A stretch of 62,980 bases of DNA from Acidobacteriaceae bacterium (GTDB lineage: Bacteria; Acidobacteriota; Terriglobia; Terriglobales; Acidobacteriaceae), in assembly GCA_030041515.1 (NCBI GenBank), contig JASHNS010000071.1, forward strand, positions 1 to 62,980, written 5' to 3'. Shown piece by piece: positions 1-62,980 of the stretch (position 1 is its first letter; the number at the start of each line of letters is the position of its first letter). The notes under the pieces are model-generated. The model was not told the DNA's origin. It worked only from the letters and a program-made list of their open reading frames with translations, and made no database searches. The position numbers and the translations under genes are program-made.

Positions 1-487
<487 letters not shown>

Positions 488-492
<5 letters not shown>

Positions 493-568
493 CTGAGAAG
501 CGGCCAGCGAAGGGCCGGTCAGCTAAGAAGCGGTTAGCGGTGAGACGGTTAGCGAAAGGGTGGCGGGG
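488..568 (+). repeat. Degenerate AGCTGAGAAGCGGTTAGCGA-type array (family B), tuf-rpsJ spacer
   Basis: The spacer is built from variants of AGCTGAGAAGCGG followed by CCAGCGAA, TTAGCGG or TTAGCGAA, repeated about four times. The same words recur at 4005-4082, 11360-11407 and weakly at 3675-3712. No reading frame of note covers it. Confidence 0.7.
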
Positions 569-609
569 CTGAAGCGATTTGGCTCCGCTGACCAGAAAGA
601 AACAAGACG

Positions 610-927
610 ATGGTTGGACAGAGAATACGAATCCGGCTGAAGGCGTACGACTACCGCGTGCTCGACACCTCAACGGGCGAGATTGTGGACACCGCCAAGC
701 GGACGGGCGCGCAGGTGGCGGGACCGATTCCGTTGCCCACGGTGAAGAACAAGTACTGTGTGCTGCGTTCGCCGCACGTGGACAAGAAGTCGCGTGAGGA
801 GTTCGAGATCAGGACGCACAAACGCCTGATCGACATTCTGGAGCCGACGCAGCAGACGGTGGACGCGCTGATGAAGCTGGATCTGCCGGCCGGCGTGGAC
901 GTGGAGATCAAAGCCTTCGAAAAATAG
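610..927 (+). CDS. rpsJ: 30S ribosomal protein uS10
   Basis: The 105-residue product is a full-length uS10 ([16 protein letters not shown] at the start, [32 protein letters not shown] in the conserved loop region). uS10 is a head protein of the small subunit and also the NusE transcription factor. It is the first gene of the S10 cluster after tuf. The ATG is preceded by an A-rich stretch and gives the standard N-terminus. The stop codon abuts a double-hairpin element. Confidence 0.98.
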
Positions 928-961
928 GGACTAGCCGTCCAGGCGGACGCGCCTTCGGCGC
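928..961 (+). repeat. Double-hairpin element, copy 1 (family D)
   Basis: It begins right after the rpsJ stop. It folds as CGTCC-AGGC-GGACG (936-949) followed by GCGCC-TTC-GGCGC (949-961). A second copy at 8808-8841 matches at 31 of 34 positions and also begins immediately after a stop codon. There is no T-run, so it does not look like an intrinsic terminator. Confidence 0.75.
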
Positions 962-1035
962 AAAACGCTGACGGCGCTGAGCAGCACCTACAGTGCCCAG
1001 CCGAATGGCGGGCATGATGAGGAGAGGAAAAGGAA

Positions 1036-1782
1036 ATGCCAGTTAACGGGATTTTGGGCAAGAAGATCGGGATGACGCAGGTGTTCGATGAGAAGGGTGA
1101 AGTGCACCCGATCACCGTGCTGCAGGCCGGTCCGTGCGTGGTGACGCAGCTGAAGACGGCGCTGAAGGATGGCTACGACGCGGCGCAGATCGGGCTGGTC
1201 GAGTTCGTCAAGGCGTCGAAGGTCGGGAAGCCGCAGGCGGGTCACTTTGCGAAGAGCAATGTCGCGCCGGTGAAGTTCCAGAAGGAAGTCGCGATTGAGG
1301 CGGCGAAGGCTGCGGCCGAGGGCGAAGCGGCGACGGATGGTGTGAAGGCCGGCGATCGCGTTCTGGTCGACATCTTCTCCGACGAGAAATACGTGGACGT
1401 GACGGGCACCAGCAAGGGCCGCGGATTCGCGGGCGTGGTGCGGCGGCACGGTTTCGGCGGCGGTCCGAAGTCGCACGGCCACATGTTTCAGGTGCAGGGC
1501 TCGATCGGCGCCTCGTCGTTTCCCTCGCGCGTGTTTCCTGGGCAGCGCATGCCGGGCCACATGGGCGTGGATAAGGTGACGGTGCGGAATCTGCGGATTC
1601 GCGGCATCGACATCGACGAGAACCTGATCATGGTCGAGGGCGCTGTGCCGGGTCCTCGTGACGGCTACGTGGTGATCACGAAGTCGAAGGCTCCTCCGCG
1701 CGAGCGCCGCGGGTTTGCGGGCTCGGGCACGGTGGATCCGCTGAAGGCTTCGAAGCGCGCCAGCGGCAAAAAAGGCAAGTAG
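1036..1782 (+). CDS. rplC: 50S ribosomal protein uL3
   Basis: The 248-residue product starts NGILGKKIGMTQVF and contains the uL3 core GRGFAGVVRRHGFGGGPKSHG and FPGQRMPGHMG. uL3 helps start large-subunit assembly near the peptidyl transferase centre. It is slightly longer than typical uL3 (about 210) owing to a KAAAEGEAATDG-type insertion near residue 95 and a Lys-rich C-terminus. A purine-rich GGAGAGG lies just upstream of the ATG. Confidence 0.98.
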   Translation: MPVNGILGKKIGMTQVFDEKGEVHPITVLQAGPCVVTQLKTALKDGYDAAQIGLVEFVKASKVGKPQAGHFAKSNVAPVKFQKEVAIEAAKAAAEGEAATDGVKAGDRVLVDIFSDEKYVDVTGTSKGRGFAGVVRRHGFGGGPKSHGHMFQVQGSIGASSFPSRVFPGQRMPGHMGVDKVTVRNLRIRGIDIDENLIMVEGAVPGPRDGYVVITKSKAPPRERRGFAGSGTVDPLKASKRASGKKGK

Positions 1783-1787
1783 GCCCG

Positions 1788-1822
1788 AGGGGATACGGTC
1801 TACGGTTTACGGGTTAGAGAGT
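1788..1822 (+). repeat. Telomere-like GGTTTACGGGTTAG spacer repeat (family A)
   Basis: The rplC-rplD spacer contains GGATACGG, CTACGG, TTTACGGG and TTAGAG words in tandem. It shares GGTTTACGGGTTA with 2803-2838 and related blocks with 5385-5420 and 15752-15782. Confidence 0.65.
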
Positions 1823-1829
1823 TAAGACG

Positions 1830-2507
1830 ATGGCAAACATTGACGTAGTGGATCTCGGAGGACAGAAGGTCGGCTCGCTGGAGCTGGCTGATGAGGTCTT
1901 CGGGCAGGTGAACGAGGCGCTGCTGTGGGAAGCGGTGAAGCACTACCGCGCCGCGCTGCGCGCGGGCACGCACGCCACGAAGAACCGCAAGCTGGTGTCC
2001 GGGTCGGGCAAGAAGCTGTGGAAGCAGAAGGGCACGGGCCGGGCGCGTATCGGCTCGGTGCGTTCTCCGCTGTGGCGGCATGGCGGCACGGTGCACGGGC
2101 CGGTGCCTCACTCGCACGAGTATCCCTTTCCGCGCAAAAAGCTGCTGGGCGCGCTGCGCTCGGCGCTGGCAGTGAAGCTGGCTGACGGCAAGCTGATCGT
2201 CGTGGAGTCGCTCGAAGCGAAAGAGCCGAAGACGAAGCTGTATCGCGCGGCTCTGGATAAGCTCGAGGCGAAGAAGACGGCGCTGCTGGTGGAGAGCGGA
2301 GCGAGCCTGGGGCCGAATCTGCAGAAGGGCGTCCGGAACCTCCAGGGCGTCGATCTGATGCTCAACAGCGAGGTGCATCCTTACGACCTGCTGAAGCCGG
2401 AGCGGGTGATCTTTTCGCGGCCGGCGATCGAAAAGCTGCAGGAATCGCTGAAGAAGTCGGTTCCGCGCGGCCGGAAGTCAGAGACCAGAAAGGCGAAGGT
2501 GGCCTGA
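1830..2507 (+). CDS. rplD: 50S ribosomal protein uL4
   Basis: A 225-residue uL4. The internal loop region reads GSGKKLWKQKGTGRARIGS and RSPLWRHGGTVHGP, the part that reaches the exit tunnel in this family. In some bacteria uL4 also autoregulates the S10 operon; no leader can be tested here because the operon start is outside the window. The stop TGA shares one base with the rplW start (TGATG), so translational coupling is likely. Confidence 0.98.
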   Translation: MANIDVVDLGGQKVGSLELADEVFGQVNEALLWEAVKHYRAALRAGTHATKNRKLVSGSGKKLWKQKGTGRARIGSVRSPLWRHGGTVHGPVPHSHEYPFPRKKLLGALRSALAVKLADGKLIVVESLEAKEPKTKLYRAALDKLEAKKTALLVESGASLGPNLQKGVRNLQGVDLMLNSEVHPYDLLKPERVIFSRPAIEKLQESLKKSVPRGRKSETRKAKVA

Positions 2508-2800
2508 TGCCGACGACCTATACAGTGATTCGCCGGGCCATGATCACGGAGAAGGCGCTGCGGGCCAAGGAAGCCGAAGGCACGCTGGTTTTCGAGGTGG
2601 ATCCAAAGGCGACGAAGACGGAAGTGAAGCAGGCGGTGGAAGCGCTGTTCAAAGTGAAGGTAAGAGCGGTGCGCACCGTGAACCACGCGGGCAAAGAACG
2701 CCGCCGCGGCAAGTTTGCCGGTTATCGGCCCGACTGGAAGAAGGCGTATGTGCGCCTGAAGGCGGGCGAAAAGATGCCGGATTACGTGAACAACCTGTAA
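2507..2800 (+). CDS. rplW: 50S ribosomal protein uL23
   Basis: A 97-residue uL23 (VIRRAMITEKALRAKE, FEVDPKATKTEVKQAVEALF, KVRAVRTVN). It lies at the polypeptide exit and is the docking site for trigger factor and SRP in other bacteria. It overlaps the rplD stop by one base. Confidence 0.98.
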   Translation: MPTTYTVIRRAMITEKALRAKEAEGTLVFEVDPKATKTEVKQAVEALFKVKVRAVRTVNHAGKERRRGKFAGYRPDWKKAYVRLKAGEKMPDYVNNL

Positions 2801-2802
2801 GA

Positions 2803-2838
2803 GCAGGGGTTACGGTTTACGGGTTAAGGATTAGGGCA
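2803..2838 (+). repeat. Telomere-like spacer repeat (family A), rplW-rplB
   Basis: CAGGGGTTACGG, TTTACGGGTTAAGG and ATTAGGG occur in tandem. CAGGGGTTACGG recurs exactly at 15752, downstream of rpsK. Confidence 0.65.
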
Positions 2839-2852
2839 GAGAGAGTAACGAG

Positions 2853-3677
2853 ATGCCGATTAAAACATACAGACCAGTCACGCCGACGCTGCGTTTTCAG
2901 ACCACGCTGGTGCGGGACGAGATCACGACGGACAAGCCGTACAAGCCGCTTCTGGTGAACAAGCTGCGGACAGGCGGACGGCGGAACTCGGGCGACCTGA
3001 CGATCCGCCATCACGGGGGCGGCCACAAGCAGAAGCTGCGGCTGATCGACTTCAAGCGCGAAAAGCACGGGGTCCCCGGCAAGGTAGCCACGATCGAGTA
3101 CGATCCGAACCGGTCTTCGCGGATTGCGCTGGTGAGCTACGCGGACGGCGAGAAGCGCTACATTCTGCAGCCGGTTGGATTGAAGGTCGGCCAGACGATC
3201 ATGAGCGGGCCGGAAGCGGACATCCTGGTGGGGAACGCGCTGCCGCTCAGGAACATTCCCGCCGGCACCACGGTGCACAACGTGGAGCTGCGGCCGGGCA
3301 AGGGCGCACAGATGGTGCGCTCGGCCGGCGCGAGCGCGCAGCTGGTGGCGAAAGAAGGCGACTACGCGCTGCTGAAGCTGCCTTCCGGCGAGACGCGCCG
3401 CGTGCTGATCGACTGCATGGCGACGATCGGGCAGGTGGGCAACACGGATCACGAGAACGTTTCGATCGGCAAGGCGGGACGGAACCGCTGGAAGGGGATT
3501 CGCCCGACGAACCGCGGCGTGACCATGAACCCGGTGGACCATCCGCACGGCGGCGGCGAAGGCAAGACTTCCGGCGGACGCCATCCGGTGACGCCGTGGG
3601 GCCAGCCGACGCGCGGCTACAAGACGCGGAATAACAAGCGGACGGATGCGTTTATCGTTGCGAGACGCAGCAAATAG
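2853..3677 (+). CDS. rplB: 50S ribosomal protein uL2
   Basis: The 274-residue product is full-length uL2, with [18 protein letters not shown] in the N-terminal half and the C-terminal [12 protein letters not shown](K) motif next to the peptidyl transferase centre. It begins [15 protein letters not shown]. The next gene, rpsS, follows after 39 bases. Confidence 0.98.
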
Positions 3678-3716
3678 CGAGTTAGCAAGCCAGCCAGTGA
3701 GTAAAGAGGATTTGAG

Positions 3717-4004
3717 ATGGCAAGGTCGACAAAGAAGGGCGCCTTCGTGGATGGTCACCTGATGGTGAAGATCGAGGCGATGAACCGCTCCAACGACAAG
3801 AAGGTGGTGCGCACCTGGTCGCGGCGGTCGACGATTCACCCGGAAATGGTGGGACATACGATCGCGGTGCACAACGGCAAGAAATTTGTGCCGGTGTACG
3901 TGACGGAAAACATGGTGGGGCACAAGCTGGGCGAATTCGCGGCAACCCGTATGTTCAAGGGGCACTCGATGAAGGCCGCCGAGACCGTGGCGAAGCCGAA
4001 GTAA
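3717..4004 (+). CDS. rpsS: 30S ribosomal protein uS19
   Basis: A 95-residue uS19 ([56 protein letters not shown]). It is a head protein that contacts the A-site finger of the large subunit. The spacer to rplV carries family B repeats. Confidence 0.98.
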
Positions 4005-4082
4005 GGCAGCTCTGAAGCGGCTGGCTGAGAAACGGTCAGCGAAGAGCTGGTCAGCGAAGAAGCGGTTAGCGAGTTAGCGGCC
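4005..4082 (+). repeat. GGTCAGCGAA/GGTTAGCGAG array (family B), rpsS-rplV spacer
   Basis: GAAGCGG, GGTCAGCGAA (twice), GCGGTTAGCGA and GTTAGCGG succeed each other across the whole spacer. It is the densest family B array in the window. Confidence 0.7.
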
Positions 4083-4113
4083 GCGGCAGGATTGGGAAGG
4101 TTTGGAGCAAGGA

Positions 4114-4692
4114 ATGGATACGCAGACACGGGAATTCCGGGCCGAAGCGAGGTTTCAGCGGGTGTCGCCGCAGAAGGCGCGGCTGGTGCTGGATCTGATC
4201 AAGGGCCGGGGCGTCGAAGAGGCGCTGAATACGGTGGCGTTCGCGAAGAAGGCGGTCGCTCCGCTGGTGGAGAAGGTGCTGCGCTCGGCATTGCAGAACG
4301 CGAACCACCTGAGCCAGGAGCAGGGCCTCGACGTGGACCTCGACAATCTGTATGTGAAGCGGGCGGTGGCGAACGAAGGCCCGCGCATGAAGCGCATTCG
4401 CCCCGCGCCCATGGGACGCGCGTACCGGTACCAGCGGCGACTGTCTCACATTCAGATCGCCGTGGCGGAGCGGGAGCACGCCGAGCACATGGTGCATCGC
4501 GTGGAAGAGGAGCCGGCGGCGGGAGCAGCGCCGGTGAAGCACGCAGCGAAGAAGACAGCGGGCAGGAAGCATCCCGCAAAGAAGGCAGCGGCGACGACCT
4601 CGAAAAAGACGGGGCCGGCGAAGAAGGCGGCCGCGCATAAACCGGCGAAGAAGGCCGCGAAGAAGTCCGCAAAGAACGCGAAGAAGAAGTAG
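4114..4692 (+). CDS. rplV: 50S ribosomal protein uL22 with long Lys/Ala tail
   Basis: Residues up to about 118 are a normal uL22 (RVSPQKARLVLDLIKGR; KRAVANEGPRMKRIRPAPMGRAYR, the tunnel-lining hairpin). The rest, about 70 residues, is a histone H1-like tail of KKAAxK, HPAKKA and GPAKKA words, making 192 residues against a usual length of about 115. I prefer ATG 4114 because GGAG (4104-4107) lies 6 bases upstream; the in-frame TTG 4102 would add four residues. A similar tail occurs on uL29 in the same operon. Confidence 0.95.
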   Translation: MDTQTREFRAEARFQRVSPQKARLVLDLIKGRGVEEALNTVAFAKKAVAPLVEKVLRSALQNANHLSQEQGLDVDLDNLYVKRAVANEGPRMKRIRPAPMGRAYRYQRRLSHIQIAVAEREHAEHMVHRVEEEPAAGAAPVKHAAKKTAGRKHPAKKAAATTSKKTGPAKKAAAHKPAKKAAKKSAKNAKKK

Positions 4693-4710
4693 CGAGAGGC
4701 GAGAGAGATT

Positions 4711-5382
4711 ATGGGACAGAAAGTCCATCCTTACGGATTCCGGATCGGCATCAACAAGCCGTGGCGGTCGCGCTGGTTCGTGAGCCGCGATTACGACAAG
4801 CTGCTGGTGGAGGACGTTCACCTGAAGCGCGAGCTGAAGGAGAAGCTGAAGGCAGCGGGCGTCAGCTCGGTGGAAGTGGAACGGCCGGGCAACAAGCTGC
4901 GGCTGATGATCCGCACGGCGCGTCCGGGCATCGTGATCGGCCGCAAGGGCGCGGAGATCGAGAAGCTGAAGGGCGAGCTGCAGAAGCGCACCAACCGCGA
5001 CGTGTTCATTGACATTCTGGAGGTGAACAAGCCGGAACTGGACGCGCAGCTGGTGGCGGAGAACATCGCGCTGCAGCTGGAAAAGCGCGTGGGTTTCCGG
5101 CGCGCGATGCGCAAGGCGGTGGATTCGGCGCTGCGCTTCGGCTGCAAGGGGATCAAGGTCCGGGTGTCGGGTCGGCTGAACGGCAACGAAATCGCGCGGT
5201 CGGAGTGGTACCTGCAGGGGCGGTTGCCGCTCCACACACTGCGCGCGGACATCGATTATGGGTTTGCCGAGGCGCGCACGACGTATGGCGTGATTGGCGT
5301 GAAGACGTGGATCTATCGCGGAGATATCTACCAGCAGAAGCGGCGCGAGCCGCAGGCCGCGGTAGGAAGCTCGATCTTCTAG
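4711..5382 (+). CDS. rpsC: 30S ribosomal protein uS3
   Basis: A 223-residue uS3 starting [14 protein letters not shown]. The KH domain motif [16 protein letters not shown] is clear, as is the C-terminal [22 protein letters not shown]. It forms part of the mRNA entry channel. It follows rplV by 18 bases with GAGAGG upstream of the ATG. Confidence 0.98.
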
Positions 5383-5384
5383 TG

Positions 5385-5420
5385 ACTACGGGATACGGTT
5401 CACGGGTTAGGGATTAGGAC
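5385..5420 (+). repeat. Telomere-like spacer repeat (family A), rpsC-rplP
   Basis: CGGGATACGG, TTCACGGG, TTAGGG and ATTAGG follow each other between the rpsC stop and the rplP start. Confidence 0.6.
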
Positions 5421-5435
5421 AACAGGAATCTCGAT

Positions 5436-5870
5436 ATGTTGATGCCAAAGAAAGTGAAGTACCGCAAGCAGCAGCGCGGGCGCATGCGCGGCAAGGCGTG
5501 GCGGGGCAGCGAACTGTCGTTCGGCGATTACGGCCTGAAGGTGATGGAGTGCGGATACATCACTGATCGGCAGATTGAAGCCAGCCGCGTTGCCATGACG
5601 CGCTTCATCAAGCGCGGCGGCAAAATCTGGCTACGCCTGTTCCCGGATAAGCCCGTCACCAAGAAACCGGCCGAAACCCGTATGGGCAAGGGCAAGGGCG
5701 CGCCGGATCACTGGGTGGCCGTGGTGCGGCCGGGACGCATTCTGTTCGAGATGGAAGGCGTGACGCCGGATCTCGCGCAGGAAGCGATGCGTCTGGCGGC
5801 GCACAAGCTTCCGCTGAAGACGAAGTTCGTGCAGCGGCACGACGTGAAGGCGACGGTCGCCGCGAAGTAG
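5436..5870 (+). CDS. rplP: 50S ribosomal protein uL16
   Basis: A 144-residue uL16 ([55 protein letters not shown]). It binds the A-tRNA elbow region near the peptidyl transferase centre. The MLMPKK start is family-typical, so the ATG at 5436 is favoured over the ATG two codons later. Confidence 0.98.
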
Positions 5871-5906
5871 ACGTTCAGGCCGGATTGGCCGGAGAGAAGA
5901 GAGACG

Positions 5907-6323
5907 ATGGAAGCGGAGAAGTATCGCAACCTGGGCAACGATGAGCTGGCGCTGGAGGCGCGCAAGACGGCCGAGCAGCTCTTCCGTCTGCGTTTCCAGA
6001 TGAAGCTGGGCCAGACCGAGGGCGTGAAAAAGCTGCGCGAGCTGCGCAGAGATATTGCTCGCATCAAGACCGTGGAGCGGGAGCGCGAGCTGGGGCTGCA
6101 TCCGACCCCGGCCGGCAAACTCACCGACACGGAGAAGCCGGAAGCCGCCGCGGTGGCCAAACCCGTACGGAAGAAAGCGGCGAAGCCGGCGCGGAAAAAG
6201 GCCGCAAAGAAGGCGGCGGGGGCGCGCAGGAGCGGCGCTCGGAGCACCTCGCGGCGTTCGGTGGCGAAGCCGTCATCGAACAAAAAGAAAGCGGCACGCT
6301 CCTCGAGCGTGAAGAAGGGCTGA
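5907..6323 (+). CDS. rpmC: 50S ribosomal protein uL29 with long basic tail
   Basis: The first 63 or so residues are uL29 ([52 protein letters not shown]). The family is normally 60-70 residues; this one has 138. The extra 75 residues are rich in Lys, Ala, Arg and Ser ([20 protein letters not shown]). uL29 sits beside uL23 at the tunnel exit. The tail is in frame up to the stop and rpsQ follows after 4 bases, so it is not a frameshift artefact. Confidence 0.95.
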
Positions 6324-6327
6324 AGCC

Positions 6328-6645
6328 ATGAGCGAAACGACGGAACAGACGCGCGCCTCCAGGCGCAACGAGAAGGTCGGCCAGGTGGTCTCGACGAAGA
6401 TGCAGAAGACCATCGTGGTGGAAGTGGAGATGCGCAAGGCGCATGCCAAGTACAAGCGGATCATCCGCAGCAGCCGCAAGTTTTACGCGCACGATGAGCA
6501 GAACACCGCGCGCGTGGGCGATATGGTGCGCATCCGGGAGACGCGGCCGCTGAGCAAGCTGAAACGCTGGAACCTGGAAGAGATCCTGCGCCGGTCGAAG
6601 CTGGCGCAGATCGAGGAAGAGACAAAAACGGCCGCCGCCGAATAG
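6328..6645 (+). CDS. rpsQ: 30S ribosomal protein uS17
   Basis: A 105-residue uS17 with [47 protein letters not shown]. It is an early 16S rRNA-binding protein (OB fold). The N-terminus is about 17 residues longer than usual. The ATG at 6328 is four bases after the rpmC stop, consistent with coupled translation. Confidence 0.98.
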
Positions 6646-6672
6646 CAGGACGCGGGAGAAGGAGACAAAGCC

Positions 6673-7044
6673 ATGGCAGTGCAGATGAGAACCATGCTGG
6701 AAGTCGCCGACAACTCCGGCGCGCGCAAGCTGCAGATGATTCTGCCGCTGGGCGGCGCCAGCGGGCTGAAGGCGGGGCTGGGTGACGTGATCACCGCGGC
6801 GGTCAAGGAAGCTTCCCCCGATGGGCAGGTGAAAAAGGGCAAGGTTGTCAAGGCGGTGGTCGTGCGCACGCGCAAGGAAACGCGCCGCCGCGACGGAACC
6901 TATATCCGCTTCGACACCAATGCGGCGGTGCTGATCAACGAGGCCGGCGAACCGGTGGGAACGCGCGTCTTCGGTCCGGTGGCTCGCGAGCTGCGTGAAA
7001 AGAAGTTTCTCAAGATTGTTTCTCTTGCTCCTGAAGTTCTGTAG
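6673..7044 (+). CDS. rplN: 50S ribosomal protein uL14
   Basis: A 123-residue uL14 ([80 protein letters not shown]). It forms intersubunit bridges. GGAGAAGGAGA precedes the ATG. Confidence 0.98.
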
Positions 7045-7050
7045 CGCAGC

Positions 7051-7079
7051 GTACAGGGGATAGGGTTTAGGGGATAGGA
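7051..7079 (+). repeat. TAGGG-type spacer repeat (family A), rplN-rplX
   Basis: Four G-tracts (GGGG, GGG, GGGG, GG) separated by ATA, TTTA and ATA. It overlaps the approach to the rplX start, and AAAAGG just after it is the likely ribosome binding site. Confidence 0.65.
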
Positions 7080-7086
7080 AAAGGTT

Positions 7087-7422
7087 ATGGCGAGCTTGAA
7101 CATTCAGCGAAACGACACGGTGCAGGTGATCTCAGGCAGCGACCGCGGCAAGAAGGGTCGCGTGCTGCGTGTCTATCCGGACGAGAGCCGGCTCCTGGTG
7201 GAGCATGTGCGGGTGGCCAAGAAGCATCTGCGCGAGAACGCGCAGCGGCGCATTCAGGGCGGCATCGCGGAGCAGGAGATGCCGGTGCACGTCTCCAACG
7301 TGATGGTGGTTTGTCCGAACTGCAATCAACCCTCGCGCGTGGCGCACAAAGTTGAAGGCGATCAGAAGGTGCGCATCTGCCGGAAGTGCGGGAACACGAT
7401 TGTGGCGAAAAAGAGCAAATAG
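7087..7422 (+). CDS. rplX: 50S ribosomal protein uL24
   Basis: A 111-residue uL24 with the KOW segment ([21 protein letters not shown]) and a C-terminal part bearing two CxxC pairs (CPNC, CRKC), as in many bacterial uL24 proteins; they probably bind zinc. It is an early assembly protein near the tunnel exit. Confidence 0.98.
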
Positions 7423-7504
7423 GGGACACGGGTTCCGGTTTAGCCCTCCGAAACGGTAAACGGCGCGAGCCAGTCCGAGAGCGGAGAAGCGGGAAGAGAA
7501 AACA

Positions 7505-8053
7505 ATGGCAGCGAGACTACGAGAGAAGTATCACAAGGAAATCAAGGGGGCGCTCCAGAAGGAGCTGAACCTCAAAAACCCGATGGCGGTGCCGCACCTC
7601 GAAAAGATCGTGCTGAACATGGGGCTGGGCGAGGCCACGCAGAACTCGAAGATGCTGGATCCGCTGACCGCCGATCTGGCGGCGATCGCGGGACAGAAGC
7701 CGGTCACCACGCGGGCGAAGAAGTCGATCGCGGCCTTCAAGGTGCGCGAAAACATGCCCATCGGCGCGATGGTCACGCTGCGCGGCGACACGATGTACGA
7801 GTTCCTCGACCGCCTGATCTCGGTCGCTCTGCCGCGCGTCCGCGACTTCCGCGGCGTTTCGACGAAGAGCTTCGACGGGCGCGGCAACTACACGCTGGGC
7901 ATTCGCGACCAGCTGATCTTCCCGGAGATCGACTACGCGAAGGTCGAGAAGCTGAAGGGCATGAACATCACCATCGTGACGTCGGCCCAGGACGATAATT
8001 CGGCGCGCGCGCTGCTGCGGCAGTTCGGCATGCCGTTCCGCCAGACGGCGTAA
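7505..8053 (+). CDS. rplE: 50S ribosomal protein uL5
   Basis: A 182-residue uL5 ([65 protein letters not shown]). It belongs to the 5S rRNA complex of the central protuberance. It is followed closely by rpsN. Confidence 0.98.
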
Positions 8054-8073
8054 ACGAGAAGGACAGAGAGTTT

Positions 8074-8259
8074 ATGGCAACGACTGCAAAACGAGTGAAA
8101 GACGCGCGCAAGCCGAAGTTCAAGAGCCGCAAACACAATCGCTGCAAGCTGTGCGGACGGCCGCGGGCGTTTCTGCGAAAGTTTGGCGTGTGCCGGCTGT
8201 GTTTCCGGAGCCTGGCGCTGAGGGGCGAGATTCCTGGCGTGGTCAAGTCCTCCTGGTGA
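8074..8259 (+). CDS. rpsN: 30S ribosomal protein uS14, zinc-binding type
   Basis: The 61-residue short form has CKLCGR and CRLCFR pairs forming a four-cysteine zinc site, the C+ type. The longer cysteine-free paralogue is not in the window. Confidence 0.98.
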
Positions 8260-8408
8260 GCACTGCGCGCACGGTGAACGGCGCGCTCACGCGCGCAAAA
8301 ACAAGGTTTGATCGGGAGCGAGAGCGAACGATCGAGAAGACATTCCGGCTGGTTCTCCGCTCAGGCTGAGCAGGGCGGGCGGAGCGAACGGGGAATGAAG
8401 GAGAAACG

Positions 8409-8807
8409 ATGAGTTTGACCGATCCGGTAGCGGATTTTCTGACGCGGATTCGCAATGCGATTCGCGCGCGGCACCAGAAGCTGGATGTTCCCGCCTCGAA
8501 GCTGAAGGCGGAGATTGCCCGCATCCTCAAAGAGGAAGGATATATCTCCAACTTCAAGACGACCGAGGAGAACGGGCACCCTGTGCTGCGGGTGTATCTG
8601 AAGTACGGCGCCAACAACGAAGCGGCGATCCGCGATCTGGAGCGTATCTCGCGGCCGGGCTGCCGCGTATACGTCGGGCGCGACGAGATTCGCCGGGTGC
8701 AGGGCGGCCTGGGCATCAGCATTCTCACCACGCCGCGCGGCGTGATGACCGGCCGCCAGGCGCGCCGCGAAGGCGTAGGCGGCGAACTGCTCTGCGAAGT
8801 CTGGTGA
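8409..8807 (+). CDS. rpsH: 30S ribosomal protein uS8
   Basis: A 132-residue uS8 (MSLTDPVADFLTRIRNA, GLGISILTTPRGVMTGRQARREGVGGELLCEVW). In Escherichia coli it represses spc operon translation. GAAGGAG lies upstream of the ATG. The stop codon abuts the second copy of the double-hairpin element. Confidence 0.98.
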   Translation: MSLTDPVADFLTRIRNAIRARHQKLDVPASKLKAEIARILKEEGYISNFKTTEENGHPVLRVYLKYGANNEAAIRDLERISRPGCRVYVGRDEIRRVQGGLGISILTTPRGVMTGRQARREGVGGELLCEVW

Positions 8808-8841
8808 GGACCAGCCGTCCAGGCGGGCGCGCCTGCGGCGC
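8808..8841 (+). repeat. Double-hairpin element, copy 2 (family D)
   Basis: Homologous to 928-961. It folds as CGTCC-AGGC-GGGCG then GCGCC-TGC-GGCGC. The A-to-G change relative to copy 1 keeps pairing as a G-U wobble and the third change lies in a loop, which hints that the structure is maintained. Confidence 0.75.
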
Positions 8842-8977
8842 CGGTCTCGGCGTGATGAAATTGTGACCCCCGCGCCGATGGCGCGGACGTGAGAGAAGCA
8901 AGGCGGCGAGCGGAAGCTGGCCGAGGCTGCAGTGGAACGGCGCAAGCCGGGACTCGCAAGCCACAAGGGATAAGAAG

Positions 8978-9517
8978 ATGTCACGCATTGGAAACAAGCC
9001 GATTCCGCTGCCCTCGGGCGTCAAGTACGCGATGCAGGGCAACGTCGTCACGGTCGAAGGACCGAAGGGCAAGATGGTGCAGTGGATTCCGGAAGGGATC
9101 AGGGTCGAGCAGAAAGACGGGCATCTGCACGCGGTGCGGGAGAACGACTCGCAGTCGGCGATTCACGGCCTGAGCCGGGCGCTGGTAGCGAACGCGGTTC
9201 ATGGCGTGACGCAGGGATGGTCGCAGGATCTCGATATCGTCGGCATCGGCTACCGCGCAGAACTGAAGGGCAAGAACACGGTGGTGTTCACGCTGGGCTA
9301 CTCGCATCCGATTGAGTTTCCGCTGCCCACCGGGATCACGGCGGCCATCGATCCGAAGCAGACGAGGGTGACGGTGAGCGGCGTGAATCGGCAGCTGGTA
9401 GGCCAGGTGGCCGCGGACATGCGCGCGCTGCGCAAGCCCGATCCGTACAAGAACAAGGGCGTGCGTTACGCGGACGAGAAGCTGAAGAAGAAGGTTGGCA
9501 AGACGGGAGCGAAGTAA
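8978..9517 (+). CDS. rplF: 50S ribosomal protein uL6
   Basis: A 179-residue uL6 ([23 protein letters not shown], and C-terminal [28 protein letters not shown]). It lies near the sarcin-ricin loop. The preceding spacer of 170 bases holds the double hairpin and no further gene. Confidence 0.98.
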
Positions 9518-9518
9518 A

Positions 9519-9614
9519 GGCAGGGAATAGGGTATAGGGGTTAGGGTTTAGAAAAAGGTCGGCGGCATTCCGCGATTTGATCTATCCCCTATACCCTAAC
9601 CCCTAAACCCTGCC
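9519..9614 (+). repeat. Opposed pair of TAGGG arrays (family A) with G-quadruplex potential
   Basis: The left arm (9519-9551) has four G-tracts spaced by AATA, TATA and TTA, which fits the canonical G3+ quadruplex pattern. The right arm (9582-9614) is a C-rich array of the same units in the opposite orientation, so the pair can also fold as an imperfect hairpin. It fills most of the rplF-rplR spacer. Confidence 0.75.
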
Positions 9615-9667
9615 GTAATCCGAACGAGGCTGCAGGGCGGCTTCGCTGTTAGGAAGGAAACGACGAG

Positions 9668-10024
9668 ATGATTCCGCAGAGGAAGAGAAACGAAATCCGG
9701 CAGCGCGTGCACACGCGCATTCGGCGGCGGTTGACGGGGACGACCGAGCGCCCGCGGCTGAATGTCTATCGGTCGCTCAACCACATTTACGTGCAGGTGA
9801 TCGACGACGCGAAGGGCGAGACGCTGGTTTCGGCGTCCACGGTGGCGTCGAAGGTGAAGACCGGCGGCAATGTGGCGGCGGCCAGGGAGATCGGCAAGCT
9901 GATCGCCGAGCGAGCGAAGGAAAAAGGCATCAGCAGGGTGGTTTTCGATCGTGGTGGCTATCTGTATCACGGGCGCATCAAGGCGCTGGCGGATGCGGCA
10001 CGCGAAGCGGGACTCGAGTTTTAA
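9668..10024 (+). CDS. rplR: 50S ribosomal protein uL18
   Basis: A 118-residue uL18 ([41 protein letters not shown], and [26 protein letters not shown] at the C-terminus). It is a 5S rRNA-binding protein. AAGGAAACGACG precedes the ATG. Confidence 0.98.
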
Positions 10025-10057
10025 GCGCGGCGAAGCGCAGAAGGAATCAGGAAGCGA

Positions 10058-10567
10058 ATGGCGACACTGAAGAAGAAGCTGGATTCGGGGCAATACAACC
10101 TGAAGGATCAGGTCGTGGCAATCAACCGTGTCACCAAGGTGGTGAAGGGCGGCAAGAACATGTCCTTCGCGGCGCTGGTGGTGGTGGGCGATCCGGGTGC
10201 CGGCGTCGTGGGTTACGGCTCGGGCAAGGCACGGGAAGTGCCGCAGGCGATCCGCAAGGGGATTGAGGCGGCCAAGAAGAACCTGGTGCGCGTGAACCTG
10301 ACTGCGACGACGATTCCGCATCAGGTGCTGGGGCGGTTCGGCTCGGGCCAGGTGCTCCTCAAGCCGGCTCCGGAAGGCACGGGCGTGATTGCCGGCGGCG
10401 CAGTGCGCGCGGTCATGACCTCGGCGGGCGTGCAGAACGTGCTGACGAAGAGTCTGGGCACGGCCAATCCCCACAACGTGATCAAGGCGACCTTCGACGC
10501 GCTGGTGCAGCTGCGCGACCGGGCCGAAGTCGCGGCGATGCGTGGCAAGCAGGCACAGGAGATTTAG
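10058..10567 (+). CDS. rpsE: 30S ribosomal protein uS5
   Basis: A 169-residue uS5 with [28 protein letters not shown] and the [17 protein letters not shown] segment, the double-stranded RNA-binding and decoding-fidelity part. rpmD starts 3 bases after the stop. Confidence 0.98.
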
Positions 10568-10569
10568 CG

Positions 10570-10788
10570 ATGGCAGCGGCGAAGAAGGCAACAGCGAAGA
10601 CAGCGGCGAAGGCCACGATCCAGGTGCAGTACTACCGGTCGATGATTCAGGCGCCGGTGAAGCACAAGAAGGTCGTGAAGGGGCTGGGATTCACTCGCCT
10701 GAACCAGATTGTCGTGCGGGAAGACACACCGTCGATCCGCGGCATGGTGAAGACGGTGCCGCACCTGGTGAGGATAGTGGAGTCATAG
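10570..10788 (+). CDS. rpmD: 50S ribosomal protein uL30
   Basis: A 72-residue uL30 with IQVQYYRSMIQAPVKHKKVVKGLGF and RGMVKTVPHLVRI. An N-terminal MAAAKKATAKTAAKA stretch of about 15 residues precedes the usual start, again Lys/Ala-rich as in uL22 and uL29 here. Confidence 0.97.
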   Translation: MAAAKKATAKTAAKATIQVQYYRSMIQAPVKHKKVVKGLGFTRLNQIVVREDTPSIRGMVKTVPHLVRIVES

Positions 10789-10790
10789 CG

Positions 10791-10858
10791 TATAGGGTGT
10801 AGCGTTTAGGGTACAGAAGAAACGCCGTTTTCCTGCACGCTATCCCCTACACCCTAAA
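10791..10858 (+). repeat. Opposed TAGGG arrays (family A), rpmD-rplO spacer
   Basis: The left arm at 10791-10812 has TATAGGGTGTAG and TTTAGGGT. The right arm (10838-10858) is the reverse orientation; read on the minus strand it contains TAGGGTGTAGGGGATAG, identical over 17 bases to 16535-16551. Confidence 0.7.
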
Positions 10859-10909
10859 TTCATGCGAGTCGGGCGGTGCGATTCCGCGCCGGCGTTGAGC
10901 GAGGGAATG

Positions 10910-11359
10910 ATGAACTTATCGAATCTGAAGGCGCCGAAGAAGGCGAATCGCAACAAGAAGCGCATTGGGCGCGGCATGGGCTCGGGCACCGGTAAAACCT
11001 CGGGGCGCGGCCACAAAGGGCAGGGGTCGCGTTCGGGATCGAGCCTGATGCGGGGCTTTGAAGGCGGCCAGATGCCACTGCACCGCCGCCTGCCGAAGCG
11101 CGGCTTCACAAACATTTTCCGCACCGAATACACCGTGGTGAATCTGGAGCGGCTGGCCGAACTGGGTGAGAAAGAATTGACGCTCGAGAAGCTGCAGGGC
11201 CTGGGTCTGGTGAAGGGCCGCAACGGGCTCGTAAAGGTACTGGGCAACGGCGACCTGAAGGGCGCTCTGACCGTGCACGCGCACAAGTTCTCGAAATCGG
11301 CGCAGGAGAAGATCGAGAAAGCCGGCGGCAAGGCGATCGTGATCGGCGGGACCAGCTAA
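10910..11359 (+). CDS. rplO: 50S ribosomal protein uL15
   Basis: The product starts [20 protein letters not shown] and carries [20 protein letters not shown] and [17 protein letters not shown], giving 149 residues as expected. ATG 10910 has GAGG (10901-10904) at 5 bases; the ATG immediately before it and one at 10862 are less well placed. Confidence 0.97.
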
Positions 11360-11407
11360 ATAGCGGGCAGCTCAGAACCGGTCAGCGGAAATGCGGTCAG
11401 CGAAAGC
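11360..11407 (+). repeat. GGTCAGCGGAA-type repeats (family B), rplO-secY spacer
   Basis: AGCTCAGAACCGGTCAGCGG and AATGCGGTCAGCGAAAG repeat the family B words seen after tuf and rpsS. Confidence 0.65.
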
Positions 11408-11474
11408 CGCGCCGGGGAACGAAATCCGGCGGTGATCTATCACTCCGGCGTATGTATGATGGGAATACCGACCC

Positions 11475-12866
11475 ATGTTTGAGAAGTTTGCGAATATCTT
11501 CCGTATCCCGGACCTGCGCCGGCGTGTGCTGTTCACTTTGGGCATTCTGGCGGTGTACCGGCTGGGCGCGCACATCACCACACCCGGCGTCAACGTGCAG
11601 GCGCTGCAGCAGTTCTTCAATTCCCAGGCCGGCTCTTCACTGGGCCTGATCGACCTGTTCAGCGGCGGCAATTTGCGCAGCATGACGGTGTTTGCCCTGG
11701 GGATCATGCCGTACATCACGGCGGCGATCATCTTCCAGTTGCTGGAAGTGGTCTGGGAGCCGCTGGCCAAGCTGGCGAAAGAGGGCGAGCTGGGGCGGCG
11801 GAAGATCACGCAGTGGACGCGGTACATGACGGTGGGTCTGGGCGTCGTGCAGTCCGCGGCGATCGCGCTTTCTCTCACCCACGCTTCGGGAAACATGGTG
11901 CTGAATCCGGGAATCGGATTCGTGCTGATGACCATCCTCACCCTCACGGCCGGAACGACGTTCGTGATGTGGCTGGGCGAGCAGATCACGGAACGCGGCA
12001 TCGGCAACGGGATGAGCCTGCTCATCTTTGCCGGAATTGTGGTCGGCCTGCCGCGGGCGATTGGCGACCTGTATAACACCGCAAAGACCCAGCGATTTGG
12101 GGTGCTGACGGTTCCGGCCCTGATCGCGCTGGTGGTCTTCATGATCGCGGTCACCGCATTCATTGTCTGGGTAGAGCAGAGCGAGCGCCGCATCCCCGTG
12201 CAGTATGCCAAGCGGATCGTGGGACGGCGGCTGATGGGCGGGCAGTCCACGCACCTGCCGCTCAAAGTCAACTCCGGCGGCGTGATGCCCATCATCTTTG
12301 CGGCTTCGGTGCTCTCAGCGCCGATGCTGTTTGGACAGGCTGCCTTCGTCAAGAACAGCCCGTGGCTTTCGAGCACGTTTGCGGCGCTGGCGCCGGGCGA
12401 GCCATGGTACGAATTCATCTACATCGTCGCGATCGTCTTCTTCGCGTACTTTTATATCTCGATTGTCTTTCGGCCCGACGACATCGCCGATAACATGCGC
12501 AAGTACGGCGGATTCATTCCTGGCATCCGTCCGGGCAAACGGACGTCTGATTTCGTGAACGATATCCTGACCAGGATCACGCTGGTCGGCGCCATTTATC
12601 TCGTGATTGTGGCTATCATCCCGCAACTGCTGATCAGTGGTATCCATTTGAACCATCTGTGGCTGATCGGGAGCTGGTTTGAGTCGCCGGGGCTGATGTG
12701 GCTGACCAACGGCATGGGCTTCCAATTCTTCTTTGGAGGGACCTCGCTGCTGATCGTCGTGGGTGTCGCCATGGATACCGTCAATCAAATCGAATCGCAT
12801 CTCATCATGCGCCACTATGAGGGCTTCTCGGCGAAGAGCCGCGTACGCGGAAGGCGGGCCTGGTAA
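11475..12866 (+). CDS. secY: Preprotein translocase subunit SecY
   Basis: The 463-residue product is a polytopic membrane protein with the SecY hallmarks: FGVLTVPALIALVVF, ERRIPVQYAKR, the LPLKVNSGGVMPIIFA segment, and FFAYFYISIVFRPDDIADNMRKYGGFIPGIRPGKRT. It is the channel of the Sec translocon. Its usual spc location after rplO is kept. The stop TAA is directly followed by the adk ATG. Confidence 0.98.
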   Translation: MFEKFANIFRIPDLRRRVLFTLGILAVYRLGAHITTPGVNVQALQQFFNSQAGSSLGLIDLFSGGNLRSMTVFALGIMPYITAAIIFQLLEVVWEPLAKLAKEGELGRRKITQWTRYMTVGLGVVQSAAIALSLTHASGNMVLNPGIGFVLMTILTLTAGTTFVMWLGEQITERGIGNGMSLLIFAGIVVGLPRAIGDLYNTAKTQRFGVLTVPALIALVVFMIAVTAFIVWVEQSERRIPVQYAKRIVGRRLMGGQSTHLPLKVNSGGVMPIIFAASVLSAPMLFGQAAFVKNSPWLSSTFAALAPGEPWYEFIYIVAIVFFAYFYISIVFRPDDIADNMRKYGGFIPGIRPGKRTSDFVNDILTRITLVGAIYLVIVAIIPQLLISGIHLNHLWLIGSWFESPGLMWLTNGMGFQFFFGGTSLLIVVGVAMDTVNQIESHLIMRHYEGFSAKSRVRGRRAW

Positions 12867-13583
12867 ATGACCGCGGCAGTGGCGGAGACCCGCGTGGACA
12901 GCAAGGGAACACGGAAGGTTTCGCCGGGGCCGATTTTGCTGCTGGGCGCGCCTGGCGTCGGCAAGGGAACACAGGCCAAAGAGCTCATGGCGAAGTGGGG
13001 GATCCCGCAAATCTCCACGGGAGACCTGCTCCGCTATAACCGCGACCACGGCACCTCCCTGGGCCGGCAGGCGAAAGAGATCATGGCCGCCGGCAAGCTG
13101 GTTCCGGACGATCTGGTGAACCAGATGGTGGCCGAGCGGCTGAAGCAGGCGGATACGGTGGCCGGATACGTTCTGGACGGATTTCCGCGCACGCTGAACC
13201 AGGCCGAATGGCTGGACAGGCATCTGGCCGCGGATCCGAAGGCCCTGCCGGTCATTGCGGTCAGTATTCAGGTCGGTTATACTCAATTACTGCGCCGTAT
13301 TACCGGAAGGCGCAGCTGCCCAGTCTGCGGGACGATTTATAACATCTACCTGCAGCCGCCTAAGGTGGACGAGAAGTGCGACCTGGACGGCACTCCGCTG
13401 GTGCGGCGATCCGATGATACTGAGGAAGTGTTCCGGGAGCGGATGCGGACGTATGAGACGCAGACGGCTCCGGTGGTGGACCACTACCGTGCGCTCGGGC
13501 GGTTCGAAGAAGTCAACGGCGATCAGCCGGTAGAGCAGGTGGCGGCCGATGTCATGGCCGCGGTGGCGCGCCTGAGGAGCTGA
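12867..13583 (+). CDS. adk: Adenylate kinase, zinc-LID type, with N-terminal extension
   Basis: Converts ATP plus AMP to two ADP. The P-loop LLGAPGVGKGTQAKEL is at about residue 31, after some 23 extra residues absent from most Adk proteins. AMP-binding STGDLLR and DGFPRT follow. The LID segment GRRSCPVCGTIYN...EKCDLDG offers Cys-Cys-Cys-Asp, the zinc-type LID of many bacteria. The ATG touches the secY stop, so the extension is probably translated; an internal start cannot be excluded. Confidence 0.97.
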   Translation: MTAAVAETRVDSKGTRKVSPGPILLLGAPGVGKGTQAKELMAKWGIPQISTGDLLRYNRDHGTSLGRQAKEIMAAGKLVPDDLVNQMVAERLKQADTVAGYVLDGFPRTLNQAEWLDRHLAADPKALPVIAVSIQVGYTQLLRRITGRRSCPVCGTIYNIYLQPPKVDEKCDLDGTPLVRRSDDTEEVFRERMRTYETQTAPVVDHYRALGRFEEVNGDQPVEQVAADVMAAVARLRS

Positions 13584-13599
13584 ACGGGAGCAGGCAGGC

Positions 13600-14352
13600 G
13601 TGGCCATCACGATCAGAACGCCGCAGGAGATCGAAAGAATGCGGCGCAGCGGGCAGGTGGTCCGGGAAGTTCTGGACGAAGTTCGCAAGGCAGTGAAGCC
13701 GGGAGCGACGACGCTGGATCTGGAGCGCGTGGCCGCGGCGAAGATCAGGGAGCTGGGGGCGACCCCGGCGTTCAAGGGATACCACGGATATCCCTGTGTG
13801 CTGTGCACCTCGATCAACAGCGAAGTGGTGCATGGGATCCCCTCGGCGGAACGGAAGCTGCGCGACGGCGACATCGTTTCGATCGATACGGGCGTGGTGA
13901 TGGACGGCTATTACGGCGACTCCGCGATTACGGTTGCGGTGGGGTCGAAGGTAGCCGAGAAGACGCAGAAGCTGCTGGCGGTCACCGAGCAGTCGCTTGA
14001 GAGCGCGATCCGCGCGGTGAAACCGGGAGCGACGCTGGGCGATGTGGGCGCGGCAGTGCAGGAAACGGTGGAAGCGCAGGGCTTCAGCGTGGTTCGGGAT
14101 TTTGTAGGGCACGGCATCGGAACGCATCTGCATGAGGATCCGCAGGTGCCGAATTTTGGAACGCGGGGCCGTGGACCGAAGCTGAAAGCGGGCATGGTGC
14201 TCGCGATTGAGCCGATGGTGAACGAAGGCGGAGCCGCGGTGCAGGTTCTGAAAGACGGCTGGACCACGGTGACGAAGGACGGAAGCTGGAGCGCGCACTT
14301 TGAGCACACCGTCGCGGTGACCGACGAAGGCGCCCTGGTGCTGACGCAGTAA
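13600..14352 (+). CDS. map: Type I methionine aminopeptidase
   Basis: A 250-residue Map starting at GTG (GGGAG nine bases upstream). The five metal ligands are visible: Asp in [14 protein letters not shown] (two), His in GHGIG, Glu in AIEPMV, and Glu in FEHTVAV. It removes initiator methionine from nascent chains. It stands between adk and infA, as in many spc clusters. Confidence 0.98.
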
Positions 14353-14380
14353 CGGAAGTTTACGAAACCGAGGATATCGA

Positions 14381-14602
14381 TTGTCGAAGGAAGATGCGAT
14401 TGAAGTCATGGCAACGGTGCTGGAAACGCTGCCCAATGCCATGTTCAAGGTAAAGCTGGAGAGTGGCGGCCACGAGGTGCTGGCGCACGTCTCCGGGCGC
14501 ATGAGAAAGAACTTCATCCGGATTTTGCCGGGTGACCGCGTCGCGGTGGAGCTGAGTCCGTACGATCTGAACCGCGGCCGGATTGTGTACAGATACAAGT
14601 GA
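14381..14602 (+). CDS. infA: Translation initiation factor IF-1
   Basis: A 73-residue OB-fold protein ([47 protein letters not shown]). The start is TTG, with GAGGA six bases upstream. A rare start codon on such a highly expressed gene may limit its output; that is inference. Confidence 0.97.
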
Positions 14603-14638
14603 TCGGAGCGCAGAGCTCAGGATTGGGGAATTGCAGTC

Positions 14639-14752
14639 ATGAAGGTTCGGGCATCGGTTAAAAAGATTTGCGATAAGTGCAAGGTCATCCACCGCCAGGG
14701 CGTGGTGCGGGTGATCTGCGAGAACCCCAAGCATAAGCAGCGTCAGGGCTAG
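14639..14752 (+). CDS. rpmJ: 50S ribosomal protein bL36, zinc type
   Basis: A 37-residue protein beginning [20 protein letters not shown], with Cys11, Cys14, Cys27 and His32 forming the standard zinc site (C+ form). It lies in its normal place between infA and rpsM. The stop codon falls in the loop of a 9-bp hairpin. Confidence 0.97.
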
Positions 14753-14773
14753 GGCGTAGTCGAACCCTGACGC
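14740..14773 (+). other. Perfect 9-bp hairpin spanning the rpmJ stop codon
   Basis: GCGTCAGGG (14740-14748) pairs with CCCTGACGC (14765-14773) across a 16-base loop that contains the rpmJ stop. No T-run follows, so it is more likely an RNA-stability or processing structure than a terminator. Confidence 0.6.
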
Positions 14774-14939
14774 GCAACAAGAGGGTTGAGCCTCCAGGAA
14801 AATGCGAGGCTGGGGCGAGTTAGCCAGAAAGGCTTGCGAGGAACCCCGAGAAAACTCCGGCTCTCACCACTCCGGTTCGCAACGCGGCCGGAATAACCGC
14901 TCCAGACCGAAAGGCGCGGAGCAAACCGAAGGACACGGT

Positions 14940-15326
14940 ATGGCACGTATTGCAGGCGTCGATCTGCCGCGGAACAAGCAGGCCAGAATCGCGCTGACCT
15001 ATATCTACGGCATCGGTCAACCGCGGGCACGCAAGATCCTGACAGCGGCGAATGTCGATGCGTTCCGCAAGATCCAGGACCTCGGAGAAGACGAGGTCAA
15101 CCGGATCCGTCAGGTCATCGAAGATCAGGGCGATGTGGAAGGCGATCTCCGCAAGGATACCGCCATGCACATCAAGCGGCTGGTCGACATCCAGTCGTAC
15201 CGGGGACAGCGGCACCGCCGCGGACTGCCGGTGCGCGGACAGCGGACCCACACCAACGCCCGCACCCGCAAGGGACCGCGTAAGGGCACGGTGGCCAACA
15301 AGAAGAAAGCGACGGCGAAGACCTAA
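14940..15326 (+). CDS. rpsM: 30S ribosomal protein uS13
   Basis: A 128-residue uS13 starting [20 protein letters not shown], with the [20 protein letters not shown] region and a Lys-rich tail. It contacts P-site tRNA and bridges to uL5. ATG 14940 gives the family N-terminus. The stop TAA overlaps the rpsK ATG by one base. Confidence 0.98.
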
Positions 15327-15748
15327 TGGCGGACAAACCAGCAAAGGCCGCGACCGGCAAAGCCGCGCGGAACAAAAAGTTCAAGAAGCGCGAGCGCAAG
15401 AACGTGCCGTTCGGCATCGTGCACATTCAGGCCTCGTTCAACAACACCATCGTGACCATCACCGACCAGCAGGGCAACACGCTGTCGTGGAAGAGTTCCG
15501 GCTCGCTGGGATTCCGCGGGTCGCGCAAGGGCACTCCCTTCGCCGCGCAGCAGGCGGCGGTCAACGCGGCCAACATGGCGCGGGACCACGGCGTGCGCTC
15601 GGTGGACGTGCGGGTGAGCGGGCCGGGTTCGGGCCGCGAGTCCGCGGTGCGCGCTCTGGCAGCTGCCGGCATCGAGGTTCGATCGATTCGGGATGTTACG
15701 CCGATTCCGCACAACGGGTGCAGGCCGCCGAAGAGACGCAGGGTGTAG
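15326..15748 (+). CDS. rpsK: 30S ribosomal protein uS11
   Basis: A 140-residue uS11 ([45 protein letters not shown], and C-terminal [18 protein letters not shown]). It is a platform protein near the mRNA exit. It overlaps rpsM by one base. Confidence 0.98.
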
Positions 15749-15751
15749 CGA

Positions 15752-15835
15752 CAGGGGTTACGGGATGCGATTTACGGGTTTGTTTCGACCGGCGCTGGCT
15801 GAACTGATCCCTGCCCCCGAAACCTAAACCCTCGG
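15752..15835 (+). repeat. Family A repeats in the rpsK-rpsD spacer
   Basis: CAGGGGTTACGGG and TTTACGGGTT (15752-15782) are followed at 15809-15835 by a C-rich block (CCCGAAACCTAAACCC) in the opposite orientation, as at 9519-9614. Confidence 0.6.
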
Positions 15836-15907
15836 TTACAATAGAGATGGACCGGGAGGAAGGGCGATGCCTGTAAACCGGTCGGCCTCTGAATTAAGGA
15901 GAATGCA

Positions 15908-16537
15908 TTGGCACGATATACGGGAGCCGTTTGCCGCCTTTGCCGGCGCGAAGGCATGAAGCTGTTTCTGAAGGGCACCAAGTGCACCAGCGACAAGTGC
16001 CCCATCGAAAAGCGCAACTTTGCCCCTGGCCAGCACGGCCGCGACCGCAAAGCCAAAATTGTTGGCTACGGCCTGCAGCTGCGCGAGAAGCAGAAGGCGC
16101 GCCGCATCTACTTCGCCCTCGAAGGGCAGTTCCGCGAGTACTACGAGAAGGCTTCGCGCACGCCCGGCGTCACCGGTGAGCTGCTGCTGCAGCAACTGGA
16201 GCGGCGTCTGGACAACGTGACCTTCCGGCTGGGCTTTGCCAGTTCGCGTCGTCAGGCGCGGCAGCTGGTGCGCCACGGCCACGTGGAAGTGAACGGACGC
16301 AAGGTCAACATCCCCTCCTATCAGGTGGGGGTGGGCGATGAGATCAAGATCCGTCCCAACAGCGCAAAGTTGTCGGTGGTGGAGACCTCGCGCGAATTCG
16401 CCAGCCACCAGCCGGCGCCGTCCTGGCTTTCGACCGAAGCGAACGCGCTCAGCGGCAAGGTGCTGGCTCTGCCGAAGCGCGAAGATATCAACCTGCCCGT
16501 CAACGAGCAGCTGATCGTGGAACTGTACTCGAAATAG
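15908..16537 (+). CDS. rpsD: 30S ribosomal protein uS4, zinc type
   Basis: A 209-residue uS4. It starts at TTG with AAGGAG six bases upstream. CRLCRR plus CTSDKCP near the N-terminus give a four-cysteine zinc site, and the S4 RNA-binding domain is [27 protein letters not shown]. It nucleates 30S assembly. Its stop codon TAG is the first word of a family A repeat. Confidence 0.98.
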
Positions 16538-16556
16538 GGTGTAGGGGATAGGGTTT
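16535..16556 (+). repeat. TAGGGTGTAGGGGATAGGG repeat (family A), rpsD-rpoA
   Basis: Three G-tracts spaced by TGTA and ATA. TAGGGTGTAGGGGATAG is identical to the minus strand at 10838-10858. Confidence 0.7.
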
Positions 16557-16557
16557 A

Positions 16558-16584
16558 GCGTTCGACTCCCGTGGAGTCGAACGT
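16558..16584 (+). other. Perfect 11-bp hairpin between rpsD and rpoA
   Basis: CGTTCGACTCC (16559-16569) and GGAGTCGAACG (16573-16583) pair across a 3-base loop, extendable by a G-T pair. It is the longest perfect stem in the ribosomal locus. There is no T-tract. A role in mRNA processing or in separating rpoA expression from upstream genes is possible. Confidence 0.7.
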
Positions 16585-16685
16585 GAATGCAGGGCGCCCA
16601 AAAGGCGTAAATCTCATCAACGGAGTGAAACAGCTCGGCCGCTGCAAAGTGCATCGCGGCGTTCGAGCAGAAGAGGCGAATCGAT

Positions 16686-17780
16686 ATGCTTTGGAGAGGA
16701 TTTCAAAAACCGAAGCGGCTGGCGGTGGACGCCGAGTCGCTGACCGAACAGTACGGCAAATTCAGCGCGCAGCCGTTCGAGCGCGGATTCGGCACCACCA
16801 TCGGCAACGCGCTGCGGCGCACGCTGCTCTCGTCCATTGAGGGCGCGGCCGTCACGGCGGTTCGCATCGAGGGCGTGCTGCACGAGTTTCAGTCGATTGC
16901 CGGCGTAGTGGAAGACGCCACCGACATCGTGCTGAACCTGAAGCAGATTCCGTTCAAGCTGAACGGGGACGGGCCGAAGGCGCTCTACCTGAATGCCGAC
17001 CAGCCGGGCGTGGTCACCGCCGGCATGATTGAAGCGGACGGGGACGTTGAAATTCTCGACAAGGATGTCTACATCGCCACCGTGAGCGAAGGCGGGCGGC
17101 TGAATATGGAAATGCGGCTGAAGCGCGGCCGTGGTTATGTTTCCGCCGACAAGAACTTCGACTCCGATCTGGGCATTGGGTTTATTCCTGTGGATTCGGT
17201 GCACTCGCCCGTGCGCAAAGTGAACTTCACTGTCGACGCCGCGCGTTTGGGGCAGATTACGGACTTTGACAAGCTGACGATGGAAGTCTGGACGAACGGC
17301 TCGGTGCTGCCCGCGGACGCGGTCGGCCTGGCGGCGAAGCTGCTGAAGGATCACATGAGCATCTTCATCAACTTCGAGGAAGAGATCGAAGCAGAGGGCC
17401 ATGCGGAAGAGGGCCGCGTTCAGCTGAAGAACGAGAACCTGAATCGCAGCGTGGAAGAGTTGGAACTGAGCGTGCGCAGCTACAACTGCCTGAAAAACGC
17501 GAACATTCAGACAATCGGCGAGCTGGTGCAGAAGACCGAGGCCGAAATGCTGAAGACCAAGAATTTCGGGCGGAAGTCGCTGAACGAGATCAAGGAGATC
17601 CTCGCGCAGATGGGCCTGTCGCTGGGCATGCGGATCGACGAGCAGGGCAATGCGGTGCCGGGACCGACTTCGGTTCTGCCCGCGGCGCAGCTTGCCGCCA
17701 GCTACGGCCGATTCGACGACGACGAGGAAGAAGGACTGGATTCGGATCTTCCGCTCCAGCCCGAAACGGAGAATTTCTAG
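16686..17780 (+). CDS. rpoA: RNA polymerase alpha subunit
   Basis: The 364-residue alpha subunit begins [12 protein letters not shown]. The N-terminal dimerisation domain has [25 protein letters not shown]. The C-terminal domain has [28 protein letters not shown] and [21 protein letters not shown], the UP-element and activator contact surface. An acidic tail ([11 protein letters not shown]) ends the protein. Confidence 0.98.
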
Positions 17781-17782
17781 AC

Positions 17783-17912
17783 CAGAGCTCAGGGCACGGG
17801 GCTCACAGAACCCGTTGCTCTGAGCTCCTGGGGTTGGTTACAGGCAACACATTTTGGAGTCGCGGCGCGAGGCTACTGAGCTCTGAGCTCTGTGCTCTGT
17901 GCCCTGGAGATC
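17783..17912 (+). repeat. Nested GAGCTC/CAGGGCAC inverted repeats (family C), rpoA-rplQ spacer
   Basis: GAGCTCAGGGC (about 17784-17794) is mirrored by GCTCTGAGCTC (about 17817-17827). The outer block CAGGGCACGGGGCTCACAG is mirrored by a GAGCTCTG-rich block ending TCTGTGCCCTGG just before rplQ, giving an imperfect longer stem. The right arm also reads as a tandem CTCTGAG/CTCTGTG array. Confidence 0.65.
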
Positions 17913-17915
17913 GAG

Positions 17916-18395
17916 ATGCGTCATCGCAATGCAGGATACAAACTGGGACGGAACACGAGCCATCGGCGCGCGCTGCTGCGTAACCTGGTGACTTCGATTC
18001 TGATGGAAGACCGGGTGCAGACCACGGTGGCCAGGGCCAAGGCCGCGCGTCCGCACGTGGAGAAGCTGATCACGCTGGGCAAGCGGGGCGACCTGCATGC
18101 GCGGCGGCAGGCCCTGGCGTATCTCCAGACCGGAGACGCCGTCACGCGCCTCTTTGAGACCGTGGCGCCCCGCTACAGCGAACGCGCCGGCGGCTATCTG
18201 CGCATCGTGCGCGCTGGCTTCCAGCGTGGCGACGGCGCCGAGAAGGTGTACATCGAGCTCGTCGACGCCGAGCAGGTGCTGGACGAAAAGCGCCAGAAAC
18301 GTGCCGAAGCGCGCGCGAAAAAGCGTGAAGAGATGCAGAAGGCCATGGCCGAGCAGGAAGCCGCGAAAGGCGACGGCGAGGAAAAGGCCTCGTAA
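17916..18395 (+). CDS. rplQ: 50S ribosomal protein bL17
   Basis: A bL17 of 159 residues starting [20 protein letters not shown] with [23 protein letters not shown] 17916 has GGAG six bases upstream. The C-terminal 35 residues are a charged Lys/Glu/Ala helix ([20 protein letters not shown]) beyond the usual 120-residue core. It is the last gene of the locus. Confidence 0.97.
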
Positions 18396-18417
18396 GCCAA
18401 ACTGGTACTGTTTCGCG

Positions 18418-18449
18418 GAGCGCGCCCTGCGGGGCGCGCTCTTTTATTT
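18418..18449 (+). terminator. Intrinsic terminator after rplQ
   Basis: GAGCGCGCCC and GGGCGCGCTC form a perfect 10-bp stem with a TGCG loop, followed by TTTTATTT. It ends the tuf-rplQ transcription unit. Confidence 0.93.
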
Positions 18450-18516
18450 CCGGAGCATTACAGGGCGGCAAGACGCCTGCGTGCGGCTTCCGCGCAACGC
18501 GCCGCAACTTGGTACC

Positions 18517-19329
18517 ATGGATCGCACCGTGCCTGCCAAAGCCTCCAGCCCGAAGAAGCGATCGCGGATCCTGCATCGCCTGGTGCGCGAGATGGGCAAC
18601 AGGCGAGATGCCCACGAAGCGGAAGTGCGGGACGCTCGGGAGATCCAGGCGGAATTGCTGCCGCACGAAATCCCGGCCATGCCTGGGTTCCGGATCGATT
18701 GCGCCTGGCAGCTGTCGGACGTTGTGAGTGGAGATTATGTCGACGTTTTTTCGCTGGAGGGCGGCGCGATGGCCCTGTGCGTCGCCGACGTTTCCGGCAA
18801 GGGGCTGGAAGCGGCGCTGCTGGCCCGCCAGGTGCGGGATGCGGTCCGGCGATTCGCGCCCGAGGCCCCCACGCCGGCGGAACTGTGTACGCGGGTCAAT
18901 CGTGCGCTGAGCGGAACCATCGCGCCAGCCCGCTACATTACCCTCCTGTACGCGGTCCTGGAGCCTTCCGGCCGCCTGCTCTACGAGAACGCCGGCCACT
19001 GCCAGCCGCTGCTCGTGCGGGCCAGCGGCGCCGTGGAATTTCCGGCGAGTTTTAGTGGTGTGATCGGTATTTTCTCCCACTGGCTCTATCAGAACCAGGA
19101 GATTCGCCTGCACTCCGGAGACTGTCTCCTGCTGGTGACCGATGGTGTCCTGGAGGCGGAGAATCGCCGCCATGAGGCATTCGGCTATCGGAAGCTGATC
19201 GCGAGCGTGGAGCATCAAATGAACAAAGAGAACCCGTCCCGGGCTCAGGAGATTCTGGCTGCTGTGGGCCGTTTTTGCCAGGGGCGCTTTGCCGACGACG
19301 CCTCCCTGATCACCATCACGAAGCAGTGA
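18517..19329 (+). CDS. PP2C-type (SpoIIE/RsbU-like) serine phosphatase
   Basis: A 270-residue protein. A basic N-terminus is followed by REIQAELLPHEIPAMPGF, typical of the linker before RsbU phosphatase domains. The phosphatase domain has metal-binding motifs SGDYVDVF, VADVSGKGLEAAL, NAGHCQPLLV, LVTDGVLEAEN and FADDASLITI. It probably dephosphorylates an anti-sigma antagonist or another STAS-like partner; no partner gene is adjacent. I start at ATG 18517, after the rplQ terminator, because an earlier in-frame start would run through rplQ. Confidence 0.9.
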   Translation: MDRTVPAKASSPKKRSRILHRLVREMGNRRDAHEAEVRDAREIQAELLPHEIPAMPGFRIDCAWQLSDVVSGDYVDVFSLEGGAMALCVADVSGKGLEAALLARQVRDAVRRFAPEAPTPAELCTRVNRALSGTIAPARYITLLYAVLEPSGRLLYENAGHCQPLLVRASGAVEFPASFSGVIGIFSHWLYQNQEIRLHSGDCLLLVTDGVLEAENRRHEAFGYRKLIASVEHQMNKENPSRAQEILAAVGRFCQGRFADDASLITITKQ

Positions 19330-19489
19330 ATTGCCCTGGAATGCGCCAGTTACGGAAGTGCACCGTGACCGCCGGGGTACACAAAAGAGTCATCGGCCTC
19401 GCCGTCCGATGCCCAATGGGTTACTCTGCTTTTAAGGGTGCGACCGATTTTCCCCGCTGGAAGCTCGACAGCCGCGCGAAAGGACATCT

Positions 19490-21922
19490 GTGAGTCAATC
19501 GTCAAAAGAAAGCCGCGAACGCAGCGAGCGAAATGATCTGCGCAAGCTGCCCATGATGCCCATCCGGGATATGGTCATTTTTCCGTTCATGATGACGCCC
19601 TTCGTGGTGGGACGCGAGTCCAGCGTGCGCGCCCTGGAAGAGGCGCTCAACGGCGAACGCAAGATCTTTTTGGCTACCCAGCACGATGCACGCGTGGATG
19701 AGCCGCGCCCCGACGACATCTTTCAGGTGGGCACGGTCGGCAACATCGTCCAGAGCGTGCGCATGCCCGATGGCAACATCAAGGTCCTGGTCGAGGGTAT
19801 CGAGCGCGCGCGGGCTATCGAGATCAGCGATGCAGACGGCTTTTTTGTCGCTACGGTCAAGATGGCGAAGCCTCTGAACGAGATCACGCCGCAAATCGAG
19901 TCACTCGTGCAGCGGGTCACCTCGCTCTTCGAGCAATACGTCAAGTTGCAGCAGGCGCTCAACGTGGAAACGGTCGCGTCGGCGATCCGGACCGATGAGC
20001 CGGGCAAGCTGGCCGACACGATTGCCGCAAACCTGCAGCTGGAGGTCCAGGACAAGCAGGAGCTGCTCGATTTATTCGACGTGCCCGAGCGGCTGCTGAA
20101 GATCGCCGATGTGCTCGACATCGAGATCGAAAAACTCAACATGGACCGCAGCATCCAGTCCCGCGTGAAGCGGCAAATGGAGCGGGCCCAGAAGGAGTAT
20201 TACCTCAACGAGAAAATCAAGGCGATCCAGAAAGAACTGGGCCGGGGCGAAAAGAGCGAATTCGACGAGTTGAAAAAGAAGATCGAAACGGCGGGCATGC
20301 CGAAGGACGTCTTCGAGAAGGCGACGCAGGAGCTGAAGAAACTCGAAGCCATGCCACCCATGTCTGCCGAGTCGACCGTGTCGCGCAATTATCTTGATTG
20401 GCTGCTGGCGGTGCCGTGGAAGAAAAAATCCAAAGAGACGCGCAGCATCGATCACGCCGAGAAGGTGATGAACGCGGACCATTATGGCCTCGAGAAGATC
20501 AAGGAGCGCATCCTTGAATTTCTTGCAGTCCGCCAGCTCGTCAAAAATCCAAAGGGCTCGATTCTGTGTTTTGTCGGACCTCCGGGGGTCGGGAAGACCT
20601 CGCTGGGCATGTCCATCGCGAAATCGACAGGGCGAAAGTTCGTCCGCATGTCGCTGGGCGGCGTCCGTGACGAGGCGGAGATTCGCGGGCACCGGCGGAC
20701 CTACATCGGCGCACTGCCGGGGCAGATCATCCAGTCCATGAAGAAGGCCGGTACGCGCAATCCCGTTTTCATGCTGGATGAAGTCGACAAGATGGCCGCG
20801 GATTTCCGCGGCGATCCGGCCTCGGCGCTGCTGGAAGTGCTCGATCCGGAGCAGAACCACAGCTTCCAGGATCATTATCTCGACGTCGACTACGACCTTT
20901 CGCAGGTGCTTTTCGTCGCGACCGCGAACGTGCTGCACACGATTCCGCCGGCTCTGCAGGACCGCATGGAGATTCTGCGGCTGCACGGCTACACGGAGGC
21001 GGAGAAGCTGGAGATCGCGAAGCAGTACCTGCTGAAGAAACAGCGCGACAACACCGGGCTGACCGAGAAAAACGTGATCTTCACCGACGCGGCCCTGACG
21101 GAGATGATCCGCAGCTATACGCGCGAAGCCGGCGTGCGCAACCTGGAGCGCGAGATCGGCAATGTGTGCCGCAAAGTGGCGCGGCGCGTGGTGAAGAACG
21201 GCGCGAAGCACAAAGAAACCCTGACGGCGGAGAACCTGCCTGATTTTCTGGGCGTGCCCAAATTCCGCGATTCTCTGGTGAACGAAAAGAGCGAGGTGGG
21301 CCTGGTCAACGGACTGGCGTGGACCGAAGTGGGCGGCAGCATCCTGCAGACCGAAGTGCAGGTGCTCGACGGCAAAGGCAAGTTGACCACGACTGGCCAA
21401 CTGGGCGATGTCATGCAGGAGTCGGCGCAGGCGGCGTTGTCGTATGTGCGCAGCCGGTCGCATCATCTCGGCCTGCCGAAGGACTTTTACCGTAACGTGG
21501 ATATCCACATCCACGTGCCCGAAGGCGCCATTCCAAAGGACGGGCCTTCGGCCGGCATCACGCTGGCGACGGCTCTCGCCAGCGCGCTGGCGCGCATTCC
21601 GGTCCGGCGCGATCTGGCCATGACGGGCGAGGTCACGCTGCGTGGCAAGGTGCTGCCCATCGGTGGCCTCAAGGAGAAGCTGCTGGCGGCGCATCGCGCG
21701 GGCATCTTCGAGGCGATCCTGCCCGAGGACAATCGCAAGGATCTTCCCGACCTGCCGGAGAACCTGAAAACGTCGATGAAGCTGCACTTTGTCGACACCA
21801 TGGACGAGGTGCTGAAGATTGCGCTGGAAGCGCCGCTGCCTGAGCTGCGGGAAGACACGCCGCTGGAGCCGAGCGTGCTCAGCGTGCCGCCTTCTGCCCC
21901 GGAGCAACGTCCGCACCAGTAA
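19490..21922 (+). CDS. lon: ATP-dependent Lon protease
   Basis: An 810-residue LonA. The N-terminal substrate domain ([24 protein letters not shown]) is followed by a coiled-coil, the AAA+ module with Walker A GPPGVGKT (about 363-370) and Walker [11 protein letters not shown], and the S16 protease domain with catalytic Ser687 (KDGPSAGI) and Lys730 ([10 protein letters not shown]), spaced 43 residues apart as in other LonA. It starts at GTG with AAAGGA five bases upstream. It degrades misfolded and regulatory proteins in the cytosol. No HrcA or HspR operator was recognised upstream. Confidence 0.97.
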
Positions 21923-21943
21923 GCCCACCGGAACGGCGGTAGG

Positions 21944-21980
21944 GAACTGCGGAAGTAAGCCCCGCAATTCTTTTTGTTTT
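21944..21980 (+). terminator. Intrinsic terminator after lon
   Basis: GAACTGCGG pairs with CCGCAATTC (one C-A mismatch) across a 9-base loop and is followed by TTTTTGTTTT. Confidence 0.75.
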
Positions 21981-22155
21981 GCCGCACGGTCGACCTTACC
22001 CGGCGGGACGTCGCGGGACCTCCATGCAGCCGCGCCCCAAACGCATAGCTGCGGCTATGATGGATGGGTCGCAGAGTCGCGATCGGCGCCACCGGGAGCC
22101 GGGAGCGGCGGACGAACACGCGGGCCCCGCTGCCAAATCCCCAGTGGAGAAAATG

Positions 22156-24414
22156 ATGAGCCGCAAACTCCTGAGGCGTGTGGCCAGCTCCGCGCTGGCT
22201 CTGCTGTTCGTGTGCGCAGTTGTCCCCGCGCGGGCCGACCAGAACTACTCCCAGCAGGTCTTTTTCGAGAACAGTCTTTCTCCTCGCGACTACTTCTATT
22301 CCTTTGGGCGGGCGAGCGCCCCCAGCACCCTCAGGCTGATCGACGGCAAATTGCCGATCGAGACGAACGACTTCATCAGCGGACCGAACGCGCTCGACCT
22401 CGAATGGGATTCGCTGCCTGCCGGTGGCTGGATGGCGCAGCTGCGGCTGTATGAATGGCGAGATCGGACGCTATATTTTCCCGGCGCCAATCTGTGGATC
22501 TGGATGCGGGCTCCGCAGGGGATTGCGGCCAGGGATCTGCCGAAACTGGCGCTGCGGGATGCTGGGCGTAATTTCACGTGGCCGCTGAAGATCGGCGACT
22601 ACACGCACGATTTAGCTCCCGGGCAATGGACGCGGGTGCGTATTCCATTGAGCGCATTTCGGTCGGCGTCGGTGCATGCCTTTGAGCCGCATGAAGTGGC
22701 GACGCTGATTTTCGTGCAGGGCGAGGCGGATGGCGTGCCGCATGAGGTAGAGATGGATGACATCCGCATCGAGGATGATCCGCCGGCGCACGAGGCCACT
22801 CCCCCCACGCCGCAGGATGTGCACGCGACCGGTTACGAGCGCCACATCGATATCAGCTGGAGCCCGGTGAGCGATCCCGAACTGGCGCAGTACGTGATTT
22901 ACCGGAAAGAGGGCAGTGGGACCTTCCACGCGATCGGGGTGCAGCGGCCGGGGGTGAACCGGTTCTGCGACTACACCGGAAATTCGCACATGACGGCAAC
23001 GTACCGGGTGACAGCGCGCACCTCGACGCTGATGGAGTCCGCGCCTTCGGCGCCGGCCACGGCATCGACCCACCCCATGACCGACGACGAGCTGCTGACG
23101 ATGGTGCAGCGGGCGGCCTTCCGCTACTACTGGGAGCAGGATGAGCCGAACTCGGGGATGACGCGCGAGGATGAGCCCGGCAACGACAGGATCGTTGCCA
23201 TGGGCGCCAGCGGATTCGGGGTCATGGCAATCATCGTGGGCGCGGATCGAGGGTTTATTACGCACCAGCAGGCGATCGAGCGGCTGCTGAAGATCACGTC
23301 GTTCCTGGAGCATGCGGATCGCTTCCACGGCGCGTGGCCGCACTTTCTGGACGGGACGACCGGCCATCGGCTGGCAGTTTTTGGGATCTACGACAACGGC
23401 GCGGACCTGGTGGAGACGTCGTTCATGATGGAGGGGCTGCTGGCGGCCCGGCAGTACTTCCGGTCCGATGGGCCGGAAGGGCAGCTGCTGTACAACCGGA
23501 TCACCGATCTGTGGAGAGGTGTGGACTGGAACTGGTTCCGGGCGACCCCGGAGCGCGATGCGCTCTACTGGCACTGGTCGCCGGAGTACGGGTTCTACAT
23601 TGCGAATCGGCTGACGGGCTGGAATGAGGTGATGATCACGTATCTGGAGGCGATTGCCTCGCCCACGCACGGGATTCCGCCAGGCGATTACTACAGCGGA
23701 TGGGTGGGAGAGGGCATCGGCAACCACTATGCGGATGGCAGGACGTGGTATGGCATCGTGTTGCCGGTGGGCGGCGATACAGGGGGCGAGAGCGTGTGCG
23801 AAGTGGGTACGGAGCAGTGCAGCATGATTTCGCAGGGCGACGGGACTGGCGGCCCACTGTTTTTCACCGACTACTCCTTCATGGGGTTCGATCCGCACGG
23901 CATTCGCGACAAGTTCACGGACTACTTCGACCAGAATCGCGCGCAGGCAATGATCAACCAGGCCTACTGTGTTCATAACCCGCAGGGATGGAAGGGCTAT
24001 GGAGCGGATGACTGGGGGTTAACCGCGGTGGATGGGCCGGATGGCTATGTTCCCTACGAGCCGACCCCTGCGCTGGACGATGGGACGATCGCGCCGACCG
24101 GAGCGATCAGCGCGATGCCGTACACACCGCAGGCGTCGATGGCGGCGCTGATCCATTTCTATCGGGATCTGGGCCGCAATGTGTGGGGCATCTACGGATT
24201 CCGCGACGCATTCAACCTGCAGCAGAACTGGTATTCCGGCATCACGATGGGCCTGAACCAGGCGCCCATGGTGGTAATGATCGAGAACTACCGGTCAGGT
24301 TTGGTGTGGCGGAATTTCATGAAGAATCCGGAGATCCAGTCGATGGTGAAGAAAGTCTTCGAGCCGGAGAAGGGCGGATCGGCCGCAGGACACACGGAGG
24401 CGGCCGTGCGGTAG
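22156..24414 (+). CDS. Secreted GH144-like beta-glucanase (glycoamylase domain) with FN3
   Basis: A 752-residue exported protein. A signal peptide ([21 protein letters not shown]) is followed by a jelly-roll-like region (about 30-212), an FN3 domain (about 215-305) and a C-terminal catalytic domain (about 308-740). That domain has [49 protein letters not shown] and [10 protein letters not shown]-like blocks, matching the glycoamylase/GH144 family whose characterised members cut beta-1,2-glucan. ATG 22156 has GGAG six bases upstream. A substrate other than beta-1,2-glucan is possible. Confidence 0.82.
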
Positions 24415-24447
24415 CCGGCTGTCTCTGCACGGGGATGCTGCGCCCGA

Positions 24448-24657
24448 TCAAGGCTCTTCCCGGGGACCATGCGGCTTGGAAAGAGTGGCCCAGTAGGCCA
24501 GCAGCCTCGGATCGCAGACGTGATCTTGTTCCGCGCGCTGGATGTCAGCTTCCTCAGGCGAGGTGCAGACGGTAATCAGGCATTCCGCGCAAAGGGAATC
24601 CATCGTACCCTGGGGGGTGGCACGCCGTATAAATGTGGGAGCAGCCGCCAAAGCCAT
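24448..24657 (-). CDS. Small CxxC...HxC protein, paralogue 1
   Basis: A 69-residue protein. The pattern is M-18 residues-GTM, then LCAECLITV, 15 or so residues, AEQDHVCDP. Two better-conserved paralogues are at 28312-28506 and 28912-29109; all three have exactly 19 residues from the chosen ATG through the GTW/GTM position. The Cys, Cys, His, Cys set suggests a zinc knuckle. I chose the ATG at 24657 over one four codons earlier from this alignment. A TATGCT box lies 51 bases upstream. This is the most diverged copy. Function unknown. Confidence 0.6.
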   Translation of the reverse strand: MALAAAPTFIRRATPQGTMDSLCAECLITVCTSPEEADIQRAEQDHVCDPRLLAYWATLSKPHGPREEP

Positions 24658-24707
24658 TGCAGACTCCATCAGTGGCCCGGTGATCCTGGGTAGTTACGGC
24701 GGAGGCC

Positions 24708-24713
24708 AGCATA
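24708..24713 (-). promoter_or_regulatory. Putative -10 box (TATGCT) of paralogue 1
   Basis: On the minus strand GTATGCT lies 51 bases before the start, close to the position of GTATACT before the other two paralogues (48 and 55 bases). No clear -35 was found. Confidence 0.35.
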
Positions 24714-24864
24714 CGCCAGGCAGCGCCGGCGGCGCAACTGTGAAAAATCGATTAACTCCTCAGTTCTAAAGGGTCTACACCCAACGGGCTACGCCTTGGG
24801 CGTGGCGGAGGCGCGAAGGCGCAATGCCGTGGCCCGGCAGCCGGCCAAAGGCAATTCGGGCCCG

Positions 24865-25932
24865 CTATGCCCCGTTCCCGCCGAGGAAAGCCCGGACCAC
24901 GGGGTCCAGCGTCGATGCCTCGCACCCATTCGCCAGATGTCCGCAGTCGCCTTGCAGCACGAACGTTTTGGCTCCGATCAGGTGCGCGAAACGCAGCGCG
25001 GGCTCGGGGAATACCATGTGGTCCTGCGCGGAGGAGACGACGAGAACTTTCGCCTTTACTCGCTGGGCGGCGGCGGCCAGGCTGGCGCCGCGCGCGATGT
25101 CGAGAGGCAGGATCGCTCGCAGCTGGGCGACGAAGTCATTCGCGTCAAAAGGCAGAATGCCTTTCGTTAACCACGTCCGGTACTCGCGTTCGAAGGCAGC
25201 GCGCGAGTGGGTGTGCGCGAAATTCGCAGGGGTGGTCAGGTTGAGCTGCATCGTCAACTCGGCGAGCGGCACGGGCGGCGGCTGCGTGTAGCGGCCGTGG
25301 TCGAAGCCCGGATCCATGGTGACGGCATCGAGCAGCGTATGCAGCAGGAGCAGGTCGCGGCTGCTGAGGCGGGGAGTTCCGACGATCGGTATCGCCTCAT
25401 CCATGAACGACGGGTAATCGGCCATCCACTCGAAGGTTTGTATGCCGCCCATGGAAATGCCCATGACAGCGTGGACGTGCGTGAGGTGCAGAGTCTCGGT
25501 GGCGAGACGATGCTCGGCGTTCACCATGTCCTGAATGGTGAAAGCCGGAAAGTTTGGGCCATGCTGAGCCGTGGAGTTGGAGGGTGAGGAAGAGACGCCG
25601 TCGCCCAGCGCATCAATTCCGACAATGAAATATTTGGCCGGGTCGACGAGCTTGTTGGCTCCGACCGCAAACGCAAGCTGGGCGCTGTTGCCGGAGAACC
25701 AGGAAGGGAAGAGGATTGCATTCGAGCGCGCGGGGTTCAGGGTGCCCCAGGTACGATAGCCGATCCGGCAATTCGTAATTTGCTGTCCATTCACAAGTTT
25801 GCAAATGCCGAGGTCGGCAAACTGGAGTTGTCCGTTGGTGGCCGCCGGCTGGGCGGAACACAGAGCCGGGACAAGGGCGAGGACAACTCCGGCAGTGAGA
25901 ATCAAAAGGACGCGCAACCTGGCAATCAACAT
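24865..25932 (-). CDS. Exported alpha/beta hydrolase, MetX (homoserine acetyltransferase)-like
   Basis: A 355-residue protein with a signal peptide (ARLRVLLILTAGVVLALVPALCSA). The fold matches the MetX branch: YRTWGTLNP near residue 60, IDALGDGVSSSPSN, nucleophile Ser160 in MGISMGG, Asp304 in SSAQDHMVFP, His332 in GDCGHL. MetX proper is cytosolic and acetylates homoserine. Export and the absence of methionine genes nearby argue for a different, probably hydrolytic, role in the periplasm. Confidence 0.82.
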   Translation of the reverse strand: MLIARLRVLLILTAGVVLALVPALCSAQPAATNGQLQFADLGICKLVNGQQITNCRIGYRTWGTLNPARSNAILFPSWFSGNSAQLAFAVGANKLVDPAKYFIVGIDALGDGVSSSPSNSTAQHGPNFPAFTIQDMVNAEHRLATETLHLTHVHAVMGISMGGIQTFEWMADYPSFMDEAIPIVGTPRLSSRDLLLLHTLLDAVTMDPGFDHGRYTQPPPVPLAELTMQLNLTTPANFAHTHSRAAFEREYRTWLTKGILPFDANDFVAQLRAILPLDIARGASLAAAAQRVKAKVLVVSSAQDHMVFPEPALRFAHLIGAKTFVLQGDCGHLANGCEASTLDPVVRAFLGGNGA

Positions 25933-25954
25933 AAGAGATGAGTGTAACCCTGTC

Positions 25955-26926
25955 TTACGGCAGGAAGACGAGACGTGCGCCGGTTTTCTCGTCCCAAAGC
26001 TTCTCTATGTCGGGGAGGGGCGCGGTCTGGATGTCGATCCTGAAGGGCTCGCGAAGGGCCTCCTGGAAAAACACAGCCAGCGACGCGAGGATGCGGTCGA
26101 GGGAAACGGAGCCGAAGCCGCTGCCGAGCAGCTCGAGCCCGGAACTGCGCAGCGTGGCAGCGGGGAGAGGAATGCTGGGGCCGGCGGCGGAACCGATCTG
26201 GATGTAACGCAGCCGCCGCGTCTGGTGATCGAGACCTTTCTGCGCGATGGCGTCAAGAAGAACCTCAGCGGGCGGTCCCCACAGGTAGTCGAGAACGATG
26301 TCGATCTTCTGCGTCGCGAGCGCATCGCGGAAGGCTTCCACCAGCGCGGCGCGGTCCTGCGTGAGCGGGATGACGGCGTCGGCGCCCAGCGAGCGAAGCT
26401 CGTCAAGCTTCTGCGGATCGCGGCCGGTGACGACGATACGGGAAGCGCCCCGGCGCCTGCAGATCTGCACCGCGAGCTTGCCGGCCGTGCCCGTGGCTCC
26501 CTGGATGAGAACGCTCTCGCCTGGCTGGAAGCGCGCGCGTTCGGTGAGCGCTGCCCACGAAGACATCGCTGGATTCATCAGCGCGGCCACCGATGCATCG
26601 TCGATGGAAGGATCGATTGCATCGGGGATTCGCAGCGTGAAGGCGCGCGTCGTCAGACTGTGCTCGGCGAGTGATCCATAGGGCGGGTGAGCGGCGCCAA
26701 AGTAGACGCGGGAACCGTCGTTGAGGGTGCCGACGCCGTCGATGCCCGGGATCAGGGGCAACTGGCCGGTGCTGCCGTAATGTTTTCCCGACGCGAACGC
26801 ACGAACGATGGGATGAAGAGCAGCCGCGGTGACACGGACCTGCAATTCATCATCCCCCGGCGCCGGTGCTGCAAAATCTTCGTAACGCGGAGGCCGATCG
26901 AATGCATGAACCACGGCGGCTTTCAT
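25955..26926 (-). CDS. Zinc-independent MDR-family quinone/enone oxidoreductase
   Basis: A 323-residue medium-chain reductase. The N-terminal GroES-like part (MKAAVVHAFDRPPRYEDF) precedes a Rossmann domain with LIQGATGTAGKLAVQICRRRGA and VVTGRDPQKLDELRSLGADAVI. The catalytic zinc ligands of alcohol dehydrogenases are not seen, which fits the NADPH:quinone reductase branch. The ATG at 26926 is supported by GGAGG five bases upstream; an upstream in-frame start would add 45 atypical residues. The gene diverges from the lactate dehydrogenase-like gene. Confidence 0.87.
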   Translation of the reverse strand: MKAAVVHAFDRPPRYEDFAAPAPGDDELQVRVTAAALHPIVRAFASGKHYGSTGQLPLIPGIDGVGTLNDGSRVYFGAAHPPYGSLAEHSLTTRAFTLRIPDAIDPSIDDASVAALMNPAMSSWAALTERARFQPGESVLIQGATGTAGKLAVQICRRRGASRIVVTGRDPQKLDELRSLGADAVIPLTQDRAALVEAFRDALATQKIDIVLDYLWGPPAEVLLDAIAQKGLDHQTRRLRYIQIGSAAGPSIPLPAATLRSSGLELLGSGFGSVSLDRILASLAVFFQEALREPFRIDIQTAPLPDIEKLWDEKTGARLVFLP

Positions 26927-27119
26927 GGAATCCTCCAGAGCTGGCGCTGCAGATGTGGAACAAGGGCCTCGGAAGAATACGGTGAACAGTTCAGGGTCCG
27001 GCGCGCCGGACCTGACCTGGGGAAAGAAACCTGGCCGCGATGGGGACCCGGCTATTCCCATTGGACAACAGTGCGGAGTTCGGTGGAACTGGATAAAATT
27101 TCGAAGACACTAACAACCC

Positions 27120-28295
27120 ATGCCCAATCGCCGGCTGAATTCATCGTCCATCGTCAATATCGAGGATCTCCGCCGTCTTGCGGAGCGAAGAGTGCCGAGG
27201 TCGGTGTTTGACTATCTCGACGGAGGTGCGGCCGCGGAAGTGACGCTCGGGGAAAATTGCCGTGCCTTTCGCGACGTGAAGTTTCGTCCCCGCAGCGGCG
27301 TGGCGGCGTATGGCGCAAAGACGAGCGTGCGGGTGCTCGGCCATGAAATCAGCTTTCCCGCGATCCTCGCCCCGGTGAGTTACATCCGCCTGATGCACCC
27401 GGATGGGGAAGCGGGGGTCGCGCGCGCAGCCGGAGAGGCGGGTACGATCTACACCTTGCCGACGATCTCCGGGCACAAGCTGGAGGCGGTGAAGGCCGCC
27501 GCGAAAGGGCCGCTGTGGTACCAGCTGTATCTGCTGGGCGGGCGGGAAGCGGCCGAGGGGGCTATCGATCGGGCACGGCGCGCGGGCTACTCCGCGCTGG
27601 TGCTCACGCTGGATACTCCGCTGGCGGGCAACCGCGAGCGCGACCCGCGCAATGGCATGAAGGAACTGCTGGGGCCGGCGTTGCTGCCCAAGGCACGATT
27701 TCTTCCCAATATCCTCGCGCATCCTCGCTGGCTGGCGGCGTTCCTGCTGGATGGCGGAGTTCCCAGGCTGGAGAATGTAGTGCTGCCGGGCAAAGGCCCG
27801 ATGGAGATGACAGATGTGGGGTCGGCCCTGGCGCACGCCGGGGCCAGCTGGGAGGATCTGCGCTGGATCCGGGAGTTGTGGCCGGGACCGATTGTGGCCA
27901 AGGGCATCCTGACCGGCGACGATGCGCGGCGCGCCGTGGATGAAGGCTCAGCCGCGGTGGTCGTATCGAACCACGGCGGTCGGCAGCTGGACTGCGTTTC
28001 CGCAGGGCTGCACGCGCTGCCGGAGGTGGTGAAGGCGGTTGGAGATCAGGTGGAAGTTCTGATGGACGGTGGGGTGCGGCGGGGCAGCGATATCGCCAAG
28101 GCGATTTGCCGGGGCGCGCGAGCGGTGCTGATTGGGCGGGCGTACGGGTATGGACTGGCCGCTGCGGGAGAAGCCGGTGTGACGAGGGCGATCCAGATCC
28201 TGAAGAGCGACCTCGATCTGACGTTGACGTTGCTCGGGTGTCCCTCGTTGGATGCGCTGGACGAAAGCTACCTGGGATCGGCGCAGCGGGGGTAA
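27120..28295 (+). CDS. FMN-dependent alpha-hydroxyacid dehydrogenase (L-lactate dehydrogenase/oxidase-like)
   Basis: A 391-residue TIM-barrel flavoprotein: FDYLDGGAAAEVTLGEN, FPAILAPVSYIRLMHPDGE, TLDTPLAGNRERD, catalytic His285 in SNHGGRQLD, and the FMN phosphate site MDGGVRRGSD and GRAYGYGL. The family oxidises L-lactate, glycolate or mandelate to the 2-oxoacid. The region RFLPNILAHPRWLAAFLLDGG resembles the LldD membrane-association segment. Exact substrate unresolved. Confidence 0.88.
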   Translation: MPNRRLNSSSIVNIEDLRRLAERRVPRSVFDYLDGGAAAEVTLGENCRAFRDVKFRPRSGVAAYGAKTSVRVLGHEISFPAILAPVSYIRLMHPDGEAGVARAAGEAGTIYTLPTISGHKLEAVKAAAKGPLWYQLYLLGGREAAEGAIDRARRAGYSALVLTLDTPLAGNRERDPRNGMKELLGPALLPKARFLPNILAHPRWLAAFLLDGGVPRLENVVLPGKGPMEMTDVGSALAHAGASWEDLRWIRELWPGPIVAKGILTGDDARRAVDEGSAAVVVSNHGGRQLDCVSAGLHALPEVVKAVGDQVEVLMDGGVRRGSDIAKAICRGARAVLIGRAYGYGLAAAGEAGVTRAIQILKSDLDLTLTLLGCPSLDALDESYLGSAQRG

Positions 28296-28311
28296 GGCGG
28301 AGGCTGCGAGC

Positions 28312-28506
28312 CTACCTGGAAATGTGTTTTTGCCGCAAACGCGCCAGCGTGGCGGGGTCGCAGACGTGCACAGCTTCTGCCTGCGCGAGCGCATTCGGGT
28401 CGCGGACGTCGCAGGCAACGGTGCGCAGACAGCGGATGCAGAAAGAGGCCCATGTTCCGTCTGGAAATTGCGTGCGGTAAAAATGCATTTCAGAGGTGAA
28501 CGACAT
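28312..28506 (-). CDS. Small CxxC...HxC protein, paralogue 2
   Basis: 64 residues: FPDGTWASFCIRCLRTV, then 17 residues, AVHVCDPATLARLRQK. It is about half identical to paralogue 3 at 28912-29109. Cys-x2-Cys and His-x-Cys suggest metal binding; no signal peptide or membrane segment. The ATG at 28506 aligns with that of the paralogues. A GTATACT box lies 48 bases upstream on the same strand. It converges with the dehydrogenase gene with only 16 bases between stops. Confidence 0.75.
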   Translation of the reverse strand: MSFTSEMHFYRTQFPDGTWASFCIRCLRTVACDVRDPNALAQAEAVHVCDPATLARLRQKHISR

Positions 28507-28553
28507 GCTGCGAGGCCCCAGCAAAGGCGGCAATTCGGCTACCGGAGACCTGA

Positions 28554-28559
28554 GTATAC
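28554..28559 (-). promoter_or_regulatory. Putative -10 box (GTATACT) of paralogue 2
   Basis: Read on the minus strand as GGGTATACTCA, identical over these 11 bases to the element before paralogue 3 apart from flanks. It lies 48 bases before the start. Confidence 0.5.
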
Positions 28560-28699
28560 CCGCCGAAGCCGCGAGAACCGTGGGTCGGCAGCCCCGCGGG
28601 CGGCGAGGCGTGATTTGGCGTTGACGCAGAACCAGGGGATCAGGCTGGGAGTGGCGGGACACGATCGCAGCCCTGGAGGGCAGCCTCCGCAAAGCGAAA

Positions 28700-28738
28700 G
28701 CGCCCGCCGCTTCCCTCTCCCCGGGGAACGGCGGGCGC
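28700..28738. other. Strong GC-rich hairpin
   Basis: GCGCCCGCCG (28700-28709) pairs with CGGCGGGCGC (28729-28738). After a one-base bulge TTCCC pairs with GGGAA, giving 15 pairs around an 8-base loop. There is no T-run on either side. It may be the core of a small RNA, or a terminator of the paralogue 3 transcript without a classic tail. Confidence 0.55.
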
Positions 28739-28911
28739 ACAGCAGGCGCACCGGTTGATGCGTTGAGTGGAGGATCGCAGGAAAGGGTGGGCCAGGCAAT
28801 GGACCGTTCGAGGGAAGGCCGTAGCGCGAAGAGGGGAGGCGCCCGCGGCGGGCGGCGGACTGGCTGGCCCAGGGTTCCAGGGGGGCAACGGAGGGAGCGC
28901 CGGCTGCGGAG

Positions 28912-29109
28912 TTACTGCGCGGGATTGCGCTTCTTCTGGATACGCACTGCGGTGGCGGGATCGCAGGTATGTGCGGCCTCAGCCTCTCCCAGAAGGTTCC
29001 AATCCGTCAGATCGGAGATGACCGTGCGCAGGCATCGCAGGCAGATCGAGACCCAGGTGCCGTCAGGGTGCTGCCGGTGATAAAACATTCCGTCCCGAGA
29101 AAATGGCAT
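28912..29109 (-). CDS. Small CxxC...HxC protein, paralogue 3
   Basis: 65 residues: MFYHRQHPDGTWVSICLRCL, RTVISDLTDWNLLGEAEAAH, then TCDPATAVRIQKK. It shares the FxxxxPDGTW-x-S-x-C-x2-CLRTV core and the AE-x2-H-x-CDPAT block with paralogue 2. Cytosolic and basic at the C-terminus. It has its own GTATACT box 55 bases upstream, so it is probably transcribed on its own. No known family recognised. Confidence 0.75.
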   Translation of the reverse strand: MPFSRDGMFYHRQHPDGTWVSICLRCLRTVISDLTDWNLLGEAEAAHTCDPATAVRIQKKRNPAQ

Positions 29110-29163
29110 GTTGCCTGGGCCTCAACATCCTCAAGAATAATGTGACTACGAAAAGCACATTGA

Positions 29164-29169
29164 GTATAC
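29164..29169 (-). promoter_or_regulatory. Putative -10 box (GTATACT) of paralogue 3
   Basis: On the minus strand GGGTATACTCA, 55 bases before the ATG. A good -35 at standard spacing was not seen; the extended GGG context may compensate. Confidence 0.5.
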
Positions 29170-29275
29170 CCAGAAAAAGGCAGTGCAAACGGTCGTGGCG
29201 CGAGTTCGGGGATTTCCCCATGAAATCTTGGCTCACAGAGGCCCGCTGTCCGGCGCTGCGGCGGTTCTGCCTTCT

Positions 29276-29575
29276 TTATCCCCTGACCGCGCTCCAGGGC
29301 CGCTGAGGAAGGTGCCTGGGAGCCCGTTCGGCGGGTTGAGGCCGCAACCGGCGGGCAATGTCCACCCACCCGGACAGCGGGACGTTATGGTGCGAAACGT
29401 GTTCAATTCGCTCCGTCAGGCCTCGAATTCCGGCAGTGAGGCTGTCCGCATAGCCCCGCTGCAACTCGAGGAGGAGGTTCTCCGCGTCCATGGCCATCCT
29501 GCGAATCTCCAGTGGGTCAACATGTCCAGCCGAACGCTCAATTTCCAGCAATTTTGCCATCAGTGCAGCAGCCAT
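29276..29575 (-). CDS. Hypothetical helical protein (99 residues)
   Basis: Residues 6-60 read as amphipathic helices (MAKLLEIERSAGHVDPLEIR, MAMDAENLLLELQRGYADSL), followed by a Pro/Arg-rich tail. Composition and third-base bias look coding. It lies upstream of and co-directional with the small CxxC proteins. I do not recognise a family. The long plus-strand frame over the same region reads through the LOG gene on the wrong strand and is less likely. Confidence 0.45.
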   Translation of the reverse strand: MAAALMAKLLEIERSAGHVDPLEIRRMAMDAENLLLELQRGYADSLTAGIRGLTERIEHVSHHNVPLSGWVDIARRLRPQPAERAPRHLPQRPWSAVRG

Positions 29576-29707
29576 CCGGGATGTAACCTTTCCTACCGCG
29601 GATCGATGTGGCTATGTTCTTACGCAGGAACGGGCCAGGCTGTGACAGGCGTCACCGGTCGCAGGGGTCCGGGATTGGGTCAGGTCCGGTGGAGGGGTGC
29701 GACTTCG

Positions 29708-30316
29708 TCACCGGATGACGGAATCGAGTCTTGCGTCGTGCGCAGGGATTTCCGCTCGCTCCCGCCACACCCGCTCCACGACAGAGAGCGCATCTTCCGG
29801 GTCGCACGCCACCTGAACCAGCCCCCGATTATCGGGCTGGATAAATCCCTCGGTCACGCAGGTGTCCAGAAAGCGCAGGAGGCCGTCGTAAAAGCCGCTC
29901 ACGTTCACGAGCACGCAGGGTTTGGCGTGGATGCGCAGCTGGGCCCAGGTGACGATCTCGATGAACTCATCCATGGTGCCATAGCCGCCGGGCAGGGCGA
30001 TAAAAGCGTCGGCGCGGCTGGCGAGCATGGCCTTGCGCTCATGCATGGTGCCGACGATGTGCAGCTCCGCGAGGCCGCGGTGATCGATCTCGCGTTCCTG
30101 AATGACGACCGGTATGACTCCAACGACTTCTCCACCGGCGGCGAGCGCCGCATCGGCAACCGCGCCCATGGCGCCGACAGTTGCGCCCCCATAGAGCAGG
30201 CCGTAGCCGCTTCGGGCGATACGGCCGCCCAACTCCCGCGCGGCATGCAGGTAATCAGGAGACGCGCCGGCTGCCGAGGCGCAAAAGACGCAGACCCACT
30301 TCTTTTCCGAAGACAC
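29708..30316 (-). CDS. LOG-family protein (TIGR00730-like nucleoside monophosphate phosphoribohydrolase)
   Basis: A 202-residue Rossmann-like protein with WVCVFCASAAGASPDYL, LLYGGATVGAMG, the family signature PGGYGTMDEFIEIVTWAQL and NVSGFYDGLLRFLD. Members release the base from nucleoside 5'-monophosphates, including cytokinin precursors. It starts at GTG. No partner gene nearby indicates a pathway. Confidence 0.88.
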   Translation of the reverse strand: MSSEKKWVCVFCASAAGASPDYLHAARELGGRIARSGYGLLYGGATVGAMGAVADAALAAGGEVVGVIPVVIQEREIDHRGLAELHIVGTMHERKAMLASRADAFIALPGGYGTMDEFIEIVTWAQLRIHAKPCVLVNVSGFYDGLLRFLDTCVTEGFIQPDNRGLVQVACDPEDALSVVERVWRERAEIPAHDARLDSVIR

Positions 30317-30363
30317 GCCATGAGTTTACAGGACGCGAAGCAGCGTGCGCGGCGGGGAAGGTT

Positions 30364-30786
30364 CTATCCCGCGGTGACGTTTGCGGCGATGCGGTCGTAT
30401 TCTTCCTGGGAAACGGCGCCTTTGCGGACAAGGTCGTGCGCATGGGCGTAAGGCCGATGTTCCTCGATCCGTCGCGCCGTCGCGGCACTCACGCCGGGAA
30501 GCGCTTCCAGTTGGTCGCGGTCTGCGGAGTTGACGTTCACGAGAGGATGGTCGCCGGTCGGCGTCTTCATTCCCGCGCGGACCCCGGCAGCGATGGCGCG
30601 AGTCTCCTGAGCAGCCTGCCTGGCCGCGACACGAGCATCGGCAGCGGCCTTCTGCGCTTCGATCTTCGCGCGCACCGTTGCCTGCTGGGCCTGCTCCTGC
30701 AGTTTCTGGTCGGATTCACGCCGCGAGCATGAAACCATCCACAGCAAAGCCACGCACAAACCCAGCGTGGCCGCAATCCGGATCAT
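30364..30786 (-). CDS. ComEA-like helix-hairpin-helix lipoprotein
   Basis: 140 residues. A short signal with lipobox WMVSC, then a charged Ala-rich helix (QAQQATVRAKIEAQKAAADA), then a C-terminal HhH unit: VNVNSADRDQLEALPGVSAA, TARRIEEHRPYAHAHDL. This is the ComEA pattern, associated with DNA uptake, though HhH lipoproteins need not be competence proteins. Start ATG 30786 has GGAG five bases upstream. Confidence 0.8.
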   Translation of the reverse strand: MIRIAATLGLCVALLWMVSCSRRESDQKLQEQAQQATVRAKIEAQKAAADARVAARQAAQETRAIAAGVRAGMKTPTGDHPLVNVNSADRDQLEALPGVSAATARRIEEHRPYAHAHDLVRKGAVSQEEYDRIAANVTAG

Positions 30787-31123
30787 CATTTCTCCCCAGG
30801 TCGGTCGTTTCACGGTCCCCTCATCCCTCCCGGCTCTTGCATGGAATCACCTGAATCGCAGGGAGTTGCCAGAAAGTAATGGGAAATTGCAGGTCCCCCC
30901 TGTTCAACCCTGCCCCGACGGAGCTAACATCCTTCAGCGGACGGCTCTGTAGCCCTCCGAGCCCGGACTTGCAGCGGCTCTTTCCGGACCCGCCCGGCGC
31001 AGTGCCGGCCCAACCGCTTCGACGGCTGGGACGAATCTGGTAATCGCCTGTTTCAGCGGCTACCATGGGCGGTTTCCTCGCGCCCCTCCCGGCGGGCGGG
31101 ACTTCGACGTCCCGAGGCGCACT
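30787..31123. other. 337-base gene-free stretch
   Basis: Upstream region of two divergent genes. It contains the small hairpin GGGAC-TTCGAC-GTCCC about 10 bases before the GAGG ribosome binding site of the 31124 gene. No other structure or repeat seen. Confidence 0.5.
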
Positions 31124-31408
31124 ATGAGCTCTCTGATGAGCTATATGCCCGTTGTCTGGATCGTGTGGGCCTGCATCGGCCTGTGCCTGATGATCCTGCT
31201 TCTCTACCGTTCGAATCTCACCCGCTACGAAGAGGACCAGATTTTCCTCGACGACGCCGCCGATCACCAGAAAAAGCAACAGGAAGAAATTCTGGTGAAG
31301 GTGAACAAAATTCAACCCTTCATCAGCGTGGTCACTGGCGCGACGTGGGCGCTCACCGTCGCCATCATCGGCGTGTACGTGTGGGACGCGGTGGCCCATC
31401 TGATGTAA
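31124..31408 (+). CDS. Small two-helix membrane protein
   Basis: 94 residues: an N-terminal transmembrane helix (MPVVWIVWACIGLCLMILLL), a charged middle (TRYEEDQIFLDDAADHQKKQ), and a second helix (TGATWALTVAIIGVYVWDAV). GAGG sits seven bases before the ATG. Likely an inner-membrane hairpin with a cytosolic or periplasmic loop. Function unknown. Confidence 0.72.
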   Translation: MSSLMSYMPVVWIVWACIGLCLMILLLYRSNLTRYEEDQIFLDDAADHQKKQQEEILVKVNKIQPFISVVTGATWALTVAIIGVYVWDAVAHLM

Positions 31409-31413
31409 CTTGC

Positions 31414-31498
31414 GGCCCCGGCGCCCGAGCGACAAGGCGCCGGGGCCCTGGATTGATCCGCTTTTGGCGTTGCCGCTGCTTCCGCCGCAGCGGCAACG
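31414..31498 (+). terminator. Two tandem strong hairpins, probable terminator region
   Basis: GGCCCCGGCGCC/GGCGCCGGGGCC (31414-31425, 31436-31447; 12 bp) starts six bases after the stop. It is followed by CGTTGCCGCTGC/GCAGCGGCAACG (31468-31479, 31487-31498; 12 bp). Neither has a proper T-tract, so termination is inferred from position and strength. Confidence 0.55.
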
Positions 31499-31643
31499 GC
31501 CCCGAACGCCCTCCCCGCAGGCGCTCCCGGTCAAACGTTTTTTCATGGGATTGCGCGCAGCTGCGCGCCCCCCGTCTCCGTGCGTGTTAGTCTGCACACT
31601 TCCGGCCCCGCTCGGCGGGAGCCGGTAGACGGGAGGCTGGTCC

Positions 31644-33890
31644 ATGAAGAAGAGGTTGGCTCTCTTTCTCTGCCTGATGTTGGTCGTTGGTGTTGATTCC
31701 GGTTTCACGCAGAGCCGGCGTTATGCGCCGCGGCCGAATGTCGACCAATGGCACCTGCAACATCATCCTTTTGACAATCCCAGTCTGCCGGCGGAGCAGC
31801 GCATCGACAACCTGCTCTCGCTGATGACGCTGGACGAGAAGATCGACTGCCTGGGCACCGACACGGGCGTCCCCCGGCTGGGAGTTCCGAATATCGGGTC
31901 TTCGGAAGGCATCCACGGCGTGGTGCAGCGTGGGGGATGGCCCGGCCGCCCGGCCATCCCCACGACGCAGTTTCCGCAACCGCCGGGGATGGGCGACACG
32001 TGGGATCCGAATGTGGTGCGGGAAGCGGCGGGCGTGGAAGGCTACGAGGCCCGCTACATCACGCAGACGCCAGGCTACAACCGGCAGATCCTGATGCTGT
32101 GGGGGCCGCAGTCGGATCTGGATCGCGATCCACGCTGGGGGCGCAGCGAAGAAGTCTATGGCGAGGATCCTTTCTTCAACGGCACGATGGCCACGGCGTT
32201 TGTGCATGGGCTGCAGGGTGACAATCCAAAATACTGGCAGGCGGCGTCGCTGCTGAAGCATTTCCTGGCCAATGAGAACGAGAATTTTCGCACCAGCTCG
32301 ACGTCGAATTTCGACGAGCGGCTCTTCTGGGAGTACTACTCAGTTCCGTTTCGGATGGCGTTTGAGCAGGGCGGGGCACGCGGGGTGATGGCCTCGTACA
32401 ACGCCTGGAATGGCGAGCCGATGGCGATCAATCCGGTGCTGCGCAGCATCGTCATCGACAAGTGGCACGTGGATATCGTGTCGAGCGATGGCGGGGCGAT
32501 CCATTTGCTGGTCGATCCGCGGCAGCTGTTTCCCAACCAGGAAGACGCGGTTGTCGCCGCCTTCCACGCCGGCATCAATCAGTTTCTTGATTTCTATCGC
32601 GACCAGATGATCCAGGCGGTGAAGGACGGCAAGGTCACGGAAGCGGAAATCGATGAGGCACTGCGGAGGAAGTTCCGCGTCGAGATCAAGCTGGGCCTGC
32701 TGGATCCGCCGGACATGGTTCCGTACACGAAGATCCGGCAGACGGGGAACGAGCCGCCGCCATGGAACACGGATCGGGACCGTTCGGTATCGCAGAAGAT
32801 TGCGCTCGAGTCCGTTGTTCTGCTGAAGAATCAGGACCACTTTCTGCCCCTCGATAAGACGAAAATCAGGTCGATCGCCGTGATTGGGCCGCTGGCCAAC
32901 GTGGTGCACTGGGACTGGTACGGGGGAACGCCGCCGTACACGGTGACGCCCTTGCAGGGCATTCAGAACCTTGTCGGTCCGGGCGTGAAGGTGAATTACG
33001 CGCCGGATGACACGCCGGACGGCGAGGCCGCGGCGGAGAAGGCAGCGAAGGAATCGGACGTGGCTGTGGTTGTCGTCGGGAATAATCCCACCTGCGGACC
33101 GGACCAGGCCCATGAGTGGGTGAACACGCCGGACGGCGGCAACACACTGCCGTGCACGGTGCCCAGCGACGGCCGCGAGGGGCGCGATCGCGAGACGATG
33201 ACGCTCTACCAGGAGCAGATCATCAGGCAGGTTTACGATGTGCAGCCGAAGACGGTGGTTATGCTGATCGCGAGCTTCCCATTCACCATCAACTGGACGG
33301 AAGCGCATGTGCCGGCGATCCTGACTATGGCGCAGTCATCGCAGGACGAAGGGACGGCGCTGGCAAAGGTGCTCTTCGGCGAGTACAACCCGGGCGGCCA
33401 TCTGGTGCGGACCTGGCCGAAGTCAATGGATCAGCTTCCGGCGCGCATGGATTACAACATCCGCGATGGCTACACCTATATGTACTTCAGGGGCGAGCCG
33501 CTCTACCCATTTGGGTTCGGGCTGAGCTATACGACGTTCAAATTCGCAAACCTGCGCACGAGCACCCCGACGCTGGCTGCGGACGGGAGCGTGAATGTAA
33601 GCGTGGATGTGACGAATACCGGGGATCGGGTGGGCGATGAGGTGGTGCAACTCTACGTGAGCTGGCCGAAACCGGAGGTGGTGCGTCCGCGCGAGGAGTT
33701 GGCGGGCTTCCAGCGGGTGACACTGAATCCTGGCGAGACGAAGACGGTGACGCTTCCGCTGAAGGCCTCGCAGGTGGCGTTCTGGGATGTGGGCACGCAC
33801 GCCTTTCGCGTTCTGCAGGAGCCGGTGCAGGTGATGGTGGGCGACTCGTCGGCGAATTTGCCTTTGCGCCAGACCATTCAGGTGCAGTAG
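31644..33890 (+). CDS. Secreted GH3 beta-glucosidase/xylosidase
   Basis: 748 residues with a signal peptide (KKRLALFLCLMLVVGVDSG). The GH3 N-terminal barrel has LTLDEKIDCLGTDTGVPRLG, RDPRWGRSEEVYGEDP, KHFLANENE and nucleophile Asp282 in VSSDGGAI, where SDW is usual in many GH3. The middle domain has VLLKNQDHFLPLD, and the C-terminal FnIII-like domain has VTNTGDRVGDEVVQLYVSWP. It removes terminal sugars from beta-glycans in the periplasm. Substrate cannot be told from sequence alone. Confidence 0.92.
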   Translation: MKKRLALFLCLMLVVGVDSGFTQSRRYAPRPNVDQWHLQHHPFDNPSLPAEQRIDNLLSLMTLDEKIDCLGTDTGVPRLGVPNIGSSEGIHGVVQRGGWPGRPAIPTTQFPQPPGMGDTWDPNVVREAAGVEGYEARYITQTPGYNRQILMLWGPQSDLDRDPRWGRSEEVYGEDPFFNGTMATAFVHGLQGDNPKYWQAASLLKHFLANENENFRTSSTSNFDERLFWEYYSVPFRMAFEQGGARGVMASYNAWNGEPMAINPVLRSIVIDKWHVDIVSSDGGAIHLLVDPRQLFPNQEDAVVAAFHAGINQFLDFYRDQMIQAVKDGKVTEAEIDEALRRKFRVEIKLGLLDPPDMVPYTKIRQTGNEPPPWNTDRDRSVSQKIALESVVLLKNQDHFLPLDKTKIRSIAVIGPLANVVHWDWYGGTPPYTVTPLQGIQNLVGPGVKVNYAPDDTPDGEAAAEKAAKESDVAVVVVGNNPTCGPDQAHEWVNTPDGGNTLPCTVPSDGREGRDRETMTLYQEQIIRQVYDVQPKTVVMLIASFPFTINWTEAHVPAILTMAQSSQDEGTALAKVLFGEYNPGGHLVRTWPKSMDQLPARMDYNIRDGYTYMYFRGEPLYPFGFGLSYTTFKFANLRTSTPTLAADGSVNVSVDVTNTGDRVGDEVVQLYVSWPKPEVVRPREELAGFQRVTLNPGETKTVTLPLKASQVAFWDVGTHAFRVLQEPVQVMVGDSSANLPLRQTIQVQ

Positions 33891-33909
33891 CCGCCGAAAG
33901 GGAACTGGG

Positions 33910-34644
33910 TTGCTAACCGCGAAAGAGGCCGATCGCGTTCGCGTGGTGCTGGTGAGAAGCCGGAATCCGCTGAATATGGGCGCGGCCGCGCGGGCCATGT
34001 CCAACTTTGGCTTTGCGCGGTTGCGGGTGGTGCACCCATACGAGGCCGGATTTCGCGAAGCGCGCTCGGCGGTTGGTGCGGACGCGGTGCTGCGATCCGC
34101 CGAAGAATTCGAAGATGTCGCCGCCGCCGTCGCCGATTGCTCGCTGGTGGTGGGAACGACCGGGGGAGCACAACGAACTCCGCGGGAACCGTTGCACAGG
34201 CTGGAGCATGCCGCGCGGGAGATTCGAGCCCAGGTTCGTGCCGGCGCGGGTGTGGCGATCCTGTTCGGTTCAGAAAAAGTGGGGTTGTCGAACCAGGACC
34301 TGAATCATTGCCAGCTGCTGCTGCGCATTCCGACGCTGAGCGAACATCCTTCGATGAACCTCGGGCAGGCGGTCGCCGTCGTGTTGTACGAGCTTGTACG
34401 GCTAGGTGAGCCGGAGGTTGCAGGCGAGGTGGGGGAAGCGGTGGCGACGGCAGGGGAACGCGAGCGGCTGACCGCGCTGTGGACGGAGGCGCTGAGCGCG
34501 ACTGGCTCCAGGCATCTGGGGGCAGCGCCGGAGGAAAGGGTGCGCCGGCTGGTGCGACGGATGCAGCTGACCGCGCCGGATCTCCGCGAGTGGCTCGGGC
34601 TGCTGCGGCAGATTGTGTGGAAGATCCGGCAGAAGCCGGATTGA
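33910..34644 (+). CDS. SPOUT RNA methyltransferase, TrmJ-like
   Basis: 244 residues from a TTG start. The SPOUT knot is clear: VVLVRSRNPLNMGAAARAM, VGTTGGAQRTPREPL, VAILFGSEKVGLSNQDLNHC, and the C-terminal SAM loop IPTLSEHPSMNLGQAVAVVLYEL. TrmJ methylates the 2'-O of tRNA position 32. The gene follows GH3 by 19 bases but is functionally unrelated. Confidence 0.9.
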   Translation: MLTAKEADRVRVVLVRSRNPLNMGAAARAMSNFGFARLRVVHPYEAGFREARSAVGADAVLRSAEEFEDVAAAVADCSLVVGTTGGAQRTPREPLHRLEHAAREIRAQVRAGAGVAILFGSEKVGLSNQDLNHCQLLLRIPTLSEHPSMNLGQAVAVVLYELVRLGEPEVAGEVGEAVATAGERERLTALWTEALSATGSRHLGAAPEERVRRLVRRMQLTAPDLREWLGLLRQIVWKIRQKPD

Positions 34645-34707
34645 ATCAGCGCGATGTGATCGCTATAGTGGCGGCTGACCCACTTTCATGAGGGAGGGCC
34701 GCACGGC

Positions 34708-36498
34708 ATGGATCGCTCGCGCCGGCAGTTTGTTCTCGCGTCTTCGATGGGCCTGGTGGGAACCGCACTGGCGCCCGCGCTGGAAGCACAGCAGGCGCCC
34801 ACTGCGCCGCCGGCAGGGCAGCCGCCGGCGTTTGGCACCGCGCCGCCGGTGGGGCCGCAGGTCTCCGCTGCGACGTTTGCCGAGGCGGAAAAGCTGGTGC
34901 GCGTCCGGATGAGCGCAGCGCACCTTGCCGAGGCCGCACAGAACTGGCAGGAGGCGATGGCGCCGCTGTATGAGCGCCGCACGGGCCCGCGGAAGATGCC
35001 GCTGAGCGATGGCATGGCGCCGTGGTCGACGGTGAAGTGCACGCTGCCTGGCGAGATGGGTCCGCGGCAGAGCCGCTTTGTGCGCGGGCAGGATGATCCC
35101 GGGCCGCTGCCGGCGAGCGATGAGCTGATTGCCTACGCGCCGGTGTGGAAGCTGTCGCGATGGATCGAGGGACGCGCGATCACTTCGGAGCGGCTGACGC
35201 GGATTTATCTGGGTCGGCTGCAGCGCTTCGGCTCTCAGCTGCGCTGCGTCATCACGCTTACGGCGGATCATGCGCTGGAACAGGCGCGGCGTGCCGATGC
35301 GGACATTCGTGCGGGACATTATCGCGGGCCGCTGCACGGGATTCCGTGGGGAGCGAAGGATTTGCTGGACACCGCGGGCATCCCGACGACGTATGGCGCC
35401 GAGCCGTTCCGGAACCGCGTGCCGGACAAAAATGCGGTGGTCGTCGAGCGGCTGAATGCCGCCGGCGCGGTGCTGGTGGCGAAGCTGAGCATGGGAGCGC
35501 TGGCGCTGAACGACATCTGGTTCGGCGGCCAGACGATGAATCCATGGCTGACGGAGGAGGGATCGTCGGGTTCGAGCGCCGGACCGGGCGCAGCGACGGC
35601 AGCGGGACTGGTGGCCTTCGCGATCGGGAGCGAGACGGACGGGAGCATCGTGAGTCCTTCCATGCGGTGCGGGGTCACGGGGCTACGGCCCACGTTTGGG
35701 CGCGTGGCTCGCACGGGATCGATGACGTTGTGCTGGTCGCTGGACAAGCTCGGGCCAATGGCGCGGGGCGTGGAGGACACGCTGCTGGTGCTCGCCGCAA
35801 TCACAGGACCCGATCCCGGCGACCTGTACAGCGTGCCCAGCCATCTGGACTTCGACGCGAACGCACCGGTGAGCGGACTGAGGCTCGGGTATTTTCCGAA
35901 GTGGATGCAGGAGGCGACGAAGGTGGATCGGGACGCGCTGAAGACGGCAGAGCGGCTGGGGATGAAGCCGGTGGAGGTTTCGCTGCCGGACTGGCCGTAC
36001 GACTGCATGGAGGTGATTCTGTTCTCTGAGGGAGCGGCGTCGTTTGAGGAACTGACCTTGAGCGGTGCGGTGGATCAGATGCGCGCGCAGGTACCGGATG
36101 CCTGGCCGAACACGTTTCGGCAGTCGCGCTTTCTCTCGGCGGTGGATTTTGTACAGTCGGACCGGATGCGGAGGCAGGTGGCGGAGCAGATGCGGCGGAT
36201 CTTCCAGGAGGTGGATCTGCTGCTGGTGCCTTCGCTGCGCGATGAGATGCTGACGATCACGAACTTCACGGGGCACCCATCGCTCACACTGCGAGCCGGT
36301 TTTGTGGAGGTGAGCGAGGCGCGCAGCGACTGGGCGCCGGATCCGGCGCATCCGCTGCCGCATTTTTCGCCGCCGCGGCGTGTGCCTTATGGGGTGACGC
36401 TGATTGCACGGCCGTTTGAGGAGGGGAAGCTGGGCACCGCGGGAATGGCGCTGGAGCGGGCGTTCGGCGTGGCCGGTGAGACGCCGCCGGGGTTCTGA
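34708..36498 (+). CDS. Tat-exported amidase-signature family protein
   Basis: 596 residues. A twin-arginine signal (MDRSRRQFVLASSMGLVGTA) and a Pro/Ala-rich linker lead to an amidase-signature domain. The Ser-cisSer-Lys triad is predicted as Lys217 (WGAKDLLDTAG), Ser289 (GSSGSSAG) and Ser313 (GSETDGSI). It resembles GatA but is exported, so it is not the tRNA amidotransferase subunit; a peptide or small-molecule amide hydrolase is likely. Confidence 0.9.
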   Translation: MDRSRRQFVLASSMGLVGTALAPALEAQQAPTAPPAGQPPAFGTAPPVGPQVSAATFAEAEKLVRVRMSAAHLAEAAQNWQEAMAPLYERRTGPRKMPLSDGMAPWSTVKCTLPGEMGPRQSRFVRGQDDPGPLPASDELIAYAPVWKLSRWIEGRAITSERLTRIYLGRLQRFGSQLRCVITLTADHALEQARRADADIRAGHYRGPLHGIPWGAKDLLDTAGIPTTYGAEPFRNRVPDKNAVVVERLNAAGAVLVAKLSMGALALNDIWFGGQTMNPWLTEEGSSGSSAGPGAATAAGLVAFAIGSETDGSIVSPSMRCGVTGLRPTFGRVARTGSMTLCWSLDKLGPMARGVEDTLLVLAAITGPDPGDLYSVPSHLDFDANAPVSGLRLGYFPKWMQEATKVDRDALKTAERLGMKPVEVSLPDWPYDCMEVILFSEGAASFEELTLSGAVDQMRAQVPDAWPNTFRQSRFLSAVDFVQSDRMRRQVAEQMRRIFQEVDLLLVPSLRDEMLTITNFTGHPSLTLRAGFVEVSEARSDWAPDPAHPLPHFSPPRRVPYGVTLIARPFEEGKLGTAGMALERAFGVAGETPPGF

Positions 36499-36533
36499 GG
36501 GTCGAAGGCTTCGTTGATGTGAGGGTTGTCCGC

Positions 36534-36547
36534 GTAAACGGTTCCAC
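36534..36547. promoter_or_regulatory. LacI-type operator-like palindrome, distal site
   Basis: The 14-mer CGTAAACGGTTCCA (positions about 36533-36546) matches the LacI/GalR-family consensus TGTAAACGTTTACA at 11 of 14 positions. It lies just upstream of a TTGACA box. Confidence 0.45.
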
Positions 36548-36554
36548 GGAGTGA

Positions 36555-36583
36555 TTGACAGCCGACGGTCCTGCGAATTAGGT
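36555..36583 (+). promoter_or_regulatory. Putative sigma-70 promoter of the Oar/TonB-dependent receptor
   Basis: TTGACA (36555-36560), a 17-base spacer, and TTAGGT (36578-36583) as a weak -10. It lies between two LacI-type palindromes. Confidence 0.45.
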
Positions 36584-36625
36584 TGAGGAATCGCCAGAAT
36601 CGTAGTTTCCTCGGGAGCGCCATTG

Positions 36626-39600
36626 ATGAAGCTGTTCAGCTGTTGCTGTAAACGTTTGCTGAGACTGGGTTCCTTTCTCCTCCTCCTGTCTTCATTCCTG
36701 CTGATTCCTCACGCGGCCAGGGCGCAGACCGAGAATGCCACGCTGCAGGGCACCGTCACCGACCCATCCGGCGCCGTAATTCCTCAGGCGCAGGTGGCCA
36801 TCACCAACGACGCGACCGGGGTAGCGCGGAGCGTCCCGACCAATGACAGCGGGGAATTCACCGCCGTCGGTCTGATCCCTGGCCGCTATTCGGTTCGCGT
36901 GAAGCACCAGGGATTCAAAGCGGCGGAAGTGAGCGGCATCGTCCTGACGGTCGGCGCACGCGAACAGATCGCGATCCACCTGACTGTGGGGACGGCCACA
37001 CAGACAGTGACGGTGAGCGGCAGCACGATCCCGCTGCTGACGACGTCGCCGGCGGTGTCGACGGTGGTGAACCAGCAGGAAGTGGCGAACATGCCGCTGA
37101 ACGGTCGTAGCTTCGAGGATCTGATGTTGATGGTTCCGGGCGTTACGACCGCCAATCCGCAATCGGCCATCCCCGGCGGCAGCAACGGCGTCTCCCTCCT
37201 GCAGGTGAATGGCGACAGCGGGTACTCGAATTCCTTCACGGTGGATGGAGTGAGTGCGAACTTCGGCGCGAACAACAACGGAGGCTTCGCAGGGGTTGGC
37301 GGCGCGGGCGGGTTGCCGGCGGCGACCATCCTCGGCACTACGCAGGCGCTCGTGCCCGTGGATGACCTGCAGGAGTTTCGCGTGGAAACGAACAGCTATG
37401 CCGCGGAATACGGAGGCTATTCGGGCGGCCAGTTCGTCTTTGTCACGCGCTCCGGGACGAACACGTTTCACGGGAGCGCTGCGGACTATTATCGGGACAC
37501 GATCTTCGACGCCAACGACTACTTTAACAACTACTATGCGACGCCCCGGCAGCCGCTGCTGCAGAACGACTTCAGCGGCACGCTCGGCGGCCCGGTGCTC
37601 ATTCCGCACGTCTACAGCGGCAGGGACAGGACCTTCTTCTTCCTCAATTATGAGGGATTGCGCGCGAATCTGCCCATCGCGTCGTCACTGCAATACGTTC
37701 CCACGGCCGCGGCTCGAGCAACGGCGACGGGGCCGATCGCCTCGTTCCTGAATTCGTTTCCTACCAGCGATGTTCCGAACGCGCCGGATCTGGGCGACGG
37801 GCTGACCACCTATGTCTCCGGCTATCCGTCGCTCGAAAACCTGAACACCTATAACCTGCGACTGGATGAAGTGCTTTCGAAGAACGAGGAACTGTTCGTG
37901 CGCGCCAGCAACACGGATTCGACGGCGACCTCGTACTTTTTGGCTCAGATTGAACACCTGCAGCAGAACACCCGGATGTACACGGCGGGCCTGACGAGTT
38001 CGTTCAGTCCCCACGTGACCAACCAGTTCCGCGCCAACTTTTCTCTGAACGCGGGCCCGCAGTCGGGAGGGCCCTATGTGCAGGGCGATGGGTCGCCCTA
38101 CAACCTGATCACCGCCGGCGGATACCCTGGGAATATCTCCAATATCTATATCGGGGTCTTCTACTATCCGTCGACGGGCAGCCTGTACACACAGGCATAT
38201 CGAGGTGTAAACGAAACTCGCCAGGTGGATATTCCCGATAATCTGACGTGGCTGGTGGGACGTCATCAGCTGAAATTCGGCGTCGACTACCGCGTGCTGA
38301 ACTCCACGCAGTTACCGGAAAGCCCGCTGGTGGGATACGAGTACTACAGCGAAGGCACGCTGCTGGCGAACACCTCGGATTACGTCTATAACGAGTCGTA
38401 TGGGAACTTCTATCCGGGGATTAAGGATTTCGCGGCCTACGGCCAGGACCAGTGGCAGGTCAATCGCCGCCTGGACCTCTCATACGGCGTGCGATGGGAT
38501 CGGATGCCGCCGCCCACGCTGCGGCGCGGCAACATTCCGTACACGCTGGTGAACCAGGATAACTTGTCCGCCCTGGCTCTGGGGGTGCCCACGAATCCCT
38601 ACGACACCTATAACTTCGATTTTGGGCCGCGCCTGGGCGTTACTTATCTGGCGCGGGCAACGCCCGGCTATGAAACCCAGGTGCGCGGGGGAGCGGGAAT
38701 CTTCTACGACTCGGCAGCCAACCAGGGCAATGCGCAGATTGGGCTGTACTCGCCTGGATTTTCGGGATACAACTCGTTTTGCCCGTACTCCTACTGCAAC
38801 ATCATGGGGCAATACGCGCTGCCCCTGCCGCCGCAGTATCGCTATACCCCGATTCAGTACCCGACGCAGCCGCCATTCACCTCGCTCTATTACGCGATCT
38901 CGCCGCACTTCGCCAATCCCTACACCGTGCAGGCAAACGTGGCTGTGCAGCAGGATTTCGGCGCGAATAATGCTCTGACGATCGATTATGTCGGAGCGTT
39001 CTATCGGAAGGGGATCGAGTTCAACGACATTTACGTCAATCCCGTCAATCCCAATTTCCAGTTTGTGGACTTTGAGACCAATGCTCTGCGTTCCGCCTAC
39101 AACTCGGGCGAGTTCATCTTCCAGCACCGCGTCAACAAAGGGCTGTATGGCTACGCCGCGTATACATGGGCGCACGACATCACGCAGAACCAGATCAATT
39201 CGTTCACGCCTTATCAGAAAGGGAACTCGGGCAGCGATCTGAGAAATAACCTGAATGCGGTTCTGACCTGGGACATCCCCTACAAATCCGAGCACCGCGC
39301 TCTGAACGGCGCGTTCGCGCACTGGGGCACGGACGTGCGCTTCATGGCGCGCACGGGCTTTCCCATCACATTGTTCGGCGCGAAGTCCTCGGGCGCAGCT
39401 TCGGATGGGCAAAGCGTTGAGCCGGGGTTGAACTTTGTGCCCAATCAGCCGATCTATCTTACCGGCACCTACAACGGGGCGCAGATTCCGAGCGGCAAAC
39501 AGCTGAATCCGGCGGCTTTCACAGCGGCGCCGGTGGGGGTGAACGGGAATGTTCCCCAGAATTACTTCCGCGGATACGGGATGAGCCAGTGGAATGTGGC

Positions 39601-39832
39601 CCTGCGGCGCGATTTCCCGATCTACGACCGGGCGCACCTGCAATTCCGGGCAGAGGCGTTCAACCTGCTCAATCACGCTAACTTCGGGACCGTCGATGAT
39701 TATCTTCCCGATGTAACGTTTGGACAGGCGACAGACAGCCTGGCGGCTGCGCTGACGCCGGGCGCCAGTTCGTCGCAGTATCAGCCAGGAGGACCACGCG
39801 AATTGCAGATGGCTCTGAAGGTCCTCTTCTGA
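36626..39832 (+). CDS. Oar-like TonB-dependent outer-membrane receptor with carboxypeptidase regulatory-like domain
   Basis: 1068 residues. Signal peptide ending near RAQTENATLQ. An N-terminal CarboxypepD_reg domain (about 30-115) has GTVTDPSGAVIPQAQVAITN. A plug-like part has NMPLNGRSFEDLMLMVPGV, VDGVSANF and QFVFVTRSGTNTFHGS. A long barrel ends in LQMALKVLF with the terminal Phe of outer-membrane proteins. This type imports sugars or other large solutes with TonB energy. I take ATG 36626 (GGAG eight bases upstream); the preceding TTG is an alternative. Confidence 0.93.
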   Translation: MKLFSCCCKRLLRLGSFLLLLSSFLLIPHAARAQTENATLQGTVTDPSGAVIPQAQVAITNDATGVARSVPTNDSGEFTAVGLIPGRYSVRVKHQGFKAAEVSGIVLTVGAREQIAIHLTVGTATQTVTVSGSTIPLLTTSPAVSTVVNQQEVANMPLNGRSFEDLMLMVPGVTTANPQSAIPGGSNGVSLLQVNGDSGYSNSFTVDGVSANFGANNNGGFAGVGGAGGLPAATILGTTQALVPVDDLQEFRVETNSYAAEYGGYSGGQFVFVTRSGTNTFHGSAADYYRDTIFDANDYFNNYYATPRQPLLQNDFSGTLGGPVLIPHVYSGRDRTFFFLNYEGLRANLPIASSLQYVPTAAARATATGPIASFLNSFPTSDVPNAPDLGDGLTTYVSGYPSLENLNTYNLRLDEVLSKNEELFVRASNTDSTATSYFLAQIEHLQQNTRMYTAGLTSSFSPHVTNQFRANFSLNAGPQSGGPYVQGDGSPYNLITAGGYPGNISNIYIGVFYYPSTGSLYTQAYRGVNETRQVDIPDNLTWLVGRHQLKFGVDYRVLNSTQLPESPLVGYEYYSEGTLLANTSDYVYNESYGNFYPGIKDFAAYGQDQWQVNRRLDLSYGVRWDRMPPPTLRRGNIPYTLVNQDNLSALALGVPTNPYDTYNFDFGPRLGVTYLARATPGYETQVRGGAGIFYDSAANQGNAQIGLYSPGFSGYNSFCPYSYCNIMGQYALPLPPQYRYTPIQYPTQPPFTSLYYAISPHFANPYTVQANVAVQQDFGANNALTIDYVGAFYRKGIEFNDIYVNPVNPNFQFVDFETNALRSAYNSGEFIFQHRVNKGLYGYAAYTWAHDITQNQINSFTPYQKGNSGSDLRNNLNAVLTWDIPYKSEHRALNGAFAHWGTDVRFMARTGFPITLFGAKSSGAASDGQSVEPGLNFVPNQPIYLTGTYNGAQIPSGKQLNPAAFTAAPVGVNGNVPQNYFRGYGMSQWNVALRRDFPIYDRAHLQFRAEAFNLLNHANFGTVDDYLPDVTFGQATDSLAAALTPGASSSQYQPGGPRELQMALKVLF
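36647..36660. promoter_or_regulatory. LacI-type operator-like palindrome, proximal site inside the coding start
   Basis: TGTAAACGTTTGCT matches TGTAAACGTTTACA at 12 of 14 positions. It sits within the first codons of the receptor gene, about 114 bp centre to centre from the distal site, close to an integral number of helical turns. Confidence 0.5.
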
Positions 39833-39929
39833 GCACTGCTCCTAATCACCGGACGGCGAAACTGCGCCTCTTATCATGACCTGGCCTGGCTGTCCCCGCT
39901 GATGCGACAACACGAATGGAGTGACCAGT

Positions 39930-40739
39930 TTGAGAATCCTGAGATTGGTACTGGCTACGATGGCTGGGTTGAGCCTGCTGCCGGCAGCATTCGGAGCGGC
40001 GAGGAAAGGAGTCGGCGAATACACGCAGCCCCACGGCGCGCAGACCCTCAGGCACCTCAGGGTTTCCTGGTACTACGACTGGAAGCCGCGGCCGGACGTG
40101 AAGGGAGCTCCCGCGGGCGTGCAGTTCGTTCCGATGATCTGGGGGATGAAGGACCTGAGCCCCGAGAATCTGGCGGCGGCACAGGCCACGGGAGCGGGTA
40201 TTGTGCTCGGGTTCAATGAGCCAAACGCAGCGGGGCAGGCGGACATGACGGTGGAGCAGGCTCTGGATGCATGGCCGAAACTGGAAGCGCTGCGGATGCG
40301 CCTGGGCAGCCCTGCACCCGGCACCGGAGATGATGTGGATCCGCATGGTTGGCTGGCGCGCTTTATGGCGGGCGCGCGGGCAAGACACTATCGGGTGGAT
40401 TTCATCTGCATTCATCCGTACCAGTCGAGCTTCGATCCGGAGGCCGCGACGCGGGATCTGATCCGTGAAGTGACCACAGTGCACAACATGTACCATCTTC
40501 CGATCTGGATTACGGAGTATGCGATGGCGCAGTGGGGTGCGAAGCAACAGACACCCAGCTATGCGGTGGAAGCGAAGTTTGCGGAGGAATCGGCTGCGGC
40601 TCTCCAGAAGCTGCCCTTCGTGGAGCGCTATGCCTGGTATGGCGATGTGCCGGGGCAGCCAACCTTCCAGACGAACTACGCGAACGGCGCGCCAACGCCG
40701 GTGGGCAAGGCGTGGAGCGCGGCTCCGGGCGGCCGATAG
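39930..40739 (+). CDS. Secreted GH128-like glycosyl hydrolase
   Basis: A 269-residue protein with a signal peptide (RILRLVLATMAGLSLLPAAF). The small TIM-barrel matches the Asl1/GH128 group: LRVSWYYDWKPRP, FVPMIWGMKD, probable acid/base Glu97 in GFNEPN, IHPY, and probable nucleophile Glu196 in WITEYAMAQW. Characterised GH128 enzymes cut beta-1,3-glucan. The TTG at 39930 has GGAG eight bases upstream; a GTG at 39921 is the alternative. Confidence 0.85.
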   Translation: MRILRLVLATMAGLSLLPAAFGAARKGVGEYTQPHGAQTLRHLRVSWYYDWKPRPDVKGAPAGVQFVPMIWGMKDLSPENLAAAQATGAGIVLGFNEPNAAGQADMTVEQALDAWPKLEALRMRLGSPAPGTGDDVDPHGWLARFMAGARARHYRVDFICIHPYQSSFDPEAATRDLIREVTTVHNMYHLPIWITEYAMAQWGAKQQTPSYAVEAKFAEESAAALQKLPFVERYAWYGDVPGQPTFQTNYANGAPTPVGKAWSAAPGGR

Positions 40740-40803
40740 TGCGCTTTGCGCCGCACAGAAGCGCTCCGGAAGGACGCTGAGCAGAGGATTGGCAAGGGTT
40801 GAA

Positions 40804-40880
40804 TGGTAGGCACGAGGAGACTCGAACTCCTGACCTCTACCGTGTCAAGGTAGCGCTCTAACCAACTGAGCTACGCGCCT
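40804..40880 (-). tRNA. tRNA-Val (anticodon GAC)
   Basis: Minus strand. Acceptor stem AGGCGCG/CGTGCCT (one G-U), D-arm GCTCAGTTGGTTAGAGC, anticodon stem CTACC/GGTAG with loop TTGACAC, T-arm AGGAG-TTCGAGT-CTCCT, discriminator A and encoded CCA. It reads GUC codons. Confidence 0.96.
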
Positions 40881-41083
40881 GCCGGGTGACGACTGCCTGC
40901 TGTCATCATACCAGTCCCGTAGGTCTTTCGATGCGGCAGCGGCAGCCCTGAAAAGACGCGGACGCCGCCTCGTGGGCGGCTGCCTCCAATTGCGAACGAG
41001 TATGATGGACCAGGCAAGAGCCGCGCCGCGCGGGCACAGCAGAGGCACTGCGCGTTCCCAGGCCCGCCGCCAACTCCGACTCC

Positions 41084-41644
41084 ATGAACGATCTCAGGGC
41101 CACGCCCAACCTGCTCACGTTCCTCAGACTGTTCATTGCGCCGTTCCTCGTGTTAGGCGTACTCAATGGCAATTACAAGCTGGCGTTCGCGCTCTTTGTC
41201 CTCGCCGGCATTACCGACGCCATGGACGGTCTGCTGGCTCGGATCCTCAATCAGCAAACGATGCTCGGCCAGTACCTTGACCCGGTCGTGGATAAGCTGC
41301 TGCTGAGCACTCTCTTCCTGGTGCTTCATCATGAAGGCCTCATCTCACTGCGGGTTACGGTCCTGGTGTTTGCGCGCGATCTTGGAATTCTGATGGTGGC
41401 GGCTACCCTCTATGCCACCACCAGCATTCGCAATTTCAAGCCCACGATCTTTGGCAAGAGCAACACCGTGGCGCAGATCGTGGCGGTGGCTGCGGTGATC
41501 CTGACCCAGTTTTTCGCGCCCAGGTGGGTAGTGCTGCTGCGCGAGTGGGCGCTGGGCGCGACCGTCCTGCTGACCCTGGTCTCAGGATTTCACTATGCAT
41601 GGCGGACGATGCGCCAGATCGGTTCCGCCGGCGCGACTGCGTAG
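41084..41644 (+). CDS. pgsA: CDP-alcohol phosphatidyltransferase (phosphatidylglycerophosphate synthase)
   Basis: 186 residues, mostly membrane-spanning. The family signature is complete: DAMDGLLARILNQQTMLGQY, LDPVVDK. NLLTFLRLFIAPFLVLGVL at the N-terminus fits PgsA, which makes phosphatidylglycerophosphate from CDP-diacylglycerol and glycerol 3-phosphate. Another CDP-alcohol substrate cannot be fully excluded. Confidence 0.9.
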   Translation: MNDLRATPNLLTFLRLFIAPFLVLGVLNGNYKLAFALFVLAGITDAMDGLLARILNQQTMLGQYLDPVVDKLLLSTLFLVLHHEGLISLRVTVLVFARDLGILMVAATLYATTSIRNFKPTIFGKSNTVAQIVAVAAVILTQFFAPRWVVLLREWALGATVLLTLVSGFHYAWRTMRQIGSAGATA

Positions 41645-41657
41645 GCTCTGTGCGTCC

Positions 41658-42137
41658 TTAGAGCGAACTCGCCGCTGGATGGCTCTTTGCAGGCTCGGAG
41701 CAACCGAGTTCGCGGCGTTCAGCGGCGATGTCCGCCTGCGTTGTCACGTGACCGGTGAGCAGGCGCTGTTCCCGGCTCAGGGCAGGGAAGTCGTATCGCG
41801 TGCACAGGGACATCTCCCAGACGTCGCCGGTGCGTCGATTCACTGCGTATCGATGCAGGGTTTCGTCCGGGCCGGGGGACGTAGCTTCGCGGATCAGGAT
41901 GAAGCTCGCATATCCGGGGATGAACGGGGACATCAGGTCGAGGCTGTTGACCTCAACATGCGTGTCGCGCAGATCGATCTTGTCATAGGGTGCGACCAGC
42001 CGGATGAGCGCCTCCGCCTGCCGTGTCGTGAGGCGATGCGCGGACGGCGCAGCCTTCGGCCCGAGAGCCCGGCTTCCTGGCGTGCAGGCCATCAGCCCAA
42101 AGAGCACTGCTGCGATCGGCGCAGAACGGTGGCGCAT
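41658..42137 (-). CDS. Hypothetical lipoprotein
   Basis: A 159-residue protein. The start MRHRSAPIAAVLFGLMACTP gives a lipobox (LMAC). The mature part has AHRLTTRQAEALIRLVAPYD, FIPGYASFILIRE and YAVNRRTGDVWEMSLCTRYD, a compact alpha/beta fold without a family I recognise. The chosen ATG at 42137 gives a clean lipoprotein signal. It converges with pgsA with 13 bases between stops. Confidence 0.72.
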   Translation of the reverse strand: MRHRSAPIAAVLFGLMACTPGSRALGPKAAPSAHRLTTRQAEALIRLVAPYDKIDLRDTHVEVNSLDLMSPFIPGYASFILIREATSPGPDETLHRYAVNRRTGDVWEMSLCTRYDFPALSREQRLLTGHVTTQADIAAERRELGCSEPAKSHPAASSL

Positions 42138-42193
42138 GGTCCCAGTTTCGCGCCACGGCGCGCACCGCGGCAAGGCCCCGTTAAAATGGCCTC

Positions 42194-42916
42194 GTGCCTC
42201 CCGCTGCATTTTTTACAGAAGAGACTCTTCGCTTCCTGCGCGGTTTGAAGCGCAACAACGACCGCGACTGGTTCGAAGCGCGACGCGAGACTTTCGAGCG
42301 CGCGGTCAAAGCGCCGATGCTGGCCCTCATGGAGCGGCTGACTCTGGGCATGGCCGGCTACGCGCCGGAACATGTTCGTCCTGCCGCAAAGTGCCTGTTC
42401 CGCATTTATCGTGACACGCGATTTTCCGCGGACAAGTCGCCCTACAAAACGCATCTCGGCGCGTGGTGGTCGCATACCGGCATGCCGAAGACGTCGGGGG
42501 CTGGATTCTACATGCACGTCAGCGGCACGGAGTTCGTCATCGCTGCCGGCGCATACATGCCGGAGAAGGAGCAGACGCTGGCCATCCGCCGGCATTTGAT
42601 GGAGCATCTCGCCGATTGGAAGCGCCTGATCGAAAACAGGAAGCTCCTGCGTGTTTTTTCTGTGCACGATCCGATGGCGCTCACGCGGCCTCCCAAGGGA
42701 TTTCCGCCGCATCACCCGGCCATCGAGTGGATCCGCTGGAGGCAGTGGGGCGTAACGGCGCATGTGCCTGCGGAGTATGCGCTGCGTTCCACGCTTGCCG
42801 CGGATATCGAGAAACGATTTCGCCTGGCCGCGCCGCTGGTTCACTTTCTCAACGCACCGCTCGCGGCGGCCGCGCGGCCGCGGCGCGTATGGACGGCGCC
42901 ATTACCTCGCAAGTAA
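42194..42916 (+). CDS. DUF2461 (TIGR02453-like) family protein
   Basis: 240 residues from a GTG start. FFTEETLRFLRGLKRNNDRD, WFEARRETFE, RIYRDTRFSADKSPYKTHLG and GFYMHVSGTEFVIAAGAYMP match the TIGR02453/DUF2461 family, widespread and uncharacterised, cytosolic. It is divergent from the lipoprotein gene with overlapping upstream regions. Confidence 0.88.
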   Translation: MPPAAFFTEETLRFLRGLKRNNDRDWFEARRETFERAVKAPMLALMERLTLGMAGYAPEHVRPAAKCLFRIYRDTRFSADKSPYKTHLGAWWSHTGMPKTSGAGFYMHVSGTEFVIAAGAYMPEKEQTLAIRRHLMEHLADWKRLIENRKLLRVFSVHDPMALTRPPKGFPPHHPAIEWIRWRQWGVTAHVPAEYALRSTLAADIEKRFRLAAPLVHFLNAPLAAAARPRRVWTAPLPRK

Positions 42917-43101
42917 GCTTTACGTGCGCGGCCGCCGGGTCTACACTTCTCCGCAAATCATCGCGAGCTGGTATGTGTATCTGTTCCGGAAGCGCCGCCG
43001 TCCGATTTGACTGTGCGGCTGCGATTTTCGGCGGTGCAGCAGACGCAAATCCTGTGAAATCCCGGCTTTTCCTGAAGAAAACCGAAGAAAACCGCAAAAA
43101 A

Positions 43102-43121
43102 CCTGTGGAAACAGGCCTTTT
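43102..43121 (+). terminator. Weak terminator-like hairpin
   Basis: CCTGT-GGAA-ACAGG followed by CCTTTT. Five-base-pair stem only; it could end the DUF2461 transcript before the HU promoter. Confidence 0.4.
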
Positions 43122-43125
43122 CCCA

Positions 43126-43131
43126 TTGACA
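43126..43131 (+). promoter_or_regulatory. Perfect -35 box (TTGACA) upstream of HU
   Basis: TTGACA followed at 17-20 bases by AAGGTTAAC, a poor -10. The distance to the HU start (about 140 bases after the -10) implies a long leader if it is used. Confidence 0.35.
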
Positions 43132-43297
43132 AACGCTTGCGGAAGACGCAAGGTTAACGGCGGGAACTCTTTCGGACCCGCGTCAACACTGGCTATTTTG
43201 CTATGCGGCGCGTTCCGGAGGCAGCTTAAGGGCAGGCGCTCGCTGGCGTTTTCCTGACCCGCTCAACTGAAAGGCAAAGACAAGGAGGAAGATCTCA

Positions 43298-43594
43298 ATG
43301 GCAGCAACGATGACGAAGACCGCTCTGGTGCGGCAACTGGCCGAGAAGCTGGAACTGACCAACAAGCAATCCGCCGCTTATCTGGACCTGCTCGCGGATA
43401 CTGCGATCAAGGAAACAAAGAAGAACGGCGTGTTTGTGATTCCTGGCCTGGGCCGCCTGGTGAAGGCGGAGCGGAAAGCCCGCATGGGCCGCAATCCGCA
43501 AACCGGCGAACAGATCAAGATCAAGGCCAAGACTGTCGTGAAGTTCCGCGTCGCCAAGTCGGCCAAGGACGCAATCGCTCCGCCGAAGAAGTAA
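43298..43594 (+). CDS. HU-family DNA-binding protein
   Basis: A 98-residue HU-type protein: ALVRQLAEKLELTNKQSAAY, FVIPGLGRLVKAERKARMGR, NPQTGEQIKIKAKTVVKFRV. It bends DNA as a dimer. The sequence is unusual for HU in GLGRLVK instead of GFGxFxV, placing it with the small HU-like variants. GGAGG is upstream of the ATG. A second HU/IHF gene is at 62669. Confidence 0.9.
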   Translation: MAATMTKTALVRQLAEKLELTNKQSAAYLDLLADTAIKETKKNGVFVIPGLGRLVKAERKARMGRNPQTGEQIKIKAKTVVKFRVAKSAKDAIAPPKK

Positions 43595-43624
43595 TTCTGT
43601 TTCCCTGTTTTCGGGAGGAAGCGG

Positions 43625-43954
43625 TCAGGCGGACGCTTCCTCTTCGATTCCGATCATCGCCCGCACCTCATAGTGCTCCGCTGATTCCTCCCATCGCTGC
43701 AGCAACGCTTTTGCCTCCGGTTCGATCACTGCGCGCGCAAACTCCTCCCCCGCGAAGCGCCTGACCGCCGCGAGCGAATCGAACAGATTCAACACGATAA
43801 ATTCCGATTCCGCGGCGTGATTGCGGCGCAGCACGTATCCTCCGCGATGGCCTTCGATTCCGCGCAGCGCAGGGAAAATCCTCTGCCGCAGAAAAGCCTC
43901 GTAGGCATCGGCATTCTCCACCCTTGTCCATCCCCGCCACTGCCGTGCAATCAT
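43625..43954 (-). CDS. Antibiotic biosynthesis monooxygenase-like (ABM fold) protein
   Basis: 109 residues. MIARQWRGWTRVENADAYEAF followed by GYVLRRNHAAESEFIVLNLFDSL and YEVRAMI fits the dimeric ferredoxin-like ABM fold. Members include monooxygenases and many of unknown role. ATG 43954 has GGAGG four bases upstream, which excludes the longer in-frame readings. Confidence 0.75.
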   Translation of the reverse strand: MIARQWRGWTRVENADAYEAFLRQRIFPALRGIEGHRGGYVLRRNHAAESEFIVLNLFDSLAAVRRFAGEEFARAVIEPEAKALLQRWEESAEHYEVRAMIGIEEEASA

Positions 43955-44011
43955 GTGTCCTCCATCGATGCGACAACAGGATAGCTTCCCGGCCTCCTGT
44001 ACCCTATCGCT

Positions 44012-44935
44012 GTGGCGCTCCTCAACCTTCAGGATCTCAGCATTCGCTTCGGCTCGACGGAAGCCGTTCGGAATCTTTCGCTCCGCGTCGATGCCCGCGA
44101 GTCCCTGGGGCTGGTCGGAGAATCGGGATCCGGCAAATCCGTGACCGCGCTGGCGGTTCTGCGGCTGCTGGGAGAATCCGCGGCGGTCACGGGCAGGATC
44201 GAGTTCGACGGGCGCGATCTGGCTGCACTCCCGGAGCCTGAACTGCGCCGCGTGCGCGGGCGCGAGATCGCCATGATCTTTCAGGAGCCAATGACGGCGC
44301 TGAATCCCGTGATGCCGGTCGGCGAGCAGATTGCCGAAGCGGTGCGGCTCCACCAGCGGGGCCTTTCCCGGCGCCAGGTGCGCGAGCAGGTGCTGGAGGC
44401 GATGCGCGCCGTCGCGCTGCCGGATGCAGCCGCCCGATACGCCGATTACCCGCACCAGTTCTCCGGCGGCCAGCGCCAGCGCATCCTGATTGCAATGGCC
44501 ATTGCCAACCGCCCCCGGCTGCTCATTGCCGACGAGTCCACCACCGCCCTCGATGTCACCGTACAGGCACAGATTCTCGAGCTTCTCGCCCAGCTCCGCG
44601 AGCGCTTCGGCCTCGCTATGCTATTCATCTCGCACGATCTCGCCGTTGTCTCCCAGGTGGCCGATCGCGTCGCCGTCCTGCGCCATGGCCTGCTGCTGGA
44701 GGAAGCTTCACGAGCAGCGATCTTCCGGAACCCGCTGCATCCTTACACGCGAAGTTTGCTCGGCGCCGTGCCGACCATGCAGATGGATCTGGAGAAGCCG
44801 CTGGCCATGCTGAAGGCAAGCGCCTTCACCACCGTACAGTTCCACATCGGCGAAGATTCCCCGCGGGCCATACCGCCGCTGCGCGAAGCCGAGCCGGGCC
44901 ACTGGGTGCGGTCCGTGCCGGAGCCTTTTGGGTGA
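44012..44935 (+). CDS. ABC transporter ATPase, oligopeptide/dipeptide (DppD/OppD) type, orphan
   Basis: 307 residues from GTG. Walker A GESGSGKS, Q-loop MIFQEPMTALNPVM, signature FSGGQRQRI, Walker B LLIADESTTALDVT, H-loop FISHDL, and the DppD/OppF-type C-terminus with HPYTRSLLGAVPTM. No permease, binding protein or second ATPase is next to it, so it must serve a transporter encoded elsewhere or be solitary. Confidence 0.9.
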   Translation: MALLNLQDLSIRFGSTEAVRNLSLRVDARESLGLVGESGSGKSVTALAVLRLLGESAAVTGRIEFDGRDLAALPEPELRRVRGREIAMIFQEPMTALNPVMPVGEQIAEAVRLHQRGLSRRQVREQVLEAMRAVALPDAAARYADYPHQFSGGQRQRILIAMAIANRPRLLIADESTTALDVTVQAQILELLAQLRERFGLAMLFISHDLAVVSQVADRVAVLRHGLLLEEASRAAIFRNPLHPYTRSLLGAVPTMQMDLEKPLAMLKASAFTTVQFHIGEDSPRAIPPLREAEPGHWVRSVPEPFG

Positions 44936-45026
44936 GATAGAAAGCTTACCGGGGCCTCACCAGAAGACTCTTTTCGCGCGAATTCCATCCAACCCATGGG
45001 ATAGAGTGGTATTCGACCCCGTCGTC

Positions 45027-45794
45027 ATGCGTGCCCTGATCGTTTCCGATATTCACGCCAATCTTGAAGCCCTGCGGGCTGTGCTCGATGCCGCTCCGGC
45101 GCACGACGTGGTGTGGAATCTCGGCGACATTGTGGGCTATGGCGCGAATCCCAACGAAGTCATCGAGGAATCTCGCCGTCTCGGCAGCGTCTTTGTGCGG
45201 GGCAATCATGACCGCGTGTGTTGCGGGCTCAGCGATGCCGAGGACTTCAATCCCATCGCGCAGCGTGCGGCCCGCTGGACGGAATGCGTCCTCACCGGCG
45301 AGCATCGGGACTGGCTGAGGCATCTGGCCGCCGGCCCGATTGCGCCCGACGGTCCGCAGGTGAGCTGCGTCCACGGCTCGCCCATCGATGAGGACGAGTA
45401 CATCCTCACCGTCCGCGACGCGTGGCTGTCGCTGCATGAGCCGCGCGCGCGCATCACTTTTTTCGGGCACACCCACGTGCAGGGCGGCTTTGCCACCAAC
45501 GGAGAGGAGTGGTTTCGCCTGACCCCGCGGTATGGCCGAGCGCTGCGAGGTGCGCCCTCTGAACCCGGCGAATACGAATTGCAGCTCAGGCAGGGCATTC
45601 GCTATCTGCTGAATCCCGGATCGGTCGGCCAGCCGCGCGATGGGGATTGGCGCGCCGCATTCGCCGTTTACGACGATCAGCAAATGCTCCTGACGTGGTT
45701 TCGCGTGCCCTACGACCTGCGCGGAGCCCAGGAGCGGATCCTGGACGCGGGTTTACCTGACCGGCTTGCCTCGCGCCTGCGCGAAGGACGTTAG
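45027..45794 (+). CDS. Calcineurin-like metallophosphoesterase
   Basis: 255 residues. MRALIVSDIHANLEALRAVL, NLGDIVGYGANPNEV, RGNHDRV, and FFGHTHVQGGF give the full two-metal site. A closing YLLNPGSVGQPRDGDWRAAF places it with YfcE-like small phosphodiesterases. ATG 45027 gives the canonical N-terminus; an earlier start at 44928 would overlap the ATPase gene. Confidence 0.88.
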   Translation: MRALIVSDIHANLEALRAVLDAAPAHDVVWNLGDIVGYGANPNEVIEESRRLGSVFVRGNHDRVCCGLSDAEDFNPIAQRAARWTECVLTGEHRDWLRHLAAGPIAPDGPQVSCVHGSPIDEDEYILTVRDAWLSLHEPRARITFFGHTHVQGGFATNGEEWFRLTPRYGRALRGAPSEPGEYELQLRQGIRYLLNPGSVGQPRDGDWRAAFAVYDDQQMLLTWFRVPYDLRGAQERILDAGLPDRLASRLREGR

Positions 45795-45839
45795 CCGAGC
45801 TTCCCATCGGCCAGCCGTCTCTCCGGCCTCACCTGGCAG

Positions 45840-45869
45840 AAAAATGCCCCATCCTTCTGGGATGGGGCA
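45840..45869 (-). terminator. Intrinsic terminator of the FecR-like gene
   Basis: TGCCCCATCC/GGATGGGGCA, a perfect 10-bp stem with a 5-base loop. On the minus strand it is followed by TTTTTCT. It separates the convergent phosphoesterase and FecR-like genes. Confidence 0.88.
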
Positions 45870-45903
45870 AAGCATGGCGCTGCAAAATTGTTGTCAGCCT
45901 GGC

Positions 45904-46932
45904 TTAACGGCCGTGGCCGCCAAAGCCGCCGCCATGGAACCCTCCGAATCCGCCGCCACCGTGGAAGCCGCCCATTTCTCCGCCGGAATGAAAGGCGTTG
46001 CCGCGAAATCCGCCTTCCGGCCGTGCGATGCCGCTGTGGCCAGGCATCGGCAGCGGACGGTGCAGCCGGTTGTTATAGCCTCCGCCACCGTAGAAGCCTG
46101 GATAACCCCAGCCACCCCAGCCCCAGCCGCCCCATCCCCAGCCGCCCATCCAGCCAAAGGGAGCGAATCCCCAGCCGAAGGGGCTATAGAACCCATACGG
46201 GCGCATGAACGTGTAGTCCAGCGCGTAGGGATCCCAGTACCAGCCCGGCTCACCCCCGTCGTACATGCCGGCGACCTGCTGGTTATCTTCGGCCAGATAA
46301 TCGGAGCGCAGGCTGCTCCAGCGGTAAAGTCCCGACTGCTCCTGCGCATCGGTGTTGAAGTTCGCAGGTTTGGCTTTCGCCAGATTGGCGACCTCAAGCG
46401 CGTGATGGTCTTTCACCTTCACCCACTTCTCGTTGGGCCGCATGGCGACCGCCATGCCATCGAACACCATCACGGTGTCGCGATTCGCGTTGAACTCGTA
46501 GATGCCGGTCTTCACCAGCTGCACTGGCACATGATCCAGCAGGATGTGAATCTCGTTCTGCTGGTAGAGCTGGTCGACTTCAACGTCGACACGCCCCTGT
46601 TCGACGGCGACTGCGGTATTGGTCAGGTCCGGCGAAATCATCTTCACTGCGCTGTCATGCCCCAGCCGCAGATAAATTCCCGGAGTCAGCAGCACTTCGG
46701 CTCGGCTGTTCGTCGTGCTCAGCACTTGTCCAGGCTGCAGCGTCGCCGCCGGCGACCCCACATTGCTTTGCGTCACAGCCTGTCCGTTCAGCTGCACCGA
46801 TCCTTCCACGTAATTCAGTGTCCCTGGAACGGCAGGGTTCGACATCGGAGCGTTCTGCGTATTCAGTGCAAACAGGGCCGGTGCGAACAGAGCCGCCAGA
46901 GCCGTAACACCGAGTGTTTTCAGCCTTGGCAT
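45904..46932 (-). CDS. Exported FecR-like (DUF6600-type) protein with Gly/Trp-rich tail
   Basis: 342 residues. Signal peptide (PRLKTLGVTALAALFAPALF), a FecR-like beta domain (about 35-150: GTLNYVEGSVQLNG, LTPGIYLRLGHDSAVKMI, VEQGRVDVEV), a middle part with LYRWSSLRSDYLAEDNQQ, then a low-complexity region of GW, GGWG and FHGGG words from about residue 250 to the end. Probably a periplasmic or surface protein. ATG 46932 gives a clean signal peptide. Confidence 0.82.
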   Translation of the reverse strand: MPRLKTLGVTALAALFAPALFALNTQNAPMSNPAVPGTLNYVEGSVQLNGQAVTQSNVGSPAATLQPGQVLSTTNSRAEVLLTPGIYLRLGHDSAVKMISPDLTNTAVAVEQGRVDVEVDQLYQQNEIHILLDHVPVQLVKTGIYEFNANRDTVMVFDGMAVAMRPNEKWVKVKDHHALEVANLAKAKPANFNTDAQEQSGLYRWSSLRSDYLAEDNQQVAGMYDGGEPGWYWDPYALDYTFMRPYGFYSPFGWGFAPFGWMGGWGWGGWGWGGWGYPGFYGGGGYNNRLHRPLPMPGHSGIARPEGGFRGNAFHSGGEMGGFHGGGGFGGFHGGGFGGHGR

Positions 46933-47083
46933 TTTCTTCCACTCCCTGTTTATTAGACACGCAATAGTCACAAAAGATGCGCAGTGGTCTGACCGGGTTC
47001 CCTCATGTCTCCGAGTCGCGCCCTGATGCTGTCCGGAGAGGTTTGGGTTGTGTTGCAATACTGGCAGCGGGCGTCCGATGCGT

Positions 47084-47335
47084 ATGAGCAGAGCGCGGAA
47101 CTCGTCCACCTGGGAGTTGCTGGCAGTGATCGGGCTGCTCCTGTGCCTGATAGCCATGCTCGCGCATCCGGCGCACGTGCTCTCCGCGGCCGCCCTGCTG
47201 CTGCCGGTTCTTCTTTTTGGGCTCGTGCCGGTGCCGCGCTCGTTGTGGCCTGGCGACAATCGCCAGCCGGCCAGCCAGCGGCAACTCGCGCGCTCAGCTC
47301 TCTTTCAGCGTCCTCCTCCGCGTTCCTCCCGCTAA
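47084..47335 (+). CDS. Possible small two-helix membrane protein
   Basis: An 83-residue frame with two hydrophobic segments (WELLAVIGLLLCLIAMLAHP and VLSAAALLLPVLLFGLVPVP) and a basic, Pro-rich C-terminus. Starts at 47078 or 47048 are possible. There is no strong ribosome binding site and no recognised family; kept because the hydrophobic pattern is unlikely by chance and it precedes another small membrane-protein gene. Confidence 0.45.
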   Translation: MSRARNSSTWELLAVIGLLLCLIAMLAHPAHVLSAAALLLPVLLFGLVPVPRSLWPGDNRQPASQRQLARSALFQRPPPRSSR

Positions 47336-47429
47336 TTCCCGGGCATTTGCGTTGATGGCGGCGCCTCACCCAGGCGCTCCCTCGCCATTCATCCCCGTAC
47401 CGGGGGGATCACGCTGCTGGAGGGAACTC

Positions 47430-47795
47430 ATGCGTTTGCTTCAGGTTTTCTGCGCCTTGCTGGTGGTACTGCTGGGTTTTGGACTGCTCGTGTCAGGCTT
47501 ACTGGCGCTGGGCACGCTGGCCAGGCGCGCGCTCCACCAAAGCCGCGCGGGCGTGCTGCGCGTCTCGCATCGCGGAGCGCTGGTGCTCGCCTCCGCCTTC
47601 CTGACGTTTCAGAGGATTGTGTATCCCCATGTGCGCCATGCCATGGTGCAGGAATTAAAGGAAGACGACGATGCGGGCGACGAGGCCGCGCCGTTCGGTG
47701 GCGAGTTCTATCAACGGCAACTGCGGTGCATTCGCCGGGGCGAAGACGTTGGCGATCTGCAAGTGGTTCGCAACGCGCAGGACGCTCCGCCGTAA
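47430..47795 (+). CDS. Small single-helix membrane protein
   Basis: 121 residues. An N-terminal hydrophobic helix (VFCALLVVLLGFGLLVSGLL) then a basic segment and an acidic tail (QELKEDDDAGDEAAPFGGEF). GGAGG six bases before the ATG is a strong ribosome binding site. Function unknown. Confidence 0.65.
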   Translation: MRLLQVFCALLVVLLGFGLLVSGLLALGTLARRALHQSRAGVLRVSHRGALVLASAFLTFQRIVYPHVRHAMVQELKEDDDAGDEAAPFGGEFYQRQLRCIRRGEDVGDLQVVRNAQDAPP

Positions 47796-47805
47796 TTCGG
47801 ACGTG

Positions 47806-48207
47806 TCAGGTGCGGCAGCTCAGCAGCAGCCATGCTCCCGTCGCGAGCAGGACCGGCGAGCTGAGGACGCCAGGCATTTTTCGACGGCACGCCAGCGATG
47901 CGGCAATGTGCCACAGGCCGTTACCGATGCCGATCAGCAACCCGAGCAGAAGAGCGGCGATACGGATCCAGCGCGCTCCGTGAAAGGCCAGCGGCGAGAG
48001 CAGCAGGAGAAGGCAAACGGCGGCTATCAGCCCTCCCAGCCACACCGGGAGACTGAAGACTGGCACCGGCACATGAAAACGCCGGCGAATTGCCAGAGCA
48101 TTCGCGTTGTAGAGGGAGAGAAAATTGTGGCGGGCTTCGTCGGCGGTATGCAGCCCCAGAGCGAGCGCAAATGCCAGCCACGCCAGGCCGAAATTCCAGT
48201 GGACCAC
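47806..48207 (-). CDS. HXXEE-like integral membrane protein
   Basis: 133 residues with about four hydrophobic helices (WLAFALALGLHTADEARHNF; VWLGGLIAAVCLLLLLSPLA; IAALLLGLLIGIGNGLWHIA; SSPVLLATGAWLLL). HTADE next to the first helix and H in the third resemble the HXXEE membrane family (uncharacterised, possibly metal-dependent). It converges with the 47430 gene. Confidence 0.72.
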   Translation of the reverse strand: MVHWNFGLAWLAFALALGLHTADEARHNFLSLYNANALAIRRRFHVPVPVFSLPVWLGGLIAAVCLLLLLSPLAFHGARWIRIAALLLGLLIGIGNGLWHIAASLACRRKMPGVLSSPVLLATGAWLLLSCRT

Positions 48208-48330
48208 GGCGGCGCCTCTCGGGTGTGAGTCTACTCCGCGGACCGTCCCCCGCCCATGTTTACTTGCCGTGACATAAGGGTTAACCTACAAGCAACTCCT
48301 TAGCTCACATCGTTTCGTTCTGGCGGAGGA

Positions 48331-48981
48331 ATGGCAGTTCAAAGAGCCCATCGGGAAATGGCCGTGCAACGAGCACGAAAGAGTCCGTCCGCAGCAAAGA
48401 TCTCCCGGCAGACGGAGAATCTTCGTCGTCTCGCCATTCGTTTTTCGGGGATGCTGCCTGTCGACGGCGAGGTGCTTGAAGTGGGCGCGGCTTCGGAAAC
48501 AATCGCGCTCGTCCGGGCCAGTGGGTTAAGCGTGACCGCTCTTCACTCCAGCGCTTCGGCCATTGAGGCTGCTCGGCGCCAGGCGGAGAAAGCTCGGATC
48601 CCCGTCCACTTTCGGCGCGGCGATCCGGCCAGCATGCCGTTCCCCGACGGCTCCTTCGATTTTGTGATCTGCCGCGCTTCTCTCAAGAGCTTTCCAGACC
48701 CGGTCGGCGTGCTGCGTGAGATGCGCCGCGTCCTCAGGCCCGGACGCAGGGGCGTCATTCTTAATTTGCGACGGGATGTGCCTCGCCAGGCGGTGACGCG
48801 GTATGTCGAGAGTCTCCACGCTTCAGCCGGCTCGCAGCTCATGGCGTATCTGAAACTCCGCCTGCAGCAGCGCCGCGCTTTTACCCATCGCCAGCTGGAG
48901 GCGCTGGTCAGCCAGGTGCCCTTCGGTTCTGCGCGTATCGACGGGACGCTGATCGGCGTCGAAGTCTGGTTCGAACGGTAG
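48331..48981 (+). CDS. Class I SAM-dependent methyltransferase-like protein, motif I degenerate
   Basis: 216 residues. MPFPDGSFDFVICRASLKSF and REMRRVLRPGRRGVILNLRR are typical of class I methyltransferases. The glycine-rich SAM loop reads VLEVGAASETIALV in place of a GxGxG motif, so catalysis is uncertain. The N-terminus is a tandem duplication of MAVQRA (27-base repeat), and the ATG has GGAGGA only one base away; the second ATG at 48358 may be the real start. Confidence 0.72.
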   Translation: MAVQRAHREMAVQRARKSPSAAKISRQTENLRRLAIRFSGMLPVDGEVLEVGAASETIALVRASGLSVTALHSSASAIEAARRQAEKARIPVHFRRGDPASMPFPDGSFDFVICRASLKSFPDPVGVLREMRRVLRPGRRGVILNLRRDVPRQAVTRYVESLHASAGSQLMAYLKLRLQQRRAFTHRQLEALVSQVPFGSARIDGTLIGVEVWFER

Positions 48982-48987
48982 TCGCTC

Positions 48988-50439
48988 TCAGCGCGTGCCT
49001 GCGGCCACGGCGGTCACATGCCCCGCCCGCAGCGCTGACGCGGCGGCTTCCTGGCCAGTGCGAATGCAGTCCGGCACTCCAATCCCCTGGTAGGCATTTC
49101 CCGCCAGCGCAATCCCTGGCAGTTCCGCAATGCGATCGCGGATGAGTTGAACCCGGTCCAGATGCCCGACCCCATATTGAGCCATGGCCTGGCGCGAGCG
49201 ATGAATGCGCACGAAGCTGGGCGGAGCCTTCAATCCGAGAATCTGTTCCAGTTCTTTCAGGACGATCACCGTCAGCCGCGCGTCGCTCTGGTCGAGTAGC
49301 TCGTCGTTCCGGGAGCCCCCGAGGAAGCAGCGAAGCAGCCCTTTGCCCACGGGCACGCGCCCCGCAAACTTGGCATGAACGAAGGTGCAGGCGAGCAGGG
49401 AGTGGTTCTCCGTCGCCGGAACCAGAAATCCAAACCCCGACGGCAGGCTGAGCAGACGGCCGATCTCGTAACCGAGGGTCACGGTGATGGAAGAACTGTA
49501 GGGAACGCCGGAAAGCGCCTCGGCCAATGGGTGGTCGATGGGGCGCAACAGGCTTGCGGATCCCCACGCGGGAAGCGCGAGGATCAGCGCGTCGAAGCGC
49601 TCCGGGCCGAAGGGTGTCTCCACCACCCAGCCGGTGGGTTCGCGCTGCGCCGCACGACGCGCTCTCTCCACGCGATCGATGGCATGCACTTCGGTACTGA
49701 GGTGGACCCACTCGGGGGGCAACTGCGCTGCGATCGCGTCGACCATCTGGCTCATGCCGCCGCGCAGGGTGGTAAACAGGGGTGGGGTGGCGGTTTTGGA
49801 CCTTCCGCGCTGCCTGCGCGCAGCCAGCATGGCGCGCGTTAAACTGCGGTGCTTTTGTTCCATCTGTGCCATGCGTGCCAGCACGGCGCGAACGCTGAGC
49901 TCATCCGCGTCCCCCCCGTACACGCCGGCCAGCAGCGGAGAGACCAGCCGGTCCACCGTCTCCTGTCCGAAATGACGGCGAGTCATCTCCGCGACCGACT
50001 CGTCGCCGGTGGCGGGTTGCGGGGGGAAAAGGAACTCACGCGCCATTTGCAGCTTGGTTCGCAGCGAGAAGAGCGGCGAAAGAGCCGTAGGCACCAGCCT
50101 GGTCGGCACCATGAACATCAGGCCGTCGGGAAGGGGAATCAGCCGCTTGCCGACCACGATGTACGTCTTTCGCTCGGCATCGTTGGAGCCGAGCAGATCG
50201 TCGCCGAGGCCAATCTCGCGGCACAGTTGGGCTGCGGCCGCCTTTTCGGTCAGGAAGGAATCCGGTCCGGCTTCGACGACGCAGCCGTCCACCGTCTCCG
50301 AGGCGATGACGCCGCCGAGCCGCCCCGCGGCCTCATACAGCCTGTACTCGATCTCCTGTCCTGCGCGCCTGGCCTTTTCGAGCGACCAGGCGGCGCTCAA
50401 TCCGGCGATGCCGCCGCCTAGGATGCCAATCCGCTTCAC
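48988..50439 (-). CDS. hemG: HemY/HemG-type protoporphyrinogen (or coproporphyrinogen) oxidase
   Basis: A 483-residue FAD enzyme: RIGILGGGIAGLSAAWSLEK at the N-terminus, AGRLGGVIASETVDGCVVEA, GPDSFLTEKAAAAQLC, and C-terminal IALAGNAYQGIGVPDCIRTG. It oxidises the porphyrinogen ring late in heme synthesis. It starts at GTG and overlaps the radical SAM gene upstream by four bases (GTGA), so the two are translationally coupled. Whether it uses protoporphyrinogen or coproporphyrinogen cannot be read from sequence here. Confidence 0.92.
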   Translation of the reverse strand: MKRIGILGGGIAGLSAAWSLEKARRAGQEIEYRLYEAAGRLGGVIASETVDGCVVEAGPDSFLTEKAAAAQLCREIGLGDDLLGSNDAERKTYIVVGKRLIPLPDGLMFMVPTRLVPTALSPLFSLRTKLQMAREFLFPPQPATGDESVAEMTRRHFGQETVDRLVSPLLAGVYGGDADELSVRAVLARMAQMEQKHRSLTRAMLAARRQRGRSKTATPPLFTTLRGGMSQMVDAIAAQLPPEWVHLSTEVHAIDRVERARRAAQREPTGWVVETPFGPERFDALILALPAWGSASLLRPIDHPLAEALSGVPYSSSITVTLGYEIGRLLSLPSGFGFLVPATENHSLLACTFVHAKFAGRVPVGKGLLRCFLGGSRNDELLDQSDARLTVIVLKELEQILGLKAPPSFVRIHRSRQAMAQYGVGHLDRVQLIRDRIAELPGIALAGNAYQGIGVPDCIRTGQEAAASALRAGHVTAVAAGTR

Positions 50440-51662
50440 GAATGCGCGACCTCTAGTTGAATCAGATCATGAGCCGCGCATGCAGGGGAAGCGCCCGGCG
50501 CATTCGGATCGGGATGATAGCCTTTCGGCTGATAAATGCAGCACGGCTCCTCGGCGAGCACATCGCCCGTCACCGCATACGCGCGCGCCCTCGACCCGCC
50601 GCAGATGTTGCGGAATTCGCACGCGCCGCATTTGCCGTGGAGCAGGTCCGAATTGCGCAGCTTCACGAAGATCGGCGACTCCTGGTAAATGTGCGCGAGG
50701 GTATCGTGGTGGAGATCGCCCCCTTCGATCGGCAGGAAGCCGCTGGGATACACCTTGCCGATGTGCGAGATGAACATGAAGCCTCGCCCGTCGTTCACGC
50801 GTTTGGTCGCCCAGCCCACCGCCTGGCTTTCCGATCCCCGCCCGGGATGACCTGCCGTATCCGCCCAGCCGCGCGTCGGCTTTGCTCCGGCATCATCGTG
50901 GATGCCGACGGTCGGTCGTCCTTCCTGCATGCGCTGCTGGATCAGATACCGGCGATAGTGCATCGCTTCGGTTGTTTTGATGGCGAAGGGCACGCGCTTG
51001 GTCAACTCCCACATCTTCGCGAAGACAGCCTCAAACTCCTCGCCGGTCAGCAGGTCATCGGTCTTGCCGCGCCCCACCGGAACCAGGAAGAAGAAACTCC
51101 ACATCACGATTTGTTTTTCCGTCAGCAACACGCTGAGGCGGTCGAGATCGTCGATGTTGAGCCGGCTGACGACCGTGTGCACCTGGATGGGGAGCTTCGC
51201 TTCGTTGGCCCACTCAATGGCCTGGAGCGTCCGCGCCCAGGTGCCAGGAATGCCGCGGATGCCGTCGTGAATCTCCGGTACCGATCCGTCGAGGCTGACG
51301 GCCAGCCGCGCAAGACCGGATTCCTTCATGTGAAAGATCGCTTCCCGGGTAAGCAGCGGGGTTGCGCTTGGAGTCAGTGCGGCATGGACTCCCTGTTTCG
51401 CCGCGTGCTCGATCAGATGGAAAATGTCCGGCCGCTTGAGCGGGTCGCCGCCGGTAAAGACGAAGAGCGGCACCTGCAGATCGGCAATCTGGTTGATCAG
51501 GTTTTCGGCCTCGGCGGTGGTCAGCTGGCTGGGATGGGAGAGCGGTTGAGCGGAGGCCCGGCAGTGTTTACACGCGAGATCGCACGCCTGGGTGGTTTCC
51601 CAAATCGCCAGGAAGGGGGCGCGATCGTAGTCGAGTGTGGTCATGGCCTGGTGGATGTCCAT
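50436..51662 (-). CDS. AhbD/NirJ-like radical SAM/SPASM protein (TIGR04053-like)
   Basis: 408 residues. The radical SAM cluster is Cys27, Cys31, Cys34 (ETTQACDLACKHCRASAQ), with FTGGDPLKRPD and AVSLDG further on. The C-terminal SPASM-like region has CGACEFRNICGGSRARAYAV and ending EEPCC, closely resembling AhbD and NirJ, which act on heme precursors. Coupling to hemG suggests a porphyrin-related reaction. An insert of low-complexity residues precedes VNDGRGFMFISHIGKVYPSG. Peptide-modifying SPASM proteins are the alternative. Confidence 0.85.
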   Translation of the reverse strand: MDIHQAMTTLDYDRAPFLAIWETTQACDLACKHCRASAQPLSHPSQLTTAEAENLINQIADLQVPLFVFTGGDPLKRPDIFHLIEHAAKQGVHAALTPSATPLLTREAIFHMKESGLARLAVSLDGSVPEIHDGIRGIPGTWARTLQAIEWANEAKLPIQVHTVVSRLNIDDLDRLSVLLTEKQIVMWSFFFLVPVGRGKTDDLLTGEEFEAVFAKMWELTKRVPFAIKTTEAMHYRRYLIQQRMQEGRPTVGIHDDAGAKPTRGWADTAGHPGRGSESQAVGWATKRVNDGRGFMFISHIGKVYPSGFLPIEGGDLHHDTLAHIYQESPIFVKLRNSDLLHGKCGACEFRNICGGSRARAYAVTGDVLAEEPCCIYQPKGYHPDPNAPGASPACAAHDLIQLEVAHS

Positions 51663-51883
51663 GGAATCAGGGTGGCAGGGAAGCGCGGGGGCGGGATGTG
51701 ATTGAGGTCACAAAAGGCTGGCGATCAGGTGGAGGCTGCGGCGCGATTCTCAGGGGCGCCGGTTGGACTTGCTGGCAGTAACCCTGTGCGGGCATGATGG
51801 ATGTCCAGGCGACGCGGGCTGCCGCCGATTCGGTCTCCAGTTTCCAGCCCCTGAAAATCTCCCGTTGGTCATGAGGCGACGCC

Positions 51884-54373
51884 ATGTTGAAAACCATTGC
51901 CATTGTGGCTCGCACGCTGCTGCGGCAGCCGGCGTATACCGCCATTGCGGTGCTGACGATTGCGCTCGGGGTGGGCGCGAGCACGGCGATCTTCAGCGTG
52001 ACCAATGCGGTGCTGTTGCGGCCGCTGCCGTACAAGGATCCAGGGCAGCTGGTGGTGGGCGGCATGGACCTGGAAAAGCGCCACGTGAAAGGCCTGCCAT
52101 TCTCCAACGCCGACTACATCGATCTGAGGAACGGAACGAAGAGCGTCTTCTCCGACATGGCCGGGGTGTTCGCGTTCAAGCAAGTCGTGGAGCGGACCGA
52201 CGGGAGCCCCGAGCAGATGACGATGGCGGTGGTGACGACGAACTTCTTCCGCGTCATGGGCGCGAGAGTCCTCTACGGGCGCGATTTCGACCGGGCGGAT
52301 GGGATTCCGCAGCCCCAGCCTCCGGCTGCGCAGAGTGGGCAGACGCGGGCTGGGGCCCCGCAGCTGCCGCAAATGGCGATCCTCAGCTACGAGTACTTCA
52401 TGCGTCGGTACGGAGGCAATCCCGCGGTGCTGGGACACACTCTGGGGAATGCGGACGGGCCGAACGCCGTGATTGTGGGCGTGCTCGCGCCGAGGTTCCG
52501 GCTGTATTTTCCGCCTGAGGATCAGATTGAAACCGCCCCGGATGTCTGGGTGGCGAATCGCCTGGGGTATGACGCCGCGGATCGCAATGATTTCAGCATG
52601 ACTCCGGTGGGACGGCTGCGGCCGGGGATGACGATTCAACAGGCGCAGAGCGCCGCGGATGCGGTGTCCGCGGAGAGCCGCCGAACGATCCCGATGAATG
52701 CGTCGATCGGGTATCACATTTCGCTCGCGCGGATGCAGCAGCACCTGGAGGCGGAGGTGAAGCCGGCGATTCTGGCGCTGATGGGCTCAGTGATTTTTCT
52801 GCTTCTGATCGCGTGCGCGAACGTGGCGAACCTGCTGCTGGTGCGGGCATCGCTGCGCGAGCAGGAGTTTGCGGTGCGCACGGCAATGGGCGCGAATCGG
52901 CGGCAGCTCATCGTTCCCCTGGTGACCGAGGCGTGTTTACTGGCAGCCGCGGGGACGCTGGCGGGACTGGCGCTGGCGTGGGCAGGCATCCAGGAACTGC
53001 GGCATCTGGCTCCGGCCAACCTGCCGCGGCTGAATGAAATTCACGTCGACGGGACGGTGCTGCTGTTTACGGCGCTGGCGGGGCTGGCGGCGGCGGCGCT
53101 GTTTGGACTGGCTCCGGCGTGGCGGGCTTCGCAGCCTTCGCCGATGAACGTGCTGCGCGGCAGCAGCCGGGTTGCCGGTCTGGCCAGCGGCGCGGGATTG
53201 CGCAATCTGGTCATCATGGCGGAAGTGGCGCTCTCGTTCGTGCTGCTCATCGGGTCGGGGCTGATGTTCAGAAGCTTTCTCGATCTGCAACGGATCGATC
53301 CTGGCTTCGACGCGCACAATCTGCTGATCTTCCAGGTGCTCAACGGGGCACGGGAGGGCAAGACTCTGGCGGTGCGCCTGGCGCAAAGACGGGAGATTGA
53401 AGACCGCCTCCGGGCGATTCCGGGAGTGCAGTCCGTCACCGCATCGTTTCCCTTTCCGCTGACGGGGAGTTATAGCCCGATCCGGTGGGGCACGGAGGCC
53501 GCCCAGGCGGATCCGAGCCGGTTCCAGGCGACGGATCTTCAGGTTGTCATCCCCGGATACTTCGAAGCGACGCGCACGCCGCTGCTCGCAGGACGGACGT
53601 TTACCGAAGACGACGAGCAGCCGAACAGGAACTACGCGATCGTGGACGACGATTTGGCGAGGAAGGCGTTTCCTGGACAGTCGGCGGTGGGCAAGCGGAT
53701 CCTGACGCGAACGCAGACGCCGGAGGCGGTGTTTGTCCAGATCATCGGAGTGGTCGGGCACACCCGCGAAGAGGCGTTGGCCGTGCCTGGCCGGGAGCAA
53801 ATCTATTTTGCGGACGGATACTTTGGAGGCTTCACGCCTCCCTGGTGGGCGATCCGTACGACGCGCGATCCGGCGACCTACGAGGGCCAGGTGCGGGCGG
53901 CGATCGCCGGCATCAGCCGCAGTTATCTGGTCACGAAGCTGACGCCGGCGGAGACCGTGGTGCGTGCGGCGCAGGCGGGAACGCGATTCTCGCTGCTGCT
54001 GATTGCCGCATTCGCAATGATTGCGGGGGTGCTGGCGGGGGTTGGGCTGTATGGCGTGCTGTCGACGGCCGTGCGGCAGAGGACACCGGAAATCGGAGTG
54101 CGCATGGCAATGGGTGCGGATCGCGGCGATATCGCCCAGCTGGTGGTGGGACAGGGATTGCGGCTCAGCGCAATCGGCATTGGCGCAGGCATCGTGGCGG
54201 CGGTGATGCTGAGCCGGGTGGTGACGGCGATGCTGGTGGGAGTGCGGGCGGTCGATCCCACGACATTTGTGGCGATGGTGGTGGTCTTTCTGGCCATTGC
54301 TGCCGTTGCGTCGTGGCTGCCGGCGCGGCGGGCGGCCAGGCTCGACCCGAAATCGGCTCTGCACGAGAACTGA
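51884..54373 (+). CDS. ADOP-type (MacB/FtsX duplicated) orphan ABC permease
   Basis: 829 residues: two repeats of a periplasmic MacB core followed by FtsX membrane domains. The first begins with [40 protein letters not shown], and the paired helices are [20 protein letters not shown] and [20 protein letters not shown]. This matches the acidobacterial duplicated orphan permease group, normally lacking a neighbouring ATPase, as here. Probable role in export or envelope signalling. It diverges from the radical SAM gene. Confidence 0.92.
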
Positions 54374-54470
54374 AGCCTCGGCTGAGCTGCGTGGGCGGGA
54401 TGCATTTCCCCGGTATCCGGATGCCAACCTGCGCCGGGTTTTCTCTGGGGATGCGCCCGCGCCACCACGG

Positions 54471-54476
54471 TATACT
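54471..54476 (+). promoter_or_regulatory. Putative -10 box (TATACT) of ispH, close to the start codon
   Basis: TATACT ends eight bases before the GTG at 54484, so transcription would begin at or next to the start codon. No -35 at standard spacing was seen. Confidence 0.4.
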
Positions 54477-54483
54477 AGGAATC

Positions 54484-55515
54484 GTGACCGCTATCACAAT
54501 TGACGCCCTGCAGGACGCCCCGAAACCCAACGGTTCAGAGTCTGAGAAGCGGGTTCTGCTTCTCAAGCCTCGTGGATTCTGCGCGGGAGTGGTGCGCGCC
54601 ATCGACATCGTGCGGATCGCGCTGGAAACCTTCGGCGCGCCGATCTATGTCCGCAAGGAGATTGTCCACAACCGCTTCGTCGTCAACGAGCTGGCCGAAA
54701 AGGGCGCCATTTTCGTCGATGACATCGATCAGGTTCCCGAGGGCGCGCGGGTCATCTATTCGGCTCATGGCGTGTCGCCGGCGGTCCGGCAACAGTCCAA
54801 AGACCGCAAACTGAAGGTCATCGATGCCACCTGCCCGCTGGTCACCAAGGTCCATGTGGAGGCGGTGAAGTTTGCCCGGGATGGGTACTCGCTCATCCTG
54901 ATCGGCCACCGGGACCACGATGAGATTGAGGGAACCCTCGGCGAAGCTCCGAATGTGACCCAGGTGGTTTCAAGCGCCGAGGAGGTGCGGAATCTGCAGG
55001 TTCCCGATCCGGAGCACGTCGCGTATCTCACGCAGACCACGCTCTCGCTTGACGAGTCGCGCGACATTATTCACGCGCTCAAGCAGAAGTTCCCGAAGAT
55101 TGTCGGTCCCCACTCTCAGGACATTTGCTACGCGACGGAGAATCGCCAGGTTGCCGTGAAGAACGTAGCTCACAGCGCGGATCTCGTGCTGGTGGTTGGA
55201 TCCAATAACAGCTCCAATTCGAACCGGCTGGTCGAGGTTTCCCGCAATCTTGGCACCCGCGGTTATCTGATTGACAACGCCCAGGCCATCGATCCCGCCT
55301 GGCTTGCGGGTGTTTCCAGCGTCGCCGTTACCGCCGGGGCCTCCGCTCCGGAGATCCTGGTGGAGGGCGTGATCAGCTATCTGAGAAACAATGGTTTCGG
55401 GGCCGTGGATGAGGTCGAGGTCATGCCCGAGAATGTGCGTTTCGGGCTTCCGCCGGAGATCGTACAGGCCATCCAGTCGGCTCCCCAGTCGGGTTCTGCT
55501 CCGGCCTCTCGCTAA
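54484..55515 (+). CDS. ispH: 4-hydroxy-3-methylbut-2-enyl diphosphate reductase
   Basis: 343 residues from GTG. The three cluster cysteines are Cys33 (PRGFCAGVVRAI), Cys117 (IDATCPLVTKVH) and Cys215 (DICYATENRQ). IspH is the last enzyme of the MEP pathway, forming IPP and DMAPP. About 20 residues precede the usual start. An upstream in-frame reading would run back through the permease gene on a different frame and is rejected. It heads an isoprenoid-hopanoid gene row. Confidence 0.95.
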   Translation: MTAITIDALQDAPKPNGSESEKRVLLLKPRGFCAGVVRAIDIVRIALETFGAPIYVRKEIVHNRFVVNELAEKGAIFVDDIDQVPEGARVIYSAHGVSPAVRQQSKDRKLKVIDATCPLVTKVHVEAVKFARDGYSLILIGHRDHDEIEGTLGEAPNVTQVVSSAEEVRNLQVPDPEHVAYLTQTTLSLDESRDIIHALKQKFPKIVGPHSQDICYATENRQVAVKNVAHSADLVLVVGSNNSSNSNRLVEVSRNLGTRGYLIDNAQAIDPAWLAGVSSVAVTAGASAPEILVEGVISYLRNNGFGAVDEVEVMPENVRFGLPPEIVQAIQSAPQSGSAPASR

Positions 55516-55553
55516 GCCTCAATGGGCATCGCACAAGTAGGAGCTGTTTCAGA

Positions 55554-57659
55554 GTGAGTTCAACAGCAGAATCCGGTCAGTCTGAGCCCAGAGTGCAATC
55601 GGCGGCGGCTCGGGCTGTCGCCCAGACAGACGGCACCCCTCTCAAATTCGGCCGCATCGACGCCTCGCTCGACGAGGTGTCGGAAGCGATCGCGCAGGCA
55701 CGCGAAGGCCTGCTCTCGCTCCAGCACCCCGAGGGTTACTGGAGCGGCGAACTCGAGGCGGATGCGATGCTCGAGGCCGATTACATCTTCCTGCACGTGT
55801 TGCTCGGGACCGGGGACGAAGCCCGCCTGAAGCGAGCCCTGACGGAAATGCTCCGCTACCGCAATCAGGACGGGAGCTGGTCGCTCTATCCCGGCGGTCC
55901 GGGAAATATCAGCCTCTCGGTGAAGTGCTACTTCGCCCTCAAGCTCATGGGCCGGTCGGCGGCCGACCCCTCCCTCCAGCAGACGCGTGACTGGATCCTC
56001 GCCCACGGCGGTGTGACCGCCTGCAACACCTTCACGAAGATTTATCTCTGCATGCTGGGCCAGTACGAATACGACGCGGTCCCGGCCATCCCGCCGGAGA
56101 TTGTCCTTTTTCCCAAATGGTTCTACTTCAACATCTACGAGATTTCCTCGTGGTCGCGCGGCATTCTGGTGCCGTTGTCAATCGCGTACGCCAAGAAGCC
56201 CTTTAAGAAGATCGCACCGGAGCAGGGAATTGCGGAGCTTTTCGTCGGCGGCCGCGAGAACGCCAACCTGCATCTGCGCTGGGACCGAACAAAGAAGTTT
56301 GGCTGGCGCAACTTCTTCCTGCTGCTGGACCGGATCACGCACGGATTCGAACGGGTTCACATCCGCCCCCTCCGTTCGATCGCCCTGAAAAAAGCCGAGA
56401 AGTGGATGCTGGAGCGCCTCGAGATGTCGGACGGTCTGGGCGCCATCTACCCGGCCATCCTGAACTCCATCGTCGCGCTGCGCTGCCTGGGCTACTCGCT
56501 CGACGACCCGCAGGTGATTCGTGCCATGGACGAATTCGAGAAGCTTGGCATCGACTGCCCGCATGGCACGCCGGACCATCGGGAGCCGACCTTCCGTATG
56601 CAGCCCTGCATGTCGCCCGTGTGGGACACTGCGCAGGCCGTCTTTGCCCTGGGAGAAGCCGGCGTACCCCGCACCGATCCACGGCTGCTGAAGGCTGCCG
56701 ACTGGATGCTGGCCAAGGAAGTCCGTCACAAAGGCGACTGGGCGGTAAAGAATCGCAGGACGGCGCCGGGTGGATGGTACTTCGAGTTTAACAATGAGTT
56801 TTATCCGGATGTTGATGATTCTGGACAGGTTCTACTGGCGCTGAACAAAGTCGATAACCCTCGCGAACGCTATCAGTACGATGTCTGCCAGCGTGCCATC
56901 GAATGGATTTTCTCCATGCAGTGCAAAAACGGCGGATGGGCGAGCTTCGACAAAGACAACACGAAGATGATCTTCGAGCACATCCCGTTCGCCGATCACA
57001 ATGCGATGCTCGATCCGCCGACGGTCGACATCACCGGGCGCATCCTCGAAGCCCTGGCTACGTATGGCTACACGCGCAAGGACCGCCGCATCGAGAAGGC
57101 GATCAGGTTCATCTACGACGAGCAGGAATCCGACGGCAGCTGGTTCGGGCGCTGGGGTGTGAATTACCTCTACGGCACGTTCCTCGTGCTGCGCGGCCTC
57201 GAAGCCATGGGCGTCTGGAACCATGAGCCGCAGATTCAGCAGGCGGCAGAGTGGATCCGGTCCGTCCAGAACGCCGATGGCGGCTGGGGGGAAACCTGCG
57301 GCAGCTATGACGATCCCACCACGCGCGGGGTCGGGCCCAGCACGCCTTCGCAGACGGCCTGGGGGATTTTGGGTCTGCTTTCTGCCGGCGATACGCGCAG
57401 CGATTCGGTCGCCAAGGGCGTAAAGTGGCTGCTCGCGCGCCAGCAGGTGGATGCCTCGGGACGAGGATTCTGGGACGAGAGCACAGGAGAGGGGAAGACC
57501 CGCCAGGCGCTGTACACGGGCACAGGCTTCCCGCGTGTGTTCTATCTGGCATATACGATCTATCGCGATTATTTTCCGCTCCTGGCGCTCACGACCTATA
57601 AGCGGGCGATGGAAAAGGAAGCCTGGCAGAAGAATGAGAAAATAGAAGGGAAAGCCTGA
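55554..57659 (+). CDS. shc: Squalene-hopene cyclase
   Basis: 701 residues from GTG. The proton-donating DVDD motif is at 419-422 (YPDVDDSGQVLLAL). QW-type repeats appear near residues 105 (DGSWSLYPGG), 459 (NGGWASFDKD), 527 (DGSWFGRWGVNYLYGT) and 574 (DGGWGE). It cyclises squalene to hopene at the inner face of the membrane. It follows ispH by 38 bases. Confidence 0.96.
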   Translation: MSSTAESGQSEPRVQSAAARAVAQTDGTPLKFGRIDASLDEVSEAIAQAREGLLSLQHPEGYWSGELEADAMLEADYIFLHVLLGTGDEARLKRALTEMLRYRNQDGSWSLYPGGPGNISLSVKCYFALKLMGRSAADPSLQQTRDWILAHGGVTACNTFTKIYLCMLGQYEYDAVPAIPPEIVLFPKWFYFNIYEISSWSRGILVPLSIAYAKKPFKKIAPEQGIAELFVGGRENANLHLRWDRTKKFGWRNFFLLLDRITHGFERVHIRPLRSIALKKAEKWMLERLEMSDGLGAIYPAILNSIVALRCLGYSLDDPQVIRAMDEFEKLGIDCPHGTPDHREPTFRMQPCMSPVWDTAQAVFALGEAGVPRTDPRLLKAADWMLAKEVRHKGDWAVKNRRTAPGGWYFEFNNEFYPDVDDSGQVLLALNKVDNPRERYQYDVCQRAIEWIFSMQCKNGGWASFDKDNTKMIFEHIPFADHNAMLDPPTVDITGRILEALATYGYTRKDRRIEKAIRFIYDEQESDGSWFGRWGVNYLYGTFLVLRGLEAMGVWNHEPQIQQAAEWIRSVQNADGGWGETCGSYDDPTTRGVGPSTPSQTAWGILGLLSAGDTRSDSVAKGVKWLLARQQVDASGRGFWDESTGEGKTRQALYTGTGFPRVFYLAYTIYRDYFPLLALTTYKRAMEKEAWQKNEKIEGKA

Positions 57660-57708
57660 CACAAGCACGGCGGTATCCAGAGTTTCCGCAACGGAGGATT
57701 TGACCCGA

Positions 57709-58833
57709 ATGGCTGTTCCGATTTCACAGGCGTGGACGGTCGCCACTTACGTTCTGAAGCAGAAGATGAAGGGGCGCAAGCGCTTTCCGCTGGTGACCAT
57801 GCTGGAGCCGCTCTTCCGCTGCAACCTGGCCTGTGCCGGCTGCGGCAAGATCCAGTACCCTCCGCACATCCTGAAGCAGGAGCTGACGCCGGAGGAGTGC
57901 TTCCGTGCGATCGAGGAATCCGGCACGCCGATGGTGTCCATCCCTGGCGGCGAGCCGCTGCTGCATCCGCAGATCGACAAGATCGTCGCCGGACTTGTCG
58001 AGCGGAAGAAGTACGTCTATCTCTGCACCAACGCGCTGCTGCTCAAAGAGAAGCTCCACCTCTTTAAGCCCAGTAAGTATCTGTCTTTCTCCGTGCATCT
58101 CGACGGGCAGCGCGAACACCACGATTTCTCGGTCTGCCGCGAGGGCGGATACGACATCGCGATGGAAGGTATTAAAGCCGCCGTGGCTGCAGGCTTCCGG
58201 GTGACAACCAACACCACGCTCTTCGACGGCGCCGACCCCAACTCCGTGCGCGCCCACTTCGACGACCTGATGAACGTGGGCGTCGAAGCCATGATGGTTG
58301 CGCCTGGCTACACCTACGAGAAGGCGCCGGACCAGAAGCATTTCCTCGGCCGAGCCCGCTCGCGGCGTCTCTTCCGTGCCATCCTCTCCAACCGCAGGAA
58401 GTCCTGGAAGTTCAACGCCAACTATCTCTATCTCGAATTCATCATGGGCAAGCGCGACTTCCACTGCACCCCCTGGGCGATGCCGACCTTCAGCATCTTC
58501 GGCTGGCAGAAGCCCTGCTATCTGCTGCAGGACGGCTACGCCGATACGTTCCAGGAACTGCTGGATTCAACCAACTGGGAGAATTACGGCACCGAGAGCG
58601 GCAATCCGAAGTGCGCGAACTGCATGGTGCACTCCGGCTACGAAGGCACGGCGGTGAATTACACGTTCGGTTCGCTCAAAGGCCTGCTGGAAACCGCGAA
58701 GGCGATGATGAACCGCTATCAGGACAAGGGAGCGCTCGATCTGCTCAACGAGCCCGTCCGTCCCGCGCACAGCTTCAATCCGCTGGTGCAGATTGAGACC
58801 AGGGTTGAAGTGGAGGAGGGAACTCGCGTATGA
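57709..58833 (+). CDS. hpnH: Adenosyl-hopene transferase HpnH (radical SAM)
   Basis: 374 residues. The radical SAM cysteines are Cys38, Cys42 and Cys45 (FRCNLACAGCGKIQYP). VSIPGGEPLLHPQIDKIV and the end of the barrel match HpnH, which joins 5'-deoxyadenosine to hopene to give adenosylhopane, the precursor of extended hopanoids. MAVPISQAW is the family N-terminus, so I start at ATG 57709 with GGAGG about 11 bases upstream; the TTG at 57700 is too close to it. Confidence 0.95.
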   Translation: MAVPISQAWTVATYVLKQKMKGRKRFPLVTMLEPLFRCNLACAGCGKIQYPPHILKQELTPEECFRAIEESGTPMVSIPGGEPLLHPQIDKIVAGLVERKKYVYLCTNALLLKEKLHLFKPSKYLSFSVHLDGQREHHDFSVCREGGYDIAMEGIKAAVAAGFRVTTNTTLFDGADPNSVRAHFDDLMNVGVEAMMVAPGYTYEKAPDQKHFLGRARSRRLFRAILSNRRKSWKFNANYLYLEFIMGKRDFHCTPWAMPTFSIFGWQKPCYLLQDGYADTFQELLDSTNWENYGTESGNPKCANCMVHSGYEGTAVNYTFGSLKGLLETAKAMMNRYQDKGALDLLNEPVRPAHSFNPLVQIETRVEVEEGTRV

Positions 58834-59264
58834 CGCAGCCCTCCACTCCAGCGTCAAAAGCAGGTTTCGATCCAAACACCGTGGAAGTGATGGAAGGCCG
58901 CCAGCGCGAGCAGCTCGAGGGCTGGATCCCCGAGCTCGCCTCCGACGCCGAAATTCGCGACGCGCTGGAAAAGGCCTTTGATTACCGGGGCGACGTCACC
59001 CTGACCCTGAAAGACGGTCGCGTCGTGCACGGTTATGTCTTCGATCGGCGTCCCGGCGCTACGCTTCAGGATTCTGCGGTTCGCATCATTCCAGCGGAGG
59101 AACGCACCAGGGTTGCGGTGTCCTACGCCGACATCGCCGCGCTTGCGTTCACGGGCCGTGACAATGCCGCCGGCCGTACCTTCGAAGCGTGGATCCGCAA
59201 ATACTGGGAGAAGAAAGCCGCTGGCGAAAAGAACATTCAGATCGAGCCGGAAAAACTGGAGTAG
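58830..59264 (+). CDS. Unknown protein translationally coupled to hpnH
   Basis: 144 residues. The start overlaps the hpnH stop by four bases (ATGA). A charged N-terminal helix (RQREQLEGWIPELASDAEIR) leads to a beta-rich part (YRGDVTLTLKDGRVVHGYVF and VSYADIAALAFTGRDNAAG) and a helical end (FEAWIRKYWEKKAAGEKNIQ). The middle resembles small SH3-like or Sm-like barrels. No signal peptide. Its place as last gene of the ispH-shc-hpnH row suggests an accessory role in hopanoid synthesis. Confidence 0.8.
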   Translation: MTQPSTPASKAGFDPNTVEVMEGRQREQLEGWIPELASDAEIRDALEKAFDYRGDVTLTLKDGRVVHGYVFDRRPGATLQDSAVRIIPAEERTRVAVSYADIAALAFTGRDNAAGRTFEAWIRKYWEKKAAGEKNIQIEPEKLE

Positions 59265-59292
59265 CATCCGCTTCAGCCCGAGATAGAAGGAG

Positions 59293-59317
59293 AAAAGGCC
59301 GCCTGACGCGGCCTTTT
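59293..59317. terminator. Bidirectional intrinsic terminator
   Basis: AAAAGGCCGC and GCGGCCTTTT form a perfect 10-bp stem around CTGAC. With A4 on one side and T4 on the other it can stop both the hopanoid operon and the convergent 59336 gene. Confidence 0.92.
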
Positions 59318-59335
59318 CATTGAGCAGTCAATCCG

Positions 59336-60148
59336 CTATTGCTGCGCCATGATCTCGTCCACCACCTTGTACAGAACCGTGTGCTCGATCGTACATATTT
59401 TGCCGAACTGTTCCAGCGACGCGGATATGTCGTCGTTGGGATGCACGGCCTTCCACGCCGCCTCGTAGTGGTCGCGGGCATTCACGAAGGCGTCCCAGTC
59501 CGGGAAGATGTCCGATGTGCTCTCCAGACCCTTGTCTTTGACTCCGGTTGGGAAGATCTGAATATCCATGGCCCAGCCGCGCAACTGGCCCGACTTAACC
59601 ATCGAGTCAGCCAATGGCCCCCACATCGTCTTCTCCCATTTAATCCACGCGTCAACGTTGTCATCCGAGACCTTCATGGAGTTGTAGACGATGTAGTCGC
59701 CCTTCTGCGCCCCGCCCACCAGGTCCAGGTTGTAGTCGAGGGCGTTGGAGACCTCCTCGCCGACCCCGCTCAGCCGCGCGCCAAACTGTGCCTCGGTGTT
59801 GGCTACACCCGCTTTTTGCAGGGCAGCCGTCAATTCTGCGTCGGTCATCGGCGCTTTGGGCATTCCCGAGTAAAAGGCGAGGAACACGTAGTCGCAGTGC
59901 GCTTCTTTGCCGGCGGGCATTTCGGTTCGCAGCACGATGTAGCCGGAGAGCGCGCCGGAGTCGACGCGTGATTGCTCGAGTTTGTGCAAATCGCCATTCA
60001 CGATCTGATCGAAGGACGCGTCCTGGTCCGATTTCACAGTGACACAGGTGCTCGCGTAAGTCGTGGTCGGCGCCTGCTGAGCGGCAAGCGTCATCGTGAG
60101 TGCAGCCGCCACGGCAGCACCCCATATCCATCGAGATTGAGTGAACAT
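59336..60148 (-). CDS. Secreted protein of unknown function
   Basis: 270 residues with a signal peptide (SRWIWGAAVAAALTMTLAAQ). The mature part reads as two alpha/beta halves (YASTCVTVKSDQDASFDQIV ... GDYIVYNSMKVSDDNVDAWI) with WEKTMWGPLADSMVKSGQLR, reminiscent of a duplicated ABM/EthD-like ferredoxin fold. I could not assign a family. It probably acts in the periplasm. Confidence 0.75.
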   Translation of the reverse strand: MFTQSRWIWGAAVAAALTMTLAAQQAPTTTYASTCVTVKSDQDASFDQIVNGDLHKLEQSRVDSGALSGYIVLRTEMPAGKEAHCDYVFLAFYSGMPKAPMTDAELTAALQKAGVANTEAQFGARLSGVGEEVSNALDYNLDLVGGAQKGDYIVYNSMKVSDDNVDAWIKWEKTMWGPLADSMVKSGQLRGWAMDIQIFPTGVKDKGLESTSDIFPDWDAFVNARDHYEAAWKAVHPNDDISASLEQFGKICTIEHTVLYKVVDEIMAQQ

Positions 60149-60466
60149 GTCTCCTCCCTGGATTCATTCGTTCCGGTGTCCCGGGGGAGTTGGGGAAAGG
60201 GATGACGCAAAGCATATAACAAACGCGGAGAACGAGCAGGGAATTGAGACATCTCGCAGCCACGGGCAACTCGAAGGATAGGGAAAGGTTAACCTCAGCG
60301 ATAACACCGATTGCGGCCTCGCAGGCCGTGCGGGAATCATCCTCTCGAACCGCGCAAATCTTTCATTTCCTTCACGTTGGCTGCGGTTTTCCACACCGGC
60401 GGCTGCATCTGCTGACCACCCTGCGCGTCTAACAGGGGACACCGTTCCCCTTTCATCGGAGGTTGA
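60149..60466. other. 318-base divergent intergenic stretch
   Basis: Upstream region of two divergent secreted-protein genes. Small GC-rich inverted sequences (GCGGCCTCGCAGGCC) occur near 60315; no convincing promoter, riboswitch or gene seen. Confidence 0.5.
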
Positions 60467-61240
60467 TTGGTTCGCAGTTACCTCGTTTCGGGGCTCGTTG
60501 TGGCTCTCTGTGCCAGCGGGTCTCTCGCTCAGTCCGCGTCCACAACGTCGCCCACCCAACAGCTTCCGGCCTCCCAGGCCGCTCCGAAACTGCCTTCGGC
60601 GCCCAATCCCGCAGCGAAGATTGCGCCGAAACCGCTGCCGCAACCCAGGCGCATCCTCGGCATCATGCCGAATTACCGCGCGGTGAGTGCCGGCGTGCTG
60701 CCGCCTCCTCCCACGCCACGAGAAGCCTTCGGCATTGCCACGGAGGAGACGTTCGACTATTCCGCCTTCATTTTCGTTGGTATCACCTCACTGGGGGCCG
60801 AGGGCTTTAACACTCACCCGACCTTTGGCAAGGGGGTCGGCGGTTTTGGCGATTATTACTGGCACGGATTTCTGGATAAGGCGAGCGGCAACTATCTGGT
60901 CGTCTGGGCGTTACCTGCTGTCCTGCATGAAGACGAGCGGTACTACTCAATGGGCACGGGCGGATTTGTCCATCGCGGCGTCTACGCCGCCACGCGTATT
61001 TTCATCACGCCGAATTATCACGGCAGGAACACGTTCAACGCCGCCGAGGTTTTTGGCCGGGGCATCTCGCAGGCGGTTTCGCTTTCCTACTATCCCAGTT
61101 CCACCGACACGATCGGCGGGTTCACCTACAAATACGGCGCCGCTCTGGCACGCGATGCGGCTGTCAACGTGTTTCGCGAATTCTGGCCCCAAATCTCATA
61201 TCACGTTCTTCACCTCCACCACGCCGGGCCAGGAGCCTGA
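60467..61240 (+). CDS. Secreted protein of unknown function with Pro-rich linker
   Basis: 257 residues from TTG, with GGAGG four bases upstream. Signal peptide (RSYLVSGLVVALCASGSLAQ), a Pro/Ala/Ser linker (about 22-62), then RRILGIMPNYRAVSAGVLPP and a conserved-looking beta-rich domain (YWHGFLDKASGNYLVVWALP, LHEDERYYSMGTGGFVHRGV, YAATRIFITPNYHGRNTFNA). It may be an outer-membrane or periplasmic protein common to this lineage. No named family recognised. Confidence 0.75.
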   Translation: MVRSYLVSGLVVALCASGSLAQSASTTSPTQQLPASQAAPKLPSAPNPAAKIAPKPLPQPRRILGIMPNYRAVSAGVLPPPPTPREAFGIATEETFDYSAFIFVGITSLGAEGFNTHPTFGKGVGGFGDYYWHGFLDKASGNYLVVWALPAVLHEDERYYSMGTGGFVHRGVYAATRIFITPNYHGRNTFNAAEVFGRGISQAVSLSYYPSSTDTIGGFTYKYGAALARDAAVNVFREFWPQISYHVLHLHHAGPGA

Positions 61241-61587
61241 CCTGGAAACGCGCGATGGCGCGTTGCCCAGCGCGCATTTTTGTCCGCGGGAAGCCTGGCC
61301 CCTCGGCTGCGCCCGCGAAGTCGCCCTCTCCTGCGTCCTGCGTTGACTGCCCGGGGCCTCCCACCAACGTGCTATCGATGAGCACGCCCACGCCTGCGTA
61401 CGTTAAAAGCTGGGTTTTCAGACGCCCGGGATCCTGGAGTTCGCTCCCGAACCCTGGGGAGGAAGTTCGACGCGCGAAGCCCAGGCTGGCCTCGGCGCGT
61501 TGGATGTCCGCCGTACCGCTGATCGTCCTGCTGGTCGTGTTCCCGTCGATCTGCCGGTGCTTCACGTGGTTCAGCGTGGAGTGATCC
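61241..61587. other. 347-base gene-free stretch before the TadE pair
   Basis: Open frames exist on both strands but show no domains, no good starts and contradictory codon bias. GGAG at 61578-61581 is the ribosome binding site of the next gene. Confidence 0.45.
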
Positions 61588-62061
61588 TTGAGATTGAATT
61601 CTCCATTCAGCCTCTTTCGCTCCCAGCGCGGAGACGGCCTGCTCGAAATGGCGATTGCCGCGCCCGTGCTGCTCCTGCTCGCCCTCGGCATTCTGGAGTT
61701 TGGCCGCGTCTGGTATCTGGAGGGCGAACTGGCCGGCGCCGCTCAGGCCGGAGCGATTTACGGATCGCAAAATCCCACCGACACAACCGGGATGAAAACG
61801 GTTGCCATGGACAACGCCCAGGATGTCTCTTCGGCCGTGGACGTAACCGCGTTCAATACTTCTGCGACGTGGGGGTGCGAATGCGCAACGGTGCAGGGCG
61901 CCGGCTCGGCAAACTGCGCCACGACCCCTTCCTGTCCGGCCAACGTGGTCGACTACGTCGTCGTCACGGTTGCGGCTACGTACAAACCGATCCTCCGTTG
62001 GCCTGGCTCGCCGGTATCCATCGTTCTTTACCAGACCGTCAGGATGCGCGGTGCTCAATAG
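61588..62061 (+). CDS. TadE-like pseudopilin/assembly protein 1
   Basis: 157 residues from TTG with GGAG six bases upstream. QRGDGLLEMAIAAPVLLLLA is the TadE motif: an acidic residue after a Gly, followed by a single membrane helix, then a short extracytoplasmic domain with CECATVQG and CATTPSCP cysteines. TadE-family minor pseudopilins act in Flp/Tad pilus assembly. The stop overlaps the next gene. Confidence 0.87.
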   Translation: MRLNSPFSLFRSQRGDGLLEMAIAAPVLLLLALGILEFGRVWYLEGELAGAAQAGAIYGSQNPTDTTGMKTVAMDNAQDVSSAVDVTAFNTSATWGCECATVQGAGSANCATTPSCPANVVDYVVVTVAATYKPILRWPGSPVSIVLYQTVRMRGAQ

Positions 62062-62557
62062 CCCGATGAGGCGCGCCTGGCAAAGCATCCGCCCGTGGGG
62101 CCGGCACGACGAGGGCGTTTCCCTCGTTGAGTTCGCCGCCTCTGCTGTTCTGCTGTTGACGCTGCTCTTCGGCATCGTTGACTTCGCCCGCGCCATGTAT
62201 ACGTGGGCCTTCGTGTCCTGGGCAGCGCAGTCCGGTACTCGCTATGCGATCGTGCGCGGCGCCAGATGGGCGGGGGTTAGCTGCGCCAGCACCACCACCC
62301 TGGACTGCGACGCGACCAGCGCCAACGTGACCAGCTACGTTCAGGGGCTGGCGCCGCCAGGAGTCACCGGCAGCAATGTGCAGGTGAACCCGCAGTGGCC
62401 GGCGATCACGCCGGATGGGACGTCCTGCTCAACGGTCAACAGTCAGGGCTGCCTGGTGGAGGTGACCGTAAGCTATACCTTCCACTTCGTCACCCCGTTT
62501 CTGCCCAGTTCGGGGATCAACTTTTCCAGCACATCGGAGCAGGTCGTGCAGCAATAA
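62051..62557 (+). CDS. TadE-like pseudopilin/assembly protein 2
   Basis: 168 residues from GTG 62051 with AGGA six bases upstream, so it overlaps the first TadE gene by 11 bases in another frame. DEGVSLVEFAASAVLLLTLL is the TadE motif; a helix and a domain with four cysteines follow. Paralogous to the preceding gene. No TadA, RcpA or prepilin genes are inside the window. Confidence 0.87.
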   Translation: MLNSPMRRAWQSIRPWGRHDEGVSLVEFAASAVLLLTLLFGIVDFARAMYTWAFVSWAAQSGTRYAIVRGARWAGVSCASTTTLDCDATSANVTSYVQGLAPPGVTGSNVQVNPQWPAITPDGTSCSTVNSQGCLVEVTVSYTFHFVTPFLPSSGINFSSTSEQVVQQ

Positions 62558-62565
62558 GCCAGGCG

Positions 62566-62583
62566 GGGCCGGACAACCGGCCC
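62566..62583 (+). terminator. GC-rich hairpin after the TadE pair
   Basis: GGGCCGG-ACAA-CCGGCCC, a 7-bp stem nine bases after the stop. No T-run; possible terminator between convergent genes. Confidence 0.4.
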
Positions 62584-62668
62584 GGCAGCAGGGAAGCGTC
62601 AGGAAGGATATTGCGGAAGGTCCGGCGCCCGCCGGGCGGGAGTGGGTCGACAACCCGGCTGTAGCGCG

Positions 62669-62938
62669 TCAGTCGAGCAGGTGGAGTTCTTTGCCTGGCT
62701 TGAACCGCACCGCTTTGCCCGGCGTGATATTCACTTCGGCTCCGGTCCGAGGATTGCGCCCGATGCCTGTCTTCCGGGGTCGTACGTTGAACACTCCAAA
62801 GCCCCGAAGTTCGATTCGCTGGCCCTCAGTCAGCGCTCTCTTCAGGGTTTCAAAGACGGTGTCCACCGCGGCCTCTGCCTTGTTCCGCTGCAGACCGGTC
62901 CGCTCAATCACCTGATGAATAATGTCCTGTTTTATCAA
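62669..62938 (-). CDS. HU/IHF-type DNA-binding protein
   Basis: 89 residues from TTG with GGGAG six bases upstream. KQDIIHQVIERTGLQRNKAE, TEGQRIELRGFGVFNVRPRK, IGRNPRTGAEVNITPGKAVR: the full HU fold with the GFGVF arm base and RNPRTG tip. It keeps the usual features that the 43298 copy has lost. It converges with the TadE genes. Confidence 0.93.
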   Translation of the reverse strand: MIKQDIIHQVIERTGLQRNKAEAAVDTVFETLKRALTEGQRIELRGFGVFNVRPRKTGIGRNPRTGAEVNITPGKAVRFKPGKELHLLD

Positions 62939-62980
62939 GGTTTTCTCCCGTCGCGCGGTTTCCCCTCGTCGAGTTTGATG

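Follow-up and report, generated by a model that had tools for sequence, protein, structure and literature searches.

Small CxxC...HxC proteins with nearby GTAT(A/G)CT boxes appear to form an undescribed, probably zinc-binding family in one group of soil bacteria

Small zinc-finger proteins of bacteria are easily missed by annotation. In the DNA analyzed here (a stretch of 62,980 nucleotides, hereafter called the window), three short minus-strand reading frames encode similar CxxC...HxC proteins, and a GTAT(A/G)CT box lies 5' of each. This arrangement raises the questions of whether the frames are genuine genes, whether their products belong to a known family and what such proteins might do. 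Sequence comparison places them in a hitherto undescribed family, whose small members probably bind zinc, within one group of soil bacteria; no family library that was searched gives it a name. The relevant features are as follows.

24448..24657 (-): small CxxC...HxC gene, copy 1; 69 amino acids; ATG at 24657, alternative ATG at 24669
28312..28506 (-): small CxxC...HxC gene, copy 2; 64 amino acids; orthologue in the congener G149
28912..29109 (-): small CxxC...HxC gene, copy 3; 65 amino acids; orthologue in G149; source of the AlphaFold2 model
24708..24714 (-): GTATGCT box, probable -10 element of copy 1; 50 bases before the ATG, within the offset window shared with the boxes of copies 2 and 3
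28553..28559 (-): GTATACT box, probable -10 element of copy 2; 46 bases to the ATG
29163..29169 (-): GTATACT box, probable -10 element of copy 3; 53 bases to the ATG
54469..54476 (+): GGTATACT, comparison site outside the family; 7 nucleotides 5' of the ispH GTG (54484)

The initial annotation described three paralogous frames of 64 to 69 codons that share a Cys-Cys-His-Cys set and have a box each. The frames and boxes are indeed present, and C23, C26, H47 and C49 (first-row numbering) are invariant in an alignment of the three copies. Also common to all three are F9, P15, G17, T18, S21, L27, T29 and V30, together with A-E and D-P pairs (numbered A42-E43 and D49-P50 in the first row). The distance from the start codon to GTW or GTM is constant, as had been noted, with W or M at residue 19 in each protein when the 24657 start is used for copy 1, and GGAG is located 6 nucleotides 5' of this ATG. 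Two details of the motif needed correction: five residues, rather than four, separate F from P (F-x5-P), and TV and AE are 11-12 residues apart instead of 12-18. The ligands are spaced C-x2-C-x20-H-x-C in copies 2 and 3, and C-x2-C-x19-H-x-C in copy 1. CxxC, followed by E-x2-H-x-C and accompanied by an N-terminal DG(T/S) hairpin, is present in the three window proteins and in G000:C90:1304-1465, with QGT instead of DGT in copy 1. A profile search, with a profile built from copies 1, 2 and 3 (copy 1 matches it at 6.9e-34), found a fourth family copy elsewhere in the same genome. The surroundings of the window copies consist of ordinary metabolic enzyme genes.

Frames this short could be spurious, with a motif that reflects chance or is a relic of another coding frame, and copy 2 does sit inside a long open frame. 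However, 34 of 150 genomes sampled from the taxonomic family and at least 79 of 200 sampled from the order contain homologues, and orthologues in G149, which retains copies 2 and 3 as a pair, exhibit dN/dS values of 0.06 (copy 2, for which dS is near saturation) and 0.08 (copy 3). Neither of the two conditions that the initial annotation named as refuting applies: many homologues exist beyond the genome of origin, and synonymous change is far above non-synonymous change between orthologues. The earlier opinion that the genes are real is upheld, and the spurious-frame reading, which retains a negligible probability, is refuted by the spread of homologues and by dN/dS.

Positive genomes in the order search have 1 to 14 matches each. 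Counts from four of the genome searches are lower bounds, because a limited number of first-look candidates was scored per genome (24, 36, 12 or 24, with 36 in the order search and 12 in the fusion search described below). At the limit used, 116 of the 150 family genomes and up to 121 of the 200 order genomes gave no match. Among the matches listed in the family and order searches, all belong to one taxonomic family of soil bacteria, in which these genes are common (at least 14 matches in the richest genome) and under purifying selection where this was tested.

Conservation extends beyond the ligands. Position 44 is Glu or Asp in all 48 rows of alignment A3, and G17, S21 and R12 appear in 43, 37 and 33 of these rows, respectively. 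Rows of alignments A2 and A3, and of related lists, were chosen by a pattern in which the four ligands, and not E44 or G17, are required, so invariance of the ligands in them is by choice. A3 leaves out L036 and L050 and includes L010 and L031 in shortened form; each set of identical cores entered the counts once. Loci that the pattern missed were read separately: the ligand set is complete in L034 and L053, the weak homologues L051 (CxxS) and L061 (no HxC) lack a ligand, and L052 is broken and looks spurious. Tails vary among members.

In an AlphaFold2 model of copy 3, three strands and a helix are predicted to surround the ligands in the order beta-beta-[CxxC]-beta-helix-[HxC], with block-mean pLDDT of 84-87 over residues 11-50. 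Foldseek found nothing significant with this model (best E 0.71). The ligand set and the model together make zinc binding by the window proteins likely. A caution comes from Haloferax, in which only nine of 14 proteins predicted to have zinc fingers bound zinc, whereas the other five did not (PMC11241148).

That no named family could be recognized at first agrees with our searches, in which none was assignable from Pfam, NCBIfam, PHROG, PADLOC or PDB; PDB profile matches all had E of 0.28 or worse. DUF7685 (PF24734) shows weak similarity over the CxxC-F stretch in 9 of 34 members (E ≤1, best 0.002). We rejected it as the home of the family on account of a score below the cut-off (12.3-13.1 bits for the window protein, versus 27) and a different Cys layout: L094, the sole above-cut-off protein seen, contains CxxC twice and lacks HxC, whereas the family described here is without a second CxxC. 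The genome of origin has no DUF7685 match (E ≤0.01). Small zinc ribbons of bacteria, such as YacG, are of similar length, about 65 residues, and bind one zinc, but with four-Cys ligand sets in place of CxxC plus HxC; families of this type are absent from the Pfam and NCBIfam matches of the family proteins. The C(P)XCG micro-proteins of Haloferax and Halobacterium (for example, HVO_2753 and HVO_0758) are likewise shorter than 70 residues, numerous in each genome and equipped with predicted zinc sites, and their functions are described as mostly unknown (PMC11241148). These archaeal proteins contain C(P)XCG twice, which makes four Cys, whereas the bacterial family described here, from one taxonomic family, has a single CxxC without CG, plus HxC and an N-terminal hairpin. 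Among the matches listed from open-licence papers, nothing was recognized as this family.

As to function, the initial annotation suggested a small zinc-binding regulator or adaptor. A nucleic-acid-binding regulator, comparable to Ros/MucR or to other single-finger DNA or RNA binders, would agree with the finger-like strand-helix layout of the model, in which CxxC is joined by a His close to where the helix ends, and with the hairpin Arg (R12) found in most rows. Weak, sub-threshold matches were also obtained to ribosomal protein S14, a zinc protein that binds RNA (PDB profile, E 0.49; one NCBIfam match of a member, E 0.051), and in Halobacterium one small protein of the C(P)XCG type affects transcription (PMC11241148). 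However, the median net charge over 48 proteins is 0 (range -5 to +5) and the median pI is 6.8, values more in keeping with binding to protein than to DNA. Ros, which binds DNA, is of the C2H2 type, with ligands C79, C82, H92 and H97 (PMC9779718). The likeness to this bacterial finger consists in a CxxC plus a later His ligand, but the window proteins are C2HC, have 19-20 residues between CxxC and His rather than the C-x2-C-x9-H-x4-H spacing of Ros/MucR, and are near-neutral as a family. The Ros/MucR Pfam family is absent from the matches of the three window proteins (E ≤10) and of 34 members (E ≤1). Fusions to a membrane domain (see below) would also be unsuited to a DNA binder. With no partner named by the neighborhood either, the regulator half of the suggestion fares poorly, and we consider nucleic-acid binding rather unlikely; the adaptor half fits better and draws some support from the membrane-domain fusions.

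Our preferred hypothesis, with a probability of roughly 0.45, is a structural-zinc finger adaptor, with each small gene expressed from its own housekeeping-type promoter. The window proteins would be one-domain proteins of ~65 residues, probably intracellular, that begin with a beta-hairpin (family consensus FxHRxNxDGTxxSI) and continue through a CxxC knuckle and a third strand into a short helix, at the end of which lies HxC. A single structural metal ion on C23, C26, H47 and C49, in all likelihood zinc, would hold this fold together, and contacts to another protein may be made by the hairpin and by the helix, whose acidic E44 is near-invariant. Alternatively, the Cys3-His site itself could sense or store zinc or oxidants, as a metal buffer or thiol redox switch. 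Several copies per genome and variable tails around the site as common core are compatible with this function, but hairpin residues (G17 and S21) are also kept, although they should be dispensable in a simple buffer, and no zinc-uptake family was found among the neighbor matches (ten proteins, plus the 25 of 32 families listed for 56 proteins); we regard this alternative as unlikely.

In at least 5 of 250 genomes, which are related, the same finger stands at the N terminus of a membrane protein with four helices; such fusions are rare. The six fused proteins, from five genomes in four genera, keep CxxC and HxC, and a model of a fused protein gives the finger the same layout as in copy 3, although its overall confidence is low (pLDDT 60.7, pTM 0.29). 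A sister family shares the finger and ends in P[FY]N; both the fusion and the sister family are new here. Under the docking-adaptor hypothesis, fusion would bring this docking surface to the membrane. An extension to which we give only a small probability is a lineage-specific signaling set, in which many soluble and few membrane-anchored fingers share one docking surface. Soluble copies would compete with or relay from membrane copies, as soluble and membrane-bound adaptors do elsewhere, and the sister family, in which the P[FY]N tail is fixed, would represent another branch. Because the family is common, under purifying selection where tested and sometimes membrane-attached, it provides a defined target for learning what such micro-proteins do.

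Gene neighborhoods did not reveal a conserved operon or a partner at the five loci examined, where neighbors vary from genus to genus (RraA-like and NT5C; glucokinase and TPR; peptidase M1; and a glycine transporter that is common only to two g32 genomes). Response_reg matches were obtained for 7 of 56 neighboring proteins of multi-copy loci. In two genomes with 69 and 76 receivers (E ≤1e-6), 4 of 22 listed family copies (23 were reported) are within about 2.5 kb of one, by distances read by eye from listed positions; three of the four belong to a single cluster, and we do not regard this as a link.

A further possibility is that these are accessory or selfish genes that spread in genomic islands, for example in conflicts with phages or other elements. 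Their patchy presence and variable copy number accord with this idea, as do tandem sets (four copies in about 1.1 kb at L080) and the TrwC relaxase, AbiEi and TIR domains near multi-copy loci, one each among the 56 proteins. On the other hand, tblastn with copy 3, a single short query of low sensitivity, yielded no matches in 72,556 plasmid records (E ≤0.01) or 50,697 phage records (E ≤0.1), and PADLOC gave one weak match in 48 members (SIR2, E 0.038). The window copies also lie amid metabolic genes, and the congener retains the 28312/28912 pair. We judge this explanation improbable.

The GTAT(A/G)CT box looks like an ordinary, general -10 promoter element, and would act as such in each small gene's own promoter. 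We read it in this way because the same octamer, GGTATACT, also precedes a tRNA-Gly gene (by 29 nucleotides) and ispH (the protein after the 54484 GTG matches LYTB/IspH, E 4.1e-94); its occurrence before unrelated genes, together with the scarcity of the element in the offset window of copies from outside the genus (see below), led us to reject a family-specific operator. Counts of the box are within chance for GTATRCT in the window (4 versus 3.13 expected). GGTATACT occurs 3 times in the window versus 0.16, but 15 times in the whole genome versus 14 for the reversed pattern, and 447 of 1680 permutations of the octamer are as common or commoner. A k-mer scan of 103 upstream regions taken from 188 kb of the genome did not find enrichment of TATACT (0 versus 0.4 expected), in part owing to poor automatic assignment of starts. 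The scan and the permutations both speak against a promoter reading across the genome, and we claim no genome-wide enrichment.

Position, rather than number, distinguishes the box. Of 14 distinct genus copies, 9 have TA[TC][AG]CT 115-129 nucleotides 5' of the codon for the first Cys, compared with 54 of 16,705 background 15-nucleotide windows, which exceeds chance, with the qualifications that this offset window was picked after seeing the data and that the genus copies are related by descent. The 14 do not include L143, L144, L147 and L150, which are weaker or fused genus copies without a box; with them, the count is 9 of 18. In another comparison, 6 of 6 genus copies have the element in the offset window, versus 1 of 44 others (L036). 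No -35 element common to the two species was seen upstream of the compared copies from the genome of origin and G149. The result provides a testable -10 element for the genus. The box is retained at the copy 2 orthologue in G149, and the DNA match of copy 3 to G149 runs from the gene up to position 29170 and stops there, at the box's outer edge.

The initial annotation was right in its overall observation of three paralogous small genes encoding CxxC...HxC proteins, and the open reading frames are present with the coordinates and strand that it gave:

24448-24657, minus strand, copy 1, 69 amino acids
28312-28506, minus strand, copy 2, 64 amino acids
28912-29109, minus strand, copy 3, 65 amino acids

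An alignment of the three proteins contains 18 invariant residues across 70 columns, including the putative ligands C23, C26, H47 and C49 (copy 3 numbering, with copy 1 shorter by one residue at this point). The motif described earlier requires two slight corrections: its first part reads F-x5-P, and the spacer is 11-12 residues long. The motif's equal distance from the start codon in all three copies holds with a start at 24657 for copy 1. A second in-frame ATG of this copy is located at 24669, and the downstream start is favored because GGAG lies six bases before ATG 24657.

The three genes belong to a genuine family that is under selection, restricted in lineage and marked by a metal-site pattern. 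A profile built from them detects a fourth copy elsewhere in this genome (G000:C90:1304-1465, E 2.2e-14), and 34 of 150 genomes sampled within the taxonomic family, the bacterium's own included, contain family matches. In larger samples, for which counts are lower bounds, a 34-row profile has matches in at least 79 of 200 order-level genomes, those listed all being in one taxonomic family (f1; 20 of 57 genera), and at least 16 of 297 genomes match across the phylum, 15 of them in f1. The sole match beyond f1 in the phylum-wide sample is weak (E 3.1e-4) and has an internal stop. Positive genomes carry from 1 to at least 14 matches, and tandem sets occur; at L080, a homologous locus from another genome, a stretch of about 1.1 kb contains four copies. 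No match was found in plasmid or phage records by using tblastn with copy 3 as the one query. At locus L088, one open frame (L088:3014-3286) encodes two CxxC...HxC cores; the first lacks the N-terminal beta-hairpin and could represent a copy that has decayed or been fused.

Purifying selection was assessed against a congener (G149) that carries orthologues of copies 2 and 3. For copy 3, dN/dS is 0.08 (Sd=22, Nd=9, 61 codons), and for copy 2 it is 0.06, with dS near saturation. Copies 2 and 3 are adjacent in both genomes, and their duplication is therefore older than the species split; within-genome copies diverge more (pN 0.25-0.31 for three pairs). Adjoining copy 3 is a 99-codon open reading frame (29276-29575, minus strand) without a Pfam match, part of which (29457-29563) has 77.6% identity in the congener, where it adjoins the same gene pair.

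The family is absent from the libraries searched, yet its general kind is already known. Copies 1 and 2 have no Pfam match, none of the three has an NCBIfam match, and copy 3 matches DUF7685 below the cut-off (E 0.16). DUF7685 is the sole Pfam family matched by more than one member (9 of 34, best E 0.002); however, a genuine DUF7685 protein carries two pairs of CxxC and no HxC, whereas our family has CxxC and HxC. Among 48 members, matches are scattered and weak (best E 0.012 in PHROGs, 0.038 in PADLOC and 0.023 in NCBIfam), and the best E value of a PDB profile search is 0.28.

Ten further proteins, encoded by eight genomes within the genus, also have the CxxC...E-x2-H-x-C core; they differ in their N-terminus and form a sister family. 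Their C-terminus is a fixed P[FY]N, a tail that was part of the collecting pattern, and 6 of the 10 begin with MNPSVKTTH (for example, L145:1483-1692). Profile comparison relates the sister and main families with 94.9% probability (E 4.7e-8, 30 columns). Across the phylum, at least 3 of 247 genomes match the sister profile, one match being a main-family member. In a search across the genus, 11 of 12 genomes gave matches at E up to 0.01, some of which are likewise sister-family proteins, and the bacterium has its own copy:

G000:C48:5318-5527, sister-family copy

The finger is occasionally fused to a membrane domain. At three loci from different genera, it is N-terminal in proteins of 192-200 residues with hydrophobic helices. 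A profile of these three proteins matches at least 6 of 250 genomes (E up to 1e-10). One of these matches spans the finger part only, which leaves six fused proteins in five genomes and four genera. Two fusion-bearing genomes belong to the genus studied here. The fused finger/membrane proteins are as follows:

L116:934-1533
L113:929-1504
L036:1066-1641
L124:143-694
L125:172-723
L127:1507-2091

All six retain both CxxC and HxC, and a separate set of residues is conserved within the membrane part. A low-confidence model predicts four helices in a fused protein (84-109, 115-135, 138-157 and 163-199). A Pfam scan of three fused proteins gave no match at E up to 1. Comparison of the free family with the fused finger gives E 7.4e-18, with one fused protein included in the 34-row free-family alignment.

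Family copies in this genus have separate promoter-like boxes. The GTAT(A/G)CT boxes lie where the initial annotation placed them, with 50, 46 and 53 bases from box to ATG for copies 1, 2 and 3. In 9 of 14 distinct hairpin-bearing genus copies, TA[TC][AG]CT precedes the first Cys codon by 115-129 nt, the background being 54 of 16,705 windows of 15 nt. A binomial value for this position is only indicative, because the offset was picked post hoc, the copies share ancestry, and the set left out four genus copies, weaker or fused, that lack the box. Ahead of copy 3, DNA similarity to the congener reaches the outer boundary of the box and stops there, and no common -35 element was seen when the copies' upstream regions were compared with the congener. 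The octamer pattern GGTATACT occurs 15 times in 4.77 Mb, versus 14 for the reversed pattern. Two of the 15 sites are upstream of family copies in the window, six are followed within 2-95 nt by an open frame of at least 60 codons, and five have no such frame downstream; many of the 15 are also inside a frame of at least 100 codons on one strand. The pattern also resides 29 nt before a tRNA-Gly gene (L106:1501-1508) and 7 nt before the ispH GTG (54469-54476), where the mRNA would be leaderless or nearly so. Its presence ahead of these two genes points to a -10 role in this genus. The box itself, whose spacing to the start is conserved, most likely serves as an ordinary -10 promoter element (TATACT/TATGCT). 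A family-specific operator was rejected: beyond the genus, 1 of 44 copies has the box at the same offset.

An AlphaFold2 model (48-row alignment) has an overall pLDDT of 77.7, with block means of 84-87 for residues 11-50. It predicts strands at 9-13, 19-23 and 29-34, a helix at 37-46 followed by HxC, and a further helix at 51-61, so that the third strand and first helix lie between the ligands in finger-like fashion. A Foldseek search with this model gave nothing below E 0.7. According to one report (PMC11241148), AlphaFold2 does not correctly tell apart metal-binding and metal-free sites of this type. We infer that each protein binds one structural zinc and that the hairpin and helix act in docking. 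Protein docking is favored over DNA binding because the charge is near-neutral, no Ros/MucR match was found and some fingers are fused to membrane domains; weak matches to ribosomal protein S14 in the PDB profile and NCBIfam searches keep nucleic-acid binding as a less likely alternative. The earlier proposal of a zinc-binding regulator or adaptor is plausible as regards a zinc adaptor and unsupported as regards a regulator. No partner is indicated by genes adjoining the family loci examined. At L082 (G474:C1:5845000-5860000), in an arrangement that is not general, three family copies reside among several response-regulator receivers.
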